From contig NZ_CP059399.1 of the NCBI RefSeq assembly GCF_013744875.1, forward strand, positions 6,696,001 to 6,760,000: DNA of 64,000 bases. Direction: 5' to 3'. Of this stretch, positions 1 to 64,000 are shown piece by piece. The notes below the pieces were generated by a model. The model ran no database searches and was not told the DNA's origin. It saw only the letters and a list, made by a program, of their open reading frames with translations. The DNA is from Nocardia huaxiensis (GTDB taxonomy: Bacteria > Actinomycetota > Actinomycetes > Mycobacteriales > Mycobacteriaceae). The position numbers and the translations under genes were made by a program. Each line of letters starts with the position of its first letter. The stretch's first letter is position 1.

Positions 1-598
1 CGGGCAGGAGAACGCCCGGACCTCCTTCGTCATCGGCCCGTCGCACGTGTCCATCGCCGACGACAACACCCATCAGATCGAGGTGTTCGAGAACGGAAAC
101 CTGGTGCGCACCATGCCCACCTCCATGGGCATGGGCGGCAGCACCACCGTGGGCGGGCGGACCATTTCGTTCTGGACCCAGCCCGGCGTCTACACCGTGC
201 TGGGCAAGGCGAATCCGGTGATCATGGACTCCTCCACCTACGGGCTGCCGGTGAAATCCTCGCTCGGCTACAAGGAGACCATCGGCTGGGCCACCCGGAT
301 CAGCACCGACGGCATCTATCTGCACGCACTGGACTCCACGGTGTGGGCGCAGGGCTATACCGACGTGTCGCACGGCTGCCTGAATCTGAGCACCGAGAAT
401 GCCAGCTGGTTCTTCGAGTTCTCGCAGCTCGGGGATGTGGTGGAGGTGCGCAATACCGGCGGCGATCCGCTCGAGGTGTGGCAGAACGGGGACTGGGGCG
501 TGCCGTGGGAGCTGTGGCTGGCGGGCAGCGCCCTGCACGCACCGGCGCCGCCCGCGCCCGCCGCCCCGGCGCCCGTCGCGGTCGCACCCGCGCGCTGA
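1..598 (+). CDS. L,D-transpeptidase (YkuD fold), C-terminal part
   Basis: This is the 3' end of a gene that begins before the window; the frame is open from base 2. The product is a peptidoglycan L,D-transpeptidase, which forms 3-3 cross-links in the cell wall outside the membrane. The family signature is visible: a YkuD beta domain with strand IEVFENG and the catalytic segment SHGCLNLS, where the Cys codon is 377-379 and the His codon 371-373. After the catalytic domain comes the short C-terminal subdomain typical of mycobacterial Ldt enzymes (VWQNGDWGVPWELWLAG), then an Ala/Pro-rich tail. The GTG at 47 is an internal codon and not the true start. Signal peptide and N-terminal Ig-like domains, usual in the family, would lie outside the window. 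Confidence 0.9.
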   Translation, partial: GQENARTSFVIGPSHVSIADDNTHQIEVFENGNLVRTMPTSMGMGGSTTVGGRTISFWTQPGVYTVLGKANPVIMDSSTYGLPVKSSLGYKETIGWATRISTDGIYLHALDSTVWAQGYTDVSHGCLNLSTENASWFFEFSQLGDVVEVRNTGGDPLEVWQNGDWGVPWELWLAGSALHAPAPPAPAAPAPVAVAPAR

Positions 599-604
599 CC
601 CGGC

Positions 605-1588
605 TCACGCCGCCCGTGCGGCCCGCACGCGGCGGGCGTGAGCCACCAGTTCCATGGCGTCGGGGCCGGTGACACGGCGTTCGACGGCGTCGGCGAAGCG
701 GCGAATCGTGAACGCGCGCATGGCCGGTCGGGTCAACCACAGCGCCAGCGTCAGCACTGGATCGGCCACGGCCGGGATGCCGAGATTGCGGCGCGCGGGC
801 CGCGGCACCGCGGCCAGCAGCGCCGGGGCGACCAGACCGGCCAGCAGCATGGGCGCGAGTTCCGGCAGCTGCTCGGGCCGGAAGCCGCGCGCCATGGCGA
901 GGGTGGGCTTGATCGCCAGATCACGCAGGAAGTGCTCGACCAGGCCGTAGCGGTCGGCGATGGACGCGTAGTACCGCTCGACCTGACGGCAGGTGACCGG
1001 AATCTCGTCCGGCCGCGCACCCATGAGCACGCCGAATTGTTTTGCCTCCAGCCAGAATCGGTCGCGATCGTCGGGTGCGAGCCGCCGGGGGGCGCGCAGG
1101 CCGTCGTAGGCGAAGTGCTCGTAGACGAGCAGCGCCGCCTGCATGATCGTGACGTGTGCGAACAGCACCAGTTCGTCGCTCTGCGCCCCGTACGCTTCGC
1201 TCGTTCCGGGGATCGTGCCCGTCATCGGCGTGTGATAGCGGCGCAGGTGCGCGGCGATGCGATCGGCGGAGGCCCTGTCCCCCAGGATGATCGGCACCGG
1301 AACGCCGACCGTGCGCTGGGCGCGGCGCACCGCCATGATCGGGCTCATGGTGCGCCGGTTGCGCCCGGTCACCGCGAGCGGATCATGGTCGATCATCACC
1401 GCCTGCATGCCGATGTGCGTCATCTCGAGCAGCCCGGTCACCGGCGCGAGGAACGGTGTCACCACCGGATGCAGCAGCACCCGCCACACCTGGGAGTCCG
1501 GGCCGAAATAGCCGTGGTCGTGGTCCGCGCCGCCCGCGGGAGTGGGCGCGGGTCCGCGCCGCCAGATGCGCACATCCTCGGATGCCAT
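605..1588 (-). CDS. Oxygenase MpaB-like family protein (DUF2236)
   Basis: 327 aa protein of the MpaB/rubber-oxygenase-like family (DUF2236), whose characterised members bind haem b and oxidise hydrophobic substrates. The diagnostic stretch is RYHTPMTGTIPGTSEAYGA followed by ELVLFAHVTIMQA, which carries conserved histidines that can serve as haem ligand or active-site residues. The ATG start has GAGGTGAT upstream as ribosome binding site. It is divergent from a TetR regulator, and the 111-bp gap holds a large dyad, so it is probably the TetR target. The substrate cannot be told from sequence. Its 3' end lies 6 bp from that of the transpeptidase gene, convergent. Confidence 0.85.
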   Translation of the reverse strand: MASEDVRIWRRGPAPTPAGGADHDHGYFGPDSQVWRVLLHPVVTPFLAPVTGLLEMTHIGMQAVMIDHDPLAVTGRNRRTMSPIMAVRRAQRTVGVPVPIILGDRASADRIAAHLRRYHTPMTGTIPGTSEAYGAQSDELVLFAHVTIMQAALLVYEHFAYDGLRAPRRLAPDDRDRFWLEAKQFGVLMGARPDEIPVTCRQVERYYASIADRYGLVEHFLRDLAIKPTLAMARGFRPEQLPELAPMLLAGLVAPALLAAVPRPARRNLGIPAVADPVLTLALWLTRPAMRAFTIRRFADAVERRVTGPDAMELVAHARRVRAARAA

Positions 1589-1637
1589 GGCAGATCACCT
1601 CGTCGTAATCCATATCCGCTGTGCCCCAAGCGTATTG

Positions 1638-1672
1638 ACCAGTCATCCGACTTCACAAGTCGCGTGACTGGT
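1638..1672. promoter_or_regulatory. 35-bp nested dyad, likely TetR operator
   Basis: Outer arms ACCAGTCA (1638-1645) and TGACTGGT (1665-1672) and inner arms CGACTT (1648-1653) and AAGTCG (1657-1662) share the same centre at 1655. It lies between the divergent MpaB-like and TetR genes, where an autoregulated TetR operator is expected. Fourteen of sixteen arm positions outside the central CAC are paired. Confidence 0.75.
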
Positions 1673-1699
1673 TCGTTGCGGGACCGGTATCGTGGCCGT

Positions 1700-2329
1700 G
1701 TGCCGGTCACGACGGGAAAACCCAAGCGCAGCAGAGCAGTCCAGCGCGAAGACACCCGCATCGCCATCCTCGACGCCACCATCGCCAGCCTCATCGAGGA
1801 CGGCCATGCCGCGACCACCACCCGCGGCGTGGCCGAACGCGCCGGGCTGAGCCAGGGCGCGCTACAGCATCACTACCCCACCCGCGCCGGGCTCATCGAC
1901 GCGGCCATTCGCCGGCTGGCCGATCAGTCCGCCCAGGCGGTCGTCGAAAGCTATTCCGGCACAACCGGTCCCGAGCGCGAACGGGTGGCGGAGCTGGTGG
2001 ACGACTTCTGGGGGCTGGCCCAGGTGGCGCCGCTGAGCGTCGGATTCGAATTCCTCGCCGCCGCCCGCACCGACCCCGAAATGGCCGCCACCGTCGCCCA
2101 TCTCGTCGAACACATCGAGGCGACCATCTTCACCGTGGCCCGTCAGGTGCTCGGCGAGCTCGCCGACCGCCCCGGCGCGCGCGACTGGATGCGACTGACC
2201 GTCATCACCATCGCCGGGGTGCTGCTCACCGCCTCGGTCCCGGCCGCCGCCACTCTGGTCCCGGATTGGAGCACGGTCCGCCGGCACATTATGACCAGTT
2301 TCGATTCCTGGCGCGCCGGCCAGCACTGA
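1700..2329 (+). CDS. TetR family transcriptional regulator
   Basis: 209 aa regulator. The N-terminal helix-turn-helix is clear at about residues 38-62 (TTRGVAERAGLSQGALQHHY), the classical TetR DNA-binding segment, followed by a helical ligand-binding domain ending VRRHIMTSFDSWRAGQ. GTG at 1700 was chosen because the open frame upstream only reads through the antisense of the neighbouring gene, and because the dyad at 1638-1672 then sits in the promoter. It probably represses itself and the divergent MpaB-like oxygenase. The ligand is unknown; the helical domain carries no recognisable substrate signature. Confidence 0.88.
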   Translation: MPVTTGKPKRSRAVQREDTRIAILDATIASLIEDGHAATTTRGVAERAGLSQGALQHHYPTRAGLIDAAIRRLADQSAQAVVESYSGTTGPERERVAELVDDFWGLAQVAPLSVGFEFLAAARTDPEMAATVAHLVEHIEATIFTVARQVLGELADRPGARDWMRLTVITIAGVLLTASVPAAATLVPDWSTVRRHIMTSFDSWRAGQH

Positions 2330-2385
2330 CGCCGTACGCTGCGTCAAGATCAACGGGCGGCCGGCTCGCGTAGGGTCGAACCGTC

Positions 2386-3066
2386 ATGCTGAGTCTCCTA
2401 CTGGCCCTCCTGTTCTTCGCGTTCCTGGATTCCCTGGACGTGCTCCTGGTCGGAGTGACCACCGCGGTGATCTTCGACAGCAAGCTGAGCCGGCGCTCGC
2501 CGATTCCGGGCGGGCTGAGTTTCATCGCCGGGGTATTCGTGGTGACGACGACCTTCGGCATCTGCACCGTGCTCGGCCTCAGCTTCCTGACCGATCTGGT
2601 GGATTTCCGCATCACTCCGGCCATTCGGTACTGGGCCGAACTGGGCGTCGGGCTCGTCCTGATCGGCCTGGCCGCGCTGCCCACCACCGCGCGCGGCGCG
2701 GCGCCGCCCTGGGTGCTGGGGCTGCGCCGCAAGCCGTGGGCGCTCGCCTTGGCCGGAGTGGCGATCGGACTCGGGCAGGCCCCCACGGCTGTCCCGTATC
2801 TGGCGGGCCTGGCCATGCTCTCGGCCCAGCATCCGGTTCCCTCGCTCTGGCCGCTGATCGTGATCGCCTACTGCGGCATCGCCCTGATTCCGCCGCTGGC
2901 GATCCTGGGTCTGGCCTCCCGGCGCACGCCGCGCGCCCAGCGCTGCTACCGGCGGGTGGTGCGGGCACTCAATCGCTACGGGCCGCCGACGCTGCGAATC
3001 CTGTTGGTGGCCATCGGAATCGGGCTGGTGGCGACTGCGGCCGTGAACCATCAGCAGCTGTTCTGA
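2386..3066 (+). CDS. GAP/Sap family multispanning membrane protein
   Basis: 226 aa polytopic membrane protein with about six hydrophobic segments: residues 1-25, 42-66, 84-105, 122-145, 156-178 and 202-220. It matches the GPL-addressing protein family (Sap in mycobacteria), relatives of LysE-type exporters that help move surface lipids such as glycopeptidolipids or sulfolipids across the plasma membrane. Supporting sequence: the N-terminal FLDSLDVLLVGVTTAVIFDSK, and GIGLGQAPTAVPYL-like segment near residue 128. It stands alone on the + strand after the TetR gene, 56 bp apart. The transported substrate is unknown. Confidence 0.8.
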   Translation: MLSLLLALLFFAFLDSLDVLLVGVTTAVIFDSKLSRRSPIPGGLSFIAGVFVVTTTFGICTVLGLSFLTDLVDFRITPAIRYWAELGVGLVLIGLAALPTTARGAAPPWVLGLRRKPWALALAGVAIGLGQAPTAVPYLAGLAMLSAQHPVPSLWPLIVIAYCGIALIPPLAILGLASRRTPRAQRCYRRVVRALNRYGPPTLRILLVAIGIGLVATAAVNHQQLF

Positions 3067-3067
3067 G

Positions 3068-3673
3068 CTACTTCATCTCGAGGACATAGGGCCGCAGACC
3101 GAGGGTGAGGTCCACGCACGCACCGAGCAGGACCTGGCGTTCGTCGCGGTCCGGCGGACGGCGCAGCAGCAGGCGGGTGCCGAGGATCGGGACCGGCAGC
3201 GCGGGACCGGTGCGCTCCCACCACAGATGTGATTGCGCATGCGGGTCCGCGCAGTGGGTGGTGGACCAGCCGTCCGGGGTGCGCACCACGTCGAGGCGGG
3301 CGAACTCCTCGCCCATGCGATCCAGCACGCTCAGCCGGTAGCGGTGCTTGGTCACCGGATCGCGCGGGGCGGGAACGAAGTGAAAAAGCGTTCCGGCCGT
3401 GGCCCCGACGGCGGTGGACGTGTCCGCGCAGGTGATGGTCGCCAGGGCGGTGCCGTCGGCGCGCTCGAGGTCGGTGCGGGCCGGGGCGGTGGAGTCCACC
3501 CACAGCGTCGTGCCGTCGGCGAAGGTGAGGCGGTGGCGGCCGGTGCGGCCATTGGTGAAGGCGGTCGCGAAGGGGTCGCCGGGTGCGTCACGGAAGACGA
3601 CCCGGATGAGGTTGGGCGCGGAGCGCAGCACCCGGCCCTCGATCATGGTCGAGGCGCTCCGAGGGTCCGGCAT
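3068..3673 (-). CDS. Conserved hypothetical protein
   Basis: About 201 aa when started at the ATG at 3673 (MPDPRSAST); an ATG nine codons further upstream (3700) is also possible. No ribosome binding site clearly favours either. The protein is soluble, beta-rich and repetitive in feel (GRHRLTFADGTTLWVD, KHRYRLSVLDRMGEEFARLDVV), which recalls LURP-one/tubby-like scaffold proteins, but no catalytic motif supports this. It has no signal peptide or membrane segment. It is convergent with the Sap-like gene, with the stop codons almost touching. Function unknown. Confidence 0.6.
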   Translation of the reverse strand: MPDPRSASTMIEGRVLRSAPNLIRVVFRDAPGDPFATAFTNGRTGRHRLTFADGTTLWVDSTAPARTDLERADGTALATITCADTSTAVGATAGTLFHFVPAPRDPVTKHRYRLSVLDRMGEEFARLDVVRTPDGWSTTHCADPHAQSHLWWERTGPALPVPILGTRLLLRRPPDRDERQVLLGACVDLTLGLRPYVLEMK

Positions 3674-3794
3674 GCGTCGATGGTAGGCCCGAAGGCGCAC
3701 GGGCCGATCGGGTTTCGGCAGGCCGCGGCCCTGAGTCGGGAGCGCCCACGCGATTGGAACTTACCGCCCGGTCAGAAATGGCTATGCTGCTCAC

Positions 3795-4214
3795 ATGGCG
3801 GACACTCACGGGCAGACGACTACGGCCGGACCGATGATGGCGGTGCGTGCGAAGGGCCTGGGCGCGCTGCTGCTCGGCGCGGGCGTGCTGCACTTCGTGA
3901 TTCCCAAGTTCTACGACGCGCTGATCCCGCCGCAGCTGCCCGGGTCCGCGCGCGCCTACACCTACGGATCCGGGGTCGGGGAGCTCGCGGTGGGTGCGCT
4001 GCTGGTGCGCCCGAAGACGCAGCGCCTCGGCGGCCGGCTGGCGGCGCTGGTGTTCTTGGCGGTGTTCCCGGGCAATCTGTACATGGCCGCGGACTGGGTG
4101 CGCAGCGAGCGCCCGCTGCTGCTGAAAATCGGTGCGCTGCTTCGCCTTCCGATGCAGATTCCGCTGGTCACCGAGGCGTGGAGGGTCGGGCGGGCGCCCG
4201 TCACGCGAGGATGA
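3795..4214 (+). CDS. DoxX-like small membrane protein
   Basis: 139 aa protein with four hydrophobic segments (about residues 22-40, 57-77, 84-104, 112-130), the layout of the DoxX/SURF4 superfamily. The first helix carries GALLLGAGVLHFVIPKFYDALIPPQLPG, a common form in actinobacterial DoxX proteins. Mycobacterial DoxX partners superoxide dismutase and a thiosulfate transferase in redox defence, but those partners are not nearby here, so the role stays open. The last 14 bp overlap the 3' end of the convergent secreted-protein gene. Confidence 0.75.
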   Translation: MADTHGQTTTAGPMMAVRAKGLGALLLGAGVLHFVIPKFYDALIPPQLPGSARAYTYGSGVGELAVGALLVRPKTQRLGGRLAALVFLAVFPGNLYMAADWVRSERPLLLKIGALLRLPMQIPLVTEAWRVGRAPVTRG

Positions 4215-4764
4215 AGGTCAGGATCTGCGCGACGCCGCCCCCTTCCCGGGAGAACGAGTAGCCGAACCAGACGCCGGGGGTGATCTCGCGGATCTCGTCG
4301 TAGAGCCATGGGCTCGGGGACGGCCGGTAGTCCAGCGCCCAGGCCGGTCCGCCGTCGACCACCGAGGGCGCGGGGTACACATCGGCGGGCCAGCCCTCGA
4401 TGCCGGCCCCGGTGATGCGGTTGAGCAGATGGCCGCCGTCGGGTCCGGTGTAGAAGGTCTTTCCGATCCAGATCGCGGGTGCGACCGCCTGCCAGAACGG
4501 CGGCGAGGCCACCCAGCCGTCCTTCACGCCCATGGGCACATTCCCGCGCGGGGCGTCTCGGTAGATGGCTTCCTGCTGCCAGGGTGCACAGCGGAAGCGC
4601 AGCGAGTCGATGGTCGCGGCCCGATTTCCGGTGAAGAGCACGCAGCCGCCGCCGTAATCGGCGTCGGCGTGGGCGGTGGGAGCGACGAGCAGTCCCGTCG
4701 CGAGCCCGACGGGTACCAGGCACCACAGCACGAGGCGCCTGCGGAACGTATGGCGAGTGTTCAT
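4201..4764 (-). CDS. Secreted protein of unknown function
   Basis: 187 aa from the ATG at 4764. A textbook signal peptide is visible: basic MNTRHTFRRR, hydrophobic core LVLWCLVPVGLATGLLVAPT, and a likely AHA-D cleavage site near residue 31. The mature part has two cysteines (GGCVLF and RFRCAPW), probably disulfide-bonded, and is rich in Trp, Gly and Pro. No known catalytic motif was found. It overlaps the DoxX-like gene tail to tail. A small palindrome upstream (4810-4822) could be its operator. Confidence 0.7.
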   Translation of the reverse strand: MNTRHTFRRRLVLWCLVPVGLATGLLVAPTAHADADYGGGCVLFTGNRAATIDSLRFRCAPWQQEAIYRDAPRGNVPMGVKDGWVASPPFWQAVAPAIWIGKTFYTGPDGGHLLNRITGAGIEGWPADVYPAPSVVDGGPAWALDYRPSPSPWLYDEIREITPGVWFGYSFSREGGGVAQILTFILA

Positions 4765-5096
4765 CACTGCCTCCGGGGTTGGACCCCGACCCAGCACCCA
4801 TATTAGTTAGCTATCAAATAGCCGATCCTCGGCGATGTCGATCGAGATCAGATAGCAACCAACCGGTCCGTGCGCATCGCCGTGCATCCGGGATCCTCCG
4901 GGACGAGCAGATCGGCGCCCCGGGCGCATCCGGGTTCTCCCCGACCCGGCCCGGATCCGAAACTCCGGGCGTACCCTGGAATTTGGGCCCACTCAGCTGT
5001 TTCCCATGTTCGTCACACCCAGATCCCAGCAAGGCGTCCTTCCATCGAGTTCGAGCACCGCACTCGCGGCTCACCTTGTGGGAGAGAGGAAAACAC
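4765..5096. other. Intergenic region with GCTAT-CAA-ATAGC palindrome
   Basis: No convincing gene is present in these 332 bp. The 13-bp palindrome GCTATCAAATAGC lies at 4810-4822 in an AT-rich patch directly upstream of the minus-strand secreted-protein gene, with a related GATAGC about 30 bp further out. This is a plausible regulator site. The right end supplies the promoter and the GGGAGAGAGG ribosome binding site of the next gene. Confidence 0.4.
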
Positions 5097-5339
5097 ATGC
5101 CGTCGAAGCTGAAGCCGGGGGCCCGCCGCACCGCCGCCCGGATCGTTGCCATCGGAATGCTGGCCGCTCTGCCACTGGCCGCCGTCTCCGTCGCCGCGAG
5201 CGCCGACCCGATCGTCTACGAACCCCCGGCCTATGTCGCGCCGGACCCGGGCACCGATCCGGCCATCATGCTGCTGATGAACCAGATTCCGCCGGACATG
5301 GAGAAGCAGCTCAAGCACGAAGATCGTTCCTGTCCTTAG
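5097..5339 (+). CDS. Small secreted protein
   Basis: 80 aa. ATG at 5097 follows a strong purine-rich ribosome binding site (GGGAGAGAGG). The N-terminus is a signal peptide: basic MPSKLKPGARRTAAR, then hydrophobic IVAIGMLAALPLAAVSVAA with likely cleavage at ASA-D (about residue 37). Only about 43 residues remain after export: a Pro-rich part (YEPPAYVAPDPGTDP) and an acidic/basic tail with a single Cys (HEDRSCP). Such small exported proteins are common in Nocardia and mostly uncharacterised. No family was recognised. Confidence 0.6.
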   Translation: MPSKLKPGARRTAARIVAIGMLAALPLAAVSVAASADPIVYEPPAYVAPDPGTDPAIMLLMNQIPPDMEKQLKHEDRSCP

Positions 5340-5417
5340 CGTTTCGCTCCCGTCGGCCTCCTCCACGGCGCGAAATCCGGTGGTTGATCAGCCACGGCCA
5401 CCGCTACAGTGCCTGCC

Positions 5418-6149
5418 ATGACACGTTTGAATCAGATTGTCGCCGTGGAGAAAGGGATCAAGTCCCGCACTTTTTCCGACCTCACCGAGGCCCATCACAA
5501 GCTGGGCAAGAACCCGCTGCTGAGCGGTATCTCGCGCACCTACCGTCCCAAGGACGAGGAGGGTGAGCAGCTGCCGCCCGAGTCCACGCGCGTGCAGGTG
5601 AAGTCGGACGAGGTGCTCGCCACCACGGCCGAGATTCTGACCAAACTCTTCGACGTGGTGGCCACCAAGGATTGGGCCAACTGCGAGGCCAAGGCCGATG
5701 TGGTGGTGGACGGGCGCACCCTGGTCAAGGACGCGCCGGTCACCTACCTGCTGTTCCTGGAGAAGCAGCTGGTGGACCTGCACACCTTCGTGCGCAAGCT
5801 GCCGGTGCTGGACGCCTCGGAGTCCTGGGAGTACGACGCCGCCGCCGATTGCTACGCCACCGAGCCGGTACAGACGGTGCGCACCAAGAAGATTCCGCGC
5901 AACCACGTGAAAGCCGAAGCGACGGAGAAGCATCCGGCGCAGGTCGAGGTGTATCACGAGGATGTGGTGGTGGGTTACTGGCGCACCATCAAGTTCTCCG
6001 GCGCGCTGCCCGCCAAGCGGGTCAACGAGCTCACCGAACGCGTCGAAAAGCTGCAGCAGGCGGTGAAATTCGCGCGCGAGGAGGCCAACAACGCCGAGAT
6101 CACCCAGCGCAAGCCGGGCGCGGAAATCTTCGGATATTTGTTTGGCTGA
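5418..6149 (+). CDS. Conserved actinobacterial protein of unknown function
   Basis: 243 aa soluble protein starting MTRLNQIVAVEKG (ATG at 5418; a second ATG lies three codons upstream). It resembles a protein widespread in actinobacteria without an assigned function: an N-terminal part with HHKLGKNPLLSGISRTY, a central acidic region and a C-terminal predicted coiled coil at about residues 205-232 (NELTERVEKLQQAVKFAREEANN). There is no signal peptide or membrane segment. Its stop codon overlaps a promoter-like sequence that may drive the permuted tRNA-like genes just downstream. Confidence 0.65.
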   Translation: MTRLNQIVAVEKGIKSRTFSDLTEAHHKLGKNPLLSGISRTYRPKDEEGEQLPPESTRVQVKSDEVLATTAEILTKLFDVVATKDWANCEAKADVVVDGRTLVKDAPVTYLLFLEKQLVDLHTFVRKLPVLDASESWEYDAAADCYATEPVQTVRTKKIPRNHVKAEATEKHPAQVEVYHEDVVVGYWRTIKFSGALPAKRVNELTERVEKLQQAVKFAREEANNAEITQRKPGAEIFGYLFG

Positions 6150-6170
6150 ACGCATTCCGGCGGCTAATGT
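6142..6170 (+). promoter_or_regulatory. Putative promoter of the permuted tRNA-like unit
   Basis: TTGGCT (6142-6147) and TAATGT (6165-6170) are separated by 17 bp, good spacing for a housekeeping sigma promoter, and would start RNA near 6177. It lies at the end of the upstream gene and precedes the tRNA-like sequences. Inferred from consensus only. Confidence 0.45.
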
Positions 6171-6211
6171 CGTCGGTGCGCCAGGAGCGCAAGCTGAAAC
6201 CGAAGCACATA

Positions 6212-6298
6212 GCTGACGGGACCAGCGGCCCAGTGGAGGTTCGAATCCTCCCCCCGCCACCACACGGCGGGGTAGCCCAAGTCGGTAGAGGCACCGCC
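6212..6298 (+). tRNA. Circularly permuted tRNA-like gene A (3' half before 5' half)
   Basis: Reading 5' to 3': a T-arm with stem GGAGG (6235-6239), loop TTCGAAT and stem CCTCC (6247-6251); 3' acceptor strand CCCCGCC (6252-6258); A73 (6259); CCA (6260-6262). A 3-nt linker CAC follows, then 5' acceptor strand GGCGGGG (6266-6272), a perfect 7/7 partner of the 3' strand, then T8, A9 and a D-arm GCC...GGC (6275-6292) whose loop has GGTA. The order is thus that of a circularly permuted tRNA. The anticodon arm is unresolved. CCGC (6294-6297) can pair with GCGG (6225-6228), as in gene B, or GCTG/CAGC (6212-6226) can form a hairpin with a 7-nt loop. CGGGA at 6217-6221 resembles the Pro anticodon plus G37 and A38. 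Outer limits are approximate. The alternative is remnants of tandem tRNAs. Confidence 0.7.
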
Positions 6299-6357
6299 CC
6301 CATCAAACTCACGTTATCGCTCCAGCTTCAGCATTCGCCGCCGAACGCCGAATCGAG

Positions 6358-6468
6358 AGAACGGGTATGGGACGTGGAGGTTGCGGGTTCAACTCCCGCC
6401 GGCCCAGCCACCGATGGGCCGTAGCTTCAAACGTAGAGCGCCACGTAGATTCAGATTGATCCCGTTCT
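6358..6468 (+). repeat. Outer helix closing permuted tRNA-like gene B
   Basis: AGAACGGG (6358-6365) directly upstream of gene B pairs perfectly with CCCGTTCT (6461-6468) downstream of its 5' half. In the transcript this 8-bp helix would stack outside the anticodon stem with an internal loop of 7 and 15 nt, bringing the two ends of the permuted tRNA together. Known permuted tRNA precursors also hold their ends in a base-paired stem before splicing. A canonical bulge-helix-bulge motif is not evident. Confidence 0.6.
6366..6447 (+). tRNA. Circularly permuted tRNA-like gene B, probably Pro(UGG)-like
   Basis: The order is 3' half, CCA, 4-nt linker, 5' half. The 3' half has anticodon-stem strand CGTGG (6373-6377), 5-nt variable loop AGGTT, T-arm GCGGG-TTCAACT-CCCGC (6383-6399), acceptor strand CGGCCCA (6400-6406), G73 and CCA (6408-6410). 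After linker CCGA the 5' half has acceptor strand TGGGCCG (6415-6421, 7/7 pairing), T8, A9, D-arm GCTT...GAGC (6424-6439), G26 and anticodon-stem strand CCACG (6441-6445), a 5/5 partner of CGTGG. TA occurs at both outer edges (6366-6367 and 6446-6447). Joining there gives a 7-nt loop TATGGGA: anticodon UGG with G37 and A38, as in tRNA-Pro. Oddities are A33 in place of U33, U1-A72 with G73 in place of the Pro-type C1-G72 with A73, and no GG in the D-loop. Confidence 0.75.
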
Positions 6469-6503
6469 TAAACGTGTCGGCGTGCCGCAAATGGGCGGCC
6501 ACC

Positions 6504-6536
6504 GAAACCCCTGGGCAGGCTAGGCCCAGGGGTTTC
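6504..6536 (+). terminator. Rho-independent-type terminator after tRNA-like unit
   Basis: A 13-bp perfect stem GAAACCCCTGGGC (6504-6516) / GCCCAGGGGTTTC (6524-6536) with a 7-nt loop is followed by the T-rich CCTATTTCTT. Strong hairpins of this kind commonly end stable-RNA units, so it marks the end of the permuted tRNA-like transcript. Confidence 0.75.
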
Positions 6537-6697
6537 CCTATTTCTTCCGGCCGGATTCGGATGCCCGCGCACGCGTGGCCCGATATCTCGGCGGTTGCTC
6601 ACCGGCTCCGGTCGCCTGTATCGCGAAAAGCGCAGGTGGGAAACGTATTACGTTAGACTGTACGAAGCACTCCCGCCGCTCGCCGAAAGGGGTTCCG
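6537..6697. other. Leader of the phosphoribosyltransferase-like gene
   Basis: The rest of the 548-bp gene-free stretch 6150-6697. It holds the upstream region of the next gene, including an AT-richer segment (CGTATTACGTTAGACTGTAC, about 6644-6663) that may contain its -10 region, and a GAAAGGGG ribosome binding site. No other feature was recognised. Confidence 0.4.
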
Positions 6698-7387
6698 ATG
6701 GTCGAGACCGGTCGGGCACCCGGCGCGCTCTTCGCTGACAGACAGGCCGCCGGCCGGCAGCTCGCCCTGCGGCTGCCAGCCTTCCGCGGGCCGGATGTGC
6801 TGCTCGCGGGGTTGCCGGTGGGCGGGGTCGAAATCGCCTGTACCGTCGCGGATTTCCTGCGGGTTCAGGTGGACGCGCTGGTCCTGCAGGAGCTGCGGGC
6901 CGCCGAGGACGGGAGCGTGTACGGGGCGATCGTGGAGGACGGGGTGCGGGCGCTGGAACTCGAGACCGCGCTCTACGGATTGCGCACCACCTGCGGCGAG
7001 AACCGCACCGAGAGCGGTGCGGTCGAATCGGCGCGCCGCCGGGCGCAGCTGCTGCGCTGCGGACGCGACCGCGCCGTGGTCGCCCGCCGGACCGTGGTGA
7101 TCGTCGCCGACGCGCTGGCGCGCACCGTGGTCGTCCGGGCGGCGGTGCGCTCGGTGTACGCCCGCGGCGCGGTGCGGGTCGCCGTGGCCGCGCCGGTGGG
7201 TTCGGCGGATGTGGTGGCGGCCCTGAGCGACTGGGCCGACAAAGTGGTCTGCCTGCACATCCTGCCCGGATTGGACTCTCCGGACAGCTATTACGAGGTG
7301 TGCGAACCTGCCACCGATGTGCAAATCGGCCTGCTGCTCGCGCAACACGCGAGCGAGTTGCCGGGCACCCACCCGGCAAACCTGTGA
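6698..7387 (+). CDS. Phosphoribosyltransferase-like protein
   Basis: 229 aa from ATG 6698, behind a GAAAGGGG site. The fold looks like type I phosphoribosyltransferases seen next to alpha/beta hydrolases in actinobacteria: an early strand ALRLPAFRGPDVLLAGLPVGGVEIACTVADF and a later core strand VVIVADALARTVVVRAAVRSV at the place of the PRPP loop. In active members that core reads like VDDGxATGxTxxAA. Here the DD pair and TG are replaced (ADALARTV), so PRPP catalysis is doubtful and a regulatory or binding role is possible. It lies 16 bp before the STAS/HATPase gene and probably forms an operon with it. Confidence 0.6.
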   Translation: MVETGRAPGALFADRQAAGRQLALRLPAFRGPDVLLAGLPVGGVEIACTVADFLRVQVDALVLQELRAAEDGSVYGAIVEDGVRALELETALYGLRTTCGENRTESGAVESARRRAQLLRCGRDRAVVARRTVVIVADALARTVVVRAAVRSVYARGAVRVAVAAPVGSADVVAALSDWADKVVCLHILPGLDSPDSYYEVCEPATDVQIGLLLAQHASELPGTHPANL

Positions 7388-7403
7388 CAGAACGAGAGAA
7401 GCA

Positions 7404-8168
7404 TTGCAGAACGAAATCCGCTGGCGGCACTACGATTTCAATGGTTGCCGGGTCGCCTGTCCGCGCGGGGAACTCGATGCCACCACCTATCGCCGGTTCG
7501 TGGACGATGTGGTGAAGCTCGCCGCGGATCATCCGCGGGCGGTGATCGTGGTCGCCGACGAGCTGCTCATCGGCACCGCGGCCTTGCTCACCGCCTTCGC
7601 CAACGCGTGGATCCGGATCAACGGGTTCTCCGGCACGCCGGTGGTCGTGGTCCTCGAATCTCCGCTGACGCGACGGCATTTCGAAGACAGTGCGGTCTGG
7701 CAGTTCGTGCCGCTGGCCCGGAGTGTGCGTGCGGCCGTGGACACGATCGACCGCCCGCCGCTGCGGCGGCGCGCCAGTCTCGGGATCGCCCGCACGGCCG
7801 AGTGTTCCGCGTGCGCACGGCGTTTCACCGCGCTCACGCTCACCGAGTGGGGTGTCGCCGAGGCCGAGATGGCGGGCGCGCTGCTCATCGCCACCGAACT
7901 GGTGGAGAACTCCTTCCTGCACGCGACGGACGGGAAGGACATCCGGCTGCGGCTGGAATACCGGCGCGATCTGCTGAGTATCTCGGTCGCGGACGGGGAT
8001 CCGCAGGAAGCCGTGCGGCGCGACCCGGCTCCGGGCGGCGCCCGCGACTACGGCCTGGACATCATCGCGCGCATTGCCACCACGTGGGGCTGCACGCCGC
8101 AACCGACCGGCGGCAAGGTGGTGTGGGCGGCGCTGCTGACGAAACCGGCTCGGGCGCACCGACATTGA
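7404..8168 (+). CDS. STAS-like plus HATPase (anti-sigma-type) protein
   Basis: 254 aa from a TTG start at 7404, chosen because GAGAGAAG lies just upstream and earlier codons overlap the previous gene. Residues about 10-110 form a STAS-like domain (CRVACPRGELDATTYRRFVDDVV...VIVVADELLIGTAALLTAF). The usual phosphorylated Ser motif DSxGL is replaced by GTAAL. Residues about 125-250 are a GHKL ATPase of the RsbW/SpoIIAB type: N-box ELVENSFLHA and G2 box GGARDYGLDIIARIATTWG. Such proteins act in partner-switching control of sigma factors or as light/stress regulators in the cytoplasm. No cognate sigma factor lies nearby. Confidence 0.75.
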   Translation: MQNEIRWRHYDFNGCRVACPRGELDATTYRRFVDDVVKLAADHPRAVIVVADELLIGTAALLTAFANAWIRINGFSGTPVVVVLESPLTRRHFEDSAVWQFVPLARSVRAAVDTIDRPPLRRRASLGIARTAECSACARRFTALTLTEWGVAEAEMAGALLIATELVENSFLHATDGKDIRLRLEYRRDLLSISVADGDPQEAVRRDPAPGGARDYGLDIIARIATTWGCTPQPTGGKVVWAALLTKPARAHRH

Positions 8169-8174
8169 CCATTA

Positions 8175-8187
8175 CTGTCTGAGACAA
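8175..8187. promoter_or_regulatory. CTGTCTGAGACAA operator-like site 1
   Basis: Contains the perfect palindrome TGTCT-G-AGACA (8176-8186), 42 bp before the SDR start codon. It matches sites at 10677-10689 and 24973-24985 (consensus CTGTCTGRGACRR on one strand). Probably a TetR- or GntR-type operator; the regulator is unknown. Confidence 0.6.
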
Positions 8188-8228
8188 TCAATGCTATGCT
8201 GTGCGAGTCAACACAGCGAGGTGTTCCC

Positions 8229-9233
8229 ATGGCAGGTATCAGCCATCCCCGATTGGTCTTCGTCACCGGCGCGGGCAGCGGGATCGGACGCGCTACGGCA
8301 CTGCGCTTCGCCGCAGCGGGCGCGCAGATCGTCCCCACCGACATCAATGCGGCCGCGGCCGCGCAGACCGCGGCCCTGATCCAGGAGCGCGGCGGCACCG
8401 CACACCCGCACCACCTGGATGTCACCGACCCCGACGCGTGGGAGAGCCTCGCGGACACCGTGCGCGAGCTGTACGGCGTGCCCGATGTGGTGGTCAACAA
8501 TGCCGGGCTCGGACTCGTCGGCGGATTCCTGGACCAGACGCTCGAGGACTGGCAGCGCGTCATCGACGTCGATCTGTGGGGTGTGATCCACGGCTGCCGC
8601 GTCTTCGGCCGCATGATGGCCGAGCAGGGCGAGCTCGTCGGCGGACGGCGCGGGCACATCGTGAATATCGCGTCCATGGCGGCCTATTCGCCCGGCGGCG
8701 TGCTCGCGCCCTACTGCACCGCCAAGGCCGGGGTGAAGATGCTGTCGGAGACGCTGCGAATCGAATTGGCGCCCTACCGGATCGGCGTCACCGCCATCTG
8801 CCCGGGCGCGATCGCCACCGGCATCGTGCGCAACGGCGGACTGCTCGGCGCCGAGGGCATCGAGAACTTCGACAAGTATCACGCCGTCATCGCCCGCTAC
8901 GTCGAGGACTACGGCCCCAAGCTGGGATTCGGCCCCGACCACGTCGCCAAGGCGATCGAGCGCTCGGTGCGCCACAACTGGGCCATCGTGCCGGTGCGCC
9001 CGGAAGCCTGGCTGGCCTACGGCCTTTCGCGGCTGTCGCCCGGCCTGTTCCGGGCCGCCGGGCAGCTCGGCTCCGGACAGGTGGCGGCGCTGCTCCTCAC
9101 CGTGCTGCGGGCGGGGGCGCGGGCCATCCCGGACCAAGCGCTGACCGCACTGGACGAAGCGGATTGGACCCGGCCCGCGCAGGCCCTGGCGACCGTCGGC
9201 CGCGCCCTGCGCGCCGAGACCGATCTCGCGTAG
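8229..9233 (+). CDS. Short-chain dehydrogenase/reductase
   Basis: 334 aa classical SDR. N-terminal Rossmann motif TGAGSGIG (about residues 13-20), NNAG motif (VVVNNAGLG), catalytic Ser in NIASMAAYSPGG and Tyr/Lys in YCTAKAG. It would oxidise or reduce a hydroxyl/carbonyl group with NAD(P). The C-terminal extension of about 90 residues (LSRLSPGLFRAAGQL...) is shared with the second SDR at 18872, so the two are paralogues. ATG 8229 is preferred over the in-frame ATG at 8196, since it sits at the conserved N-terminal distance from the Rossmann motif. An operator-like palindrome lies just upstream. In mycobacteria related SDRs (SadH) act beside MymA-type monooxygenases. Confidence 0.88.
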   Translation: MAGISHPRLVFVTGAGSGIGRATALRFAAAGAQIVPTDINAAAAAQTAALIQERGGTAHPHHLDVTDPDAWESLADTVRELYGVPDVVVNNAGLGLVGGFLDQTLEDWQRVIDVDLWGVIHGCRVFGRMMAEQGELVGGRRGHIVNIASMAAYSPGGVLAPYCTAKAGVKMLSETLRIELAPYRIGVTAICPGAIATGIVRNGGLLGAEGIENFDKYHAVIARYVEDYGPKLGFGPDHVAKAIERSVRHNWAIVPVRPEAWLAYGLSRLSPGLFRAAGQLGSGQVAALLLTVLRAGARAIPDQALTALDEADWTRPAQALATVGRALRAETDLA

Positions 9234-9304
9234 CCGCCACGAAGGCCCGCGATTCGGCACCGTCTCGGCAGCGCTGCGCGGGGCCGGGACGGACCGGGCC
9301 GCGC

Positions 9305-9336
9305 TGAGCACGTGAGCACGTGAGCACGTGAGCACA
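9305..9336. repeat. Four tandem copies of an 8-bp repeat
   Basis: TGAGCACG is repeated three times and followed by TGAGCACA, between the 3' ends of the SDR and the SGNH hydrolase genes. It is a short simple repeat with no evident function; copy number may vary between strains. Confidence 0.85.
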
Positions 9337-9350
9337 GCGTGCCGAGCGCG

Positions 9351-10151
9351 TCAGCGCGGATCGCTGTCACCCGGCGTCAGGGGTTGCAGCACCGGGCGTT
9401 TGGCGGCCGAACCGTCCCGGGACGACGTGCCGCGCAGACGGCGGCCGATCCAGGGCGCGAGATAGGTTGCCGCCCAGCGCAGTTCCGCGGTGGCGAGGGC
9501 GGCGAGCGAATCGGCCGCACGCGGCGGGAGCGGCTCGCGCCAGGTGTCGTCGAAGCCGGGCATCGCGAGCGTGTTCGCGACGGCGTGCGCGACCAGATTG
9601 TGCCCCAGCGGGTTCAGGTGCAGGCGGTCGTCACACCACACCCGCCGATCGACGGTGGCGGGGCACGGTTCGAAGTCGACCACGACCAGCCCGTGTTCCC
9701 CCGCGAGCCGCCGCACATCCGCATTGACCACGCGGACCCGATTCGACAGCGCCCGCGCCACGGGTGCGATCGCCCCGATATCGGGGAAGGTGAAGGTGAG
9801 CACCGTGGCGCCGGTCCCGCGCAGGGCCGAGTACATCGCGTCCAGGTCGGCGAGCAGCGCGTCGCGGTCGAACCGGGGCCGGATGAGGTCGTTCATCCCC
9901 GCCACCACGGTCGCCAGATCCGGCTTCAGCGCCACCGCCGCGGCCAGCTGGTCGCGCCGGATATCGACGGCGCGGCTGCCCCGCACGGCCAGATTGGCAT
10001 AGCGCAGTTGCGGATTCACCTCGGCGAGCGCCCCCGCGAACCGGTCGGCCCACCCCCGGAACATCCCGTCCGCACCGGGGTCTCCGACGCCCTCGGTCTG
10101 GCTGTCACCGATGGCGACATAGCGTTCGAATACCGGTTCAATGGTGCTCAC
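9351..10151 (-). CDS. SGNH/GDSL hydrolase (esterase or lipase)
   Basis: 266 aa. Block I GDSQTEG (residues 16-22) carries the nucleophilic Ser, block II Gly is in VRGSRAVD, block III is VVAGMNDLIRP (the GxND motif), and block V has the catalytic Asp-His pair in CDDRLHLNPLGHN. It is therefore a complete SGNH esterase. No signal peptide is visible, so it is probably cytoplasmic. The GTG start follows CGAGGAG. It sits inside the lipid-oxidation island on the opposite strand and may cleave esters formed by the Baeyer-Villiger-type monooxygenases, as LipR is thought to do beside MymA. That role is inference from context. Confidence 0.85.
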   Translation of the reverse strand: MSTIEPVFERYVAIGDSQTEGVGDPGADGMFRGWADRFAGALAEVNPQLRYANLAVRGSRAVDIRRDQLAAAVALKPDLATVVAGMNDLIRPRFDRDALLADLDAMYSALRGTGATVLTFTFPDIGAIAPVARALSNRVRVVNADVRRLAGEHGLVVVDFEPCPATVDRRVWCDDRLHLNPLGHNLVAHAVANTLAMPGFDDTWREPLPPRAADSLAALATAELRWAATYLAPWIGRRLRGTSSRDGSAAKRPVLQPLTPGDSDPR

Positions 10152-10465
10152 CAGGCGCTCCTCGCGGTCCGATCACACGTAGTGACAAGCGATTTCGGTG
10201 GAGAGGATTCCCCGACAGCAAACCCTACGATGCTGCAGCATTCCCGAGCCGCCGCGCCCCACGCCACCGTGCCGCTCTGTCCGGGAGAATCAATACTCTG
10301 GCTGCCGCCACCCTGGCAGTGCGTCCCGCCAGCCCGTCATCGTGACATCATGCGCCCCTGGACCGTTCCCGCCCTCGCCGCCGGCACCGTCCTGGGCGTC
10401 ACCGCGGTCCTGAGTGCGCTCGCCCCGCCATCGGGCGCCGCGGTCCCGGCGCCCGCACTGCAGGC
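10152..10465. other. Gene-poor region between SGNH hydrolase and small ORF
   Basis: 314 bp. A + strand frame starting near 10350 (MRPWTVPALAAGTVLG...) looks like a signal peptide at its start but degenerates into antisense of the small minus-strand gene. It is not called. The left end holds the promoter of the SGNH hydrolase gene. Nothing else was recognised. Confidence 0.35.
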
Positions 10466-10651
10466 TCATGCCGCGAGCTGCTGTTCCCCGCTCGTGACCG
10501 CGTCGATGAATCCGGTGATGACCGAGACCGCCCGGCGAGGTCCCAGGCAGCATCCGGCGAGTGCGAGAGGCGAAGCGCCCGGGGCGGATTCGACGCTGAG
10601 AACCTCGTCGCGGTAGTCGATTTCGGCGAACCTGGGGGGCAGGGTGCGCAT
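10466..10651 (-). CDS. Small hypothetical protein
   Basis: 61 aa: begins MRTLPPRFAEIDYRDEV and ends DAVTSGEQQLAA. The support is a well-placed ribosome binding site (AGAGAGG about 10 nt before the ATG) and divergent placement sharing a promoter region and the operator-like site at 10677-10689 with the monooxygenase gene. No family was recognised. It may be a small companion of the monooxygenase island or a chance frame. Confidence 0.45.
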   Translation of the reverse strand: MRTLPPRFAEIDYRDEVLSVESAPGASPLALAGCCLGPRRAVSVITGFIDAVTSGEQQLAA

Positions 10652-10676
10652 ACAGGGTCCACCTCTCTATTGATCA

Positions 10677-10689
10677 CTGTCCCAGACAG
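10677..10689. promoter_or_regulatory. CTGTCCCAGACAG operator-like site 2
   Basis: CTGTC/GACAG inverted repeat around CCA, between the divergent small ORF and the monooxygenase operon. Its reverse complement, CTGTCTGGGACAG, matches site 1 at 8175 and site 3 at 24973. Confidence 0.6.
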
Positions 10690-10805
10690 CATTACTCTTG
10701 TGTGATACCCGCTACATCGTGGGTCGAGTCCATGGCGGCCTCGACACGAGGCGCCAGAGGTTGGAAGGCGCACGGCCGCTTTCCTTTCGACAGGCCGGAG
10801 CCATC

Positions 10806-12656
10806 GTGGTCACTGCATCGAACGGCAAAACACCGACGGAAAATTCGCGTCCGGACCACCAGGTGGTGGTGATCGGCGCGGGACCGGGCGGAATCGCCGC
10901 GGGCGTGAAGCTGAAGAAGGCCGGCATCACCGATTTCGCCATTCTGGAGCGCGCCGACGAGGTGGGCGGCAGCTGGCACGAAAACCATTACCCGGGACTC
11001 GAAGTCGATATCCCGTCGCTCGCCTACCAGTACTCCTTCGCCCGCAATCCCAACTGGAGCAGGCTGTTCGCGCCGGGCGCGGAGGTGAAGCGGTATCACG
11101 TCGAGGTGGCCCGCCGCTTCGGGCTGTACCCGCACCTGCACTTCGGCACCGAGGTGGTGAGCGAGGAGTGGGACGAGGACAACCACCGCTGGAAACTGCA
11201 CCTCGCGGACGGCGGCACCATCACCGCGCGCTTCGTGATCAGCGCGGTCGGGGCATTCATCAAACCCAAGGAGGATCCCGGCATTCCGGGGCTGGCCGAG
11301 TACCGGGGCAAGATTCAACGACCCTCGGACTGGGACGACGAGTACGACCTCGCCGGGAAGAAGGTCGCCATCATCGGCACCGGGGCGAGTTCGGTGCAGA
11401 TCACGCCGTCCATCGCACCGCGCGTGGGCAGCCTGTCGGTGTTCCAGCGCACGCCGGTGTGGTGTGTGCCCAAGCCGAATCCGCGAATCCCCAGGGCCGC
11501 CCAGCTGATCCTGCACACGCCGGGACTGCAGGCGGCCACCCACGGTGCGGTGCTGGTGGCCGTCGATCTGCTGCTGCGGGTGATGTCCAACGCGCCCATG
11601 GCGCTGGTGCGGCCGACCATGCGCACCGTGGACGCGGTCGCCATCGCCGGATACCAAGGTCTGCTGCGAACCATGGTGCGGGACAAGGCCACCCGGGCGG
11701 GCCTGACCCCGAACTACGGCCCGATCGCCAAGCGGCCCACCGCCAATACCGGCTATCTGCTCGCGTTCAACCGCGACAATGTCGAGCTGGTCACCACGCC
11801 CATCGAACGGTTCACCGAAACCGGAATCCGCACCGTCGACGGCACGAACCACGAATTCGACATGATCGTGCTGGCCACCGGGTACCACGTGTTCTCCGAT
11901 CCGGAGACCTACACCCCGGGCATGGTGGTCGGCGAGGACGGGCTGGATCTCGGAAAGTTCTACGCCGAGCACGGATTACAGGCGTACGAGAGCGTGTCGC
12001 TGCCGAGCCTGCCCAACCGCTGGACGCTGGTCGGCCCCTACTCGTGGACGGGGTCGGGCTGGCACGCCTTCGTGGAGATGACCGCCGACCACGCGGTGCG
12101 CGCCATCGCCGAGGCCCGCCGCCGCGGCGCCACCTTCGTCGCCGTCCGCCGCGACGCGCAGGAGTCCTACCACCGCACCATCTACGCGCACAGCGAGGCC
12201 ATGCGTTTCTACCTGGCCGAACTCAATGCGCACGTGCCGACCTACTACCGGAATTCGCAGGGCGACAGCACCTATATCCGGCCCACCGGCTTCTTCCGGG
12301 CCCGGCGCGGACACCGGCGATTCCCGTTCTCGGACTACCGATTCGAGCTGCTGCGCCCGCGCCCGGCGGTCGAGGCGGACACCACGCCCGATGCAGTAGC
12401 CGACGAAGCCGCCTCCGGTCCCCTGCCGGTCGGCGCGGCGGCGCCGGCCAAGCCCAGAGCCGCGCGCACCAAGTCCGCGTCGGGCGCGAAATCCGCCACG
12501 GCCGCGAAAACTTCGGCGGCCGCGAAAGCCACCGCCGGCGCGAAGACCCCCGCCGGCGCGAAATCCGCCGCTGGCAGGAAGTCCGGGACGGCCGCGAAAT
12601 CCACTGCCGCCGAGCCGAAGCCGCGCCGCCGCACCGGCTCGAACGGTGACGCCTGA
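10806..12656 (+). CDS. Flavin monooxygenase 1 with Lys/Ala-rich tail
   Basis: 616 aa from GTG 10806 (CCGGAG upstream; earlier in-frame codons precede the family N-terminus). FAD-binding GAGPGG (residues 24-29), second Rossmann motif GTGASS, and family motifs DEVGGSWHENHYPG and ATGYHVF mark a class B flavin monooxygenase related to mycobacterial MymA/EthA. The Baeyer-Villiger fingerprint FxGxxxHxxxW reads YRGKIQRPSDW; the His is Arg (residue 172). From about residue 545 to the end it carries a low-complexity basic tail built on KSA, AAK and GAK units, like the tails of actinobacterial HupB or histone-like proteins, ending KPRRRTGSNGDA. It is first of an operon-like run with the fusion gene at 12693, 36 bp on. 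Confidence 0.85.
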   Translation: MVTASNGKTPTENSRPDHQVVVIGAGPGGIAAGVKLKKAGITDFAILERADEVGGSWHENHYPGLEVDIPSLAYQYSFARNPNWSRLFAPGAEVKRYHVEVARRFGLYPHLHFGTEVVSEEWDEDNHRWKLHLADGGTITARFVISAVGAFIKPKEDPGIPGLAEYRGKIQRPSDWDDEYDLAGKKVAIIGTGASSVQITPSIAPRVGSLSVFQRTPVWCVPKPNPRIPRAAQLILHTPGLQAATHGAVLVAVDLLLRVMSNAPMALVRPTMRTVDAVAIAGYQGLLRTMVRDKATRAGLTPNYGPIAKRPTANTGYLLAFNRDNVELVTTPIERFTETGIRTVDGTNHEFDMIVLATGYHVFSDPETYTPGMVVGEDGLDLGKFYAEHGLQAYESVSLPSLPNRWTLVGPYSWTGSGWHAFVEMTADHAVRAIAEARRRGATFVAVRRDAQESYHRTIYAHSEAMRFYLAELNAHVPTYYRNSQGDSTYIRPTGFFRARRGHRRFPFSDYRFELLRPRPAVEADTTPDAVADEAASGPLPVGAAAPAKPRAARTKSASGAKSATAAKTSAAAKATAGAKTPAGAKSAAGRKSGTAAKSTAAEPKPRRRTGSNGDA

Positions 12657-12692
12657 CCCCTCCCCCGCCCGACAAGGAAGTTGAGGCATTCC

Positions 12693-15266
12693 ATGGAACT
12701 GCCGAGATCAGTTCGCATCGCGCTCGGCGCGACCAGCTACGGCATCAGCGACCGGCGGCTCGCGCCCGCGGTGGGCGGGAAGGTCATTCTGGTGACCGGT
12801 GCGTCCTCCGGCGTGGGCCGGGCGACGGCGCTGCGGCTGGCCCGCAATGGCGCGACGGTGCTCGCGGTGGCCCGGCGCGAGAATCTGCTGAAGGAACTGC
12901 GCGACGAGGCCGCGGGCGCACCGGGTTCGATTCACCCCTATCCGACCGATCTGACCGATATCGACGCTTGTGCGCGGCTGGTGGAGCGCGCGCTGGCCGA
13001 TCACGGGCACATCGATGTGTTCGTCAGCAATGCCGGCCGTTCCATTCGCCGCTGGCTCTCGGATTCCCTGGACCGCTGGGACAATTTCGACGAGACCACC
13101 ATGGTCAACTATCTGGGCCCGGTGCGCCTGGTCATGAGCCTGATGCCATCCATGCGGGCGCGCGGGCGCGGCCATATCGTGAATGTCAGCACGGCCGGGG
13201 TGCACGCGCCGCCGGTCGGCTGGACCAACTACATCGCCACCAAGGCGGCCTTCAATACCTGGATGCGCGGCGCCGCACCGGAATTGCGCGCCGACGGCAT
13301 CACCTGTTCATCGGTGCATCTGCAGCTGGTGCGCACCGACATGCTGGGGCCGTGGCGGATCTACCGATACACGCCGGGCAATTCCCCCGAGGAAGCGGCG
13401 AGCGTGGTGTGCCGGGCCATCGTGGATCGGCCGTATGCCATTCGCCCCTGGTTCGAACGCGCCGGAGCGCCGGTCATGTACGCGCTCGACAATTCGCGCG
13501 CCGCACAGCGCGCCCTGGCCATGTACGCCCGCGTGGGCAACTGGAACAACCGCCCCACCGATTGGGCGCGCTCGATCGATATCGTGGAGCGGTCGGCCAA
13601 TCTGCTCGACGACCTGGTCGGTCTCGCCGGCCGCGCGCCGAGCCTGGACATCCGGAATGTGGTGTCGCCCGGCCGGATTCCGCAGCTGCTGTTCTCGCTG
13701 CGCGGCGGCGTGGGACTGGCGACGGTGCTGTCCACCTTCGCCGCCCGCTTCCCGGATCGAGCGGCCATCATCGACGACCACGGCACGATCACCGCCGCGG
13801 AACTGGAAACCCGGGTATTGCGGCTGGCCGCCGCCCTGCGCGCCCGCTGGCGGATCGGGCGCGGTGATCGCGTCGCGGTGCTGTGCCGCAATCACCGCGG
13901 TTTCGCCGAGGGCATCTATGCCGCGGCCCGGCTCTCGGCGGATCTGATTCCGCTGAACTACGGTTTCGCCGGACCGCAGATCGGTGAGGTGCTGCGCCGG
14001 GAGAATGTGAGCCTGCTGCTCTACGACGCCGAATTCCACGGTGAGATAGCGAAATCCGGTTATGACGGCCGCCGGGTGATCGTGCGCGGTGCGGCCGGTG
14101 GCCTGCCGACGGTCGACGAACTCGTCGCTGCGGGTGGCCCGCCGGTCCGCACGCCCGCCTACGGCAGCTCGATCGTCATCCTCACCGGCGGCACCACGGG
14201 CGTGCCCAAGGGCGCGCCCCGCGGGCTCGGGATGCGCGAGGTGCTGCCCATGCTCGGCACCTTGCACCCGCGCATGCTGCTGGCGCTCGAGGATGCCGCC
14301 CGCTTCGAACCGCTGCCCCGGCTCGGCGCACCGGTGGTGCTCGCGCCGCCGCTACATCACGCGTACGGATTCTTCGCGCTGGCGGCCTGTTTCGCCATGG
14401 CTTCCACGGCACTGATCCACGAGAAGTTCGATCCCGAACAGGTGCTGGCCGATATCGAGCGGCACAGCGTGCACCTGGCCATGCTGGTGCCGACCATGGT
14501 CAAGCGCATCATGGATCTGCCGCCGGAGGTGCGGCGCAACTACAACACCGACAGCCTCCAGGCGGTGCCGTGCGGCGCGGCTCCGCTGCCGCCGTGGCTG
14601 GCCGTCGCGTTCATGGACGAATTCGGCGATGTGCTGTTCAACGGTTACGCCTCCACCGAGACCGGGGTGGGCGCGCTGGCCACGCCGGCGGATCTGCGGG
14701 CCGCGCCGGGCACGGTCGGACGCCCGCCCACCGGTCTCGTGGACATTCGCATTGTCGACGACGCCGGCCGCGAGCTCCCGGTGGGCCGCACCGGCCGCAT
14801 CGTCAACAAGAACCCGCTGCTGTTCCGCGGCTACAGCGACGGCAGGCAGAAGGCCATGGTCGGCAAGTACATGGACTCCGGCGATCTGGGCCATTTCGAC
14901 AGCGCGGGACGGCTTTTCATCGACGGCCGCTCCGACGACATGATCCTGTCCGGCGGCGAGAACGTCTTCCCCCAGGAGGTGGAGGAGACGCTCATGGCGC
15001 ATCCGGCGGTCGCCGACGCCGGTGCGGTCGGCGTGCCGGACGAGGACTTCGGCCAGCGCCTGGCGGCGGCCGTCGTGCTCAAACCGGGGCACCGGGTCAC
15101 CGCGGCCGCCCTCGAGGCGTATGTGAAGGCCACCCTCGCCAACTACAAGGTGCCGCGCGAGGTCGTGTTCGTCGCAGAACTGCCGCGCACCACCGCCGGA
15201 AAGCTGCGGCGGCAGCAACTTCCGGAAGTCATCGGAATCGCCCAGAACACGGAGACGACAGCATGA
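12693..15266 (+). CDS. SDR / acyl-CoA synthetase fusion
   Basis: 857 aa two-domain enzyme. Residues about 30-290 are an SDR: TGASSGVG cofactor motif, SNAG, catalytic Ser in NVSTAGVH and YIATK. Residues about 345-855 are an ANL adenylate-forming enzyme: A3-like loop ILTGGTTGVPKGAP, YASTETGVG, DSGDLGHFD, the RSDDMILSGGENVFPQEVE hinge region and the catalytic Lys in PRTTAGKLRR. One chain could thus activate a fatty acid as acyl-AMP/acyl-CoA and reduce or oxidise its chain. In M. tuberculosis, SadH and FadD13 are separate proteins of the mymA operon; here the two activities are in one polypeptide. It overlaps the next gene by ATGA. Confidence 0.9.
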   Translation: MELPRSVRIALGATSYGISDRRLAPAVGGKVILVTGASSGVGRATALRLARNGATVLAVARRENLLKELRDEAAGAPGSIHPYPTDLTDIDACARLVERALADHGHIDVFVSNAGRSIRRWLSDSLDRWDNFDETTMVNYLGPVRLVMSLMPSMRARGRGHIVNVSTAGVHAPPVGWTNYIATKAAFNTWMRGAAPELRADGITCSSVHLQLVRTDMLGPWRIYRYTPGNSPEEAASVVCRAIVDRPYAIRPWFERAGAPVMYALDNSRAAQRALAMYARVGNWNNRPTDWARSIDIVERSANLLDDLVGLAGRAPSLDIRNVVSPGRIPQLLFSLRGGVGLATVLSTFAARFPDRAAIIDDHGTITAAELETRVLRLAAALRARWRIGRGDRVAVLCRNHRGFAEGIYAAARLSADLIPLNYGFAGPQIGEVLRRENVSLLLYDAEFHGEIAKSGYDGRRVIVRGAAGGLPTVDELVAAGGPPVRTPAYGSSIVILTGGTTGVPKGAPRGLGMREVLPMLGTLHPRMLLALEDAARFEPLPRLGAPVVLAPPLHHAYGFFALAACFAMASTALIHEKFDPEQVLADIERHSVHLAMLVPTMVKRIMDLPPEVRRNYNTDSLQAVPCGAAPLPPWLAVAFMDEFGDVLFNGYASTETGVGALATPADLRAAPGTVGRPPTGLVDIRIVDDAGRELPVGRTGRIVNKNPLLFRGYSDGRQKAMVGKYMDSGDLGHFDSAGRLFIDGRSDDMILSGGENVFPQEVEETLMAHPAVADAGAVGVPDEDFGQRLAAAVVLKPGHRVTAAALEAYVKATLANYKVPREVVFVAELPRTTAGKLRRQQLPEVIGIAQNTETTA

Positions 15267-15577
15267 ACACGATAGTGAACCCCGAATTGGCCGCCAAGGT
15301 GGCACCGCCGCCGTTTGTGGTGCGGTTGAGCAAACGCGCGGCCACACTGCCCGCGCCGCTGCCCCAGCTGTGGGCGGTGCGGGTGTGGGCGCACCTGGTC
15401 GGCAGCACCGGCATCACCGCGGTTCAGGTGGGGCACATGCTGTTCCGCGATCAGCTCATCACCCTGCTCACCGATCTCGGCGCGGACGAGCAGCGCCTGG
15501 CCGCCTTCCGCGCCCGGCACGAGCGGTTCTTCGGGGCCGTGTACGACGGCCTGCGCCGCGCCCACTGGTACATCTGA
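15263..15577 (+). CDS. Small conserved protein of the monooxygenase operon
   Basis: 104 aa. ATG 15263 overlaps the stop of the fusion gene (ATGA), typical of translational coupling. The protein is soluble and largely helical (GITAVQVGHMLFRDQLITLLTDLGADEQRLAAFRARHERFFGAVYDGL). No domain was recognised. Its tight coupling and the 23-bp gap to the next monooxygenase suggest an accessory role in the same pathway. Confidence 0.65.
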   Translation: MNTIVNPELAAKVAPPPFVVRLSKRAATLPAPLPQLWAVRVWAHLVGSTGITAVQVGHMLFRDQLITLLTDLGADEQRLAAFRARHERFFGAVYDGLRRAHWYI

Positions 15578-15600
15578 ATTCCGAATACGAGGACTCACTC

Positions 15601-17178
15601 ATGGTCTCCACCAATGGATCCCGCGTCACCCCCACCTATGAGGTCGTCATCATCGGCGCCGGTCTGGGCGGCATCGGCGCGGGCCGGGCGCTGCGCCGCG
15701 CCCGCATCGAGAATTTCCTGATCGTCGACAAATGGCCGAAGGTCGGCGGCACCTGGCTGGCGAACACCTATCCCGGGGTGGCCGTGGATGTGCCGTCGCC
15801 GGTGTACAACTTCTCCTTCCAGCCGCGTTCGCACTGGTCGCGATTGTTCGCCCCCGGCAACGAGATTCAGCGCTACGCCGAGGAAGTGGTCGACAAGCAG
15901 GGGCTGCGGGACAAGCTGCGGCTGGGGGCGGGCGCGAACGGGGCCGCCTTCGACGAGGCGAACGATCTGTGGCGGATCAGCCTCGACGACGGCACCGAGC
16001 TCACCAGCCGGTTCGTCATCGGCGCGGTGGGCGGGCTGGAACAGCCCAACAATCCGCCGATCCCGGGTATCGAGAACTACACCGGCAAGATCATGCACAG
16101 CTCACGCTGGGACCACGACTACGACTATCGCGGCAAGCGGGTCGCGGTCATCGGCACCGGCGCCACCGCACTGCAACTGATTCCCGAAGTGGCCAAGGAG
16201 GTTTCGCAGCTGACGGTCTTCCAGCGGCGCGCCATCTGGATCGGCCCCAAACCCGATTTCGCCATGGGCCGGGTGCTCAACGGCGTGCTCAACTTCCCGC
16301 CGCTGCAGTATTCGGTGCGTTTCCTCGGCAATATCGGCGTCAATGCCGGACTCGGGGCGGGGCTGACGCTGTTCAATTATCCGCGTCTGACCTCGACCGC
16401 GCTCACCCTCGGCGAGACCGCGCTCAAGGGCTACCTGTTCACCCAGGTGCGCGACAAACGGTTGCGGCGCAAGCTGACTCCTGATTACCGGCTCGGCTGC
16501 AAACGGCCGTCGATCTCCAACAACTATTTCAAGACCTTCACCCAACCGCACGTGGATCTGATCACCGACAGCATCGAGCGATTCACCAGCACCGGCATCG
16601 TCACCGCCGACGGCGTGGAACGCGACTTCGACATGGTCGTGTGCGCCACCGGATTCAAGGTGATGGAGAAGGGTTACACCCCGCCCTACCCGATCTACGG
16701 TCGCGACGGCGTCGAACTCGGGGAATGGTGGGACGCCAATCGTTTCCAGGCGTATCACGGTGTCTCGCTGCCGCGCTTCCCCAATTCCTTCCTCATCACC
16801 GGCCCCTACGGCTACGCTCCGGGCTCCTACATTCCGCTCATCGAGGCCACCTCCGCGCACGCGGCGCGGGCCATCACCGAGGCGCGGCGACGCGGAGCCA
16901 CCCGGGTCGAGGTGAAGCAGGAACCGCACGATCGCTACTTCGCGCGCATGGACGAACGGGCCAAGAAGACGCACCTGTTCTCGCAGGGTTGCATCACCTC
17001 CAACACCTACTACATCAACTATCAGGGTGACGGGGCCGCGTTCCGCCCGTCGACCCAGTTCGAAATGTGGTGGGACAACCATCATTTCCCGCTCGACGAC
17101 TACCGGTACACCGCTGTCCGGCCGCTGGTGACCGCCGACAACGGCAGCGACGCCGCTGCCCCCGCACCCGTGCCCTGA
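15601..17178 (+). CDS. Flavin monooxygenase 2 (Baeyer-Villiger type)
   Basis: 525 aa. FAD motif GAGLGG (residues 19-24), GGTWLANTYPGVAVDVPS near residues 48-66, an intact fingerprint YTGKIMHSSRW with His166, NADPH-binding GTGATA and the C-terminal ATGFKVMEKGY. It keeps all residues expected of a class B monooxygenase able to insert oxygen next to a ketone or oxidise a heteroatom using NADPH and O2. It is soluble and cytoplasmic, and lies between the small coupled gene and monooxygenase 3, which is the closest paralogue in the island by motif wording. Confidence 0.9.
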   Translation: MVSTNGSRVTPTYEVVIIGAGLGGIGAGRALRRARIENFLIVDKWPKVGGTWLANTYPGVAVDVPSPVYNFSFQPRSHWSRLFAPGNEIQRYAEEVVDKQGLRDKLRLGAGANGAAFDEANDLWRISLDDGTELTSRFVIGAVGGLEQPNNPPIPGIENYTGKIMHSSRWDHDYDYRGKRVAVIGTGATALQLIPEVAKEVSQLTVFQRRAIWIGPKPDFAMGRVLNGVLNFPPLQYSVRFLGNIGVNAGLGAGLTLFNYPRLTSTALTLGETALKGYLFTQVRDKRLRRKLTPDYRLGCKRPSISNNYFKTFTQPHVDLITDSIERFTSTGIVTADGVERDFDMVVCATGFKVMEKGYTPPYPIYGRDGVELGEWWDANRFQAYHGVSLPRFPNSFLITGPYGYAPGSYIPLIEATSAHAARAITEARRRGATRVEVKQEPHDRYFARMDERAKKTHLFSQGCITSNTYYINYQGDGAAFRPSTQFEMWWDNHHFPLDDYRYTAVRPLVTADNGSDAAAPAPVP

Positions 17179-17208
17179 GCGCCGCAGCCAGCACCAAGGA
17201 GTTCCGAT

Positions 17209-18816
17209 ATGGCCGTCCCCACCGCGAGAATGCCTGTCCCCCGGGTGGTTTCGCGCAATGGCAAGAGCGGGCCGCACCGCCCCGACCACGAGGTCATCAT
17301 CGTCGGGGCCGGGCTGTCCGGCATCGGAATCGCCATGCGCCTGATGAAGGCGGGCATCGACGATATCCGCATCATCGAGAAGTGGGACCGGCCCGGCGGG
17401 GTGTGGCGGGCCAATACCTATCCCGGCATCGCGGTGGATGTGCCGTCGATGTTCTACAGCTTCTCCTACGAGCCGCGGAACTGGTCGCGATTCTTCCCGC
17501 CGGGCGCGGAAATCCAGCAGTACGCCGAAGATCTGCTGGACAAATACGATCTGCGCCGGCGCACCCTGTTCAATACCACGATTCGCGCGGCCACCTGGGA
17601 TGAGGCCGATCATCTGTGGCGCGCGACGCTGGACGACGGGCGCGAGCTGACCGCCCGATTCGCGATCGCCTGTGTCGGCGGGCTGGAAGTGCCGCGGTTC
17701 CCCGACATTCCGGGGCTGGACGGGTTCGCCGGGCAGAAGATGCACAGCGCCCGCTGGGATCACGGCATCGATCTGCGCGGCAAGCGGGTCGCGGTCATCG
17801 GCACGGGAGCCTCCGCGCTGCAATTGATTCCGGAGGTCGCCGACACCGCCGCGCATCTGGACGTGTATCAGCGCACCGCGATCTGGGTGGGGCCGCGCCC
17901 GGACTTCGCGACGCCGCCCTGGCTGCACTGGCTGCTGGACAAGGACGTGCCGCGCTTGGTCATCCGGGCCGTCGGGCAGAGCGGGATCCAGCTCGTGCAG
18001 GGCGCGGCGCTGCCGATCAGCGGCTACATCAGCCCGGCGCTGCGGGTGGCCAATGCGGTCGGCGGGCTGTACTACCGGGCGGTCCTGCGCGACAGGGAGC
18101 TCGCCGCCAAGCTCACGCCGTCCTATGCCATCGGCTGCAAACGACCATCGGTGTCCAACCGGTATCTGACCACCTTCAAACGCCCCGACGTGGAGCTGGT
18201 GACCGATCCGATCGAACGCGCCACCCCGGCCGGGCTGGTCACCGCCGACGGCGTCGAACGCCCCATCGACGTGCTGATCTGCGCCAGCGGCTTCCACGTC
18301 CTCGAAAAGGGTTACACCCCACCGTTTCCCATCACTGGCCGCTATGGCAAGGATCTGGGCGAGTTCTGGGACCGCCACCTGTTCCGCTCCTACCAGGGCG
18401 TCACCATCCCGCACTTCCCCAACGCGTTCATGATGCCGGGGCCCTACAACCTGATCCTGGGCTCGTTCATCACCTCCATCGAGGCGACCGCGTATCACGT
18501 CGCGCGGGTCATCACCGAATGCCACCGGCGCGGGGCCACCGCCGCGGAGGTGCGCCGCGAACCCACCGACCGCTACACCGAGCGCTGCCGGGCGATTCTC
18601 GGAAAAACGTTCCTGCAGAACGGGAACTACTGCACCGGCTCCAATACCTACTACGTCGACTATCAGGGCGGGTCCGCGGTGGTGCGGCCGACGACCTCGG
18701 TCGATCAGTATGTGCGGCTGCGGTTCTCACCGCACGACGACTACAGCTATCGCACGCTGGCGCGGGTGCCCGGGGCCCGGCCGGGGCAATTCGAAACGCA
18801 CGGCGTCACATCATGA
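17209..18816 (+). CDS. Flavin monooxygenase 3 (Baeyer-Villiger type)
   Basis: 535 aa. GAGLSG FAD motif at about residues 33-38, GGVWRANTYPGIAVDVPS, intact fingerprint FAGQKMHSARW with His179, GTGASA and the C-terminal part CASGFHVLEKGYTPPFPITG. ATG 17209 is preceded by AAGGAG. The first 23 residues are variable and Pro/Arg-rich. It is probably co-transcribed with monooxygenase 2 (30 bp gap) and the SDR at 18872. The two His-containing enzymes are adjacent, while the His-less ones stand at the two ends of the island. Confidence 0.9.
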   Translation: MAVPTARMPVPRVVSRNGKSGPHRPDHEVIIVGAGLSGIGIAMRLMKAGIDDIRIIEKWDRPGGVWRANTYPGIAVDVPSMFYSFSYEPRNWSRFFPPGAEIQQYAEDLLDKYDLRRRTLFNTTIRAATWDEADHLWRATLDDGRELTARFAIACVGGLEVPRFPDIPGLDGFAGQKMHSARWDHGIDLRGKRVAVIGTGASALQLIPEVADTAAHLDVYQRTAIWVGPRPDFATPPWLHWLLDKDVPRLVIRAVGQSGIQLVQGAALPISGYISPALRVANAVGGLYYRAVLRDRELAAKLTPSYAIGCKRPSVSNRYLTTFKRPDVELVTDPIERATPAGLVTADGVERPIDVLICASGFHVLEKGYTPPFPITGRYGKDLGEFWDRHLFRSYQGVTIPHFPNAFMMPGPYNLILGSFITSIEATAYHVARVITECHRRGATAAEVRREPTDRYTERCRAILGKTFLQNGNYCTGSNTYYVDYQGGSAVVRPTTSVDQYVRLRFSPHDDYSYRTLARVPGARPGQFETHGVTS

Positions 18817-18871
18817 TTCACGAGATCCACCGATCCTCGTGCGCGAACAAGATCAGCTGAAGGAGACGCCC

Positions 18872-19783
18872 ATGTTCGGCGGAATATCCGACCCCCGGCT
18901 GGTGCTGGTCACCGGCGCCGGCAGCGGCATCGGCCGGGCCACCGCCCTGCGATTCGCGAAACACGGTGCGACCGTGCTGGTCAGCGATATCGACGAGGCG
19001 ACGGCCAAGCAGACGGCGGCGCTGATCATCGAGCGCGGCGGGCAAGCGTACGCCACCCGGCTCGACGTCACCGATGACACGGCCTGGGCGGATTACGCGG
19101 TCGAGGTGCTCGACCGGCACGGCGTGCCCGATGTGCTGGTCAACAATGCGGGAATCGTTGTCATAGGCGGCTTCCTGGACCAGAGCAAGCGGGCCTGGGA
19201 CCACCAGATGTCGGTGAACCTGGACGGCGTGATCAACGGCTGCCGGGCCTTCGCGCCCCTCATGGCCGACGCCCGCCGCGGTCAGATCGTGAATGTCGCC
19301 TCGGTCATGGCCTTTTCACCGTCGCCGCTGGCGCCGTCCTACAACGTGGCCAAGGCCGGGGTGCGCATGTTCTCCGAATGCCTGCGCGGCGAACTCGCAC
19401 CCTACCGGGTCGGCGTCTCGGTGGTGTGCCCCGGCGCGGTGGCCACCAATATCGGCAAGGGCGAGATCACCAGCGATGTGGGACTGCCACCCGACCGGGT
19501 CGCCGGGCTGCAGCGCGGCATCTCCGAACTGATCGTAACCCTCGGCCCCGCACTGGGTTTCGGCCCGGACATCATTGCCCGCGGGATCGTGCGGGCGGTG
19601 CGCTACAACCTCGCGGTGCTGCCGGTGCGGCCCGAGGCGTGGGCCATGTTCGCCGCCGCCCGGCTGTCGCCCGGCCTGTACCGGCTCGCGCTGGCCCAGG
19701 CCGATCCGGCCCGGGTGGCCGCCCTCGCCCGGTTCGCCGCACGGGTGATCCCCGACCGCGTCATCCGCGCGTTCGAAGCCTGA
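18872..19783 (+). CDS. Short-chain dehydrogenase/reductase (paralogue)
   Basis: 303 aa SDR starting MFGGISDPRLVLVTGAGSGIG, closely parallel to the SDR at 8229. It has the TGAGSGIG cofactor motif, NNAG (LVNNAGIVV), catalytic Ser in NVASVMAFSPS and Tyr-Lys in YNVAKAG, and the same C-terminal extension (AARLSPGLYRLALAQ). ATG 18872 follows AAGGAGACGCCC. It lies 33 bp before monooxygenase 4 and 55 bp after monooxygenase 3, so it is an operon member. It probably acts on an alcohol/ketone intermediate of the lipid pathway. Confidence 0.9.
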   Translation: MFGGISDPRLVLVTGAGSGIGRATALRFAKHGATVLVSDIDEATAKQTAALIIERGGQAYATRLDVTDDTAWADYAVEVLDRHGVPDVLVNNAGIVVIGGFLDQSKRAWDHQMSVNLDGVINGCRAFAPLMADARRGQIVNVASVMAFSPSPLAPSYNVAKAGVRMFSECLRGELAPYRVGVSVVCPGAVATNIGKGEITSDVGLPPDRVAGLQRGISELIVTLGPALGFGPDIIARGIVRAVRYNLAVLPVRPEAWAMFAAARLSPGLYRLALAQADPARVAALARFAARVIPDRVIRAFEA

Positions 19784-19816
19784 CCGAGCACCGATTCCGC
19801 AGTGAGGACCCTCCAC

Positions 19817-21367
19817 ATGAGCACTCCCGACCACGAATTCGTCATCATCGGCGCCGGACCGTGCGGCATCGGTGCGGGAATCACCTTGAAACGCCACGGA
19901 ATCGAGGACTTCGTCATAGTCGAGCGGTTCGACGAGCCCGGCGGCACCTGGAGTGTGAACACCTATCCGGGCATCGGATGTGACGTTCCCACACCGGGTT
20001 ACGAATTCTTCTTCGCCCGCAATCCCGGCTGGTCGCGGTTCTTCCCGAAAGGCGCCGAGATCAACGAGTATCACCTCGGCATCGCGCGCAGCCACGGCAT
20101 CGAACCGCACTACCGATTCCGGACGGATGTGACCCGGCAGGCGTGGGACGAGCAGCAGCACCTGTGGCGCTTGACGATCGCCAACGGCCGGGAGATCACC
20201 GCGCGCTACATCATCGCCGCCATCGGGCAGTTCAGTGATCCCCGCCTGCCCGATATCCCGGGCGTGGACAGCTTCGCGGGCAAGGTGCAGCAGCCCGCCC
20301 GCTGGGATCACACCTACGACATGCGCGGCAAGCGGGTGATCGTGGTCGGCACGGGAGCCAGTGCGGTGCAGATCATTCCGGAGATCGCGCCGCTGGCGCA
20401 GCGGCTCGAGGTGTTTCAGCGCACCCCGATCTACTGCGTGTTCAAGCCGGATTTCGTGCCGCCCAGGGCGATTGCGCGCGCCTTCTCCGCGCCCGCGCTG
20501 AACACGCTCCAATACGTGCTCTGGACAGTCGGTTTCGATCTGCTGATGGAGGCCCTCACCGAGGCGCCCGGCGTCATCGCCCATCCCGCCCTGCGCGGCT
20601 TCGATCGGCTCGCCCGCACCTATATGCGCGCCCGCCTGCGCTGGACCGTGCGGGATCCGGACACCCGCCGCCGGCTCATGCCCGGCCACGGCGGGGCCGC
20701 CAAACGTCCCGCCCTGTCCAATACCTACCTGCCGACCTTCAACCGCCCCAATGTCGAACTGGTGACCACGCCCATCGAGCGCGTCACCGAAACCGGCATC
20801 GTCACCGCCGACGGCGTCACGCACGACTGCGATGTGCTGGTGCTGGCCACCGGCTATCACTTCTTCGCCGACCCCGAGTTCTACAAGGTGGGCTGGGTGA
20901 CCGGCCGCGACGGGCGCGACCTCGGCGAGTTCTTCCTCGAACACGACGTGCAGGCCTACGAGAGCGCGTCGGTGCCCGGCTTCCCCAATCGCTGGATGCT
21001 GTCGGGCCCCTGGTCGTGGAGCCACATCGTGCACACCATGTCGGAATTCCTCACCGCCAATATCGCCCGCAGCGCCAATGCCGCACGCGCCCAGGGGATC
21101 ACCGCGCTCGAGGTGAGCGAGCACGCCCACGAGTGGTACCACGCCAAAACCGTGCGCAAGAACCGCAACTTCCAGTGGTACTTCGAGGAACTCAACCGCG
21201 ACGCCCGCACCTACTACACCAATTCGCACGGCACCGTCGCCGGGCTGCGGCACGTCACCTGGATCGAGATGTGGCTGCGCAACCTGCTGTCCCCACTGGG
21301 CGGCTACGACTGCCGCAGGCTCGGCGCACCGGTCCGCACCGATCAGCCCCTCGAACAGGTCGGCTGA
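19817..21367 (+). CDS. Flavin monooxygenase 4
   Basis: 516 aa. GAGPCG FAD motif (about residues 13-18), GGTWSVNTYPGIGCDVPTPGYEF, GTGASA and ATGYHFFADPEFY mark the same family. The fingerprint reads FAGKVQQPARW: the conserved His is Gln (residue 159). In wording it is closest to monooxygenase 1 (YESxSVPxxPNRWxLxGPxSW near the C-terminus), so these two form a subgroup without the His. Last gene of the island; 117 bp separate it from the FG-GAP gene. Confidence 0.88.
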   Translation: MSTPDHEFVIIGAGPCGIGAGITLKRHGIEDFVIVERFDEPGGTWSVNTYPGIGCDVPTPGYEFFFARNPGWSRFFPKGAEINEYHLGIARSHGIEPHYRFRTDVTRQAWDEQQHLWRLTIANGREITARYIIAAIGQFSDPRLPDIPGVDSFAGKVQQPARWDHTYDMRGKRVIVVGTGASAVQIIPEIAPLAQRLEVFQRTPIYCVFKPDFVPPRAIARAFSAPALNTLQYVLWTVGFDLLMEALTEAPGVIAHPALRGFDRLARTYMRARLRWTVRDPDTRRRLMPGHGGAAKRPALSNTYLPTFNRPNVELVTTPIERVTETGIVTADGVTHDCDVLVLATGYHFFADPEFYKVGWVTGRDGRDLGEFFLEHDVQAYESASVPGFPNRWMLSGPWSWSHIVHTMSEFLTANIARSANAARAQGITALEVSEHAHEWYHAKTVRKNRNFQWYFEELNRDARTYYTNSHGTVAGLRHVTWIEMWLRNLLSPLGGYDCRRLGAPVRTDQPLEQVG

Positions 21368-21398
21368 GCGCCCGAGACCTGTCGGGTTCGGCCAATCT

Positions 21399-21415
21399 CC
21401 TGACTCCGGGCGTCA
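21399..21415. repeat. Core copy of dispersed CTGAmTCCSGGyGTCA element
   Basis: CTGACTCCGGGCGTCAA downstream of monooxygenase 4 matches the cores of the elements at 43725-43741 and 51182-51198 (14-15 of 17 positions). The flanks do not match. A chance match is possible for this copy. Confidence 0.3.
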
Positions 21416-21484
21416 ATGCCGGCCCGGACCGGACGAAATACATTCGGCTCCACTACATCCGCGCGTCAGTATCGGGAGACTCCG

Positions 21485-22609
21485 ATGTCCGGTAGCCGAG
21501 GGAGAATCGCCGTGATGGTCTGCGCGGTGGCCACCGCCGCACAGCTGGCGGCGGGAACGGCGCGGACCGACCCCGGGACACCGGTGTTCGGGCCGGAACA
21601 CAGTGTGGCCGTGACCGTCTGCGGCAACTCACCCACAGCAGAGGCCATAGCCACCGGCGATTTCACCGGGGACAGACGCGCGGATGTGGCCGTGACGGAC
21701 CTGTGCGGATTCGGCATCCGGGTGCTGCCCGGACGCGGCGACGGCGCCTTCGAGCCGCCCCGGCACCTGCCCACCGGCATCGCACCCGACGGCATCACCG
21801 CCGGTGACCTGGATGGCGACGGTGCGCTGGACCTGATCGTGGCCAATGCCGTCGGCGATATCGTGACGCTCTACGGGGACGGCACGGGCGGATTCGCCGA
21901 GCAGGGGCGGTATTTCGCGTGGGGTGTGGCGCCGGGCGCGATCCGGACCGCCGACTTCGATCGTGACGGGCGGCTGGATTTCGCGGTGGCGGCCACGCCG
22001 TCGACGGTGTTCCACAATGACGGCGGGCGCGGGGCGTTCACCGGCCGCTCGCTGGTCGCGGGATTCGCGAGCGTCGGGCTCGAAACGGCCGACTTCGATG
22101 CCGACGGCAATGCCGACATCGTGGTGGCGAGCGGGTTCCCGGTCATGCTGACCGTGTTGTACGGCAATGGCACCGGGGACTTCGGGCGTGCTCGCACAGT
22201 GCTTGCTCCGGATCTGATCCAGGAGGCGATCCGGGTCGCCGATGTCGATCACGACGGGCGTCCGGACGTCGTGGGCGTGACCAGCCTCGGCGGGGTGAAT
22301 GTCTGGCTGGGCGGGGAAGACAGTCCGCGACAGTCGAATTGGACGATCGGCACGCCCGGCAATGCGGGGCTCGCCCTGGCCGACTTCGACGGCGACAGCC
22401 AGGTCGACATGGTGGCCGCGGATTCCATCACGCTGCATCTCACCCTGTGGCGGGGCGACGGCACCGGGCGGTTCGTGCGCGCGGAATGGCATTCCGCGCC
22501 CGCCTCGGTCGAATCGGTGGAGGCGGTCGATCTCAACGGCGACGGCAAGCTCGACCTGGTGGCCGGGCCCATGGTCGGCCCGTGGATCTCGACCTACCTG
22601 CACAACTGA
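21485..22609 (+). CDS. Secreted FG-GAP/VCBS repeat protein
   Basis: 374 aa. N-terminal signal peptide (GRIAVMVCAVATAAQLAAGTA) with cleavage near residue 27. The rest is a string of FG-GAP/VCBS repeats, each with a calcium-loop-like DxDxDGxxD element: GDFTGDRRAD, GDLDGDGALD, ADFDRDGRLD, ADFDADGNAD, ADVDHDGRPD, ADFDGDSQVD, VDLNGDGKLD. Seven repeats fit a seven-bladed beta-propeller. Such exported propellers bind ligands or surface partners; no catalytic domain is attached. Two cysteines (VTVCGN and TDLCGF) may form a disulfide. Confidence 0.85.
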   Translation: MSGSRGRIAVMVCAVATAAQLAAGTARTDPGTPVFGPEHSVAVTVCGNSPTAEAIATGDFTGDRRADVAVTDLCGFGIRVLPGRGDGAFEPPRHLPTGIAPDGITAGDLDGDGALDLIVANAVGDIVTLYGDGTGGFAEQGRYFAWGVAPGAIRTADFDRDGRLDFAVAATPSTVFHNDGGRGAFTGRSLVAGFASVGLETADFDADGNADIVVASGFPVMLTVLYGNGTGDFGRARTVLAPDLIQEAIRVADVDHDGRPDVVGVTSLGGVNVWLGGEDSPRQSNWTIGTPGNAGLALADFDGDSQVDMVAADSITLHLTLWRGDGTGRFVRAEWHSAPASVESVEAVDLNGDGKLDLVAGPMVGPWISTYLHN

Positions 22610-22625
22610 CGACGGGATCACTTGC

Positions 22626-23576
22626 ATGGATGGATTGGGCTGGCCCGCACCGCGGGTGCCGCGACTGCGACCGCGCTGGGGCTGGTTGCGGTATCTGTTG
22701 CCCGGTTCCACCCAGATCTGGTGGATCGGCACCGTGCATCCGCGGCTGCTCGCCGTGCTGTTCGCGTTGGAGGGGCCGGCCGAGTTCGGCCAGCTGCTGG
22801 TGGCGAAGCTGCGCCATCGCGATATCGAACTGCTGGTGCTGCGGGCCACCTGGAATGCGGGCCACTTCTATCACTATGCGGCGCACGCGCTGTGGGCGCG
22901 GGTGCGGGAGCGGCCGGGGTTCCTGGAGGCCGTGCAGGCCGGTCCCGGCCATCGCCGGTGGAGCGGGCGGCAGGCCGCGCTGTTGCGGGCGGCTGACGAG
23001 CTGCACGAGGATCTCGCCATCGGCCCGGCCACGGTGGCACGGCTGCGCGAGCTCGGGTACACCGACCGGGAGCTGGTCGAAATCTGTTTCGTCACAGCGC
23101 ATTACCAGCTCATCGCAATGCTGGAGGAGAGCGCGGGCATGCCGCCGGAACCACTGCTGGGCAGGCCGCGCTCCCGTAGCGGCGCACAACCGCGCCGCCC
23201 GCGCACCGGAATCCGGCATCCCGCACCGGGTTTGAACCCCGGCACGCCGTGGACTCCCGGCGATGCGGCGCTGGCTCCGCAGCGGCCGCTGCGGGCGTTG
23301 ATCGGCTGGTACGGGCGCACCATGGCCCGCGTCAGCACCCTGGATGCCGCCGAGGTCGGCGCCGCGCTGCACCCCGCGCCCGATACCGCCACCGACCGCG
23401 CGAAACTGCTGGCCCGCGCGGTCGCCGAACTCGATCGCGAATTCTTCCTGTCCGACGACACCTGGCGAGAGTTGCTGGACCACTTCACCGTTCGGCAGAT
23501 CATGGAGCTGTGTGTGCTGGTCGGGCACTACCGCACGCATGAGATGATCGCCCACACGATGAACGCGGATCGGTAA
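22626..23576 (+). CDS. AhpD/carboxymuconolactone-decarboxylase-like protein
   Basis: 316 aa, all-helical. The first half shows the CMD/AhpD-like pattern without the redox Cys pair: HRDIELLVLRATWNAGHFYHYAAHA followed later by DRELVEICFVTAHYQLIAMLEE. A second, shorter repeat of the end part is at the C-terminus (FTVRQIMELCVLVGHYRTHEMIAHT). The linker is Arg/Pro-rich. Actinobacterial proteins of this kind are often annotated as CMD family, with no proven reaction. It begins 16 bp after the FG-GAP gene and is convergent with the ABC1 kinase gene. Confidence 0.75.
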   Translation: MDGLGWPAPRVPRLRPRWGWLRYLLPGSTQIWWIGTVHPRLLAVLFALEGPAEFGQLLVAKLRHRDIELLVLRATWNAGHFYHYAAHALWARVRERPGFLEAVQAGPGHRRWSGRQAALLRAADELHEDLAIGPATVARLRELGYTDRELVEICFVTAHYQLIAMLEESAGMPPEPLLGRPRSRSGAQPRRPRTGIRHPAPGLNPGTPWTPGDAALAPQRPLRALIGWYGRTMARVSTLDAAEVGAALHPAPDTATDRAKLLARAVAELDREFFLSDDTWRELLDHFTVRQIMELCVLVGHYRTHEMIAHTMNADR

Positions 23577-23585
23577 AACCCGTGG

Positions 23586-24926
23586 TCAGGACGCGGCTTC
23601 GGCCGCGCCATCGAATTCGGGGATCCAGCGGCGCGCCAGATCCAGGAACGGGCCCTCGGCGTCGAGCTGGGCGCAGATGCCCACGACGCCGCTGAGAACC
23701 CGCCCCAGCATGACGTACTCGGGATAGTCCTCGGGCGCTTTGAACGCCCGCGCGTTGGTGAGGGAGATATTCTCCGGATCCAGTGATCTGGCCACCTCCG
23801 CCTGCAGTAGCGCCCGGCTGAAATGGAAGTTGGAGCCGTCGATCTCGGCGACGATCGGCGCGGTGCGCCGGATCATGACCTCCAGATCGATGGGCGCGCC
23901 GGGTTTGATGAAGTTCTCCGCCCGCATGACGCGCTCCATCCCCGCCCAGTCCTCGGCGAGCACGCGGGTCGCCAATCGTCCTACGGCAGCGGGGATTCCG
24001 CGCGGCGTCTGCGCGCACGCCCCGAAATCGATGATCCCGAGCCGATTGTCGGGCCGCAGCTGGAAGTTCCCGGGATGCGGATCACTGTGCAGCAGCCCCA
24101 CCCGCGACGGCGACATGAGCGCGAACTCCGCCAGCATGAGCCCGGCCCGATTGCGTTCGGCCCGTGACCCATCGGCGATGATGCGCGACAGCGGCGTCCC
24201 CTCCATCCACTCGGTCACCAGCACCTTGGGCGCCGCGGCCACCACCTTCGGCACGAAGAACTGCGGATCGCCCGCGAACGCCTTGGCAAAGCGCCGCTGA
24301 TATGCCGCCTCGATGCGATAGTCGAGTTCGTCCTCGGTGCGCGCCAGGAACTCCTCGATGAGCTGGCGGGCATTGGTACCGGCCAGCAGCGTGTTGAACG
24401 CGCCCGAAACCATTTGCAGCATGGTCAGATCCGCGCGCAGCGAGTTCTCGGCCTCGGGGTACTGCACCTTGACGGCCACTTCGCGGCCGTCGTGATAGAC
24501 CGCCTTGTGCACCTGCCCGATGCTGGCCGCGGCAATGGGGGTGTCGTCGAATTCCGCGAAGCGTTTGCGCCACGCCGTGCCCAGCTGCTGATCCAGCATC
24601 CGGTGCGTCTCCGCCACCGGCATGGGCGGCGCCTCCTGCTGCAACCGGGTCAGCGCGTCGCGGAAGTGGTCGGCGAACCGCGGTGGCACGGCGGCCTCGG
24701 CCACGCTCAGCGCCTGCCCGAGTTTCATTGCGCCGCCTTTGAGTTCGCCGAGTACGGCGAAGACCTGTTCGGCCGCCTTGTCCAGCATCTCGTCGGTGAC
24801 GGTGCCGCGTTCGGCGCCCGCGAGCAACACCTTGCCGGTGGCGGTGATCCGCTGCGCCATCATGGTCGCGGGGATGCTGGCCACCTTCGCCATGCGGGCG
24901 ATGCCTTTTCTTCTGAGTCCGGCCAC
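23586..24926 (-). CDS. ABC1/UbiB atypical kinase family protein
   Basis: 446 aa. Family motifs in order: KxGQ (KLGQ, residues 68-71), ExD-containing helix, the Ala-rich loop AAASIGQVH replacing the P-loop, VAVKVQYP with the ATP-anchoring Lys, HSDPHPGNF catalytic loop and IDFGA metal site. UbiB/Coq8-type proteins are small-molecule-acting ATPases that support isoprenoid quinone or lipid handling. Actinobacteria lack ubiquinone, so a lipid-related role beside the monooxygenase island is plausible but unproven. The start follows AGGAAAGGAACGG. An operator-like CTGTCTGGGACGG site lies upstream. Confidence 0.9.
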   Translation of the reverse strand: MAGLRRKGIARMAKVASIPATMMAQRITATGKVLLAGAERGTVTDEMLDKAAEQVFAVLGELKGGAMKLGQALSVAEAAVPPRFADHFRDALTRLQQEAPPMPVAETHRMLDQQLGTAWRKRFAEFDDTPIAAASIGQVHKAVYHDGREVAVKVQYPEAENSLRADLTMLQMVSGAFNTLLAGTNARQLIEEFLARTEDELDYRIEAAYQRRFAKAFAGDPQFFVPKVVAAAPKVLVTEWMEGTPLSRIIADGSRAERNRAGLMLAEFALMSPSRVGLLHSDPHPGNFQLRPDNRLGIIDFGACAQTPRGIPAAVGRLATRVLAEDWAGMERVMRAENFIKPGAPIDLEVMIRRTAPIVAEIDGSNFHFSRALLQAEVARSLDPENISLTNARAFKAPEDYPEYVMLGRVLSGVVGICAQLDAEGPFLDLARRWIPEFDGAAEAAS

Positions 24927-24972
24927 GTTGCCGTTCCTTTCCTGCGGCGCGGCACGACGCGCGCCCGAGGTT

Positions 24973-24985
24973 CCGTCCCAGACAG
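24973..24985. promoter_or_regulatory. CTGTCTGGGACGG operator-like site 3 (minus strand)
   Basis: On the minus strand this reads CTGTCTGGGACGG, matching sites 1 and 2 in at least 11 of 13 positions. It lies about 47 bp before the ABC1 kinase start codon, suggesting control together with the SDR and monooxygenase operons. Confidence 0.55.
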
Positions 24986-25160
24986 TCTAGGCGAGTTTTC
25001 CGGCGAGGTCGATCACGCGCAGGTCAAACCCGGTGGGCCGGAACGCCTTGGCGCGGATCGTCAACCAGCTGGCGCATGCCGTCCTGTTCGGTGGTCGCGG
25101 CGAATTCCTACGCTCACGTCATCCGGCGCTCTGTCCGGATGCCGAAACCTGGAGGAGCCC

Positions 25161-26177
25161 GTGACGCTGAAACCCGATGTCGCCGCCTCGACCGACGCCT
25201 CGCCACACTGGCGGGCCGCGGCGGACGAGCGCATGCCCGAACTCGGAAAGTTCTCCAGAACCAATATTCTCACCTGGCTGGCCGGGCGGGCCGGCGGCCG
25301 GATCGGCGGCGGCGGACGCATCAAGGTGCTGGAGGCCATGGGCCGCAGCGGCGCCATGGCCCTCGGTTACGCGCCCCTGGGGATCCGGCTCGTCCTGCGC
25401 AGCAAGCTGACTCGCGTGGACTGCGAGCTGGCCACGCTGCGCACGGCCTGGAACGCGGGCGCGCGCTACGAATGGCATCATCACGTGTACGCGGCCCGGC
25501 TCAGCGGGCTCTCGCTGCGCACCGTGGAACGCGTCACCGCCGGTCCCGACGCCGAGGGCTGGACCGAACACCAGCGCCTGCTGCTGCGCGCGGTCGACGA
25601 ACTGCATGCCGATCGGATGATCGGCGACGCCACCTTCGAGGGGCTGTCCGGCCACCTGTCCGCGGCGCAGATCGCCGACCTGTGCATGCTGGTCGGTCAC
25701 TACGAAATGCTGGCCATGCTGCTGAAAACCCATGGCGTCGAACCCGAACCGGGCATGTGGCGGCGCGGGCCGCTGAAGTGGGTCCGGGACGAGGCGAGCG
25801 GCGACGGGCTCGCGCCCAGCTGGCTGCCCACCTTCAACCGCTACATCACCAACCCGTTCACCCGCCTCTACGCCGGAAAGATCCCGCCCTACAGCGTGAT
25901 TCACCATCGGGGCCGCAAGTCCGGCAGGCCGTTCGCCACCCCGGTGGTCGCGAATTACCGCGACGGCCTGCTGATCGTGCCGCTGCCCTACGGCAGCAAA
26001 TCCGACTGGCTGCGCAATGTGAAGGCCGCGGGCGGCGGCGAGGCGACCTACCGCAGGCAGACCCGCAAGTTCGCGAATCCGCGTGTGGTGGACGCGGCGG
26101 GCGCGACCGAACTGCCCGAACAGGTTCGGCGCTATACCCGGCTGGTGCAGGTGATGGTCGCCGACCTCGTCGACTGA
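25161..26177 (+). CDS. AhpD-like / Ddn-like (F420-type nitroreductase) fusion
   Basis: 338 aa from GTG 25161 behind GGAGGAG. Residues about 30-200 are a CMD/AhpD-like helical domain (CELATLRTAWNAGARYEWHHHVYAA...AQIADLCMLVGHYEMLAMLLK). Residues about 225-335 are a split-barrel domain of the deazaflavin-dependent nitroreductase (Ddn) family: YSVIHHRGRKSGRPFATPVVANYRDGLLIVPLPYGSKSDWLRNVKAAG. Ddn proteins use F420H2, a cofactor of mycolate actinomycetes. The two modules usually occur as separate proteins. The substrate is unknown. It converges on the GMC oxidase gene with a shared terminator. Confidence 0.82.
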   Translation: MTLKPDVAASTDASPHWRAAADERMPELGKFSRTNILTWLAGRAGGRIGGGGRIKVLEAMGRSGAMALGYAPLGIRLVLRSKLTRVDCELATLRTAWNAGARYEWHHHVYAARLSGLSLRTVERVTAGPDAEGWTEHQRLLLRAVDELHADRMIGDATFEGLSGHLSAAQIADLCMLVGHYEMLAMLLKTHGVEPEPGMWRRGPLKWVRDEASGDGLAPSWLPTFNRYITNPFTRLYAGKIPPYSVIHHRGRKSGRPFATPVVANYRDGLLIVPLPYGSKSDWLRNVKAAGGGEATYRRQTRKFANPRVVDAAGATELPEQVRRYTRLVQVMVADLVD

Positions 26178-26190
26178 TCTGCACCCGATT

Positions 26191-26234
26191 CGGTTGTGGC
26201 CCTGCTCCGAGTGCCCGGAGCAGGGCCACAACCG
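26191..26234. terminator. Bidirectional terminator hairpin
   Basis: A perfect 19-bp inverted repeat, CGGTTGTGGCCCTGCTCCG (26191-26209) and its complement (26216-26234), with a 6-nt loop, between the convergent Ddn-fusion and GMC oxidase genes. Confidence 0.85.
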
Positions 26235-26243
26235 TGTTCAGGA

Positions 26244-27854
26244 TCAGCGCCCGGCCGGGACCGCTGCGGCCTGAGGCACATGCGCCATGGCGGCCTCGGC
26301 CATCGCGCAGATGGTCAGACTCGGGTTGACGCCGACGTTCGCGGGCACCGCCGAGCCGTCGCACACCAGCAGATTGGTGTAGCCGAAAACCTGGTGGCGG
26401 CTGTCGATCACGCCGTGGTCGCGATCCTTGCCGATCACCGCGCCGCCGAGGAAATGCGCGGTCATGGGTGCGGAGCCGAGGGTTTCGCCGAGCGCGGCGA
26501 GCGGGCGGCCGTTCATGCGCCGGGCGGCCAGCGCGGCCACCCGGCTCGCGATCTGGATGGCCGATTCGCCGTCGGGGGCAGGGCCGGTGGATTCGGTTTG
26601 CAGTCGACCCGGGCCGAATCCGCGTCGCAGGCGCAGCGCCACATCGGTGCCGCGCATGACCGTGAAGATCACCGTGCGACGCGACCAGTGGCGGTTGCGC
26701 AGCAGCTGCCACAGATATCCGGGATAGCCCGCGAGGAATTGCGCCCAGCGGCCCAGCGCCGAATCGGCGGTGGTGGCGGGTCCGTAGACGAGGGAGAGCA
26801 GCGCGCCGCCGTCGCCGTAGGTGTTGTTGGTGAAATGCGTGTGCTCGTCGAGGAAGATGCTGGAGGTGATGGCGGCGTCGCTGCGGTAGTCGGCCGCATC
26901 CGCGACCGTCGTGGCCGCGGGAATGGATTCGTCATTGGTGCGCACCACTTCTCCGAGCCGTTCGGAGAGTTCGGCCAGCGAGCCGTTGCGCTTGCACGCC
27001 GCCAGCAGCTCATTGGTGCCGAGCGCGCCCGCGGCCACCACGACACCGCGCGCGGTGAATTCCCTCGCACCCCTGCGCGACAAGCCCGGACGACGGGCGG
27101 TCAGCCGATATCCGTCCTCGCCCGATCCGCCGCCGAGGGGCGCGATATCCACGACCTTCAGTTCCGGAAGCACTGTCGCACCGGCTTTTTCCGCGAGCCA
27201 CAGGTAGTTCTTGGGCAGACTGTTCTTGGCCCCGTAGCGACAGCCGAGCATGCACTGCCCGCAGCGCACACATCCGGTGCGCGCCGGACCGTCGCCGTCG
27301 AAATACGGGTCGGGGACGGTCTTTCCGGCCTCGCCGAAATACACCGCGATCGGTGTGCGCCGATATCCCTGCGGCACACCGAGATCCTCGGACAGTTCGC
27401 GCATGAGCCCGTCCACCGGACGCGCCCCCTGGTACGGCTCGACGCCGAACATGCGCTTGGCGGTGTCGAAATGCGGCGCCAATTCGGTTCGCCAGTCGGC
27501 CAATTCGGCCCACTGCGGGTGCCGGTAGAAGTCGTCGCTGTGCGGCTGGTACATGGTGTTCGCGTACACCAGGCTGCCACCGCCGACACCGACCCCGGCC
27601 AGTACCGTCGCATGCTTGTACGGGGCCAGGCGCAGAATCCCGCGCAGCCCGAAGGCGGGCAACCACAGGAATCTGCTCAGCTGGGAGGCCTTCTCGGCGA
27701 AGTCGGCGTCCCGGAACCTCCGCCCCTGCTCGAGCACGCCGACCCGGTAGCCCTTCTCCGACAACCGTAATGCGGCGACACTGGCCCCGAAGCCACTGCC
27801 GACGACGATCCAGTCGAAGTCGAATCTCTGCTGCCCGGACTGGGAACTGTCCAC
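26244..27854 (-). CDS. GMC-type FAD oxidoreductase (ChoD-like)
   Basis: 536 aa. FAD motif GSGFGASVAALRLSEKG (residues about 19-35), the GMC segment GVGVGGGSLVYAN and the C-terminal motif GSAVPANVGVNPSLTICAMAE with the catalytic His/Asn region. It resembles actinobacterial cholesterol-oxidase-like proteins (ChoD family, Rv3409c) more than secreted bacterial cholesterol oxidases; there is no signal peptide. An unusual CVRCGQCMLGC cluster at about residue 190 is characteristic of this subgroup and could bind metal or an iron-sulfur centre. Sterol or other secondary alcohols are plausible substrates. Confidence 0.85.
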   Translation of the reverse strand: MDSSQSGQQRFDFDWIVVGSGFGASVAALRLSEKGYRVGVLEQGRRFRDADFAEKASQLSRFLWLPAFGLRGILRLAPYKHATVLAGVGVGGGSLVYANTMYQPHSDDFYRHPQWAELADWRTELAPHFDTAKRMFGVEPYQGARPVDGLMRELSEDLGVPQGYRRTPIAVYFGEAGKTVPDPYFDGDGPARTGCVRCGQCMLGCRYGAKNSLPKNYLWLAEKAGATVLPELKVVDIAPLGGGSGEDGYRLTARRPGLSRRGAREFTARGVVVAAGALGTNELLAACKRNGSLAELSERLGEVVRTNDESIPAATTVADAADYRSDAAITSSIFLDEHTHFTNNTYGDGGALLSLVYGPATTADSALGRWAQFLAGYPGYLWQLLRNRHWSRRTVIFTVMRGTDVALRLRRGFGPGRLQTESTGPAPDGESAIQIASRVAALAARRMNGRPLAALGETLGSAPMTAHFLGGAVIGKDRDHGVIDSRHQVFGYTNLLVCDGSAVPANVGVNPSLTICAMAEAAMAHVPQAAAVPAGR

Positions 27855-28037
27855 CTCGCGACCTCCACGCTACCGATTTCCCGAGGGACGGTAGCCGTGG
27901 ATTCGAGTGCCCGGCCAGCACTGCGGCAGCCTGCCGATTGACATTTTCCGTCGCCGGGCGCCCGGCCCGGAGCACTGGCGGAGAAAGTCAATTCGCTGAC
28001 CGGAACAGCAAACAGCACAGCGCTTTTCGCGCGCCGA

Positions 28038-29081
28038 TCACACCGCTTCGAGCATCCGCGCGGACGTCCGGCCGGTGCGCGCGCGATATTCCTGCGGCGG
28101 GCACCCTTTCCAGCGCCGGAACGCCCGGATGAACGACGCCGCCTCGGAATACCCCAGCCGCGCCGCCACCTGATCGGTGGTCATATCGGTGTGGTCGAGC
28201 AGTTCCTCCGACATCATCTGCCGCACCTCGTCCAGCAGGGCCCGGAAGGAGGTCCGCTCCTCATTGAGCCGGCGCGACAGCGTCCGCGGGCTCATGAACA
28301 GTTCCGCCGCCACCGCCGTCTGATCCGGGATCTCGCCCGGATTGCGCACCAGCAGATCCCGCACCGCGCCCGCGATGCCGGTGCGCGCGTGCCGCCGCGC
28401 CAGCAGGTCCTTGCAGAGCTGTTCACAGGTGCTGCGCGCCCAGTCGTTGGCTTGCGGGAGTTCGAGATCCAGGTACGCGGCGTCGAAGTTGGCCTCGGTG
28501 CACCGCACCCCGAAAGCCGGTTCGACGCCGAACATGGCGACGTGCCGGGATGTGTCGGCGGGGGCCGGATGCGCGAAAGCGATGTAGTCGAGGGGGATGC
28601 CGATCGAATAGAGCTCACGGCCCAGCGTCTGGATGCCGGTCATCACCCGCTCGGCGAGGAACGGCCGCGCGTCCTCGGGCACCTCGTGGTCGTCGAAGCG
28701 GATCCGGACCTTGCCGTCCTCCTCCTCGAAGCTGAGCTGGCCGAACGCGAAGGCGAGTTCCACATTCCGCAGCGCCACATCCACCGCGTCCCGCAGCGTG
28801 CGACTGCTGAGCAGCGCCAGACCCCACGGCCCGTACATGGAGATGTGATAGCGGCTGCCCGCCTCGATTCCCAATCCCGGCTCGTCGCCGAAGCGCGCGA
28901 GCAGGTTGCGCACCACGGTCAGCTCCTGCCGGGCGGTGATCTCCGAATTCGGATCGAGCACCGCCCCCGGCGCGATGCCTGTCCCAGCCAGACAGGCCGC
29001 GGCCGGCATTCCCCGTTCCTCCGCCAGTCGCGTCAAGATATGAACGCTGGAGGTGTTCCTCAGTAGATCCCAGTCGAACAT
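28038..29081 (-). CDS. AraC-family regulator, VirS-like
   Basis: 347 aa from ATG 29081 (MFDWDLLRN; GAGGA upstream), close to the 340 aa of M. tuberculosis VirS. The N-terminal part is the arabinose-binding-like domain of this subfamily (LTRLAEERGMPAAACLAGTGI...YHISMYGPWGLALLSS). The C-terminal AraC HTH (about residues 240-335) has QTAVAAELFMSPRTLSRRLNEE and VAARLGYSEAASFIRAFRRWKGCPPQEYR. In mycobacteria VirS activates the divergent mymA operon at acid pH. Here it is divergent from an alpha/beta hydrolase and near the monooxygenase island, so a similar job is likely but not shown. Confidence 0.88.
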   Translation of the reverse strand: MFDWDLLRNTSSVHILTRLAEERGMPAAACLAGTGIAPGAVLDPNSEITARQELTVVRNLLARFGDEPGLGIEAGSRYHISMYGPWGLALLSSRTLRDAVDVALRNVELAFAFGQLSFEEEDGKVRIRFDDHEVPEDARPFLAERVMTGIQTLGRELYSIGIPLDYIAFAHPAPADTSRHVAMFGVEPAFGVRCTEANFDAAYLDLELPQANDWARSTCEQLCKDLLARRHARTGIAGAVRDLLVRNPGEIPDQTAVAAELFMSPRTLSRRLNEERTSFRALLDEVRQMMSEELLDHTDMTTDQVAARLGYSEAASFIRAFRRWKGCPPQEYRARTGRTSARMLEAV

Positions 29082-29348
29082 GTATCCCGTGTCCTCATCG
29101 ACGTGCAAACCAACAACTGCCCATGCACTGGATGTGGCGAAAGATATCAACTCCACACCGCTGGTGTGGTCCAACTTACAGAATCATCTGTACCAGACGG
29201 TAACGGGCACCCCCGAAACGTTGATCTGAGCCGCCACGGTATGTGCCATTTGCGCCGTTATCTACCAGATCAGCGCATTGTTTTTCGCGTTTTGCCTAAA
29301 CTCTTCACACCGCGTGCGGGCAGACTGAACAACGGGGAGGTGGCGCAG
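29082..29348. promoter_or_regulatory. Divergent promoter region with weak site 4
   Basis: 267 bp between the VirS-like and hydrolase genes, AT-richer than average. CTGTACCAGACGG at 29188-29200 matches CTGTCCCAGACAG (site 2) in 11 of 13 positions, so it may be a fourth member of that operator set. GGGGAGG at about 29335 is the ribosome binding site of the hydrolase. Confidence 0.4.
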
Positions 29349-31013
29349 ATGCGCACTGAGGACGTGCTCGAACGAACTGAGGGCATTCGCCTCAGTATGG
29401 TGACCCAGCCAGTTGCCCTCCCCGCGGGTTTCCCGGACCACCCCGCCGACTGCGACGTACTTCGCCACCTGCGGGTCAGGTGGGACGACGCCGACGCCGA
29501 CCCGGCCCGCGCCGATGCGGTGATCACGCTGTTGCCCGGCGCCATCGCCGGCGCCCGATCGCTGCAACCGCTGGCCCGCAACACCCTCCGCAACCTGCGC
29601 GCCGCCGGCGTGACCGCGGAGGTATGGGTGATCGACCGCCGGGCGAATGGCGTAGAAGATCATTCCGCCATCGAGGTGGCCAAGGCCGAGGGGGACTATC
29701 ACCTCGCCTTCGACTACTACTACGGCGGCCGCACCGTCGGCGGCCGCCGGTTCGCCGGCTTCGTCGCCGATCGCGATCTGGCGTTCCTGGCCGAATTCGG
29801 CATGGCCCGCACCGTGCGGGATCTGCACGAGGTCCTGGTCCGCGAGATTCCCGACCCCGACGTGCGCGCGGAGAAGATCTTCCTGGGCGGGCATTCGCTC
29901 GGCGGCATCCAGGCCGGGACCTACGCCGCGTGGGATTTCGACGGCCGCCCCGGGCATGAGCAGATCGCCGGACTCATCGCCCTGGACACCGTCACCCATC
30001 TGGATCCGCTGCGCCTGGCCGATCGGCCCCGGCTGGCCCGCCCACTCGGCGCGGCGGCGCGCAGACTCGAACGGATCCCGGCGGCCATGCGACGCGGGCT
30101 GATTCCGCGCAGCACCGCCGTATTGCGCGGCGGCTGGGGCAATCCCGAGGCCTTCGCCGTGGTGGCGGCCATCGCCGTCGCCGCCGTCCAAGCGCCCGAC
30201 GAGGAAACCGATATTCTGCGACTGCTGCCCGACAGCGGCACACCGCATATCGCCCTGCGCGGCTCGACCGCCCGCACCTGGCGCGAATTCCTCACCGGCA
30301 CACCGGATTACCGCAAGCTACGGCTGACCAACCGGGCACTGCTCGGCCTGTTCAGCGGCGCGCACACCTCGATGAACTTCGCCGTGCTGTCCATGAGCTG
30401 CGGCACCCTCGACAGCGAGAACGTCGCCCCGCGCACCTTCCCGATTCCCTTCGAGGCCAGTCGAATTCCGGGCCTGCGACCGCTCTATCAAGCCGCGTTC
30501 GGCACCGCACCGCGGTACAGCCCGACGTCTTTCGAGGAGCTGTACCACTGGCGCGACTACGACCGCTGCGGCACCGGCGACGCCCCGGTCCAGCCCAGCC
30601 GCTCCGGCGTACCGGCCGCGACCGCCGCCAGCGAGGTGGTCAGCATCGCGGAACTGGCCGGGCTACTCGCCGGCGGACGCCTCAATGTCTTCGAGGACTA
30701 CTTCCCGAACCGCCAAAGCCTCGATGCCGCAGCGGTATTCGGTGGCTGCCGCAGCGGGTCCCTCGCGCCCGTCCGGCACGAGGCGGGCGCGGCGCGACTG
30801 CCGTACATCAACCTCATGGGCGCCTCCAGTTTCACGAACGTGATCACCCGCTGGGGCGTCTACCCCGAGAACACCCACTGGTTCCCGGGCTATCTGCACT
30901 GCGATGTGGCCGCCGGCGCGGATCCCCGTGCCGACGGCTCCCCCGAACCCGTGGCCGCGAGCCTGGCCGATTTCGTCCGCGCCACCATCTCCACCATCCC
31001 GCTGGCCTCCTGA
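29349..31013 (+). CDS. Alpha/beta hydrolase
   Basis: 554 aa from ATG 29349. Catalytic nucleophile elbow GGHSLGG lies near residue 180. Upstream is the block DYHLAFDYYYGGRTVGGRRFAGF, and near the C-terminus ENTHWFPGYLHCDVAA contains the likely catalytic His. No signal peptide was seen. It shares this whole block structure with the secreted hydrolase at 58842 (DYRLAWDYYFGGKPVDGQRFAGF...CGGHSDG), so the two are paralogues, one cytoplasmic and one exported. It is divergent from the VirS-like regulator, its probable controller. Ester or lactone hydrolysis is expected; the substrate is unknown. Confidence 0.8.
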   Translation: MRTEDVLERTEGIRLSMVTQPVALPAGFPDHPADCDVLRHLRVRWDDADADPARADAVITLLPGAIAGARSLQPLARNTLRNLRAAGVTAEVWVIDRRANGVEDHSAIEVAKAEGDYHLAFDYYYGGRTVGGRRFAGFVADRDLAFLAEFGMARTVRDLHEVLVREIPDPDVRAEKIFLGGHSLGGIQAGTYAAWDFDGRPGHEQIAGLIALDTVTHLDPLRLADRPRLARPLGAAARRLERIPAAMRRGLIPRSTAVLRGGWGNPEAFAVVAAIAVAAVQAPDEETDILRLLPDSGTPHIALRGSTARTWREFLTGTPDYRKLRLTNRALLGLFSGAHTSMNFAVLSMSCGTLDSENVAPRTFPIPFEASRIPGLRPLYQAAFGTAPRYSPTSFEELYHWRDYDRCGTGDAPVQPSRSGVPAATAASEVVSIAELAGLLAGGRLNVFEDYFPNRQSLDAAAVFGGCRSGSLAPVRHEAGAARLPYINLMGASSFTNVITRWGVYPENTHWFPGYLHCDVAAGADPRADGSPEPVAASLADFVRATISTIPLAS

Positions 31014-31017
31014 GCGT

Positions 31018-31088
31018 CCGCACGGCGAATCCGTGCGGCACGGCGCGGTCCGGGCCCGGGTCTTCAGCGAGTCCGCACCCGGACCGCG
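31018..31088 (+). terminator. Two hairpins after the alpha/beta hydrolase
   Basis: CCGCACGG (31018-31025) / CCGTGCGG (31031-31038) with a 5-nt loop, followed by CGCGGTCCGGG (31044-31054) / CCCGGACCGCG (31078-31088). Perfect stems directly after the stop codon; neither has a T-tract. Confidence 0.6.
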
Positions 31089-31317
31089 TGCGCGATGGAC
31101 ACCACGGTGACGCGCGCCCGCGAATCCCTTGTCGCAGTCGAGGTGTGCGGCGATCACTCCCGTCCCGCACCGGTGAGGGCGGTCACAGTCGGAAATTGTC
31201 AACCGGGTGGCTGCCGGTGCCATGGGCACGGCGATCGCCGCTGCATACGGTGCAAAAAGATCTTCGGCCGAGCGATTTCCCGGCATCGGCCGAAGGACGC
31301 CAAGGGAGGAACACCAT
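31089..31317. other. Promoter region of the mce operon
   Basis: No gene is supported in this part of the 304-bp gap. It ends with AAGGGAGGAACACCAT, the ribosome binding site of yrbEA. No operator was recognised, and no mce1R- or mce3R-type regulator gene is adjacent. Confidence 0.45.
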
Positions 31318-32172
31318 ATGCGGACCGAGTCGGCGACCCGAACACGGGGCGATACGACCACGGCCTTGCAGATCGTCCGCGGGAACTTCTCCGACGTCGC
31401 GATCACGAGCCTGCGCACCTTCGGACGGACGGTCGACCTGGGTGTCGAAGCGGTCCGCGGCACGGTCGCCGATCTCGTGGCCCGGAAGTTCCAGTGGCGC
31501 GAAATGCTTTATCAGGCTTGGTATCTGATCACCGTGACGGCACTGCCGGCCATTCTCATGGCGGTTCCGTTCGGGGTCATCGTCTCGGTGCAGGTGGGCA
31601 ATCTGATTCACCAGCTGGGCGCGGATTCGCTGATCGGCGCGGCCGGCGGCATGGGGGTCATCCAGCAGGGCGCGCCCATCGCCACCGGGCTGCTGCTCGG
31701 CGGGGCGGGCGCCTCGGCCATCGCCTCGGATCTGGGGGCGCGCACGGTGCGCGAGGAGATCGACGCGCTGCGCGTCATGGGCATCAATCCCGTGCACCGC
31801 CTGGTGATTCCGCGGGTGGCGGCCATGGTGATCGTGGCACCGCTGCTGAACATCCTGATCATTTTCGTGGGCATCGTGGCCGGGTACTGCGTGGCCATCG
31901 GCGCGCAGAATGTGACGCCGGGCAGCTACTGGGCCACTTTCGGCGCGTTCACCGTGCTGACCGATGTGTGGATCTCGCTGGCCAAGGCCATCCTGTTCGG
32001 CTTCCTGGTGGTGATCGTGGCCTGTCAGCGCGGACTGGAGGCGCGCGGCGGGCCGCGCGGGGTGGCCGACGGGGTGAATGCCGCAGTGGTGCTGTCGGTC
32101 GCGGCCATCATCGTGGTGAATCTGGTGATCACGCAGGTGGTCACCATGTTCCTGCCCATGCGGGTGGCATGA
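31318..32172 (+). CDS. yrbEA: YrbEA, MlaE-type permease of Mce system
   Basis: 284 aa integral membrane protein of the MlaE/YrbE family with five to six membrane segments from about residue 60 onward (LITVTALPAILMAVPFGVIVSVQV, IVAPLLNILIIFVGIVAGYCVAI, AVVLSVAAIIVVNLVIT). The family motif is present: ASAIASDLGARTVREEIDALRVMGINP, the coupling helix that meets the ATPase MceG/Mkl (not in this window). With YrbEB it forms the permease of an ABC-type lipid importer. ATG 31318 follows GGGAGGA. It overlaps yrbEB by ATGA. Confidence 0.93.
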   Translation: MRTESATRTRGDTTTALQIVRGNFSDVAITSLRTFGRTVDLGVEAVRGTVADLVARKFQWREMLYQAWYLITVTALPAILMAVPFGVIVSVQVGNLIHQLGADSLIGAAGGMGVIQQGAPIATGLLLGGAGASAIASDLGARTVREEIDALRVMGINPVHRLVIPRVAAMVIVAPLLNILIIFVGIVAGYCVAIGAQNVTPGSYWATFGAFTVLTDVWISLAKAILFGFLVVIVACQRGLEARGGPRGVADGVNAAVVLSVAAIIVVNLVITQVVTMFLPMRVA

Positions 32173-33038
32173 TGACGGCCGCACCGTACGCCCCCAAGGG
32201 CTTGAATTGGCTTGTGCGCCTGTACAACCGGCGCGGACGCACACTCACGCCGATGGAGAACGCCGGATTCGCGCTCGGATTCGTCTGGCAGGCGCTGTCC
32301 GGAATCCCGTTGACGCTGCGCCGCTATCGTGCCGAGACGCTGCGCACCATCACCGATATGACCTGGGGCCGTGGCTCTTTCATCGTCGGCGGCGGCACCG
32401 TGCCGATGCTGGTGGTGCTGGGCGTGTCCATCGGCGCGGGCGTGGGCATTCAAGCGTTCGCGGCGCTGGATCTGATCGGGCTCGGGTCGGTCACCGGCGT
32501 GGTGTCGGCCTTCGCCAATACCCGCGAGCTCGCGCCCATCGCCGCGGCCATCGGCTTTGCGGCACAGGCGGGTTGCCGCATGACCGCCGAGATCGGGTCC
32601 ATGCGCATCTCCGAGGAGATCGACGCCATCGAATCGCTCGGCCTGCGGTCGGTGCCGTTCGTGGTGACCACCCGCGTCATCGCGGGCGCGGTGGCCATCG
32701 TGCCGACCTTCCTCATCGCGCTCATCCTGTCGTATCTGGCCTGCTCCACGGTGATCGTGGCCTTGCACGGCCAGGCCAGCGGGGTGTACGACCACTATTT
32801 CTTCCAGTTCACCAGCGGGTACGACATCCTCGCCGCGGTGGTCAAGATCCTGGTGTTCGGCGTCGCGGTGATCCTGATCCATTGCTACTACGGCTTTTTC
32901 GCCTCCGGTGGGCCCGAGGGCGTTGGCATCGCCTCGGGTCGGGCGGTGCGCGCCAGCTTCGTCGCCATCATCGGCCTGGACATGGTGCTGACACTGCTGC
33001 TGTGGGGCATCAATTCCTCGATCGAATTCCCGGGGTGA
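32169..33038 (+). CDS. yrbEB: YrbEB, MlaE-type permease of Mce system
   Basis: 289 aa, second permease subunit. The MlaE coupling motif is GCRMTAEIGSMRISEEIDAIESLGLRSVPFVV, with several membrane helices around it (PTFLIALILSYLACSTVIVAL, ILVFGVAVILIHCYYGFFA, FVAIIGLDMVLTLLLWGI). Translation is coupled to yrbEA (ATGATG overlap with its TGA). It pairs with YrbEA in the plasma membrane to pass lipids or sterols taken up through the Mce tube. Confidence 0.93.
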   Translation: MMTAAPYAPKGLNWLVRLYNRRGRTLTPMENAGFALGFVWQALSGIPLTLRRYRAETLRTITDMTWGRGSFIVGGGTVPMLVVLGVSIGAGVGIQAFAALDLIGLGSVTGVVSAFANTRELAPIAAAIGFAAQAGCRMTAEIGSMRISEEIDAIESLGLRSVPFVVTTRVIAGAVAIVPTFLIALILSYLACSTVIVALHGQASGVYDHYFFQFTSGYDILAAVVKILVFGVAVILIHCYYGFFASGGPEGVGIASGRAVRASFVAIIGLDMVLTLLLWGINSSIEFPG

Positions 33039-33041
33039 CAC

Positions 33042-34097
33042 ATGCCTAACTATGGGATACCGGGAGTGGAGACCACCCGGAACCGAGCCCGTGCGGCCGG
33101 TGCGGCGCTGGCGGCGCTGCTGGTGCTGGCGGTCCCGGCCTGGAACGTCTACACCGATCGCTCGACCGGTGACCGCATTCGCATCCAATTGCGCACCGAG
33201 CAGACCGGGGAGGGCATCGTCGCCGGCGCCTCGGTGCGCTACGACGGCGTGGCCGTCGGTGAGATCACCGAGGTGGCGCCGATCGATCAGGGGCGGCAGC
33301 TGCTGACGCTGGAACTGGATCGCGCGCAGACCGCCGGGCTCACCGACGCGCTGAGCGTGGATTACGCGCCGGAGAACCTGTTCGGTGTCAGCGCCGTCGC
33401 GCTGCGCAAGGCCGAGGGCGGCGCGGCGCTGCGCGACGGGCAGCTCATCGATCTGGCGGGCAAGGTCACCGACGTGACCATGGGCGCGCTGCTGCGGCAG
33501 CTCACCAGCACCGCCACCGATGTGCTCACCCCGAAACTGACCGAACTGCTCACCCAGGTCAACGGTGATCTGCGGGCGTTCACGCCGATGCTGCAGGCGG
33601 TGATCATGCTCAATACCGTCGTCGCCGACACCCAGCAGTATCCGGTGTCGTATCTGCTCGGCCGGTACAGCGAATTCTTCGACGGCTTCGGCGAATTCAC
33701 CTCTTCCACGTTCAAGCTCGCCAAAGCCATCATGGATATCGAAGTCTTCGTCAATGATCGCGACCGCTACAACGCCTCCATCGACATGCTGCGCAATGGC
33801 GCGCTCGGCGGGATCGCGAACGTCTTGAACGTGGCGGGAACGCATTTCGCGGCGTCCACCGATCAGCTGGCGCCGACCGTGCAGGCGCTGGCGGACACCA
33901 TCGCCGATCCGGCGGCCGCGCGAGCGCAGGTGACCGAGATGATCGAGCGGCTGCACCGGGTCTTCGCCGACACCCCGAACGGGCCCACCGTGAATCTCGC
34001 GGTCACGCTGAAAGGCGTTCCCGCCGTGGGTATTCCGATGCTCGGCCAGCAGGCGTTCGCGGCGCTCACCGCTCCGGCGACGGAGGGCGGGCGATGA
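33042..34097 (+). CDS. mceA: MceA substrate-binding subunit
   Basis: 351 aa. One N-terminal membrane anchor (about residues 18-36, AALAALLVLAVPAWNVY), then an MCE/MlaD domain (about residues 40-120, VRYDGVAVGEITEVAPIDQ...LLTLELDR) and a long helical region that in Mce proteins builds the hexameric tunnel across the periplasm. First of six mce genes in the canonical order A to F. It overlaps mceB by ATGA. Confidence 0.92.
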   Translation: MPNYGIPGVETTRNRARAAGAALAALLVLAVPAWNVYTDRSTGDRIRIQLRTEQTGEGIVAGASVRYDGVAVGEITEVAPIDQGRQLLTLELDRAQTAGLTDALSVDYAPENLFGVSAVALRKAEGGAALRDGQLIDLAGKVTDVTMGALLRQLTSTATDVLTPKLTELLTQVNGDLRAFTPMLQAVIMLNTVVADTQQYPVSYLLGRYSEFFDGFGEFTSSTFKLAKAIMDIEVFVNDRDRYNASIDMLRNGALGGIANVLNVAGTHFAASTDQLAPTVQALADTIADPAAARAQVTEMIERLHRVFADTPNGPTVNLAVTLKGVPAVGIPMLGQQAFAALTAPATEGGR

Positions 34098-35119
34098 AAC
34101 AGACCTCGATGCGGGCGGTCCTGCTGCGACTGGGACTGTTCGCGACCGCCATGGCGGCGCTGCTGCTGGTCGTCATCAATGCCATCGTGCGGCCGGTTTC
34201 CGGTGAAACCACGTCGTACTACGGCAGTTTCACCGATGTCAGCGGGCTCAAAACCGGCGACGACGTACGCATGTACGGCGTGCAGGTGGGCAAGGTCGCG
34301 GGCATCGAACTGCACGGGACGCAGGCCACCGTCGAGTTCACGGTGCACGACGACCGGCCGGTGTACGCGACCAGCACGCTGGCCATCCGCTACCAAACCC
34401 TCACGGGCCAGCGGTATGTCGACGTCAAGCAGCCCGAGGGGCCGGGTGAGCGGCTGCGGCCGGGCGCGACCATCGGCACCGACAGGACCATCCCGTCCTT
34501 CGATATCACCCAGCTGTTCAACGGTTTACAGCCGGTGCTGGCCGAATTCTCGCCCGGCGCGCTCAACCAGTTCACCGAGAGCGTGCTCGCGGTGGTCGAG
34601 GGCAATGGCGACGGCATCGGGCCGGCCCTGGACGCCTTCGAGAAGCTGAGCCGCTACGTGTCCGACCGGCAGGCGGTGCTGAACCTGATCGTCGCCAACC
34701 TCCGGGACATCTCGGGGCAGATCGGCGGCAAGTCGCCCCAGTTGATCACGCTGCTGAAGGGTCTGGCCGACGTGTTCACCTCGTTCCGCAAGGAACTCGA
34801 CGGCCTGCTGCGGTTCGCCGCGGTCGCGCCCTCCACCATGGGGCCGCTGAGCAGTCTGCTGGGCACGCTGGGCTTCACCGAGACCGACAATCCGAACCTC
34901 GAACACGATCTGCGGCTGCTGTTCCCGAATCCGGACGAAGCCCTCGACGTGCTCGGGCGACTGCCCGGACTGCTGCAATCGCTGGCCAATCTCATGCCGC
35001 CCGCCGCCGACAGCACCGCAAGCCTGATCGATATGAACTGCTCGAAGGGACAGGGGGAGGTGCCCGCGCCGTTCTCGGTGCTCATCTCCGGCCAGAGGAT
35101 CTCGATATGCAAGAACTGA
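34094..35119 (+). CDS. mceB: MceB subunit
   Basis: 341 aa. N-terminal membrane segment (LLRLGLFATAMAALLLVVINAIV), MCE domain with GLKTGDDVRMYGVQVGKVAGIEL (about residues 50-75) and GQRYVDVKQP, then the helical tunnel-forming region and a short C-terminal tail with two Cys (DMNCSKG, ISICKN). One chain of the MceA-F hetero-hexamer. Its start overlaps mceA and its end overlaps mceC by 13 bp. Confidence 0.92.
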   Translation: MKQTSMRAVLLRLGLFATAMAALLLVVINAIVRPVSGETTSYYGSFTDVSGLKTGDDVRMYGVQVGKVAGIELHGTQATVEFTVHDDRPVYATSTLAIRYQTLTGQRYVDVKQPEGPGERLRPGATIGTDRTIPSFDITQLFNGLQPVLAEFSPGALNQFTESVLAVVEGNGDGIGPALDAFEKLSRYVSDRQAVLNLIVANLRDISGQIGGKSPQLITLLKGLADVFTSFRKELDGLLRFAAVAPSTMGPLSSLLGTLGFTETDNPNLEHDLRLLFPNPDEALDVLGRLPGLLQSLANLMPPAADSTASLIDMNCSKGQGEVPAPFSVLISGQRISICKN

Positions 35120-36114
35120 CCGCGCACGACCCGTTCGCAGCCGCCGCCGGGCGACGGGAACTGAAGTACGGCGTACTCGGCGTGATCGCACTCGCGGCGC
35201 TGCTCATCGCGACCGGGATCATCTACATCCTGCCCGTCGGCAAGGTCACCTACACCGCGGAACTGAGCGAGGCCCGCTCGGTCCAGGCCGGGGACGAGAT
35301 CCGGGTCGCGGGCATGCACGTCGGCAGCGTGAAATCCCTGGAGCTGCTGGCGGATCGGGTGCGCATGACGTTCACCGTCGACGACAATGTGTTCCTCGGC
35401 GACGCCACCTCCCTGGAGGTGCGCATGCTCACCGTGGTCGGCGGGCACTACATCGCCGCCTTCCCCGCCGGGGAGCGGCCGCTCGGCGACAAGGCCATCC
35501 CGATGGACCGGGTCCGCTTGCCCTACAGCCTGATTCGCACCCTGCAGGACGCGGCCACACCCATCGCCCAGGTGGACGGGGACACCCTGCGCGAGAACTT
35601 CGGCGCACTGCAGGATTCGCTGACCGACAGCCCGGATGCGTTGCGGCGCATGGGCAATGCGATGGAGACCCTGGTCGGGCTGCTGAACCGGCAGAACACC
35701 GGAATCTCGCAGGCCATGTCGGTCATGGACGAATACCTGACCGCCATCAACGGCAACCGGAGCCTGATCGGCACCTTCCTTCGTGAGATCGGCTCCCTCG
35801 AAACCGCCGGTCTGGCAAAGAAAGCCGAGATCGCCGAGTCACTGCGCATCTGCGCGGAGCTGCTCTCCCGCATCGCCGGCATCGAACCAGCCTGGAAGAG
35901 CACGCTGGAACCGCTCGCCGACAAGCTCGCCGAATCCGTGCCGCAGCTGGAGGATCTGGGCCGGCGCTTCGATCAGGCCATCACCAATCTGGGGCAGATC
36001 AAGACGCGGCTGGCCGGGGCGGTCACCCCACAGGACGGGGTGGTGCTCGACCAGTCCGCGCTCACCGTGACCGCGCCCGAACTCTGCGTGCCACTGCCGG
36101 GAAAGGGGTGCTGA
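35107..36114 (+). CDS. mceC: MceC subunit
   Basis: 335 aa. Membrane segment at about residues 19-38 (YGVLGVIALAALLIATGIIYI), MCE domain with VQAGDEIRVAGMHVGSVKSLEL and MLTVVGGHYIAAFPAG, then helices with regular spacing. It lacks the long Pro-rich tail some MceC proteins carry. It sits between mceB (13-bp overlap) and mceD (4-bp gap). Confidence 0.92.
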   Translation: MQELTAHDPFAAAAGRRELKYGVLGVIALAALLIATGIIYILPVGKVTYTAELSEARSVQAGDEIRVAGMHVGSVKSLELLADRVRMTFTVDDNVFLGDATSLEVRMLTVVGGHYIAAFPAGERPLGDKAIPMDRVRLPYSLIRTLQDAATPIAQVDGDTLRENFGALQDSLTDSPDALRRMGNAMETLVGLLNRQNTGISQAMSVMDEYLTAINGNRSLIGTFLREIGSLETAGLAKKAEIAESLRICAELLSRIAGIEPAWKSTLEPLADKLAESVPQLEDLGRRFDQAITNLGQIKTRLAGAVTPQDGVVLDQSALTVTAPELCVPLPGKGC

Positions 36115-36118
36115 GATC

Positions 36119-37219
36119 GTGAAACGCTTTCTGGGATCACAGGGTTTCGTCACCCTGGCGGGGGTGGCCGCGATGGTGGCGCTGACCGTCACCGGATACC
36201 TGGTCACGTTCAATCCGCTGCAGAAGACACTGGCCTACTGCGCGATCATGCCCGACGCGGTCGGGTTGTACGAGGGCAACCAGGTCACCATGCTCGGCAT
36301 CCCCGTCGGGTCGGTGACCACGGTGCGGCCCGAGGGCACCGGCGTGCGAGTCGAATTCGCCGTCGACGCCGATCATCCGCTGCGCGGGGAGGTCACCGCC
36401 ACCACCGTCTCCGACACCCTGGTCGCCGACCGGGCGCTGGAAGTGGTGGGCGACAACACCTCCGGCGCGCGGTGGCAGCAGGACAGCTGCATCACCAAGA
36501 CTTTCACGCCCAAGTCCATCACCCAGACGCTGGACGCGTTCTCCACGCTGGCCGATCAGCTCACCGGGCACGGCGATCCCGCCGAACAGGCCCGGCTGCG
36601 CAATAGCGTCACCGCGTTCGATCAGGCCACGACCGGGACCGGGCAGAAGCTCAATCAACTGATCAAAGACCTTGGCACCGCGTTGAATTCGCCCAATGCC
36701 GCCATCGGGCACCTGGGCGCGATGATCGATGCCTTCGGTGAGCTGGCCGCCAGTGTCGCGTTCAACTGGGAGGACATCAAGGTCGCGCTCACGCAGGCGC
36801 AGGAGGGCATCGGATTCATCAACTCGGTGTGGGGCACGACCGTGACGATCGTGGACTCGCTGCTGGTGATCCTGCCCTGGTTCAACGAGATCTTCCGCAA
36901 GCACGGGCAGCCCATTCTGCGCGGGCTGGACGCGGCCATCCCCAAGGTGAAGCTGCTGGGGGCGGGCATCTCCGGGCTGCAGAAGCTGCTCGACATGATC
37001 CCCTCCCTGATCACCACGTTCCAGCAGTCGATCGACCCGGAGACCGGACAGGTGCGGGTCACCTACCGGGCGCCGAATGTGGCGCTGCCGCAGGAGAATG
37101 CCGCGCAGGCGTGCGCGGTCGTCAATGCGCTCAGCCCCGACACCTGCCGCGACGGCGGGAACGGGCTGGCGAATGTGAATCTGGTGCCGCTGGTACTGGG
37201 AATGGCGGGTGCGCGATGA
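36119..37219 (+). CDS. mceD: MceD subunit
   Basis: 366 aa from GTG 36119. Membrane anchor (GFVTLAGVAAMVALTVTGYLV, about residues 10-30), MCE domain GLYEGNQVTMLGIPVGSVTTV and a tunnel helix region with hydrophobic stretches (GFINSVWGTTVTIVDSLLVILPWFNEIF). Fourth subunit in the fixed A-F order; ATGA overlap with mceE. Confidence 0.92.
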   Translation: MKRFLGSQGFVTLAGVAAMVALTVTGYLVTFNPLQKTLAYCAIMPDAVGLYEGNQVTMLGIPVGSVTTVRPEGTGVRVEFAVDADHPLRGEVTATTVSDTLVADRALEVVGDNTSGARWQQDSCITKTFTPKSITQTLDAFSTLADQLTGHGDPAEQARLRNSVTAFDQATTGTGQKLNQLIKDLGTALNSPNAAIGHLGAMIDAFGELAASVAFNWEDIKVALTQAQEGIGFINSVWGTTVTIVDSLLVILPWFNEIFRKHGQPILRGLDAAIPKVKLLGAGISGLQKLLDMIPSLITTFQQSIDPETGQVRVTYRAPNVALPQENAAQACAVVNALSPDTCRDGGNGLANVNLVPLVLGMAGAR

Positions 37220-38292
37220 GCAACCACTCCCCCGCGCGCCGCTGGTGGCGTGCGCTGGCCGCGTCCACGCTCGGCGTCGCGATGGTGCTGCCGGTGGGCT
37301 GCGGGTTCAATCCGGCCGAGGTGCCCGTGCCGGGCGCATCGGTCTCCGGTGACACCTACGAGCTGCACATCCAGTTCGCCAGTGCGCTGAACCTGCCCAC
37401 GCAGGCGAAGGTGGTCGCCAACGGCGCAAAGATCGGCAACCTGAAATCCGTTGCGGTGGTGGATCCTTCGGAGGCCGGGCCGGGACGCATCGACGCCGTG
37501 GTGGAGATCTCCAGCTCGGTGCGGCTGCCACGGACCACCACGGTGCAGTTGCGGCAGAACACCATTCTGGGTGACATCTTCATCGGCCTGATCACCCCGG
37601 TCGGCGACACCGGCGCGACCATCCCACCGGGCGGGGTGATTCCGCTGACGCAGACCAAACCCGCACTGCAGGTGGAGGATCTGCTGGTCGGCATGTCCAC
37701 GTTCATCACCGGCGGGGCCGTGCACCAGATCCAGGAGATCATCAATCAGGCGAATGCGGTGCTGCCGCAGGACAAGTCGGAGACCGCCCGCATCTTCGAC
37801 CGGATGGGCTCCAATATCGAGGACATCAGCGCCAATCTGGACGTGATGGACGGCGCGCTGGCCGCGTTCCAGAAGGATCTGAACGCGGTGCTGGACAATC
37901 CGGATGAGCTCGGGGCGCTGCTGAGCGAACGCGGCGCGGTCGATATTCCGGCCGATGTGCAGGCGCTGGTGAACACGCTCGGCATCGTCGGTTCGCTGGG
38001 CACCATCGGTGAGGCACTGGTGTGGCTGCGCCCGTTCCTGGACGCGAGCGAGGCGGCCGCCAAGGCTTTCGTGCCGCTCATGCTGGGCGACAATCCCCTG
38101 GATCTGACCGCTCCGCACAACCTCAGCAAGCTCGTCGCGCTCTTGCGGGACAAGGTGATTCCGTACGTGGCCAACGGGCCGAAGTTGAACATCACCGGGG
38201 TGAACGTCGCCGGTCCGGCCGCGCCGGTGTCCAATGACGAGCAGGTCGACGCCATGGTGCGGGCCCTGCGCATGATCGGGGTGGTCCGGTGA
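37216..38292 (+). CDS. mceE: MceE lipoprotein subunit (LprK-like)
   Basis: 358 aa. The N-terminus is a lipoprotein signal: ALAASTLGVAMVLPVGCGF, with lipobox LPVGC. MceE proteins (LprK and relatives) are the lipidated member of the hexamer. An MCE domain (TQAKVVANGAKIGNLKSV) and helical region follow. ATG 37216 overlaps the mceD stop, and the 3' end overlaps mceF by ATGA-type coupling. Confidence 0.93.
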   Translation: MSNHSPARRWWRALAASTLGVAMVLPVGCGFNPAEVPVPGASVSGDTYELHIQFASALNLPTQAKVVANGAKIGNLKSVAVVDPSEAGPGRIDAVVEISSSVRLPRTTTVQLRQNTILGDIFIGLITPVGDTGATIPPGGVIPLTQTKPALQVEDLLVGMSTFITGGAVHQIQEIINQANAVLPQDKSETARIFDRMGSNIEDISANLDVMDGALAAFQKDLNAVLDNPDELGALLSERGAVDIPADVQALVNTLGIVGSLGTIGEALVWLRPFLDASEAAAKAFVPLMLGDNPLDLTAPHNLSKLVALLRDKVIPYVANGPKLNITGVNVAGPAAPVSNDEQVDAMVRALRMIGVVR

Positions 38293-39260
38293 AGGCGAGT
38301 TCCCTGGCGTCGGTGGCGAGCATCGTCACCATCCTCGTGCTCGGCAGCGCGTACCTGACCTTCGGTGTGGTCAAGGCGGACTGGTTCCGCGATCAGGTCG
38401 AGGCGACCATGACGGTGCCGGAATCCGGTGGGCTGCTGCCCCGTTCGAAGGTGCTGCTGTCGGGCGTGCAGGTGGGCCAGGTCACCTCGGTGACGCATGT
38501 GCCGGCCGGGGTCGAGGTGCACTTCCGGGTGCGCGGCGACTACCGCATCCCGGTGGCCAGCGCGGTGCGCATCGAGGGCCTGTCCGGGCTGGGCGAAGCC
38601 TACCTGGACTTCCGGCCGGAGACCGCCGACGGCCCCTACCTGCGCGACGGGCAGACCGTCGCTGCCACCGAAGTGACCGCGCCCCAGTCGATTCCGGATA
38701 TCGCGCGCACCTCGACCGAACTGCTGCGACAGCTGAACCCCGAGGCGCTCGCCTCCATCGTAGACACCTTCAGCACCGCCATGACCGGCACGGAAACGAT
38801 CGTGCCGCAACTGTCCCGGGCCACCGACCTGCTCGCCGCCACCCTGCTCAGCCGCACCGACCTGATCCGGGAAATGTTGCTGGCCATGCAATCCCGCGCC
38901 ACCGACATGGACTGGACCGGCCCCGCCCTGCGCGGCGCGGCCGGACCGTGGGCCGACTTCGGCCCGCGCGTGGCGGAGGTGGCCGACTCCATCACCCGCG
39001 TCATCCGCGCCGGCAACGCCCCCGATTCCTTCCTGGAGGAGAGCCCCGACACCATCGGCCTGGCCCCCTTCCTGCGTGAGACCGCCGAACGCCTCGACAT
39101 CATGGGCCCCGAATTCGCGCCGTTGTGGCCGATGCTCGCCCCCGTCCTGGCGCAGGCCCCGCCCCTGATCAGCCGCCTGGATCTGGGCAGCCTGATCTCC
39201 CAGGCGCTGCACGCCACCACCGACGACGGCACCCTGCGCCTGCAGATCGCCGTGAAGTAA
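38289..39260 (+). CDS. mceF: MceF subunit
   Basis: 323 aa from GTG 38289. Membrane segment (SVASIVTILVLGSAYLTFGVV), MCE domain LLPRSKVLLSGVQVGQVTSVTHV and helical region. It completes the six-subunit tunnel. It is shorter than many MceF proteins (often above 400 aa), lacking a long C-terminal tail. Confidence 0.92.
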   Translation: MKASSLASVASIVTILVLGSAYLTFGVVKADWFRDQVEATMTVPESGGLLPRSKVLLSGVQVGQVTSVTHVPAGVEVHFRVRGDYRIPVASAVRIEGLSGLGEAYLDFRPETADGPYLRDGQTVAATEVTAPQSIPDIARTSTELLRQLNPEALASIVDTFSTAMTGTETIVPQLSRATDLLAATLLSRTDLIREMLLAMQSRATDMDWTGPALRGAAGPWADFGPRVAEVADSITRVIRAGNAPDSFLEESPDTIGLAPFLRETAERLDIMGPEFAPLWPMLAPVLAQAPPLISRLDLGSLISQALHATTDDGTLRLQIAVK

Positions 39261-39286
39261 CAGGGTACGAAACAGTGGGAGCACCA

Positions 39287-39922
39287 ATGACCATCGATCC
39301 GGACCAGGCCACCGAGCCCGAAACCACCGGCGCCACAACCGATTCCGAAGAGGAAACGTCGAAACCCGCCGCCCGCCCATCCAGGCCGGCCCCGCCCGCC
39401 CGCTCGGTCGCCGTCCCGCTGACCACCCTCGCCTGGTCCGCGGCGCTGGCGCTGGCGGTCATCGTGTCGCTGACCCTGACCGGCTTCCTCGTGTCCGCCC
39501 GCAGCGACCTCGCCGCCCACGAGACCACCGCCCGCGATCAGGCCCATGCCGAACAGGTGGCCACCGATTACGCGGTGGGCGCCTCCACCGTCAACTTCAC
39601 CGAATTCAACACCTGGGTCACCCGCCTGAAGTCCAACACCACCCCCGCGCTGTCCACCAAGTTCGAAGCCAGCGCCCCCAAACTGCAAGATCTCCTCACC
39701 CCCTTGAAGTGGACCTCCACCGGCACCCCCATCTCCGCCAAGGTCATGTCCGAATCCAACGGCGCCTACAAGGTCAACGTCTTCGTCAACGTCTCCTCCA
39801 CCAATGCCCAGAATCCCGAGGGTGCCCAAACCACCGTCACCTACAACGTGACAGTGGATCGCAACGCCGACTGGAAGGTCACCGACGTGGGCGGCATGGA
39901 CGGCGCCCTCCCCCTCAAATAG
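39287..39922 (+). CDS. Mce-associated membrane protein (Mas)
   Basis: 211 aa. Cytoplasmic acidic/Pro-rich N-terminus (residues 1-45), one membrane helix (about 50-70, LAWSAALALAVIVSLTLTGFLV), then a periplasmic NTF2-like domain (AEQVATDYAVGASTVNFTEFNTWVTRLKSNTTP...TYNVTVDRNADWKVTDVGG). Such Mas proteins stabilise Mce transporters in mycobacteria. It begins 26 bp after mceF and closes the operon. Confidence 0.85.
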   Translation: MTIDPDQATEPETTGATTDSEEETSKPAARPSRPAPPARSVAVPLTTLAWSAALALAVIVSLTLTGFLVSARSDLAAHETTARDQAHAEQVATDYAVGASTVNFTEFNTWVTRLKSNTTPALSTKFEASAPKLQDLLTPLKWTSTGTPISAKVMSESNGAYKVNVFVNVSSTNAQNPEGAQTTVTYNVTVDRNADWKVTDVGGMDGALPLK

Positions 39923-39957
39923 GCGGGGACGTGGCGGTGTGACGAGACATGGACGGG

Positions 39958-40488
39958 TCAGCGGAGGAACCACTCTCGGATCACTATGGCGGGTCGGCCG
40001 TTGGTGACAATGCGATAGCAGCGGGCGCATATCGCGTCCGTGGTTGTGCCGTAGTAGAGGAGTTGGCGGTAGGACTCCGTCGCTTGGAGGGCTGCGCCGA
40101 TTCCGGCCGGTTCCACCACGAGGGCGGTGGCGAAGGCATCCGGAAGGCGGCCGGGCACGATCAGGGATTCGGCTCGGGCGTAGCGGGTTTCGGTGTGGGC
40201 GCCGATCAGGTTCACGTGCCGGGCGATTACCGGCTCATCCGGGGCGAGGTCGAGCCAACCGGCGTTGTCGGCGGTGCGGGCCGTCTCGTACTGGGCGGTG
40301 CAGTCCACGGTGATGGGTTCCAGGGCGTGGGCCTCCACGGTGCGGGTGACCGTGCCGTCGGTCAGCAGGACGCTGCGGTGGTAGGCGCTGAGGTCGGCTA
40401 CCCGGAGGTCTTTCCAGGAGCTGGGGCGGGCCGCCAGGGCCTGGAAGTGTCGGCGCAGCAGCACTTCCGCCGGCTGGACCGAAGTCAT
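39958..40488 (-). CDS. Chorismate pyruvate-lyase family protein (Rv2949c-like)
   Basis: About 176 aa from ATG 40488; an ATG 21 codons upstream is possible. It follows the mycobacterial chorismate pyruvate-lyase Rv2949c: LLTDGTVTRTVEAHALEPITV, YARAESLIVPGRLP, GIGAAL and the ending RCYRIVTNGRPAIVIREWFLR. Rv2949c converts chorismate to 4-hydroxybenzoate and pyruvate for phenolic glycolipids. Here it might supply a 4-hydroxyphenyl precursor to the nearby cluster, which also builds 4-hydroxyphenyl units by another route. A CTAGGGGG motif (minus strand, around 40595) lies upstream, like the cluster promoters. Confidence 0.75.
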   Translation of the reverse strand: MTSVQPAEVLLRRHFQALAARPSSWKDLRVADLSAYHRSVLLTDGTVTRTVEAHALEPITVDCTAQYETARTADNAGWLDLAPDEPVIARHVNLIGAHTETRYARAESLIVPGRLPDAFATALVVEPAGIGAALQATESYRQLLYYGTTTDAICARCYRIVTNGRPAIVIREWFLR

Positions 40489-40591
40489 GACGCGGTCTCG
40501 GCTCCGCGGAACCGTTCCCGCGCCATCATGAATTCGATTGTCATGCGGCAAGTTTGCGCATGATCGTGCCGTGCTGGAACCCCGGGAAACC

Positions 40592-40597
40592 CCCTAG
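40592..40597 (-). promoter_or_regulatory. TAGGGG motif upstream of chorismate-lyase-like gene
   Basis: CCCCTA on the + strand, read TAGGGG on the minus strand, about 104 bp before the ATG at 40488. It is a single copy of the motif repeated in the biosynthetic cluster promoters 8-20 kb away. Confidence 0.35.
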
Positions 40598-40637
40598 TCT
40601 CATTCCTTGCGGTGGACGGGGCGCGATATCTGCTCGG

Positions 40638-41147
40638 TCACCCGACAGTCGTGGTGACCAGGGTCGCGAGGCGGTCGAGGGTGTCTCGCATGGATTCCCG
40701 GTTGCGGGCCGGAAAACCCACCAGTTCGATCAATTCGGGGAGAAGATTGGTCGAATAGTCGAAGGTTTCGCGGACCAGTGTGCGGTTCGGGATCTCCGGG
40801 TCCGGCACGAGTTCGTAGCGCCAGATATGGCGGCCGAAGTTGCGCCAGGCGATGCGGCGGGATTCCTCGAATTCGAGGACGGTATTGGTGAGTTTGCCGA
40901 AGTGCACCGCGGCGATGGCGATCTGCAGGAAGGTGGACGGCGCCAGATCGGTGGGGACGACGCGCATATGGGTGGTGAACTCGGCCCCGAGAAACAGCCG
41001 CGCGGGAGCGGTGACCTCGGCCGGGCGCACCGTGTCGGAGCCGTCGAACTCGTGATGCCGATGCGGGTCGGCGAGAAGGTCGAAAATGGTTTCGGGTGAC
41101 GCGTCGACGGTGCGTTCGACGACGACACGACGCTGCTGGGCACTCAC
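40638..41147 (-). CDS. SRPBCC (START/Bet v1-like) protein
   Basis: 169 aa. Starts MSAQQRRVVVERTVDASPETIFDLLADPHRHHEFDGS, the typical opening of polyketide-cyclase/dehydrase-like SRPBCC proteins: a strand followed by the helix that covers the ligand cavity. It ends with the long C-terminal helix (ESMRDTLDRLATLVTTTV). It could bind a lipid, an aromatic compound or a polyketide intermediate. No catalytic residue can be assigned. Confidence 0.75.
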   Translation of the reverse strand: MSAQQRRVVVERTVDASPETIFDLLADPHRHHEFDGSDTVRPAEVTAPARLFLGAEFTTHMRVVPTDLAPSTFLQIAIAAVHFGKLTNTVLEFEESRRIAWRNFGRHIWRYELVPDPEIPNRTLVRETFDYSTNLLPELIELVGFPARNRESMRDTLDRLATLVTTTVG

Positions 41148-41292
41148 TGGCTATCCCCTTCGGATGTGCTCGAATCCGATCCCCCGTCGCGACCGTGACG
41201 CACAACGGCGATCGGGCGAATCGTACTGTGGTTCAACGACACCGGGTCGAATAAGCGATAGGCGGCGCGATCTCCCGTGTTAGGTTCGACGG

Positions 41293-42528
41293 GTGCATGG
41301 GAGGGAACCCGCCAGGCCGGGCCGGATGCCGCTGTATTGGAACTCGTCCACGTGGCGGCGGCTGTGGGATGTGTACCTCATCGGGGGGTGCGCGAACGCC
41401 ATTCTGGTCGTGGTCCTGCTGGACCGCTACAGTCCGGGCAATCGGATCGGCGCCGCCGCGGCGCTGATCGGAATCGGCGTGTGGTACCTGGTCTTCGGGC
41501 ACGAATTCCTGGAGAAGCGCGCGTTCGGCCCGCGCGCCTGGGTGTTCTGCACGGGGCTCATCGGGCTCTACATCGCGGCCCTGTATTTCGCGCCGGGCGC
41601 GGTCGCCGTGCAGCCCATGGTCTATCCGCTGCTGTTCATGTCGCTGCCGCTGACCGGCGCGGTGGCCGCCGCCCTGCTGGTGAACGCGCTGCCGATCGCG
41701 CTCACCATCGTCGCCTACGGCCCGGATTCGCCGCTGCTGCCGGTGGCCGTCGCGATTTCGCTGGTGGCCCTGGTGATGAGCCCGATCATCGGGGTGTCCA
41801 TGGTGTGGATCGGAACGCAGAGCGGTGAGCAGGCGACCCTGCTGGACCAGCTGGCGGCGAGCCGCGAGGAGGTGGCCCGGCTGTCCCGGGAGGCCGGCAC
41901 GGCCGCCGAACGCGCCAGGCTGGCCCGGGAGATTCACGACACGCTGGCACAGGGGTTCGCCAGCATCGTGGCGCTGGCGCAGATGATCGAATTCGAATTG
42001 GAACCCGAAGCGGAAGCGCTGCCGCCCACGGCGGCACAACTCGATGCGGCCCGCCGTCATGTCGATCTGGTCCGCACGGCCGCGCAGGAGAATCTCATGG
42101 AGGCTCGGGCCATGGTCACCGAACTCACCCCGACCGCGCTGGCGCGCGCGTCGCTGGTGGAATCGATCCAGCGGCAGTGCGCGCGGCTGGCCGAGGAAAC
42201 CGATATCGAGGTAACCGTCACGGCCGCAGCGGAATTGCCGCCCCTGCCGACGGCGGTGGAGGTGGTGCTGCTGCGCACCACACAGGAGGCGCTGGCCAAT
42301 ATCCGCAAGCATGCCGCCGCCGCGCGGGTGCGGGTGGAACTGTCGCATGTGGACGGCGTCATCCGGTTGCTGGTGGCCGACAATGGAATCGGCTTCGACA
42401 CCGCCGGTGAGCACACCGGGTTCGGGTTGCCGGGCATGCGGGAGCGGGTGGCCCAGATCGGCGGCGCGGTGGAGATCTCGAGCACCCCGGGTGCGGGCGC
42501 CTCGGTGCTGGTGGAGGTGCCGGCATGA
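41293..42528 (+). CDS. NarL-type sensor histidine kinase
   Basis: 411 aa from GTG 41293. Five hydrophobic segments in residues 25-165 form the sensor domain, followed by a HisKA_3 dimerisation domain with phospho-acceptor His215 in AREIHDTLAQGF, and a HATPase domain (TTQEALANIRKHA, VADNGIGFD, GFGLPGMRERV). No cytoplasmic PAS or GAF domain. Overlaps its response regulator by ATGA. The signal is unknown; membrane-embedded sensing of envelope or lipid state is common for this type. Confidence 0.9.
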   Translation: MHGREPARPGRMPLYWNSSTWRRLWDVYLIGGCANAILVVVLLDRYSPGNRIGAAAALIGIGVWYLVFGHEFLEKRAFGPRAWVFCTGLIGLYIAALYFAPGAVAVQPMVYPLLFMSLPLTGAVAAALLVNALPIALTIVAYGPDSPLLPVAVAISLVALVMSPIIGVSMVWIGTQSGEQATLLDQLAASREEVARLSREAGTAAERARLAREIHDTLAQGFASIVALAQMIEFELEPEAEALPPTAAQLDAARRHVDLVRTAAQENLMEARAMVTELTPTALARASLVESIQRQCARLAEETDIEVTVTAAAELPPLPTAVEVVLLRTTQEALANIRKHAAAARVRVELSHVDGVIRLLVADNGIGFDTAGEHTGFGLPGMRERVAQIGGAVEISSTPGAGASVLVEVPA

Positions 42529-43178
42529 TCACCGTGATGCTGGTCGACGATCATCCGATGGTGCGGGAGGGCGTGCGCAGCATGCTCGATGCCGATTCGG
42601 GCATATCCGTGGTGGCGGAAGCGGGTTCGGGCGAAGAGGCACTGGCCGTGATCGGCGAGGTGCGACCCGATGTGGTGCTCATGGATCTGCGGATGCCCGG
42701 CATGGACGGCGCCACGGCCATCGAACGGATTCACGCGTTCCTGCCGGCCGTGCGGATCATCGTGGTCACCACCTACGAGACGGATTCCGACATTCTGCGC
42801 GCGGTCGAGTCGGGCGCGGTGGGCTATCTGCTCAAGGGCGCGACGCGCGCCGAGCTGACCAATGCCGTGCGGGCGGCGGCCCGCGGCGAGACGGTGCTGG
42901 CACCGTCGGTCGCGGGCCGCCTGTTCCAACACGCACGCAAACCGATTCAGGCGGCACTGTCCTCCCGTGAGGTGGAGGTGCTGTCCTGCGTCGCGCGCGG
43001 GATGACCAATGCGGAGATCGGACGCGCCCTGCACATCACCGAGGCAACCGTGAAAACACATCTGTCCAGGGCTTTCGGAAAATTGGATGTCTCGGACCGG
43101 ACGGCCGCGGTCACGACCGCGATCGGGCGAGGGTTGCTGAGCGAAGTCCATCCCAGGCCGCGGTCAACGGACGCCTGA
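42525..43178 (+). CDS. NarL/FixJ response regulator
   Basis: 217 aa. Receiver domain with acidic pocket DD (residues 8-9), phospho-acceptor Asp54 in VVLMDLRMPG, Thr in VVTTYE and Lys in LLKGAT. The C-terminal LuxR HTH at about residues 150-205 is LSSREVEVLSCVARGMTNAEIGRALHITEATVKTHLSRAFGKL. Translationally coupled to the sensor kinase. The 3' end runs 68 bp into the convergent universal stress protein gene. Confidence 0.92.
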   Translation: MITVMLVDDHPMVREGVRSMLDADSGISVVAEAGSGEEALAVIGEVRPDVVLMDLRMPGMDGATAIERIHAFLPAVRIIVVTTYETDSDILRAVESGAVGYLLKGATRAELTNAVRAAARGETVLAPSVAGRLFQHARKPIQAALSSREVEVLSCVARGMTNAEIGRALHITEATVKTHLSRAFGKLDVSDRTAAVTTAIGRGLLSEVHPRPRSTDA

Positions 43179-43677
43179 GGACGGGCGTTCCGCCGCCCAC
43201 CACCCGGCGGGCGCCGGAGTGCAGCGAGACCACGAGCACGTCCACGCTGCTCTTGCGGGTGACCGCGTCCAGCAGCGTCGGCATGAGCTGCCGCCAGCGC
43301 CGGGCTCCGCCGCTTCCGGAGTCGCCCAGCACGATGAGGTCCGCCCCCGCCTCTTCGGCGGCGGTGAGCAGTGCTTTGTCCGGCGAGCAGGCGATGGCGC
43401 AGCGCGTCACGAACTTCGCGCCCAGCTCCACGGCTCGCTCGCCGGCGCGGCGCACGAATTCCTCGGCGGGAGTGCTGCCCCGGACGAGATAGGTGTCGCC
43501 CTTGAGGATCTCGTCCACTCCCACTTCGCTGGGGCCGCGGGTGTACCCGATGACCAGGATCAGCCGTGCACCGCTCTCGGCTGCCATCATCGCGGCGGTG
43601 TCGACCGCCATGTCCGACGAGGCAGACCCGTTGACTCCGACGATGATCGTTCGGTAGTACTTCAAACCCGCTGTCAT
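43111..43677 (-). CDS. Universal stress protein family
   Basis: 188 aa. One UspA domain: N-terminal strand TIIVGVNGSASSDMAVDTAAMMA with the ATP-pocket Asp region, and the end-motif LIVLGDSGSGGARRWRQLMPT, a variant of the G-2x-G-9x-G(S/T) ATP-binding signature, then VDVLVVSLHSG. Longer than usual because of a C-terminal extension that overlaps the response regulator gene on the other strand by 68 bp. Confidence 0.85.
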   Translation of the reverse strand: MTAGLKYYRTIIVGVNGSASSDMAVDTAAMMAAESGARLILVIGYTRGPSEVGVDEILKGDTYLVRGSTPAEEFVRRAGERAVELGAKFVTRCAIACSPDKALLTAAEEAGADLIVLGDSGSGGARRWRQLMPTLLDAVTRKSSVDVLVVSLHSGARRVVGGGTPVLRRPLTAAWDGLRSATLARSRS

Positions 43678-43710
43678 GCTTCAATATTCGCGAGTACAGG
43701 GGGTCCGCCA

Positions 43711-43762
43711 CGACGTCCATGCGACTGAATCCGGGTGTCAGCCGAACGGTCGACACGCTGTC
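43711..43762 (-). repeat. 52-bp element, left copy
   Basis: Its reverse complement matches 51161-51212 at 45 of 52 positions. It lies 91 bp beyond the stop codon of prephenate dehydrogenase, the last gene of the minus-strand operon. In the direction of transcription both copies have the same orientation. The core is CTGAATCCGGGTGTCAG (43725-43741), a partial dyad. Confidence 0.7.
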
Positions 43763-43794
43763 GGCGGGTAGTACCCGGGGCGCACAGCCGCAAA

Positions 43795-43821
43795 GGCGGC
43801 GCGCCCGTGGGGCACGCCGCC
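43795..43821 (-). terminator. Hairpin after prephenate dehydrogenase gene
   Basis: GGCGGCG-C-GCCC / GGGC-A-CGCCGCC with loop GTG: an 11-bp stem with one C/A mismatch, 32 bp after the minus-strand stop codon. Confidence 0.6.
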
Positions 43822-43852
43822 TCGCGATCGTATCGCGGTCTCGCGCAGCAGG

Positions 43853-44740
43853 TCAGGTGCCCGGCCGCGGCCGGGCGGCGAGCAGTGCGCTGCGGCCGGC
43901 ATTGCCCCGCCGCAGCAGTTCGGTCAGGTCCGCGGAACCGGTGACCAGCGCCTGCGACGCCTTGGTCAGGTCGGCCGCCACGTCGGCCAGCGCCGCGGCC
44001 ACCTCGCAGGCATTGGCTTGCAGGATGTCGGTCCACAGCGCGCTGTCGCCGGCGGCGATGCGGGTGGCATCGGTGATGCCGGCCCCGCACAGCGCCAGCA
44101 GCTCCCGGTCGGCCCCGTCGAGCGTGGCCGCGAGGATCGCGGAAACCAGATGCGGCACATGGGAGGTGCGCGCCAGGGCCCGGTCGTGCGCGGCCTGGGT
44201 CATGGCCACCGGGCGGGCTCCGCACAGCCGGATGAGCTCGGTCACCGCCGCCACCGACGCGTCGTCGTTGCCGGGGTGACGGGTCAGCACCCAGGGCTTG
44301 TCCCGGAACAGGGTGCCCGAGGCCGCGCGGGGCCCGGACCGTTCGCTCCCCGCGATGGGATGCCCGCCCACGTAGCGGCTCAGGTCGCAGCCGAGCGCGC
44401 CCGCGCTGACCAACGGCCACCCCTTCACACTGCCCACATCGGTGTAGACGCGACCGGCGCCCAGCGCCTGTTGCGCGGCCAGCACCGGGGCGATGCTGCG
44501 CGGCGGAACCGCCAGAATCACCAGATCCGCTGCGCCGGAAGGGCTTCCGACCACTCCCGCACCCATTTCCGCGGCGGTTTCGGCCGCCTCGGCATCACAG
44601 TCGAGCAGATGCACCCGCACGCCGTGCCGGCGCAGGGCCAGCGCCACCGAGGTGCCCATCAGGCCGGTGCCGACAATGGTGACGGTGCGCAGGGCGCGCC
44701 CGGGAACGGCCGGGCCCGCCTGCTCCGACGGCGGGTTCAT
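43853..44740 (-). CDS. tyrA: Prephenate dehydrogenase
   Basis: 295 aa. NAD-binding motif GTGLMGTSVALALRR (residues 24-38), DVGSVKG (the family motif), GGHPIAGSERSG with the catalytic His, and SHVPHLVSA. No ACT domain, so probably not feedback-inhibited by tyrosine. It converts prephenate to 4-hydroxyphenylpyruvate. Clusters making 4-hydroxyphenylglycine carry such a dedicated copy to feed hydroxymandelate synthase, which is encoded two genes upstream in the same operon. Its start overlaps the dioxygenase stop by 4 bp. Confidence 0.88.
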   Translation of the reverse strand: MNPPSEQAGPAVPGRALRTVTIVGTGLMGTSVALALRRHGVRVHLLDCDAEAAETAAEMGAGVVGSPSGAADLVILAVPPRSIAPVLAAQQALGAGRVYTDVGSVKGWPLVSAGALGCDLSRYVGGHPIAGSERSGPRAASGTLFRDKPWVLTRHPGNDDASVAAVTELIRLCGARPVAMTQAAHDRALARTSHVPHLVSAILAATLDGADRELLALCGAGITDATRIAAGDSALWTDILQANACEVAAALADVAADLTKASQALVTGSADLTELLRRGNAGRSALLAARPRPGT

Positions 44741-45648
44741 GAGCGCCAGATGGTCGGGCAGAATCGCGGATCGGCGTAGTCGGGCCGCCCGTCGACCCTG
44801 CGCACGACCGCGTCGTGGTTGTAAGCGACCGGGTTGCCGTCGCTGAGCGTGACGGGCCGGTAGGCGTTGGCTCCGTCCTGCAGGTGCAGCGAGACCGCGC
44901 GACGCGGGGCGGCGCTGACATTCGCCCCGCTGCCGTGATAGGTGCGGCAGTGATGAAAACTCATGTGCCCCTTGGGAATCTCCATCGGTACGCGCCGCAC
45001 CCGCGCGCCGTTGCGGGCCGCGTTGACGGCCAGCATCTCGTCGAGTTCACTGCGGTCGCGATCGGCGAAATGCAGGGTGGTGCTGTCACGTTCGCCGAAT
45101 TCCCGCCAGCGGTGACTGCCGTCGATCATGGTGATGGTGCCCATCTCGACGGTGCAGTCGTGGAACGGGATGAACGCGGTGAGCATGCGATCGGACGTGG
45201 AGGTCGCCCAGTAGTGCTTGTCGAAATGCCACGGCACGAGATTGGTGGGCTCCCCCGCCACCGGAGGCTTGTAGATCAGGGTGGACTGGAAGATCCGGAT
45301 CTCCTCGGCCTGCGCCAGCCGTGCGGCCACCGCCCCGATCAGCGGATTGCGCAGGATGGCGCCGAAGACGTCGTGCAGGTAGTGCACGTAGTCGTTGTGC
45401 CGTTGCACCGCACCGTGCTCCGGCTCCCAGGCGGCCAGCCGCGGTGGCCGCGCGGGCAGTTCGCGATCGCGCTCACCGGCGTAGAAGCGTTCGCTGGCGG
45501 CGTGCAGTTCGTCGGTTTGCGCGTCGGTGAGCAGCTTCTTGCTCAGATACCAGCCGTGTTCGGCGTAGAAGCGCACATCCTCGTCGGTGGGCAGCAGCCG
45601 CCGCTGGTCGTCGGTGAGGTCGAATTCGGTGGTGGTCGTGGTCATCAC
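44737..45648 (-). CDS. Phytanoyl-CoA-type Fe(II)/2-oxoglutarate dioxygenase
   Basis: 303 aa. Iron-binding HxD pair in PWHFDKHYW and the distal His in TYHGSGANVS, followed by the 2-oxoglutarate-binding Arg in PRRAVSLHLQ. It would hydroxylate or otherwise oxidise an intermediate; in natural-product clusters this family acts on amino acids, carrier-bound acyl groups or finished scaffolds. Coupled between hydroxymandelate synthase (overlap at 45645-45648) and prephenate dehydrogenase, so it belongs to the same pathway. The substrate is unknown. Confidence 0.85.
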   Translation of the reverse strand: MMTTTTTEFDLTDDQRRLLPTDEDVRFYAEHGWYLSKKLLTDAQTDELHAASERFYAGERDRELPARPPRLAAWEPEHGAVQRHNDYVHYLHDVFGAILRNPLIGAVAARLAQAEEIRIFQSTLIYKPPVAGEPTNLVPWHFDKHYWATSTSDRMLTAFIPFHDCTVEMGTITMIDGSHRWREFGERDSTTLHFADRDRSELDEMLAVNAARNGARVRRVPMEIPKGHMSFHHCRTYHGSGANVSAAPRRAVSLHLQDGANAYRPVTLSDGNPVAYNHDAVVRRVDGRPDYADPRFCPTIWRS

Positions 45649-46739
45649 AGTTCCTCCGCGCTCGCGGTGACGAGGTCCGACTGCGATTCGGCGGTCTGCA
45701 CCGCCTGGTACAGCGCCTTGATATTGCCGCTGCCGAACGTCTTCGCGCCGTGCCGGTCGATGAGTTCCAGGAAGAAGGTCTCGCGCGCGTGCACCGAGCG
45801 GCTGAAGACCTGGAAGACCTCGCCCCAGTGGTCGCGGTCGACGAGGACGTGGGTGTCCCGCAGTTGCTCGAGTCCCAGCCCGGGATCGCCGAATCGGGCG
45901 CGCAGACCCGCGTAGTAGCTGGCGGGGGTGTGCAGGAAGCGGGCGCCGCGATCCTCGAACGCGGTCACCGCGCCGATGATGTCCGCGGTGAGGAAGGCCA
46001 GGTGCTGCACTCCCGCGCCCCGGTGGGCGGTCAGGAAGCGGTCGATCTGCCCGGGCCGGAAGGCGGTGTCGGGCTCGATCAGGGTGAAGGTGACACCGGT
46101 CGAATCACTTTGCACCACTTTGGAGTTCATGGCCTGCTCGCCGACCTCGATATGCTCCTCGAAGACGGTGCGGAAGCCGAAGACCTGCTCGTAGTAGGCC
46201 ACGGTGGCGGGCAGCGTGCCGGCGGGCAGGCAGACCGCGACGTGGTCGACGACCCGCAGCAGTTCGGGCCGCGGCTCCGGGTCGGTGGCCAGTGTGGACA
46301 TCGCCCCGGGCAGGAATTCGCCGGCGGGGTCGGAGCGCTGGACGAAACGGTGCCGGACATCGCCGAAGCCGCCGACTTCGGCGGTGACGACCCGTTCGCG
46401 GCCGAGCCGGTATTCCCGTGGCGCGGCAAGGGGTTCCGCGCCGCGCGCCACCGCCAGATCGAAGGCGGCCCGGGCGTCGGCGGTGCCGAGGGCGACGCAG
46501 GACACGCCGTCGCCGTGCGCCGCGACGTAGCGGGCAGCCGGGTGGTCGGGTTCCAGCGCGGAGGTCAGCACCAGGCGAATATCGCCGTGGCGCAACAGTA
46601 GTGAGCGCTGCCCGGCCAGTCCGGTCTCCGGTCCGCCGAGCCCTTCGGTGCGGAATCCGAAGGCGGTGCACAGGTAGAAGGCCGACTGCTGTGCGTCGCC
46701 GACACAGAACTCGATGTGGTCGATTCCTTGAATATCCAT
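45645..46739 (-). CDS. hmaS: 4-Hydroxymandelate synthase (HmaS)
   Basis: 364 aa from ATG 46739, chosen since AAGGAG lies directly before it (an in-frame GTG is 6 codons upstream). Two vicinal-oxygen-chelate repeats; Fe(II) ligands His166 (VVDHVAV), His246 (GVQHLAF) and Glu325 (FFLELID). It belongs to the HPPD/HmaS family. The active-site strand NSKVVQS...TFTLIEPD and the C-terminus FGSGNIKALYQAV resemble recalled hydroxymandelate synthases more than homogentisate-forming HPPD enzymes, which read NEP and GNFxALF here. It converts 4-hydroxyphenylpyruvate and O2 to 4-hydroxymandelate. The hydroxymandelate oxidase gene nearby supports the call; HPPD is the alternative. Confidence 0.85.
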   Translation of the reverse strand: MDIQGIDHIEFCVGDAQQSAFYLCTAFGFRTEGLGGPETGLAGQRSLLLRHGDIRLVLTSALEPDHPAARYVAAHGDGVSCVALGTADARAAFDLAVARGAEPLAAPREYRLGRERVVTAEVGGFGDVRHRFVQRSDPAGEFLPGAMSTLATDPEPRPELLRVVDHVAVCLPAGTLPATVAYYEQVFGFRTVFEEHIEVGEQAMNSKVVQSDSTGVTFTLIEPDTAFRPGQIDRFLTAHRGAGVQHLAFLTADIIGAVTAFEDRGARFLHTPASYYAGLRARFGDPGLGLEQLRDTHVLVDRDHWGEVFQVFSRSVHARETFFLELIDRHGAKTFGSGNIKALYQAVQTAESQSDLVTASAEEL

Positions 46740-46757
46740 GGCTCCTTGCCCTTTCAC

Positions 46758-48209
46758 CTACTGCGCCCCTGCGCTCGAACGCAGGATCGCGAGATCGCGC
46801 ACCGGTTTGCCGGTGGCGGTGCGGGGCATTTCCCGCAGCACGCGCAGCACCTGTGGCTGCTTGTAGCGCGCCAGCCTGTGGCGCAGCAGCGCGCTCAGAT
46901 CGGCGCCGGCGAGATCGCTGGCCACATAGGCTTCGATCACGCCGTCGTAGAGCACCACCGCGGCATCGACGCCGGGAAGGTCGGCGAGGGTCTGCTCGAT
47001 TTCGGTGAGGTCGACCTTGAGTCCGCGCACCGACACCTGCGAGTCGCGGCGGCCGAGCACGGTGACGCGGCCGGTGCCGGCGTCGACGCGACCCGCGTCG
47101 CGGGTGTGCAGCCAGCCGTCGGACCAGCGGTCCGGATCGACCGGTCCGATATAGGGGGAATGCGGCAGCGCGACAAGCAGTTCCCCGTCCTTCTCGCGGA
47201 TCTCCATGCCGGGTGCGGGCGTGAGTTCCGGGATGTCCGCGCCGCGCAGATCGGTCGCCAGCACACCGGTCTCGGTCATTCCGTACATGACCCCGAGCTC
47301 GGCGCCGAAGGTGCCGGTGAACTGATCGCGCAGGGTGGCGGGCAGCGCTTCACCGCCGGTGATCATCCGGGCGAAGCCGGGGAGCGCGATGGTGCCGCCG
47401 CTGACCTCCCGGATCTCCCGGCCGCGAGTGGCCAGCAGCCGCGCCTGCGACGGCACACCGAGCAGGGTGGTCGGCGCGCCGCCGCCGGCCACGGTGGCCA
47501 GCACACCCTCGACGGTGAGCGAGCGGGGCAGCACCGTGGGCACGCCGGTGTGCAGATTGTGCAGCAGCCCGCCGACGAGACCGAGCACGTGCAGCGGCGA
47601 GGCGATGACCACACTGCGTTCGCCGCGGGCCGGGTACCCCGGAATCCGCGTGTAGCGCTCGAGTTCGGCAATCAGACCGGCCGCCGTGCGCGCGATGCAC
47701 TTGGACGGCCCGGTCGAGCCGGAACTGAGCTGCACCAGGATGTGGCCGGTGGCGGCCGGTTGCCCGGGGCGCGACCGGATGACCGGGGCCACGTCGAACC
47801 ATCCGGTCAGCTTGGTGTCGGGCAGCCGGTCCGGCGTGACGACCAGCTGCGGGTCCACGGCCGCGATCGCGCGGTCCGCCTCGTGTGCGGTCAAGCGGTA
47901 GTCGAGGATGGTGACCTGCGCGCCGATGCGCCAGGCGGCCAGCAGGGTCGCGATGTAGGCCAGGGAGGGCGGCAGGTGCAGGGCGACGGTCCCGGCGGGG
48001 CGCAAACCCGCCGCCTGCAATTGGATTCGCTGCGCGGACACCAGCGCGCGCAGGGTGGCGCGATCGATATCCCGATCGAGCGTCAGGCAGTGTTCGTCAT
48101 CGGCGCCGGCGAGCAGCAGATCGCCTATCCGTTCGCCGATCGCGGCCGCCGCCGAAATTGTGTGTGATTCCACGATTTCCCCGATTCCGAGATGCGGAAT
48201 GATTCGCAA
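46758..48209 (-). CDS. Acyl-adenylating enzyme (AMP-binding) 1
   Basis: 483 aa ANL-family enzyme, shorter than FadD proteins. P-loop LSSGSTGPSKCIART (a variant of the SGTTGxPKG motif), YGMTETGV, GWLHTRDAGR, hinge region RRDSQVSVRGLKVDLTEIEQ and catalytic Lys in PRTATGKPVRD. It activates a carboxylic acid as its adenylate and passes it to CoA or a carrier protein. Context suggests an aromatic acid made by the adjacent hydroxymandelate enzymes as substrate. First gene of the minus-strand operon, divergent from hydroxymandelate oxidase across a promoter with four TAGGGG motifs. Confidence 0.85.
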   Translation of the reverse strand: MRIIPHLGIGEIVESHTISAAAAIGERIGDLLLAGADDEHCLTLDRDIDRATLRALVSAQRIQLQAAGLRPAGTVALHLPPSLAYIATLLAAWRIGAQVTILDYRLTAHEADRAIAAVDPQLVVTPDRLPDTKLTGWFDVAPVIRSRPGQPAATGHILVQLSSGSTGPSKCIARTAAGLIAELERYTRIPGYPARGERSVVIASPLHVLGLVGGLLHNLHTGVPTVLPRSLTVEGVLATVAGGGAPTTLLGVPSQARLLATRGREIREVSGGTIALPGFARMITGGEALPATLRDQFTGTFGAELGVMYGMTETGVLATDLRGADIPELTPAPGMEIREKDGELLVALPHSPYIGPVDPDRWSDGWLHTRDAGRVDAGTGRVTVLGRRDSQVSVRGLKVDLTEIEQTLADLPGVDAAVVLYDGVIEAYVASDLAGADLSALLRHRLARYKQPQVLRVLREMPRTATGKPVRDLAILRSSAGAQ

Positions 48210-48315
48210 ACTGCCCGTGCCGAATTTGCACTACGCCCGGTTCGATCCGGCATTGGCGCCCGCTGATCGAATCCGGTGCCCAGAACTTTCATCGATGACC
48301 GTGGCCGGACGTAAC

Positions 48316-48332
48316 CCCCTATCGGTCCCCTA
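48316..48332 (-). promoter_or_regulatory. TAGGGG direct repeat pair (minus orientation)
   Basis: CCCCTA at 48316-48321 and 48327-48332, 11 bp apart start to start, facing the AMP-ligase/hmaS operon. The same 11-bp spacing recurs at 60722-60739. Confidence 0.6.
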
Positions 48333-48363
48333 CCCGACTTGCACAGTTGGGCAATGCATTACG

Positions 48364-48386
48364 TAGGGGTGCGCCCGGTTAGGGGT
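48364..48386 (+). promoter_or_regulatory. TAGGGGT direct repeat pair (plus orientation)
   Basis: TAGGGGT at 48364-48370 and 48380-48386, facing the hydroxymandelate oxidase operon, about 95-115 bp before its ATG. Confidence 0.6.
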
Positions 48387-48478
48387 TGGAATCGACGACG
48401 ACGCCGGGTAGACAACGAGACAGGCGTCCGCCGCGCATGGACGGCTGTTCCGGCCGACTCGAATGCGAGAAAACAATC

Positions 48479-49669
48479 ATGCAGAGAATGCGACAATTCG
48501 CCGCGAAGCCTTTCCGCGGCGAAGACCCGATCCCCACCGGACTGCCGATGACGGTCACCGGGCTGGAAACCGCCGCACGCGAGGCGATGTCGGCGGAGGC
48601 GTACGCGTTCGTCGCCGGGGGCGCCGCGGCCGAGCGCACGCTGCGCGCCAATGTCGAAGCGTTCCACCGGTACCGGATCGTGCCCCGGATCTGGCGTGGC
48701 ACCAGCGCACCCGAGGGCTGCGACACCACGGCGACGGTATTCGGCAGCACACTGGCCGCGCCGGTACTGGCGGCGCCGGTCGGCATGCAGGAGGTGATCC
48801 GGCCCGGCGGCGAGGCGCTGGCCGGGGCGGCGACCGCCGGCCTCGGACTCGGTTCGGTGCTCTCGACCGCGGCGTCGACCGATATCGAGACGGTCGGCGC
48901 GGCCGCCGGTCCGGCCTGGTGGTTCCAATTGTATTGGCCCGCAGACGATGACATCGCCAGGTCGCTGGTCGAGCGCGCCGAGCGGGCCGGAGCGCGAGCC
49001 ATTGTCGTCACCGCGGACGCCCCGGTGCTCGGCTGGCGGCCGCGCGCACAGGAAGCGGCGGGGCCGCAGCCGGCGCGCGGCCGGGGCATCGCCAACTTCC
49101 TGTCCGACCCGGTCTTCCGCTCCCGGCTGACCGAACCGCCCGAGCACAGCGCGGCGGCCATGGCGGCCGCGATCACGCTGTGGGAGAACATTTTCGGCAA
49201 TCACACCCTGCGACCCCGGGATCTCGGGCGGCTGCGGGAGTGGACCGGGCTGCCGATCGTGGTCAAGGGCGTGCTGCATCCCGATGACGCGCGCGCGGTG
49301 GTGGACGCGGGGGCCTGCGGCGTGGTGGTGAGCAATCACGGCGGCAGGCAGATCGACGGATCGATCGCGGCGCTGGACGCGCTGCCGGAGATCGCGGGCG
49401 CGGTGGGCGACTCCGCCGAGGTGTTCTTCGATTCGGGCGTTCGCACCGGTTCGGACATCATCATCGCGCTCGCGCTCGGCGCGAAAGCCGTACTGTACGG
49501 CCGTCCTTGGCTGTACGGGCTGGCGCTGTCCGGGCAGGACGGGATCGAGCACGCGTTCCGCCTGCTGCTCGCGGATCTGCGGATCACCATGGGGCTGGCC
49601 GGGCTGGCGAACACCGCGGAGATCACCGGATCGATCCTGCGCGTCCGGAACGGGCGGTGCGGGCGGTGA
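48479..49669 (+). CDS. hmo: FMN-dependent hydroxymandelate oxidase (Hmo)
   Basis: 396 aa from ATG 48479 (MQRMRQF). FMN-dependent alpha-hydroxy-acid oxidase family: FMN-contact segments LAAPVGMQ and STAAS, WWFQLYW, Lys263 in PIVVKGV, catalytic His287 and Arg290 in SNHGGRQID, and GVRTGSDIIIALALGA for the phosphate. With hydroxymandelate synthase in the adjacent operon, the best call is oxidation of 4-hydroxymandelate to 4-hydroxybenzoylformate, the third step of 4-hydroxyphenylglycine formation. A plain lactate or mandelate oxidase is the alternative. Overlaps the next gene by GTGA. Confidence 0.85.
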   Translation: MQRMRQFAAKPFRGEDPIPTGLPMTVTGLETAAREAMSAEAYAFVAGGAAAERTLRANVEAFHRYRIVPRIWRGTSAPEGCDTTATVFGSTLAAPVLAAPVGMQEVIRPGGEALAGAATAGLGLGSVLSTAASTDIETVGAAAGPAWWFQLYWPADDDIARSLVERAERAGARAIVVTADAPVLGWRPRAQEAAGPQPARGRGIANFLSDPVFRSRLTEPPEHSAAAMAAAITLWENIFGNHTLRPRDLGRLREWTGLPIVVKGVLHPDDARAVVDAGACGVVVSNHGGRQIDGSIAALDALPEIAGAVGDSAEVFFDSGVRTGSDIIIALALGAKAVLYGRPWLYGLALSGQDGIEHAFRLLLADLRITMGLAGLANTAEITGSILRVRNGRCGR

Positions 49670-51150
49670 GCCCCGGGATGGTCCGCCGCCGAATCGAGGT
49701 GGTGCGCGCACCGGCTGTCCAGCGCGAGGCGGTCTTTCGCGTGCGGCCGGTCGCCGCGGTGCTGGGCGCGCGGTCGTCGTGGCAGCGGGCGCTGTGCACG
49801 CGGATGCGGGCCGCCGGGTGGACGGTGCACACCGAGGCCGCCGACATCGGCGAGCGGCTCGATGCCGTGCTGTGGCTCATGCCGCAGGGACAGATCGAGG
49901 CCGAGGCCGCGCTCGATCAGCTCGTCCTCGCCAATACTCTTGCGGGACAAACTATTACCACCTTGGAGCGGGGAGCCGAGGCCGGTCGCGCCGCCTTCCT
50001 CGCCATTACCCGCATCGACGGCGCCCGGGGTATGCGGCGGCCCGCGCTGGCGGATGCCGTCGCCGCCGGGGTGTCCGGTCTGGTGAAAACCATTGCGCGC
50101 GAAGCGCCCACGGTGTTCAGCCGGGCCGTGGATCTGCATCCCCGGCTGCGCGACGACACGGTGTGCGCCTTGATCGAGGCCGAATTGCACGACAGCGCCA
50201 CCGATCCCCAGGAGTCCGGCTACGACGCCGATGCCCGGCGAACCACGCTATCCGCTTGCCCACCAGGGGATTTCGGGACAGATGGCGCCGTCTTCCCGAC
50301 GGCCGCGGACACCGTCCTGGTGACCGGTGGCGCACGCGGCATCACGGCGGACTGCGTGCGGGCCCTGGCCGATCGCTGCGAGGCACGGTTCGTCCTGCTC
50401 GGGCGCACTCCCCTCGCCCCGGAGCCGGGCTGGGCGCTGGGCGTCGGTGACGCCGAGCTGCGCCCGGCCTGTCTGAACGAGGTCCGCGGCCGGCCGGATC
50501 GGCCCGGCCCGGTCCAGATCGGCGCGCTGGTGCAGCGGGTGATCGCCGGGCGAGAGGTCCGGCGAACGCTCGAATCCATCGATCGCGCAACCTATCTCGC
50601 GGTCGATATCGCCGATCGCGCGGCGCTGGAGAAGGCGCTGGCTCCGCATCGCACGCGGATCACCGCGCTGGTACACGGTGCGGGCACGCTGTCGGATCGT
50701 TTCCTGCGCGACAAGACGCCGGAGGAGGTCCGGCTCGTCCTGGATACGAAGGTGACCGGGCTGCTGCATCTGTTCGACCTGCTCGACCTCGACCGGCTCC
50801 GTCATCTGGTGCTGTTCTCCTCGGTCTCGGGCTGGTACGGCAATTCCGGGCAGTCCGACTACGCCTGCGCCAACGAGGCGTTGAATCGAATAGCGGTGTG
50901 GTTCGGCCGCACGCGACCCGATTGCGTTGTGGCAGCACCGAATTGGGGCGCGTGGGAGGGCGGCATGGTGGGGCCGGCGCTGGCTCGGCTGATCCGCAGC
51001 CGGGGTACCGAGCTCATCGCGCCCGAGGCCGGTGCGCGGCTGTTCGCGGAGCTGTTCGCCCGGCGCCCGACGGGGCCCGCCGTCGAGCTGGTCGGCCCGC
51101 TCGAGCATCCGGATTTCACGCGCGGTTCGAGCCTGGAACAGGCGAGATGA
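49666..51150 (+). CDS. Stand-alone polyketide ketoreductase (KR)
   Basis: 494 aa. GTG 49666 overlaps the oxidase stop; ATG 49678 is an alternative. Residues 216-410 are a PKS-type KR: TVLVTGGARGITADCVRAL, FVLLGRTPL, HGAGTLSDRFLRDKT and the catalytic Ser and Tyr399 in FSSVSGWYGNSGQSDYACANE. Residues 1-210 lack a cofactor motif and look like the structural, non-catalytic half that precedes KR domains, here closer to KRs of PUFA-synthase-like enzymes (GVSGLVKTIAREAPTVFSRAVDL). It would act in trans, reducing a beta-keto or alpha-keto group, for instance of a 4-hydroxybenzoylformyl unit or a PKS intermediate. That substrate is inference. Confidence 0.8.
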   Translation: MSPGMVRRRIEVVRAPAVQREAVFRVRPVAAVLGARSSWQRALCTRMRAAGWTVHTEAADIGERLDAVLWLMPQGQIEAEAALDQLVLANTLAGQTITTLERGAEAGRAAFLAITRIDGARGMRRPALADAVAAGVSGLVKTIAREAPTVFSRAVDLHPRLRDDTVCALIEAELHDSATDPQESGYDADARRTTLSACPPGDFGTDGAVFPTAADTVLVTGGARGITADCVRALADRCEARFVLLGRTPLAPEPGWALGVGDAELRPACLNEVRGRPDRPGPVQIGALVQRVIAGREVRRTLESIDRATYLAVDIADRAALEKALAPHRTRITALVHGAGTLSDRFLRDKTPEEVRLVLDTKVTGLLHLFDLLDLDRLRHLVLFSSVSGWYGNSGQSDYACANEALNRIAVWFGRTRPDCVVAAPNWGAWEGGMVGPALARLIRSRGTELIAPEAGARLFAELFARRPTGPAVELVGPLEHPDFTRGSSLEQAR

Positions 51151-51160
51151 GCCGTTTCCG

Positions 51161-51212
51161 GACGGCGTGTCGGCCGATCGGCTGACACCGGGATTCAGCC
51201 GCCTGGTCGTCG
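51161..51212 (+). repeat. 52-bp element, right copy
   Basis: Inverted copy of 43711-43762 (45 of 52 positions), beginning 11 bp after the KR stop codon. Together the two copies bracket the two divergent operons from prephenate dehydrogenase to KR. Confidence 0.7.
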
Positions 51213-51447
51213 CGCCCGCGAGCGACTCCCGGCGATCATGAATACATGACCAGGGGAACGGAAATTCGGCGGGCATTGGGGGCCCGCCGTGCCGATCGCC
51301 GGTCATCGCGGCCGAATATCGTCGAGGTAGCCGAAAGGCTAGTGCCCCAAGATGTGGCGGCTCCGAATTCATACAACAATCCGACCAACCGGTTCTGTGA
51401 GCTGGTCATTTGCCCTGCACGCACAGACCGGTCGGCGGGCTTCCGCT

Positions 51448-51463
51448 ACCCCTATTTAGGGGT
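51448..51463. promoter_or_regulatory. ACCCCTA-TT-TAGGGGT inverted repeat
   Basis: 7-bp arms around TT: the only inverted arrangement of the cluster motif, and the best candidate for the full operator. It lies upstream of the LuxR-type regulator gene. The arms resemble NarL-type heptamers (TACCCCT). Confidence 0.6.
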
Positions 51464-51589
51464 GACGCGGATGGGTTGCGGTGTCATACTCGCAATGCGG
51501 TGGAGGCGGGGGCGGGCGATTCGGGGACCGGCCGTCATATCAGGTCCGAATGATAAGGCAATGTCAAATCTCGTTGCGCCGCAAGCCTA

Positions 51590-51595
51590 TAGGGG
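51590..51595 (+). promoter_or_regulatory. Single TAGGGG motif, LuxR gene promoter
   Basis: TATAGGGGG context, 149 bp before the regulator ATG; second copy of the motif in this promoter region. Confidence 0.45.
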
Positions 51596-51743
51596 GTTGA
51601 CGCCGACCGGACCCGGCGTTGTTATGTGTATCACTACAGAGCGACGACGATGCAGTTTCGCTCTGGTTCGGTGACGGCGGGCACAACTGCACGATCATGA
51701 CGGCGCGGCTCGGAGCGCCAATTGACTACGGGGAGACGGTCAT

Positions 51744-53945
51744 ATGGAAGCTACTGCTGCGAAACAGATTAGAAATACTAACAGTTCAGATGCGTCCGCG
51801 CGTACATCCACAGCGCCCCAGCGCTGTTCGATCTGCCACCACGGCCGGTGCTACCCGCACGTGGTCCGCGACGACGACACCCGGGGCCGTTGCTTCCGCG
51901 AGGAGCGCGCCCTGGAGTTCCTGCGCCGGGCGAGCACCCGGCAGACCGCGGCGATCCGAGCGCTCACGGTCATCGGCGACGCGGCCTCCCGCGACATCCT
52001 GGCGGCCACACTCGGCACCGATCCCGCCACTCTCGCCGACTGCCTCGCGCAGCTCGAGACCGCGGGCGTCACCGAGGGCCTGCGGATTCCCAGTTCCCGG
52101 GTGAAAGACTTCGTGCTACAGAGCATTCCACCGGACGTCCGGCGGCGCATCCACCACGACGCGGCGGGCGCGCTGTATCGCGCCGGCGCGCCGGACGCGG
52201 CCATTGCGACCCAGGTGGTGCAGGCCGGATACTCCCGGCACCCATGGGCCTTCGCCGTGCTGCAGGCGGCCGCCGACGCGGCCGAACGCACCGATCGCAT
52301 CGACGCCGCGGTCAGCTATCTCGAGACGGCCTACCGACTGGCCGCCTCGGCAAGCGAGAAGGGTTCCGCCACAGCACAATTGGTGCTACTGGAATGGCGA
52401 GGCAACCCCTCGACCTCGACCCGCAACTTCGCGCGCATGATCAGCGCCCTGCGGGCCGGGCAGATCCCGGTCCGGCTGCTGCCCTCGATCGCGCGCTATC
52501 TGCTCTGGCACGGACAGCTCGACGACGCCGCTCTGGCCTTGCGCGAAATCAAGTGCCGCGCAACAGGTTTCTCCGATATCACCGATTCCACCATCCGCTA
52601 CCTGCGGACCACGCTGGCCTACGAGTACCCGGTAGTGGCCGAGCGCCACGAACCGCAACTGGCCGTCACCCAGACCCAGGTCATCGTCGTGGGCAAGGGT
52701 GGCGCCGATCAGTGGCGGGCGGAGCTGGACACCGCCGAACTGCTCGACGGGCTGCTGGGCAATCGAATCGACGACGCCCTGGTCGACTCCGCGGAATCGG
52801 TGCTGCGGGAGAACCGGCTCGGTACGGCGACGGTGCCCGCGCTGGCCTCGGCGCTGGACTGCCTGATCTACGCCGATCAACTCGACACGGCGGTCGCCTG
52901 GTGTGACGCGCTGATCGCGGAGGCCGAGGCGCGCGGCACCTCGACCTGGGGCGCGATCTTCTCCATGCGACAGGCCGAGGCGGTGCTGCGGCGCGGCGAC
53001 CTCACCGTCGCGACGCGTTTCGCCACCCGCTCCCTCAACCATCTGCGCGACCAGGCCCTCGGCAATCAGCTCGGGCAGGCGGTGGCCGTGCTGGTGAAGA
53101 TCATGACCGCGACCGGCGACCACGAGCAGGCCGAGGCCCAGCTCAACCGGCGCCTGCCGGAGTCCATGTTCGAGTCCCGCTACGCGCTGGAGTTCCTGCG
53201 CGCCCGTGGGCACCACTATCTCGCCACCGGCCGGACCGCCTGCGCCATGGGCGATTTCATGCAGGTCGGGCACCTGGCCAAGCGCTGGCGGCTGGACAAT
53301 CCGGTGATCGTGCCGTGGCGCAACGATGTGGCCACGGCCCATCTGCGGCTGGAACAGCCGGATCTCGCCATCCGATACGCCACCGAACATCTGGACCTGC
53401 TGCGCCGCTCCCCGGTGCGCCGCAGCGGCGGCGTCGCGTTGCGCCTGATAGCCGCCACCGCCGAACCCCGCAAGCGGATCGGGCTGCTCAAACGCTCGGC
53501 CGAGATCGCGCGCGCGGCCGGGGACCAGCTCGAATTGGCCACCGTCCTCGCCGAACTCGGCCACGCCGAGGAACAGGCCGGCAATCGCGCGCGTTCGCGC
53601 ACGCTGATCCGCCGGGCGGCGCATCTGGCGCAGGAATGCGGCGCCACGCCGCTGTGGCAGCGCCTCACCGCCAATGACGCGCACCGCCCCGCGCCGGCGG
53701 AGCCCGCGCAGACCGCGCCGCCGCTGCCCGTCGAGCGTCTGAGCGCCGGTGAGCTGCGGGTGGCCGAACTGGCCTCGGAAGGCCGGCGCAACAAGGAGAT
53801 CGCGCTGCAGCTGGGCATTACGACCAGCACCGTCGAGCAGCACCTGACCCGGGTGTACCGGAAGTTGAAGGTGTCCCGGCGCACCGATCTCCGACTCGTT
53901 CTGAATCAGCTCACAGCTCCGCTAGAAAGGCGAATGGTCCGATGA
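51744..53945 (+). CDS. Large LuxR-type regulator without P-loop ATPase
   Basis: 733 aa. The C-terminal LuxR HTH is at about residues 670-725 (LSAGELRVAELASEGRRNKEIALQLGITTSTVEQHLTRVYRKLKVSRRTDL). The middle is helical and TPR-like, with a winged-helix-like part near residues 65-120 (AIRALTVIGDAASRDILAATLG...). This is the body of LAL-family activators of polyketide clusters, but the Walker A/B ATPase that normally opens such proteins is absent. In its place the N-terminus has a Cys/His cluster, CSICHHGRCYPH (residues 28-39), that could bind zinc. It is followed directly by an exporter operon (ATGA overlap), so it is the likely cluster activator and probable reader of the TAGGGGT motifs. Confidence 0.85.
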   Translation: MEATAAKQIRNTNSSDASARTSTAPQRCSICHHGRCYPHVVRDDDTRGRCFREERALEFLRRASTRQTAAIRALTVIGDAASRDILAATLGTDPATLADCLAQLETAGVTEGLRIPSSRVKDFVLQSIPPDVRRRIHHDAAGALYRAGAPDAAIATQVVQAGYSRHPWAFAVLQAAADAAERTDRIDAAVSYLETAYRLAASASEKGSATAQLVLLEWRGNPSTSTRNFARMISALRAGQIPVRLLPSIARYLLWHGQLDDAALALREIKCRATGFSDITDSTIRYLRTTLAYEYPVVAERHEPQLAVTQTQVIVVGKGGADQWRAELDTAELLDGLLGNRIDDALVDSAESVLRENRLGTATVPALASALDCLIYADQLDTAVAWCDALIAEAEARGTSTWGAIFSMRQAEAVLRRGDLTVATRFATRSLNHLRDQALGNQLGQAVAVLVKIMTATGDHEQAEAQLNRRLPESMFESRYALEFLRARGHHYLATGRTACAMGDFMQVGHLAKRWRLDNPVIVPWRNDVATAHLRLEQPDLAIRYATEHLDLLRRSPVRRSGGVALRLIAATAEPRKRIGLLKRSAEIARAAGDQLELATVLAELGHAEEQAGNRARSRTLIRRAAHLAQECGATPLWQRLTANDAHRPAPAEPAQTAPPLPVERLSAGELRVAELASEGRRNKEIALQLGITTSTVEQHLTRVYRKLKVSRRTDLRLVLNQLTAPLERRMVR

Positions 53946-54640
53946 TCGAACTGACAGATGTGGTGCGCAAGTATCGAATTGGCGGCGAAGAGGTGCGTGC
54001 GCTCGACGGGGTGAGCCTGCGCATCGACGCGGGGCAGTTCGTGTCCATCGTCGGCCCGTCCGGTGCGGGCAAGAGCACGCTGCTGCACATCCTGGGCGCA
54101 CTGGACTCCCCCGACTCCGGCTCGGTGCAGTTCATGGGCAGCGAGGTCGGCAATCTGGGCGATGACGCACAGAGCGAATTCCGCAGGCACAGTGTGGGTT
54201 TCGTCTTCCAGTTCTTCAATCTGCTGCCCACCATGTCGGCCTGGGAGAATGTCGCCACCCCCAAACTGCTGGACGGAGATCGCCTCAAGCGCGTCAAGCC
54301 CAAGGCACTGGAACTGCTCGAGCTGGTCGGCCTGGGCAATCGCGCCGAGCATCGCCCTTCCGAACTGTCCGGCGGGCAGATGCAGCGGGTGGCCGTGGCG
54401 CGGGCGCTCATGATGGATCCGCCGCTCATCCTGGCCGACGAGCCCACCGGCAATCTCGATTCCAAGACCGGCGCCGCCATTCTCGACCTGCTGTCCGATA
54501 TCGCGCACTCGGGCGAGAACCGGGCGATCGTCATGGTCACCCACAGTGATGCGGCCGCGGCCGCGAGCGATCGCGTCATCACCCTCACCGACGGTCGCCT
54601 GGGCGCCGACCGCATGGTCGCATCGGAGCTGAGCGCATGA
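53942..54640 (+). CDS. MacB/LolD-type ABC transporter ATPase
   Basis: 232 aa ATP-binding subunit. Walker A GPSGAGKST (about residues 38-46), Q-loop FQFFNLLPTMSAWENV, signature LSGGQMQRVAVARAL, Walker B LILADEPTGNLDS and H-loop MVTHSD. The ENV and TGNLD wording is typical of the LolD/MacB/FtsE group that works with FtsX-type permeases. Overlaps the regulator gene and the permease gene (ATGA both times). Likely exports the cluster product or a lipid intermediate. Confidence 0.93.
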   Translation: MIELTDVVRKYRIGGEEVRALDGVSLRIDAGQFVSIVGPSGAGKSTLLHILGALDSPDSGSVQFMGSEVGNLGDDAQSEFRRHSVGFVFQFFNLLPTMSAWENVATPKLLDGDRLKRVKPKALELLELVGLGNRAEHRPSELSGGQMQRVAVARALMMDPPLILADEPTGNLDSKTGAAILDLLSDIAHSGENRAIVMVTHSDAAAAASDRVITLTDGRLGADRMVASELSA

Positions 54641-57126
54641 TCGGGACGGCGTGGGACCGCCTGCGGCTGTTGAACATTCGCGAACTACGCACGCATCCCG
54701 GACGCGCGGCCGCGGCGCTGGCGGTGGTCGCGGTGTCGGCGCTGCTGCTGGTCGCGGTGTTCAGCATCTCGGGCTCCATCACCGGGTCGGCCGAGCGGCT
54801 GGTCACGGGCGTGGCCGGCGACGCGGACCTGGAGATCTCCGGGATCACCGAGGGCGGATTCGACGGCGCCATCCAGAAGGAGGTCGCCGCCGTGCCCGGA
54901 GTGGCGGTGGCCGCTCCCCTGCTGCGCATGCCGGTCGTCTCCGATTCCGAGCGCACGCTGCTGATCGGGGCCGATGTCAATCTCACCCAGCTGCGCAGCG
55001 CCATGCAGCGCCTGGTCGCCGACAAGATCGGCGCCATGGCGAGCGTGCCCGGCGGCGTGGTGGTCGGCGACGCCCTCGGGGTCGCCGAGGGCGAGAGCTT
55101 CGAGCTCGCGGGCCAGCAGCTCACCGCCACAGCGGTGCTGGGCGGCGCGGACGCCGAGCGGTTGAACGGCGCGCACTTCGTCATCGCGCCGCTGGCCCTG
55201 ACGCAGAAGATGACCGGGCGTACCGGGCAGATCGATTCGATCCTGGTGGTCGCCGAGCCGGGCCGGGATGTGCGCGAGGTGCGGGACCGGATCGCGTCGG
55301 TCGTGGGCGATCGAGCCCTCGTCGCCGACCCGCAGGCACGCATCGAGCAGGCCGCGGCGGCGGTGGCCATCATGCGCACCACCACCCTGCTGGCCGCCGC
55401 GGTATCGCTGGTGGTCGCGGGCTTCCTCATCTACAACGCCATGGCCATGGCCATCACGCAGCGCCGGCCCACCATCTCCACCCTGCGGGCCCTGGGCGGG
55501 CGCGGACCGCTCATCGTGCTGGATCTGCTGCTCGAGGCAGCGCTGCTGGGATTCGTCGGCGCCGTCGCCGGAGCCGTCGCCGGTGCGTTCGTGGGCCGCT
55601 GGGCCATCGACCGGCTGCCGCCGATCCTGTTGCAGTCGCTCGAGGCGCGCGCCGAATTCATCCTGCCCTCCTATGCGATTCCGCTGGCCATCGCGGCGGG
55701 CGTCTTCGCCACGGTCGCGGCGGCCCTGGTGGCGGCGCGCGCGGTGTACAAGGTCGCGCCGATCGAGGCCCTGGCCCCGGTGGGCACCTCCTCGGCCGAC
55801 GTGCCGCCCATGTGGGTGCGCGTGCTGATGGGCGTCTTCGGCGTGCTGGCCATCGTGGGTGCGGCGATCATCGCGTCCTCGGATGTGGGCCTGCTGGCCA
55901 CCGCGTCCGTCTCGCTGTACGTGGTGGGCGTCATCGGCCTGTGCTTCGGCTTCGGCTACAGCATGATTCGCGCCTCGGCGGCGGTGGCGCACATCTTCGG
56001 CCCGCCCGGAGCGCTGGCCTCGGCCACCATCATCCGCTCGCCGCGCCGGATCTGGACCACGCTCATGTCGGTGCTCATCGCGGTCATGATGGTGTCGGGC
56101 ATCTCGAGTTCCGACAACGACATCGTGGAGACCACCACCGACAGCTACGCCTCGCTCACCGGCGCGGATGTGTGGGTGAGTTCCAATGGGCCGGGGGTGA
56201 TTCCGACCTCGCCGCTGCTGCCCCAGGACGTGGAGCGCACGGTGGCGGCGGTGCCCGGCGTGGAGAAGGTGGTGGCGACGCAGATGGCGTTCGCGACCAT
56301 CGAGGACAAGAAGGTGATGATCCAGGGCGTCGCCCCGGGCACGGTGCATCCGATGCTCGCCGGGGTCAGCGACCAGGTGCGCGACGCGGTGCTCGCCGGT
56401 GCGGGCGTGCTGCTCTCGCAGGACAGCGCCAAGTCGCTGGGGGTCGGCGCGGGCGACACCATCGAGATGCCGACCCCGCACGGCCGCAAGCGGGTTCGGG
56501 TGATCGAGGTGGTCCCCTACCTGTCCGGGTTCACCGGGGCGCTGGCCATGAAGCTGGACGATCTGCGCGACTGGTTCGACCGGCCGGGTTCCACGCTGCT
56601 GCAGGTGCAGGTCTCCGAGGGCGCGAAAGCCGGTGCGGTGCAGGCGATCCAGGCGGCGATGCCCGCGGACGTGCACGTCTTCACCGGCGCGACGGCGCTG
56701 GCCGGGGTGCGCGGGTCGGTGGTGCAGGGCACCTTCCTGATCAATGTGATCACCTGGATCGTCGGGCTGGTGGCCACCATCGCGCTGCTGAACACGCTGC
56801 TGCTGTCGGTGCTCGAGCGCCGGCGTGAGATCGGCGTGCTGCGGGCCATGGGTTCCAGCCGCCGCTTCACCCTGCGCATGGTGCTCGCGGAGGCCGGCGG
56901 CGTCGGCCTGGTCGGTGGCGGGCTGGGGCTCGTCTTCGGCGCGATCTATCAGCGGCTGGCGGCCATCACCAACTCCAAACTGCTCAATATCGAGATTCCG
57001 TATCACGCCAGTCCGGTCGTGCTCGGCTTCGCCGCGGGGGCGCTGGTGGTGTGCCTGCTCGGCTCGATTCCGCCCGCGTTGCGGGCCGCACGGGCGAACA
57101 TCGTCTCGGCCGTGAGCATGGATTGA
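54637..57126 (+). CDS. FtsX/MacB-type ABC transporter permease
   Basis: 829 aa with two FtsX domains. Membrane helix near residues 25-45, extracytoplasmic domain to about residue 245, three helices (TTLLAAAVSLVVAGFLIYNAMAMAI, AALLGFVGAVAGAVAGAFVG, IPLAIAAGVFATVAAALVAAR), then a second set at about 390-450 and 700-820 (LINVITWIVGLVATIALLNTLLLSVLERRREIGVLRAMG). The RREIGxLRAMG coupling motif is present. This is the large ten-helix form common in actinobacteria. It acts with the preceding ATPase in the plasma membrane. Confidence 0.92.
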   Translation: MIGTAWDRLRLLNIRELRTHPGRAAAALAVVAVSALLLVAVFSISGSITGSAERLVTGVAGDADLEISGITEGGFDGAIQKEVAAVPGVAVAAPLLRMPVVSDSERTLLIGADVNLTQLRSAMQRLVADKIGAMASVPGGVVVGDALGVAEGESFELAGQQLTATAVLGGADAERLNGAHFVIAPLALTQKMTGRTGQIDSILVVAEPGRDVREVRDRIASVVGDRALVADPQARIEQAAAAVAIMRTTTLLAAAVSLVVAGFLIYNAMAMAITQRRPTISTLRALGGRGPLIVLDLLLEAALLGFVGAVAGAVAGAFVGRWAIDRLPPILLQSLEARAEFILPSYAIPLAIAAGVFATVAAALVAARAVYKVAPIEALAPVGTSSADVPPMWVRVLMGVFGVLAIVGAAIIASSDVGLLATASVSLYVVGVIGLCFGFGYSMIRASAAVAHIFGPPGALASATIIRSPRRIWTTLMSVLIAVMMVSGISSSDNDIVETTTDSYASLTGADVWVSSNGPGVIPTSPLLPQDVERTVAAVPGVEKVVATQMAFATIEDKKVMIQGVAPGTVHPMLAGVSDQVRDAVLAGAGVLLSQDSAKSLGVGAGDTIEMPTPHGRKRVRVIEVVPYLSGFTGALAMKLDDLRDWFDRPGSTLLQVQVSEGAKAGAVQAIQAAMPADVHVFTGATALAGVRGSVVQGTFLINVITWIVGLVATIALLNTLLLSVLERRREIGVLRAMGSSRRFTLRMVLAEAGGVGLVGGGLGLVFGAIYQRLAAITNSKLLNIEIPYHASPVVLGFAAGALVVCLLGSIPPALRAARANIVSAVSMD

Positions 57127-57143
57127 CAAGGGGGACAAGCGAA

Positions 57144-58733
57144 ATGGGTAGATTCCGAGATCAATTGTTCGAACCCGGCACCATGGTGCAGCGGGCCGCC
57201 GAACGCAAGCCCGGCGTGGAGGTGATGCTGGACAAGCCGTTCGCGATCCAACCGGATCTGGGCACCAGTTTCACCGTCGCGGATCTGGCGGGCGTGGTGG
57301 AGTCCTTCGCCGGGCGGCTGTACGCCCTGGGGGTGCGACCGGGCGAGCGAGTGGTGGTCTACAAGACCAACAATGCCGATATCGTGGCCATCGCCCTGGC
57401 GGTGGCCCGCATCGGCGCGGTGCCCGCCCTGCTGCATCCGTCCCTGACCGGCGACACCGTGAACGCGCTCCTCGACATGCTGCGGCCGCGCGTGGTGCTC
57501 ACCGACGCGGACAAACTCACCGTGCAGCGCTGGGAGCCCGCGGGTTTCGCGACCGGCGAGGTGCGCGTGCTGCTGGCGGCGGGCCGGGTCAGCGGCCTCA
57601 CCACGGTGGGTGACGTGCTGCCGGTCCCGGTGCCGCAGCCGGAGTTCACCGACCCGTCCGCGGTGCGGATCATCACCCACACCTCGGGCACGACCGGCCT
57701 GCCCAAACTGGTGGCGCAGACCGCGGCCGGGCTCGCGGCGCACATCGGATTCCAGCATCGGGTCACCAAGCTGCGGGCGCGAATCCCCTTGCGCTGGGCC
57801 ATGTGCACCTCGTTCGTGCACATTCGCACCTATTCGGCGCTGGGCACGGTGCTGCGGCGGGGCTGGCCGTTCGCCATGCTGGCCGACCACGATGTGGACA
57901 CGGCGCGGGAGGTGTTCCTGCGCTTCAAACCGCATCTGGTCGAGACCCATCCGAACCAGTTCATCGAATGGGAGCAGTTCGCCACCGATCCGGCCCGGCC
58001 GCTGCGGCAGGTGCGGTTCTTCGTCAATACCTTCGACGCCATCCATCTGCGCACCGTGCGGCGGCTCATGGCGGCCACCGACCGGCGCTTCGTCGTCTAT
58101 TTCCAGGGCTACGGCCAGACCGAGTCCGGGCCGGTGACCATCAAGTTCTACACCCGATCGGTGGCGCGCTGGGCGCACGACCGCTGCGTGGGCTACCCGC
58201 TGGTCGGCCGGACCCGGTTCCGCACCGACGGCACGCCGCAGCGGCCCGGCCGGATCGAGGTGAGCACCCGGGGCCGGGCCCTGACCTATCTCGGGCAGGA
58301 GCAGCGCTTCGCCGATCAATGCGACGGCGACTGGTGGGACATGGGCGATGTCGGCTATCGCAGCCGGTGGGGTTGTCTGCATCTGCTGGACCGCGAGGTC
58401 GATCGGATCGATGGCCTGGCCAGCGGACTGCTGGTGGAGGACGCGCTCATGGACCGGCTCCCGCAGCTGCGCGAGGTGATCGTGGTGCGCGGCGGGGCCG
58501 AGATCCTGCAACCGCTGGTGTGCACGAAATCCGATGCGCCCCTGGATATGCCGGCCTGGCAGGCGGCGACCGCCGATCTGCCCGCCATGCACGCGCCGCT
58601 GCACGTGCGCTGGGCGGATCTGCCGGTGACCGCCACCGCCAAGGTGCGCCGGATCGAATTGCAGCGCATGCTCGCGCAGAACACGCTGCCGATCCTGGCG
58701 GGCTCGCCCTTCCTGGTCCACGAGGAGATCTAG
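57144..58733 (+). CDS. Acyl-adenylating enzyme (AMP-binding) 2
   Basis: 529 aa. Complete P-loop ITHTSGTTGLPKLV, YGQTESGPV and WWDMGDVGY. The hinge region that normally reads GRxxDxIkxxGxxIxxxEVE is rewritten as LDREVDRIDGLASGLLVEDALM. The C-terminal catalytic Lys is kept in PVTATAKVRRIEL. The altered hinge may change how the adenylate is passed on. It begins 17 bp after the exporter gene, so a cluster acid ligase loading CoA or a carrier is likely. It differs clearly from ligase 1, suggesting two different acids are activated. A hairpin follows the gene. Confidence 0.82.
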   Translation: MGRFRDQLFEPGTMVQRAAERKPGVEVMLDKPFAIQPDLGTSFTVADLAGVVESFAGRLYALGVRPGERVVVYKTNNADIVAIALAVARIGAVPALLHPSLTGDTVNALLDMLRPRVVLTDADKLTVQRWEPAGFATGEVRVLLAAGRVSGLTTVGDVLPVPVPQPEFTDPSAVRIITHTSGTTGLPKLVAQTAAGLAAHIGFQHRVTKLRARIPLRWAMCTSFVHIRTYSALGTVLRRGWPFAMLADHDVDTAREVFLRFKPHLVETHPNQFIEWEQFATDPARPLRQVRFFVNTFDAIHLRTVRRLMAATDRRFVVYFQGYGQTESGPVTIKFYTRSVARWAHDRCVGYPLVGRTRFRTDGTPQRPGRIEVSTRGRALTYLGQEQRFADQCDGDWWDMGDVGYRSRWGCLHLLDREVDRIDGLASGLLVEDALMDRLPQLREVIVVRGGAEILQPLVCTKSDAPLDMPAWQAATADLPAMHAPLHVRWADLPVTATAKVRRIELQRMLAQNTLPILAGSPFLVHEEI

Positions 58734-58744
58734 CCGGCACGACA

Positions 58745-58785
58745 GCGGCGGTGGGCGCGATACGCAAGGACGCGCCCACCGCCGC
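58745..58785. terminator. Shared terminator hairpin
   Basis: 15-bp perfect stem GCGGCGGTGGGCGCG (58745-58759) / CGCGCCCACCGCCGC (58771-58785) with an 11-nt loop, between the convergent ligase and hydrolase genes. Confidence 0.8.
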
Positions 58786-58841
58786 CGTGCTGTGCGCACC
58801 CGCGCCGGGGCGTGCGCGAATCCGGTTGTGCGAGTTGGGAA

Positions 58842-60584
58842 TCAGCGGGGCAGCCGATCGGTGACGTAACCGGCCAGCAGGGTGGCGAACCGCTCGAACG
58901 AGCCGTCGTTCTGCCAGGTCGCCGCGTACGGCGGATCGTAGTGGTGATAGCCGGGCACCAGAATGCTGCCGGGCGGCATGATCGGCGCCACCAGCGTGCC
59001 CTCCTGGCTCTCGGTGCCCCACACCGTGAGGGTCGGCAGGGCGCGGGCCTCGGTGTCGAAGCGCATGGCCGCCAGATCCCCGTCGCGGGCGCCGAGTTGG
59101 ATCATGGGATTGTCGACCGCCTCGTAGCGGAACGGGAAATACGGTTCCACCATGCCGCCGTGGCTGGTGGCCAGCAGCCGGGCGATATCGCGGATGTCGA
59201 CGGTCTCCTTGCCGCCGTCGGTGAACCACACCGACTCGTCGATCTCGTCGAATCGCTTCCAGGTGTAGAGGACCGACTCGTCGGTGGGCCGGATTCGGAT
59301 GCTGCCGCCGGTCACGCTGCGCAGCAACAGCTCTCCGACCACGGGGATGGAGCGGACGAAGGTGTCGTCGAGCGGGAAGTCCTTGGCCACGATGGGCCCG
59401 CCGCTGAGCGCGCCGACACTGGCCAGGGTGAGGCCGATATTGAGCGAGTTGTCGTCGAGCAGCATGCCGAGGAACGCGGTGTTGGTGAACCGGAACCGCT
59501 CGAGACCGCCGATGCCGAGGGTCGCGTCGAGGTAGGTGCCGCCCAGCATGATCCGGAACGAGGAGGCCAGTTCCGGCACCCCGGCGGCGAGCCGATTGAG
59601 CTCGGTCTCCGCGTCCGGGGCGTAGTGCGCGGCCAGCCCCGCAATGGCCACCATGGTCCACCACTGCGGATTGAAGCCGGGCGTGTGGTTGAAACTGCGT
59701 TGCAGCACACCCGATTTGGTGGCGTCCACCAGTACCTGATGGGTGGCTCCCGGCCCCAGCTCACCCAGGGTCGCGGTGAACGGATTGTCCTGCAGCGCCA
59801 CGGCGTCGGAGGTGGCCAGGCTCTCCAGCGCGTACAGTCCCGCGCACTGCCGGTACCCGGCCTGCCCGTCGCCGAAGTCCCAGGAGACGAACCATCCGGT
59901 CATGAGCGCGCCGTCGGAGTGGCCGCCGCAGAAGGTGCGGGTGGACCGGAACGCGGGATCGGGCAGCTCGTTGGTCATGATGGTGTATTGATCGGTCACC
60001 GCCTGCGCCGCACCCATATCCGCGAGATAGGCCAGCTCGGCGTCCGGCCGGAAGCCCGCGAAACGCTGTCCGTCGACCGGTTTTCCGCCGAAGTAGTAGT
60101 CCCAGGCGAGGCGGTAGTCCTGTGCCGCGTCGGCCGCGGCCAGACCGGTGGTGTCGAAGGCACAGCCGAATCTCGGTTCCATGGACCACCATTCGAGCGC
60201 GCTGCCGCGTTGCGCGGCGGCGGTCAGGGTATTGCGGGCGATGGTGTCGAGGCTGAAGGCGCCCAGGAACGCGCCCGGTTGCGCGATCACCACGCCGTCG
60301 GACCGCTGCGGGTCCTCCGGTGCGCCGGCGGTGCGGTAGCGGAGGTAGCCGATGTAGTCGCAGCCGTCCGGGTGCGGCGCCGCCCCGGACAGCATGGGTG
60401 AGTACATGCGGACCCGGCTGACGGTGAGATCGCCGGTGGCGTCGATGACCGTCTCGGTGCGGCCCGCGGCGTCCGGTGCGGCGCCGGCCGGTACGGAAAC
60501 CGTGGGCAGTGCCAGACAGCACAGTGTCAGGGAAACTCGTCCGGCGATTCGCCGGAAAACTCGTGAATTGCGCCTTTTGCGCAT
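58842..60584 (-). CDS. Secreted alpha/beta hydrolase
   Basis: 580 aa from ATG 60584 (MRKRRNSRVFRR). Signal peptide with basic start and core VSLTLCCLALPTVSVPAGAAP. The nucleophile elbow is CGGHSDGALMTGW and the likely catalytic His lies in VPGYHHYDPPY near the C-terminus. It is a paralogue of the cytoplasmic hydrolase at 29349, sharing DYRLAWDYYFGGKPVDGQRFAGF and the ELPDP segment, with Asp instead of Leu after the nucleophile. In the cluster it could release, trim or activate an exported product. Its promoter region carries TAGGGGT. Confidence 0.8.
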   Translation of the reverse strand: MRKRRNSRVFRRIAGRVSLTLCCLALPTVSVPAGAAPDAAGRTETVIDATGDLTVSRVRMYSPMLSGAAPHPDGCDYIGYLRYRTAGAPEDPQRSDGVVIAQPGAFLGAFSLDTIARNTLTAAAQRGSALEWWSMEPRFGCAFDTTGLAAADAAQDYRLAWDYYFGGKPVDGQRFAGFRPDAELAYLADMGAAQAVTDQYTIMTNELPDPAFRSTRTFCGGHSDGALMTGWFVSWDFGDGQAGYRQCAGLYALESLATSDAVALQDNPFTATLGELGPGATHQVLVDATKSGVLQRSFNHTPGFNPQWWTMVAIAGLAAHYAPDAETELNRLAAGVPELASSFRIMLGGTYLDATLGIGGLERFRFTNTAFLGMLLDDNSLNIGLTLASVGALSGGPIVAKDFPLDDTFVRSIPVVGELLLRSVTGGSIRIRPTDESVLYTWKRFDEIDESVWFTDGGKETVDIRDIARLLATSHGGMVEPYFPFRYEAVDNPMIQLGARDGDLAAMRFDTEARALPTLTVWGTESQEGTLVAPIMPPGSILVPGYHHYDPPYAATWQNDGSFERFATLLAGYVTDRLPR

Positions 60585-60668
60585 AATCGACCCTCTCGGT
60601 GGGCGGACGAGCCGACTTTGACATACGAAATATGTTGCGGCAACCACGATTCCCCGACGATTCCGAAA

Positions 60669-60675
60669 TAGGGGT
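60669..60675 (+). promoter_or_regulatory. TAGGGGT motif, hydrolase side
   Basis: Single copy in the context AAATAGGGGTTTT, 85 bp upstream of the secreted hydrolase start codon. Confidence 0.5.
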
Positions 60676-60721
60676 TTTGTCCAGTCGCCGAAGTGTGCTG
60701 CCGCGCCCCGTGATTCGCGGT

Positions 60722-60739
60722 TAGGGGACTTCTAGGGGT
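60722..60739 (+). promoter_or_regulatory. TAGGGG direct repeat pair, PKS side
   Basis: TAGGGGA (60722-60728) and TAGGGGT (60733-60739), 11 bp apart, the same spacing as the pair at 48316-48332, about 200 bp before the PKS start codon. Confidence 0.6.
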
Positions 60740-60936
60740 TTCGGCAGCACCCCGTCCGCGCGCAATATTCCGAAGCGAGCCGATAGCGCATCAGGTTGAC
60801 GGCAACCACCCGCACGAACTCTGTTCTGGCCGAATGTCGGAGATATTCGGCGACAAGGAAACTCTCGCGAACTCGCGATGTCCGCCGAAGTACTCCGGTC
60901 CGGCCCGGACTCGTGCACGCAGGAAGGTGAACAACG

Positions 60937-63900
60937 ATGGCGACCGAATCCGACCTCCGCAAGTATCTCAAGAAGGCCGCGATTGATCTGCAGGAAACGC
61001 GGCAGCGACTGCAGGACGTGGAGGCGCGGGCGCACGAGCCCATCGCCATCGTGGGGATGGGCTGCCGCTTCCCCGGCGACATCGAGAATCCGGCCGACCT
61101 GTACCGGGTCGCGCTCGAGGGCCGGGACATGGTGACCGAGTTCCCGGCCGACCGCGGCTGGGACGTGGAGTCCGCCTACAACCCGGATCGGGAGAACAAG
61201 GGCACCACCTATGTCCGCCACGGCGGATTCCTCAGCCGCCCAGGCGATTTCGATGCTGCGTTCTTCGGCATCTCGCCCCGGGAGGCCCTCGCGATGGATC
61301 CGCAGCAGCGGCAGCTGCTGGAGGTGGCGTGGGAGGCGCTCGAGCACGCCGGCATCGACCCCACCTCGCTCAAGGGCAGCGCCACCGGCGTGTTCGCCGG
61401 CGTCATCGCGCCCATCCACCCGCCGGAACCCGATGACAAGTCGCCCTTCCACGGGCTGGTCATGACCGGCAATACCGGCAGCATCGCTTCCGGGCGCATC
61501 GCCTACATCCTGGGCCTGGAAGGTCCCGCGGTGACCGTGGACACGGCCTGCTCCTCCTCGTTGGTGGCCCTGCATCAAGCGGTGCAGTCGCTGCGCGCCG
61601 GGGAGATCTCCATGGCGCTGGCGGGCGGCTCCACCGTCATCGCCGGCACCGCCGAGTATGTGGAGTTCTGCGCGCTGGGCGCGCTCGCCCCGGACGGCCG
61701 CTGCAAGTCCTTCGCGGACACCGCCGACGGTTTCAGCGTCTCCGAGGGCGCGGGTGTGCTTGTGCTGGAACGCCTTTCGGACGCACAGCGCAACGGGCAT
61801 CGGATTCTCGCGGTGATTCGCGGCTCCGCGGTGAACCAGGACGGCGCCAGCAATGGCCTGACCGCCCCGAACGGGCCATCACAGCAGCGCGTCATCAAGC
61901 TGGCGCTGTCGGACGCGCGGCTGGCCGCGGCCGAGGTGGACGTGATGGAGGCGCACGGCACCGGAACGCCGCTGGGCGACCCCATCGAGGCGACCGCGCT
62001 GCTGGCCACCTACGGCAGGGAACGCACCGGGGCCCCGCTGCTGCTGGGCTCGGTGAAATCCAATATCGGGCACACCCTGGCCGCCGCCGGCGTGGCGGGC
62101 GTGATCAAGATGGTGGAGGCCATGCGGCACGGCGTGGTGCCGCCGACCCTGCACGCGAAAACCCCCAGCCCGCACGTGGAGTGGGACTCCGGACAGGTCG
62201 AGCTGGTCACCGCGCCGCGGGAGTGGCCGGACAACGGGCACGCCCGCCGGGCGGCGGTCTCCTCGTTCGGCATCAGCGGCACCAATTCGCACGTGATCCT
62301 GGAACAGGCTCCGCTCGCTGCCGAACCCGCCGCGGGCGAGGCCGACTCGACACCGGAAACCATTGTGCCGCCACTCATTCCGTGGGTGATCTCGGCGCGC
62401 AGCGCGGACGCGATCACCGGCCAGGCGCGGCGGCTGCTCACCCGGGTACGCGAGGACGCCGCGCTCGCGGCCACCGATGTCGGTCTGTCGCTGGTGAACA
62501 CCCGCGCCCGCCACCCCTACCGGGCGGTGGTGCTCGGGCAGAACCGGGACGAACTGCTGGCGGGGCTGGAGCAGCTGGCCGCCGGGTCCGAAGCACCCGG
62601 TGTGACGGTGGGCGCGGGCGCGGTCAAGGGCAAGACGGTCTTCGTGTTCTCCGGACAGGGCTCGCAGCGGCCCGGTATGGGCCGGGAGCTCTACGACGCC
62701 TACCCGGTGTACCGCACCAAGTTCGACGAGATCGCGGCGCTCTTCGACGCGCTGCTGGAGCGGCCGTTGGCCGAGGTGGTCTTCGCCGCGGCCGACAGCC
62801 CCGAGGCGGCGTTGCTCAACCGCACCGACTTCACCCAGGCCGCCCTGTTCGCGGTCGAGGTCGCGCTGTTCGAACTGGTGCGGTCCTGGGGCGTGAATCC
62901 CGATCTGGTGGTGGGACATTCGATCGGCGAGATCGCCGCCGCGCAGGTGGCCGGGGTGTGGTCGCTGGCCGACGCGGTGCGCCTGGTCGCCGCCCGCGGC
63001 CGGCTCATGGCCGCGCTGCCCGCCGGTGGCGCCATGATCTCGCTGGCCGCCGGCGAGGAAACCGTGGCCCCGCTGCTCGCGGGCAGAACCACCGAGGTCG
63101 GCATCGCCGCCGTGAACTCCCCCGGCTCCGTGGTCATCTCGGGCGCCGAGGCCGCCGTCGAGGAGATCGCCAGGACGATCGAGGCCACCGGCGTGAAGGC
63201 CACCCGGCTGCGGGTCAGCCACGCCTTCCACTCGCCGCTCATGGCGCCCATGCTCGACGAATTCCGTTCCGTCTGTACCGCATTGACCTATCACGACCCG
63301 GCGCTGCCGGTGGTCTCCAATGTCACCGGCACGCTCGCCACCGCCGCGCAGTTCCAGGATCCGGAGTACTGGGTGGGGCATGTCAGCGCGCCCGTGCGCT
63401 TCGCCGCGGGCATCACCGCTGCCGCCGAATCCGCCAAGGCGGGAAGCACTTTCGTGGAGATCGGCCCCACCGCCGCACTCACCGGCCTGGTCACCGCGAC
63501 CCTGGCCGACGACACCGCCGACGCCGAGGACGGCCCCGGCTTCGTCGCGGTCCCGGCACTGCGCGCGCTGCGCCCCGAGCCGCAGTCGCTGCTGACCGCG
63601 CTGGCCACCGCGCACGGCCGCGGCACCGCCGTCGCCTGGGAGACGCTGTTCGCCGGAACCGGCGCGGGTTTCGCCGAATTGCCCACCTACGCTTTCGATC
63701 ACCGCACCTACTGGGTGGTCGAGGGCAATGGTTCGGGCGATCCGCGTCAGCTTGGCCTGGGCGCGGCCGAGCATCCGCTGCTGGGTGCGGTGGTCAGTGT
63801 GGCCGAGGGCGGGGATGTGCTGCTCACCGGACGCCTGTCGCTGTCCTCGCATCCGTGGCTGGGCGACCACGCCGTCGGCGGCCGAGTCCTGTTGCCCGGC

Positions 63901-64000
63901 ACCGCTTTCGTCGAACTGGCGCTGTACGCGGCCGGTGTCGTGGGGGCCGCGCGGCTCGCCGAACTCATGCTGGCCGCGCCGCTGGTGATCCCCGAGCGCG
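60937..64000 (+). CDS. Type I modular polyketide synthase (KS-AT-DH...), 5' part
   Basis: 1021 codons visible, continuing beyond the window. Residues 1-32 are an N-terminal coiled-coil docking segment ([38 protein letters not shown]), so it receives chains from another protein. KS: Cys205 in DTACSSS, His340 in EAHGTGT and His379 in NIGH, all intact. AT (from about residue 565): Ser662 in GHSIG; the HAFH motif (residues 762-765) predicts malonyl-CoA. DH begins near residue 940; HxxxGxxxxP is complete (His978 to Pro987), so dehydration is expected. No loading module is present, implying a carrier- or CoA-bound starter made by the ligases of the cluster. Confidence 0.95.

Follow-up and report, generated by a model that had tools for sequence, protein, structure and literature searches.

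The locus raises the question whether two adjacent tRNA-like units, in which the acceptor half precedes the 5′ half, are circularly permuted tRNA genes in a bacterial genome or parts of something larger. Both lie in a stretch of 64,000 nt of Nocardia huaxiensis DNA, in the following called the window. The initial annotation took them for permuted tRNA-like genes, and the geometry described there was borne out by direct reading: in both units the T-arm, the 3′ acceptor strand and an encoded CCA come first, followed by a linker of 3 or 4 nt, the 5′ acceptor strand, TA and the D-arm, with the acceptor stems pairing 7/7 across the linker. Unit A consists of the T-arm GGAGG-TTCGAAT-CCTCC (6235-6251), CCCCGCC (6252-6258), ACCA (6259-6262), the linker CAC and GGCGGGG (6266-6272), followed by TA and the D-arm. 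Unit B starts with CGTGG (6373-6377), the variable loop AGGTT, the T-arm (6383-6399) and CGGCCCA (6400-6406), and continues with GCCA (6407-6410), CCGA, TGGGCCG (6415-6421), TA, the D-arm, G26 and CCACG (6441-6445). At the anticodon-stem position, unit B forms 5/5 pairs, with a single nucleotide at position 26 and a variable loop of 5 nt, and unit A 4/5 by eye. When mononucleotide-shuffled sequence was scanned over 1.65 million strand positions, a relaxed descriptor of this arrangement gave 5 matches, versus two within 150 nt here. Reading the DNA in its native order, ARAGORN reports no tRNA or tmRNA anywhere in the window, and an Rfam scan of the window returned nothing at gathering score. 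Missing from the initial annotation are the helices enclosing the units, the relatives in other genomes and the DUF7873 gene preceding the units (Table 1).

The DUF7873 protein of the window passes the Pfam model PF25283 with 394.9 bits at a cut-off of 27, and a protein search with it returned 7570 relatives; outside Nocardia, the proteins among the bacterial rows aligned are 73-81% identical to it and belong to soil actinomycetes, Chloroflexota and others. The DUF7873 search provided 80 bacterial loci (the best 80 of 547) and, from further sources, 11 viral contigs, 73 phage records and 4 plasmids. A descriptor script locating tandem permuted units right behind DUF7873 found both units in 58 of the 91 fetched loci, the bacterial ones being the best 80 of 547, in addition to the window. 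Of the 33 loci in which the script had not found two units, 26 have the RNA at most ~0.5 kb behind DUF7873 according to two covariance models trained on loci behind DUF7873, R1 for the A domain and R2 for the B domain. This brings the loci with the RNA at that distance to 84 of the 91 fetched (bacterial ones selected as above). L084 gave weak matches only (24.6 and 26.0 bits), L085 carries the RNA on the opposite strand about 1.2 kb off, and five Chloroflexota loci (L026, L029, L032, L033 and L036) gave no RNA within the flanking sequence fetched. Among the 71 neighbouring ORFs scanned no other gene family recurs, none being present in more than two.

Whether the units belong to a larger structure was decided by covariation. 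Of 46 non-redundant two-unit sequences we aligned 36; L004, L005, L008, L013, L021 and L041 were omitted for their closeness to other sequences, and L088-L091 for their divergence. The consensus comprises 67 pairs, 98.3% of the cells pair among the 36 aligned relatives, and compensatory changes are present, 49 of the 67 pairs having changed on both sides. Cells changed on both sides number 327, versus 83.9 ± 8.1 in shuffled and 27-63 in slid controls, both of which flatter the covariation somewhat since the structure was deduced from these same, mutually related sequences. Covarying pairs include all 6/6 of the long-range helix 6, and the D-stem of unit A is invariant across the alignment, thereby saying nothing on covariation. 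At the anticodon-stem position a mean of 4.2 and 4.1 of 5 pairs form in the two units versus 2.4 and 3.1 with shuffled partners, the observed values being raised by taking the best of three variable-loop lengths. The would-be anticodon arm continues into covarying long-range helices. Both units thus belong to a single conserved, predicted RNA of ~360 nt behind DUF7873.

Upstream of this RNA, a sigma70-like site is present in 28 of 59 loci including the window, as counted by script without a shuffle control, and lies 20 nt before the anchor in most of them; it is absent in 31/59 loci, mostly from Streptomyces and kin. In four actinomycete loci (L042, L044, L047 and L054) a GC-rich inverted repeat, seen by eye, replaces the -10 box between DUF7873 and the RNA, suggesting that the RNA may be made differently there. 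A hexanucleotide repeat, YUNARN, recurs in the window at 6191-6217, 6308-6333 and 6452-6462 and at the same place in relatives. In segment 1, two YUNA motifs spaced by 6 nt occur in 46 of 59 loci compared to 0.95 expected from mononucleotide shuffles, and three in a row in 26 of 59, the loci being related in both counts. YUNARN is self-complementary, so that several registers of pairing between the segments are conceivable.

Table 1. Features of the predicted RNA and of the preceding gene, in coordinates of the window.
Feature	Position	Strand	Basis or remark
DUF7873 (PF25283) gene, 243 aa, proposed RNA partner	5418..6149	+	Pfam E 2e-118
Candidate promoter: TTGGCT, 17 nt, TAATGT	6142..6170	+	script scan
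Predicted large noncoding RNA with two tRNA-like modules	about 6178-6538	+	covariation, 67 pairs; ends inferred
Segment 1 with YUNARN hexads	6191..6217	+	pairs partly with segment 2
tRNA-like unit A: stem at anticodon-stem position, T-arm, acceptor + ACCA, D-arm	6224..6298	+	
Unit A acceptor hairpin CCCCGCC-ACCA-CAC-GGCGGGG	6252..6272	+	7/7 pairs; helix 3, 7/7 covarying
Segment 2, hexad region	6308..6333	+	pairing partner: segment 1
Long-range helices around unit B, 5′ strands (GCCGCC; CGCCG)	6337..6350	+	helices 6 and 7; partners 6478-6499
Stem below unit B, 5′ strand AGAACGGG	6358..6365	+	partner CCCGTTCT 6461-6468; helix 9, 6/6 covarying; fold
tRNA-like unit B: 27-31/39-43 stem, position 26, 5-nt variable loop, T-arm, acceptor + GCCA, D-arm	6373..6445	+	
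Unit B acceptor hairpin CGGCCCA-GCCA-CCGA-TGGGCCG	6400..6421	+	7/7 pairs; helix 11, 7/7 covarying
Stems below unit B, 3′ strands, plus conserved CTTAAACG	6461..6499	+	alignment, covariation
GC-rich closing hairpin, likely terminator	6504..6536	+	helix 13; 7/8 pairs covarying

The RNA and DUF7873 occur together over whole genomes. We scanned the order of a Nocardia genome, which we take to be Mycobacteriales (150 genomes), and the phylum of Herpetosiphon, presumably Chloroflexota (151 genomes); these large scans used stricter filters with which weak matches are lost, and at least G001 is a training genome of the models. At a threshold of at least 45 bits, chosen after seeing the scores, R2 matches 18 of the 19 genomes with DUF7873 and 0 of the 282 without it (301 genomes). 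In the order of the Nocardia genome, DUF7873 is present in 8/150 genomes and R2 reaches at least 57 bits in the same 8 only, the best score without DUF7873 being 43.1 bits. In the Herpetosiphon phylum, with DUF7873 in 11/151 genomes, R2 reaches at least 60 bits in 9 of these 11 and in 0 of the 140 others (P 6e-13); G277 scores 47.3 bits, G189 33.3 bits next to its own DUF7873 gene, and the other 140 at most 38. In Herpetosiphon (G016) and four genomes of near-equal score the RNA lies on another contig or 0.1-1.8 Mb from DUF7873, with the A domain there confirmed by R1. At lower scores R2 also matches further genomes lacking DUF7873; six of these were checked, four containing YrlA-like RNAs below the gathering score and two tandem tRNAs. 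The joint occurrence across genomes argues for a likely RNA-protein partnership rather than for decoding tRNAs, and its persistence in unlinked genomes makes the pair directly testable. We consider it probable that units A and B are modules of one predicted RNA of ~360 nt which is likely the partner of DUF7873 and does not serve as decoding tRNA.

Of the known systems, YrlA is the most instructive, and it was overlooked in the statement of the initial annotation that there is no established bacterial set of permuted tRNA-like RNAs. The crystal structure of this bacterial Y RNA superposes on tRNA via a circular permutation (parts of PMC11472068), so that a bacterial set with such an order is already known. 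YrlA (RF02553) shares with the units the permuted series of T-arm, acceptor hairpin, UA and D-arm, joined to a stem via the anticodon-stem position. At a permissive threshold its model matches unit B over 1-114 with 32.9 bits (E 2.5e-5) and unit A over 30-81 with 24.5 bits, both missing the gathering score of 69, as likewise do the YrlA-like RNAs of other genomes with 38-45 bits. Unlike YrlA, the RNA described here usually contains two modules in about 360 nt, with NCCA in a third of the units, and its neighbour is DUF7873 and not Rsr. Of the 28 genomes with DUF7873, 15 gave a TROVE (Rsr) match, in most cases over part of the model, and 13 gave none; Rsr thus does not seem to be indispensable as a partner. 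In G009, the genome of L012, the DUF7873 RNA is accompanied by a YrlA-like RNA on another contig (L108 1501-1566; G009:C36), about 0.8 kb from a TROVE match. GOLLD and ROOL, described in parts of PMC12286853 as large structured phage RNAs of unknown function often found near tRNA islands, are comparable as large structured RNAs of phages often lying within tRNA clusters, whereas the present RNA has tRNA-like modules and a conserved protein gene beside it; neither GOLLD nor ROOL was matched when the window and 14 further loci were scanned with Rfam.

We propose a model in which the RNA would be transcribed from its own predicted promoter and terminate at the GC hairpin. The long-range helices would form a scaffold carrying two tRNA bodies, each attached via the anticodon-stem position and closed by a loop at the acceptor end, which keep T-loop, D-loop and elbow and dispense with the anticodon. 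From the co-occurrence we infer that DUF7873 binds the RNA, presumably at the scaffold. By analogy with YrlA, the bodies may dock on enzymes recognising the tRNA elbow, such as tRNA-modifying enzymes, RNase P, PNPase or the ribosome, in order to bring or hold them. For bacterial Y RNA, tethering of PNPase to Rsr and modification by DusA and TruB have been described (parts of PMC8394870); the division of labour might be like that of Y RNA, Rsr and PNPase, but with a different protein and two mimics. A literature search found DUF7873 named in none of the papers retrieved, and the libraries tried attach no function to it. The predicted model (pLDDT 92.3, pTM 0.76) has no clear match among solved structures, so nothing marks DUF7873 as RNA-binding. 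At the top of the Foldseek PDB list stand the Cas7 backbone chains of Cascade, with E-values of 6.6e-3 to 4e-2 and a TM of about 0.13, i.e. not superposable. Cas7 binds RNA in steps of 6 nt, which together with the hexad repeat is a lead and not evidence. One source calls the DUF7873 protein P0016 an ornithine carbamoyltransferase, likely a misannotation.

Other explanations of the two units have to be weighed against this. That they are the remains of a tandem tRNA array, permuted in appearance only, was rightly rejected by the initial annotation: adjacent tRNAs can imitate the core of the RNA model, R2 having been triggered by tandem tRNAs in L118 and L129, but both acceptors covary together with the enclosing helices, in a layout fixed over phyla, so that this origin, refuted by covariation, has next to no probability. 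Highly improbable are also genuine permuted tRNA genes, as originally suggested, whose transcripts would be circularised and trimmed to decoding tRNAs in algal style. The order of the halves is like that of the permuted genes of algae and archaea, the acceptors pair 7/7, CCA is encoded in the window, and the rotated units are tRNA-like bodies, with ARAGORN calling a tRNA in 140 of 142, a call favoured by the rotation, which fixes a 7-nt loop and appends CCA. Unlike in such genes, the anticodons of the rotated units scatter and none is conserved, U33 is not conserved, T occupying position 33 in 7/60 and 15/60 units (the rotation assuming the loop position), CCA follows the acceptor in just 41 of 124 units, and the arm and flanks run into one larger covarying RNA enclosing the units. 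The known pathway of permuted tRNA genes moreover relies on BHB motifs and probably on the tRNA-splicing endonuclease (parts of PMC3978253). Unit A is also missing in some relatives: in nine Streptomyces loci the A domain is reduced to 86-122 nt within preserved surroundings, and the tRNA-like body of the unit is absent in the eight inspected in sequence (L058, L062, L068 and L072-L076), the search pattern having missed the ninth, L053. A D-arm-like remnant of unit A is retained in L074; the reduced stretch of L072 folds as a good hairpin, and the one tried for L062 does not. The units are anticodon-less tRNA mimics resembling the YrlA domain.

Such mimics could still be processed. It is unlikely that RNase P and the tRNA 3′-end enzymes cut the linkers, resulting in two or three paired pieces with chargeable CCA ends, tmRNA-like and without anticodons. 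In permuted tmRNA genes the acceptor half is encoded before the 5′ half with a linker between them, the order also found here. NCCA stands right after the acceptor in 20/62 first and 21/62 second units, independent positions predicting about 8 each; position 74 is C in 48/62 and 57/62, and position 73 is A in 60/62 first units. Five phages of Vibrio, Klebsiella and Rhizobium were read, with NCCA in 5 of their 6 units, and among relatives the acceptor strands are separated by anything from about 4 to 38 nt. The kept NCCA and the conserved C74 make linker processing as in tRNA or two-piece tmRNA possible. Against this, 83 of 124 units are without CCA, and the carriers of NCCA are clumped by lineage, including the window and the second units of all eleven listed Nocardia. 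The permuted, two-piece form of tmRNA (parts of PMC3978253) resembles the units in its linker-joined halves; the RNA described here differs by a complete D-arm and two modules, no conserved tag reading frame was seen in the segments read by eye, and tmRNA families score 24.8 and 24.1 bits in two relatives at a gathering score of 84. We regard as decidedly doubtful the extension that bacteria and phages share a new particle of DUF7873 and a double tRNA-body RNA cut at NCCA and G1 into several pieces with two chargeable ends. Quite improbable, too, is a phage decoy or sensor directed against host enzymes cutting or binding tRNA, with chromosomal copies acquired from phages, a role that would lead to a frequent location in tRNA clusters. 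Of the 73 phage records 11 were read, and the script found at least one permuted unit in 10 of them; in Racecar, Phendrix, NiceHouse and RHph_TM39 (L092, L094, L095 and L100) DUF7873 and the RNA lie inside clusters of many tRNA genes, tRNA arrays have been called a putative antidefence system (parts of PMC12803027), and the D-arms vary among the phages, being Leu-like or Ser-like by our reading. But no tRNA genes are annotated nearby in Pam2 (L097) or the Microcoleus phage (L098), the latter having DUF7873 but no unit located by the script; the mimics are without the anticodon that anticodon nucleases cut, and the RNA is chromosomal in soil actinomycetes, Chloroflexota and others with the DUF7873 proteins described above.

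If the partnership of DUF7873 with a scaffold RNA is right, the permuted tRNA fold would be a reusable module not peculiar to Ro-associated Y RNAs, and DUF7873, a family of unknown function, would gain an RNA partner and a testable role. It would also concern annotation, since rotated units resemble tRNAs: the record of Klebsiella phage Centimanus has a tRNA-Stop(tta) annotated over part of the RNA-bearing stretch (L099 3513-3596), and Vibrio phage D517 has an annotated tRNA shortly after a permuted unit (L093 5103-5175). Elsewhere in the window, a YkuD L,D-transpeptidase gene lies at 47-598, and 7317-8168 encodes a protein with a histidine-kinase-like ATPase domain.
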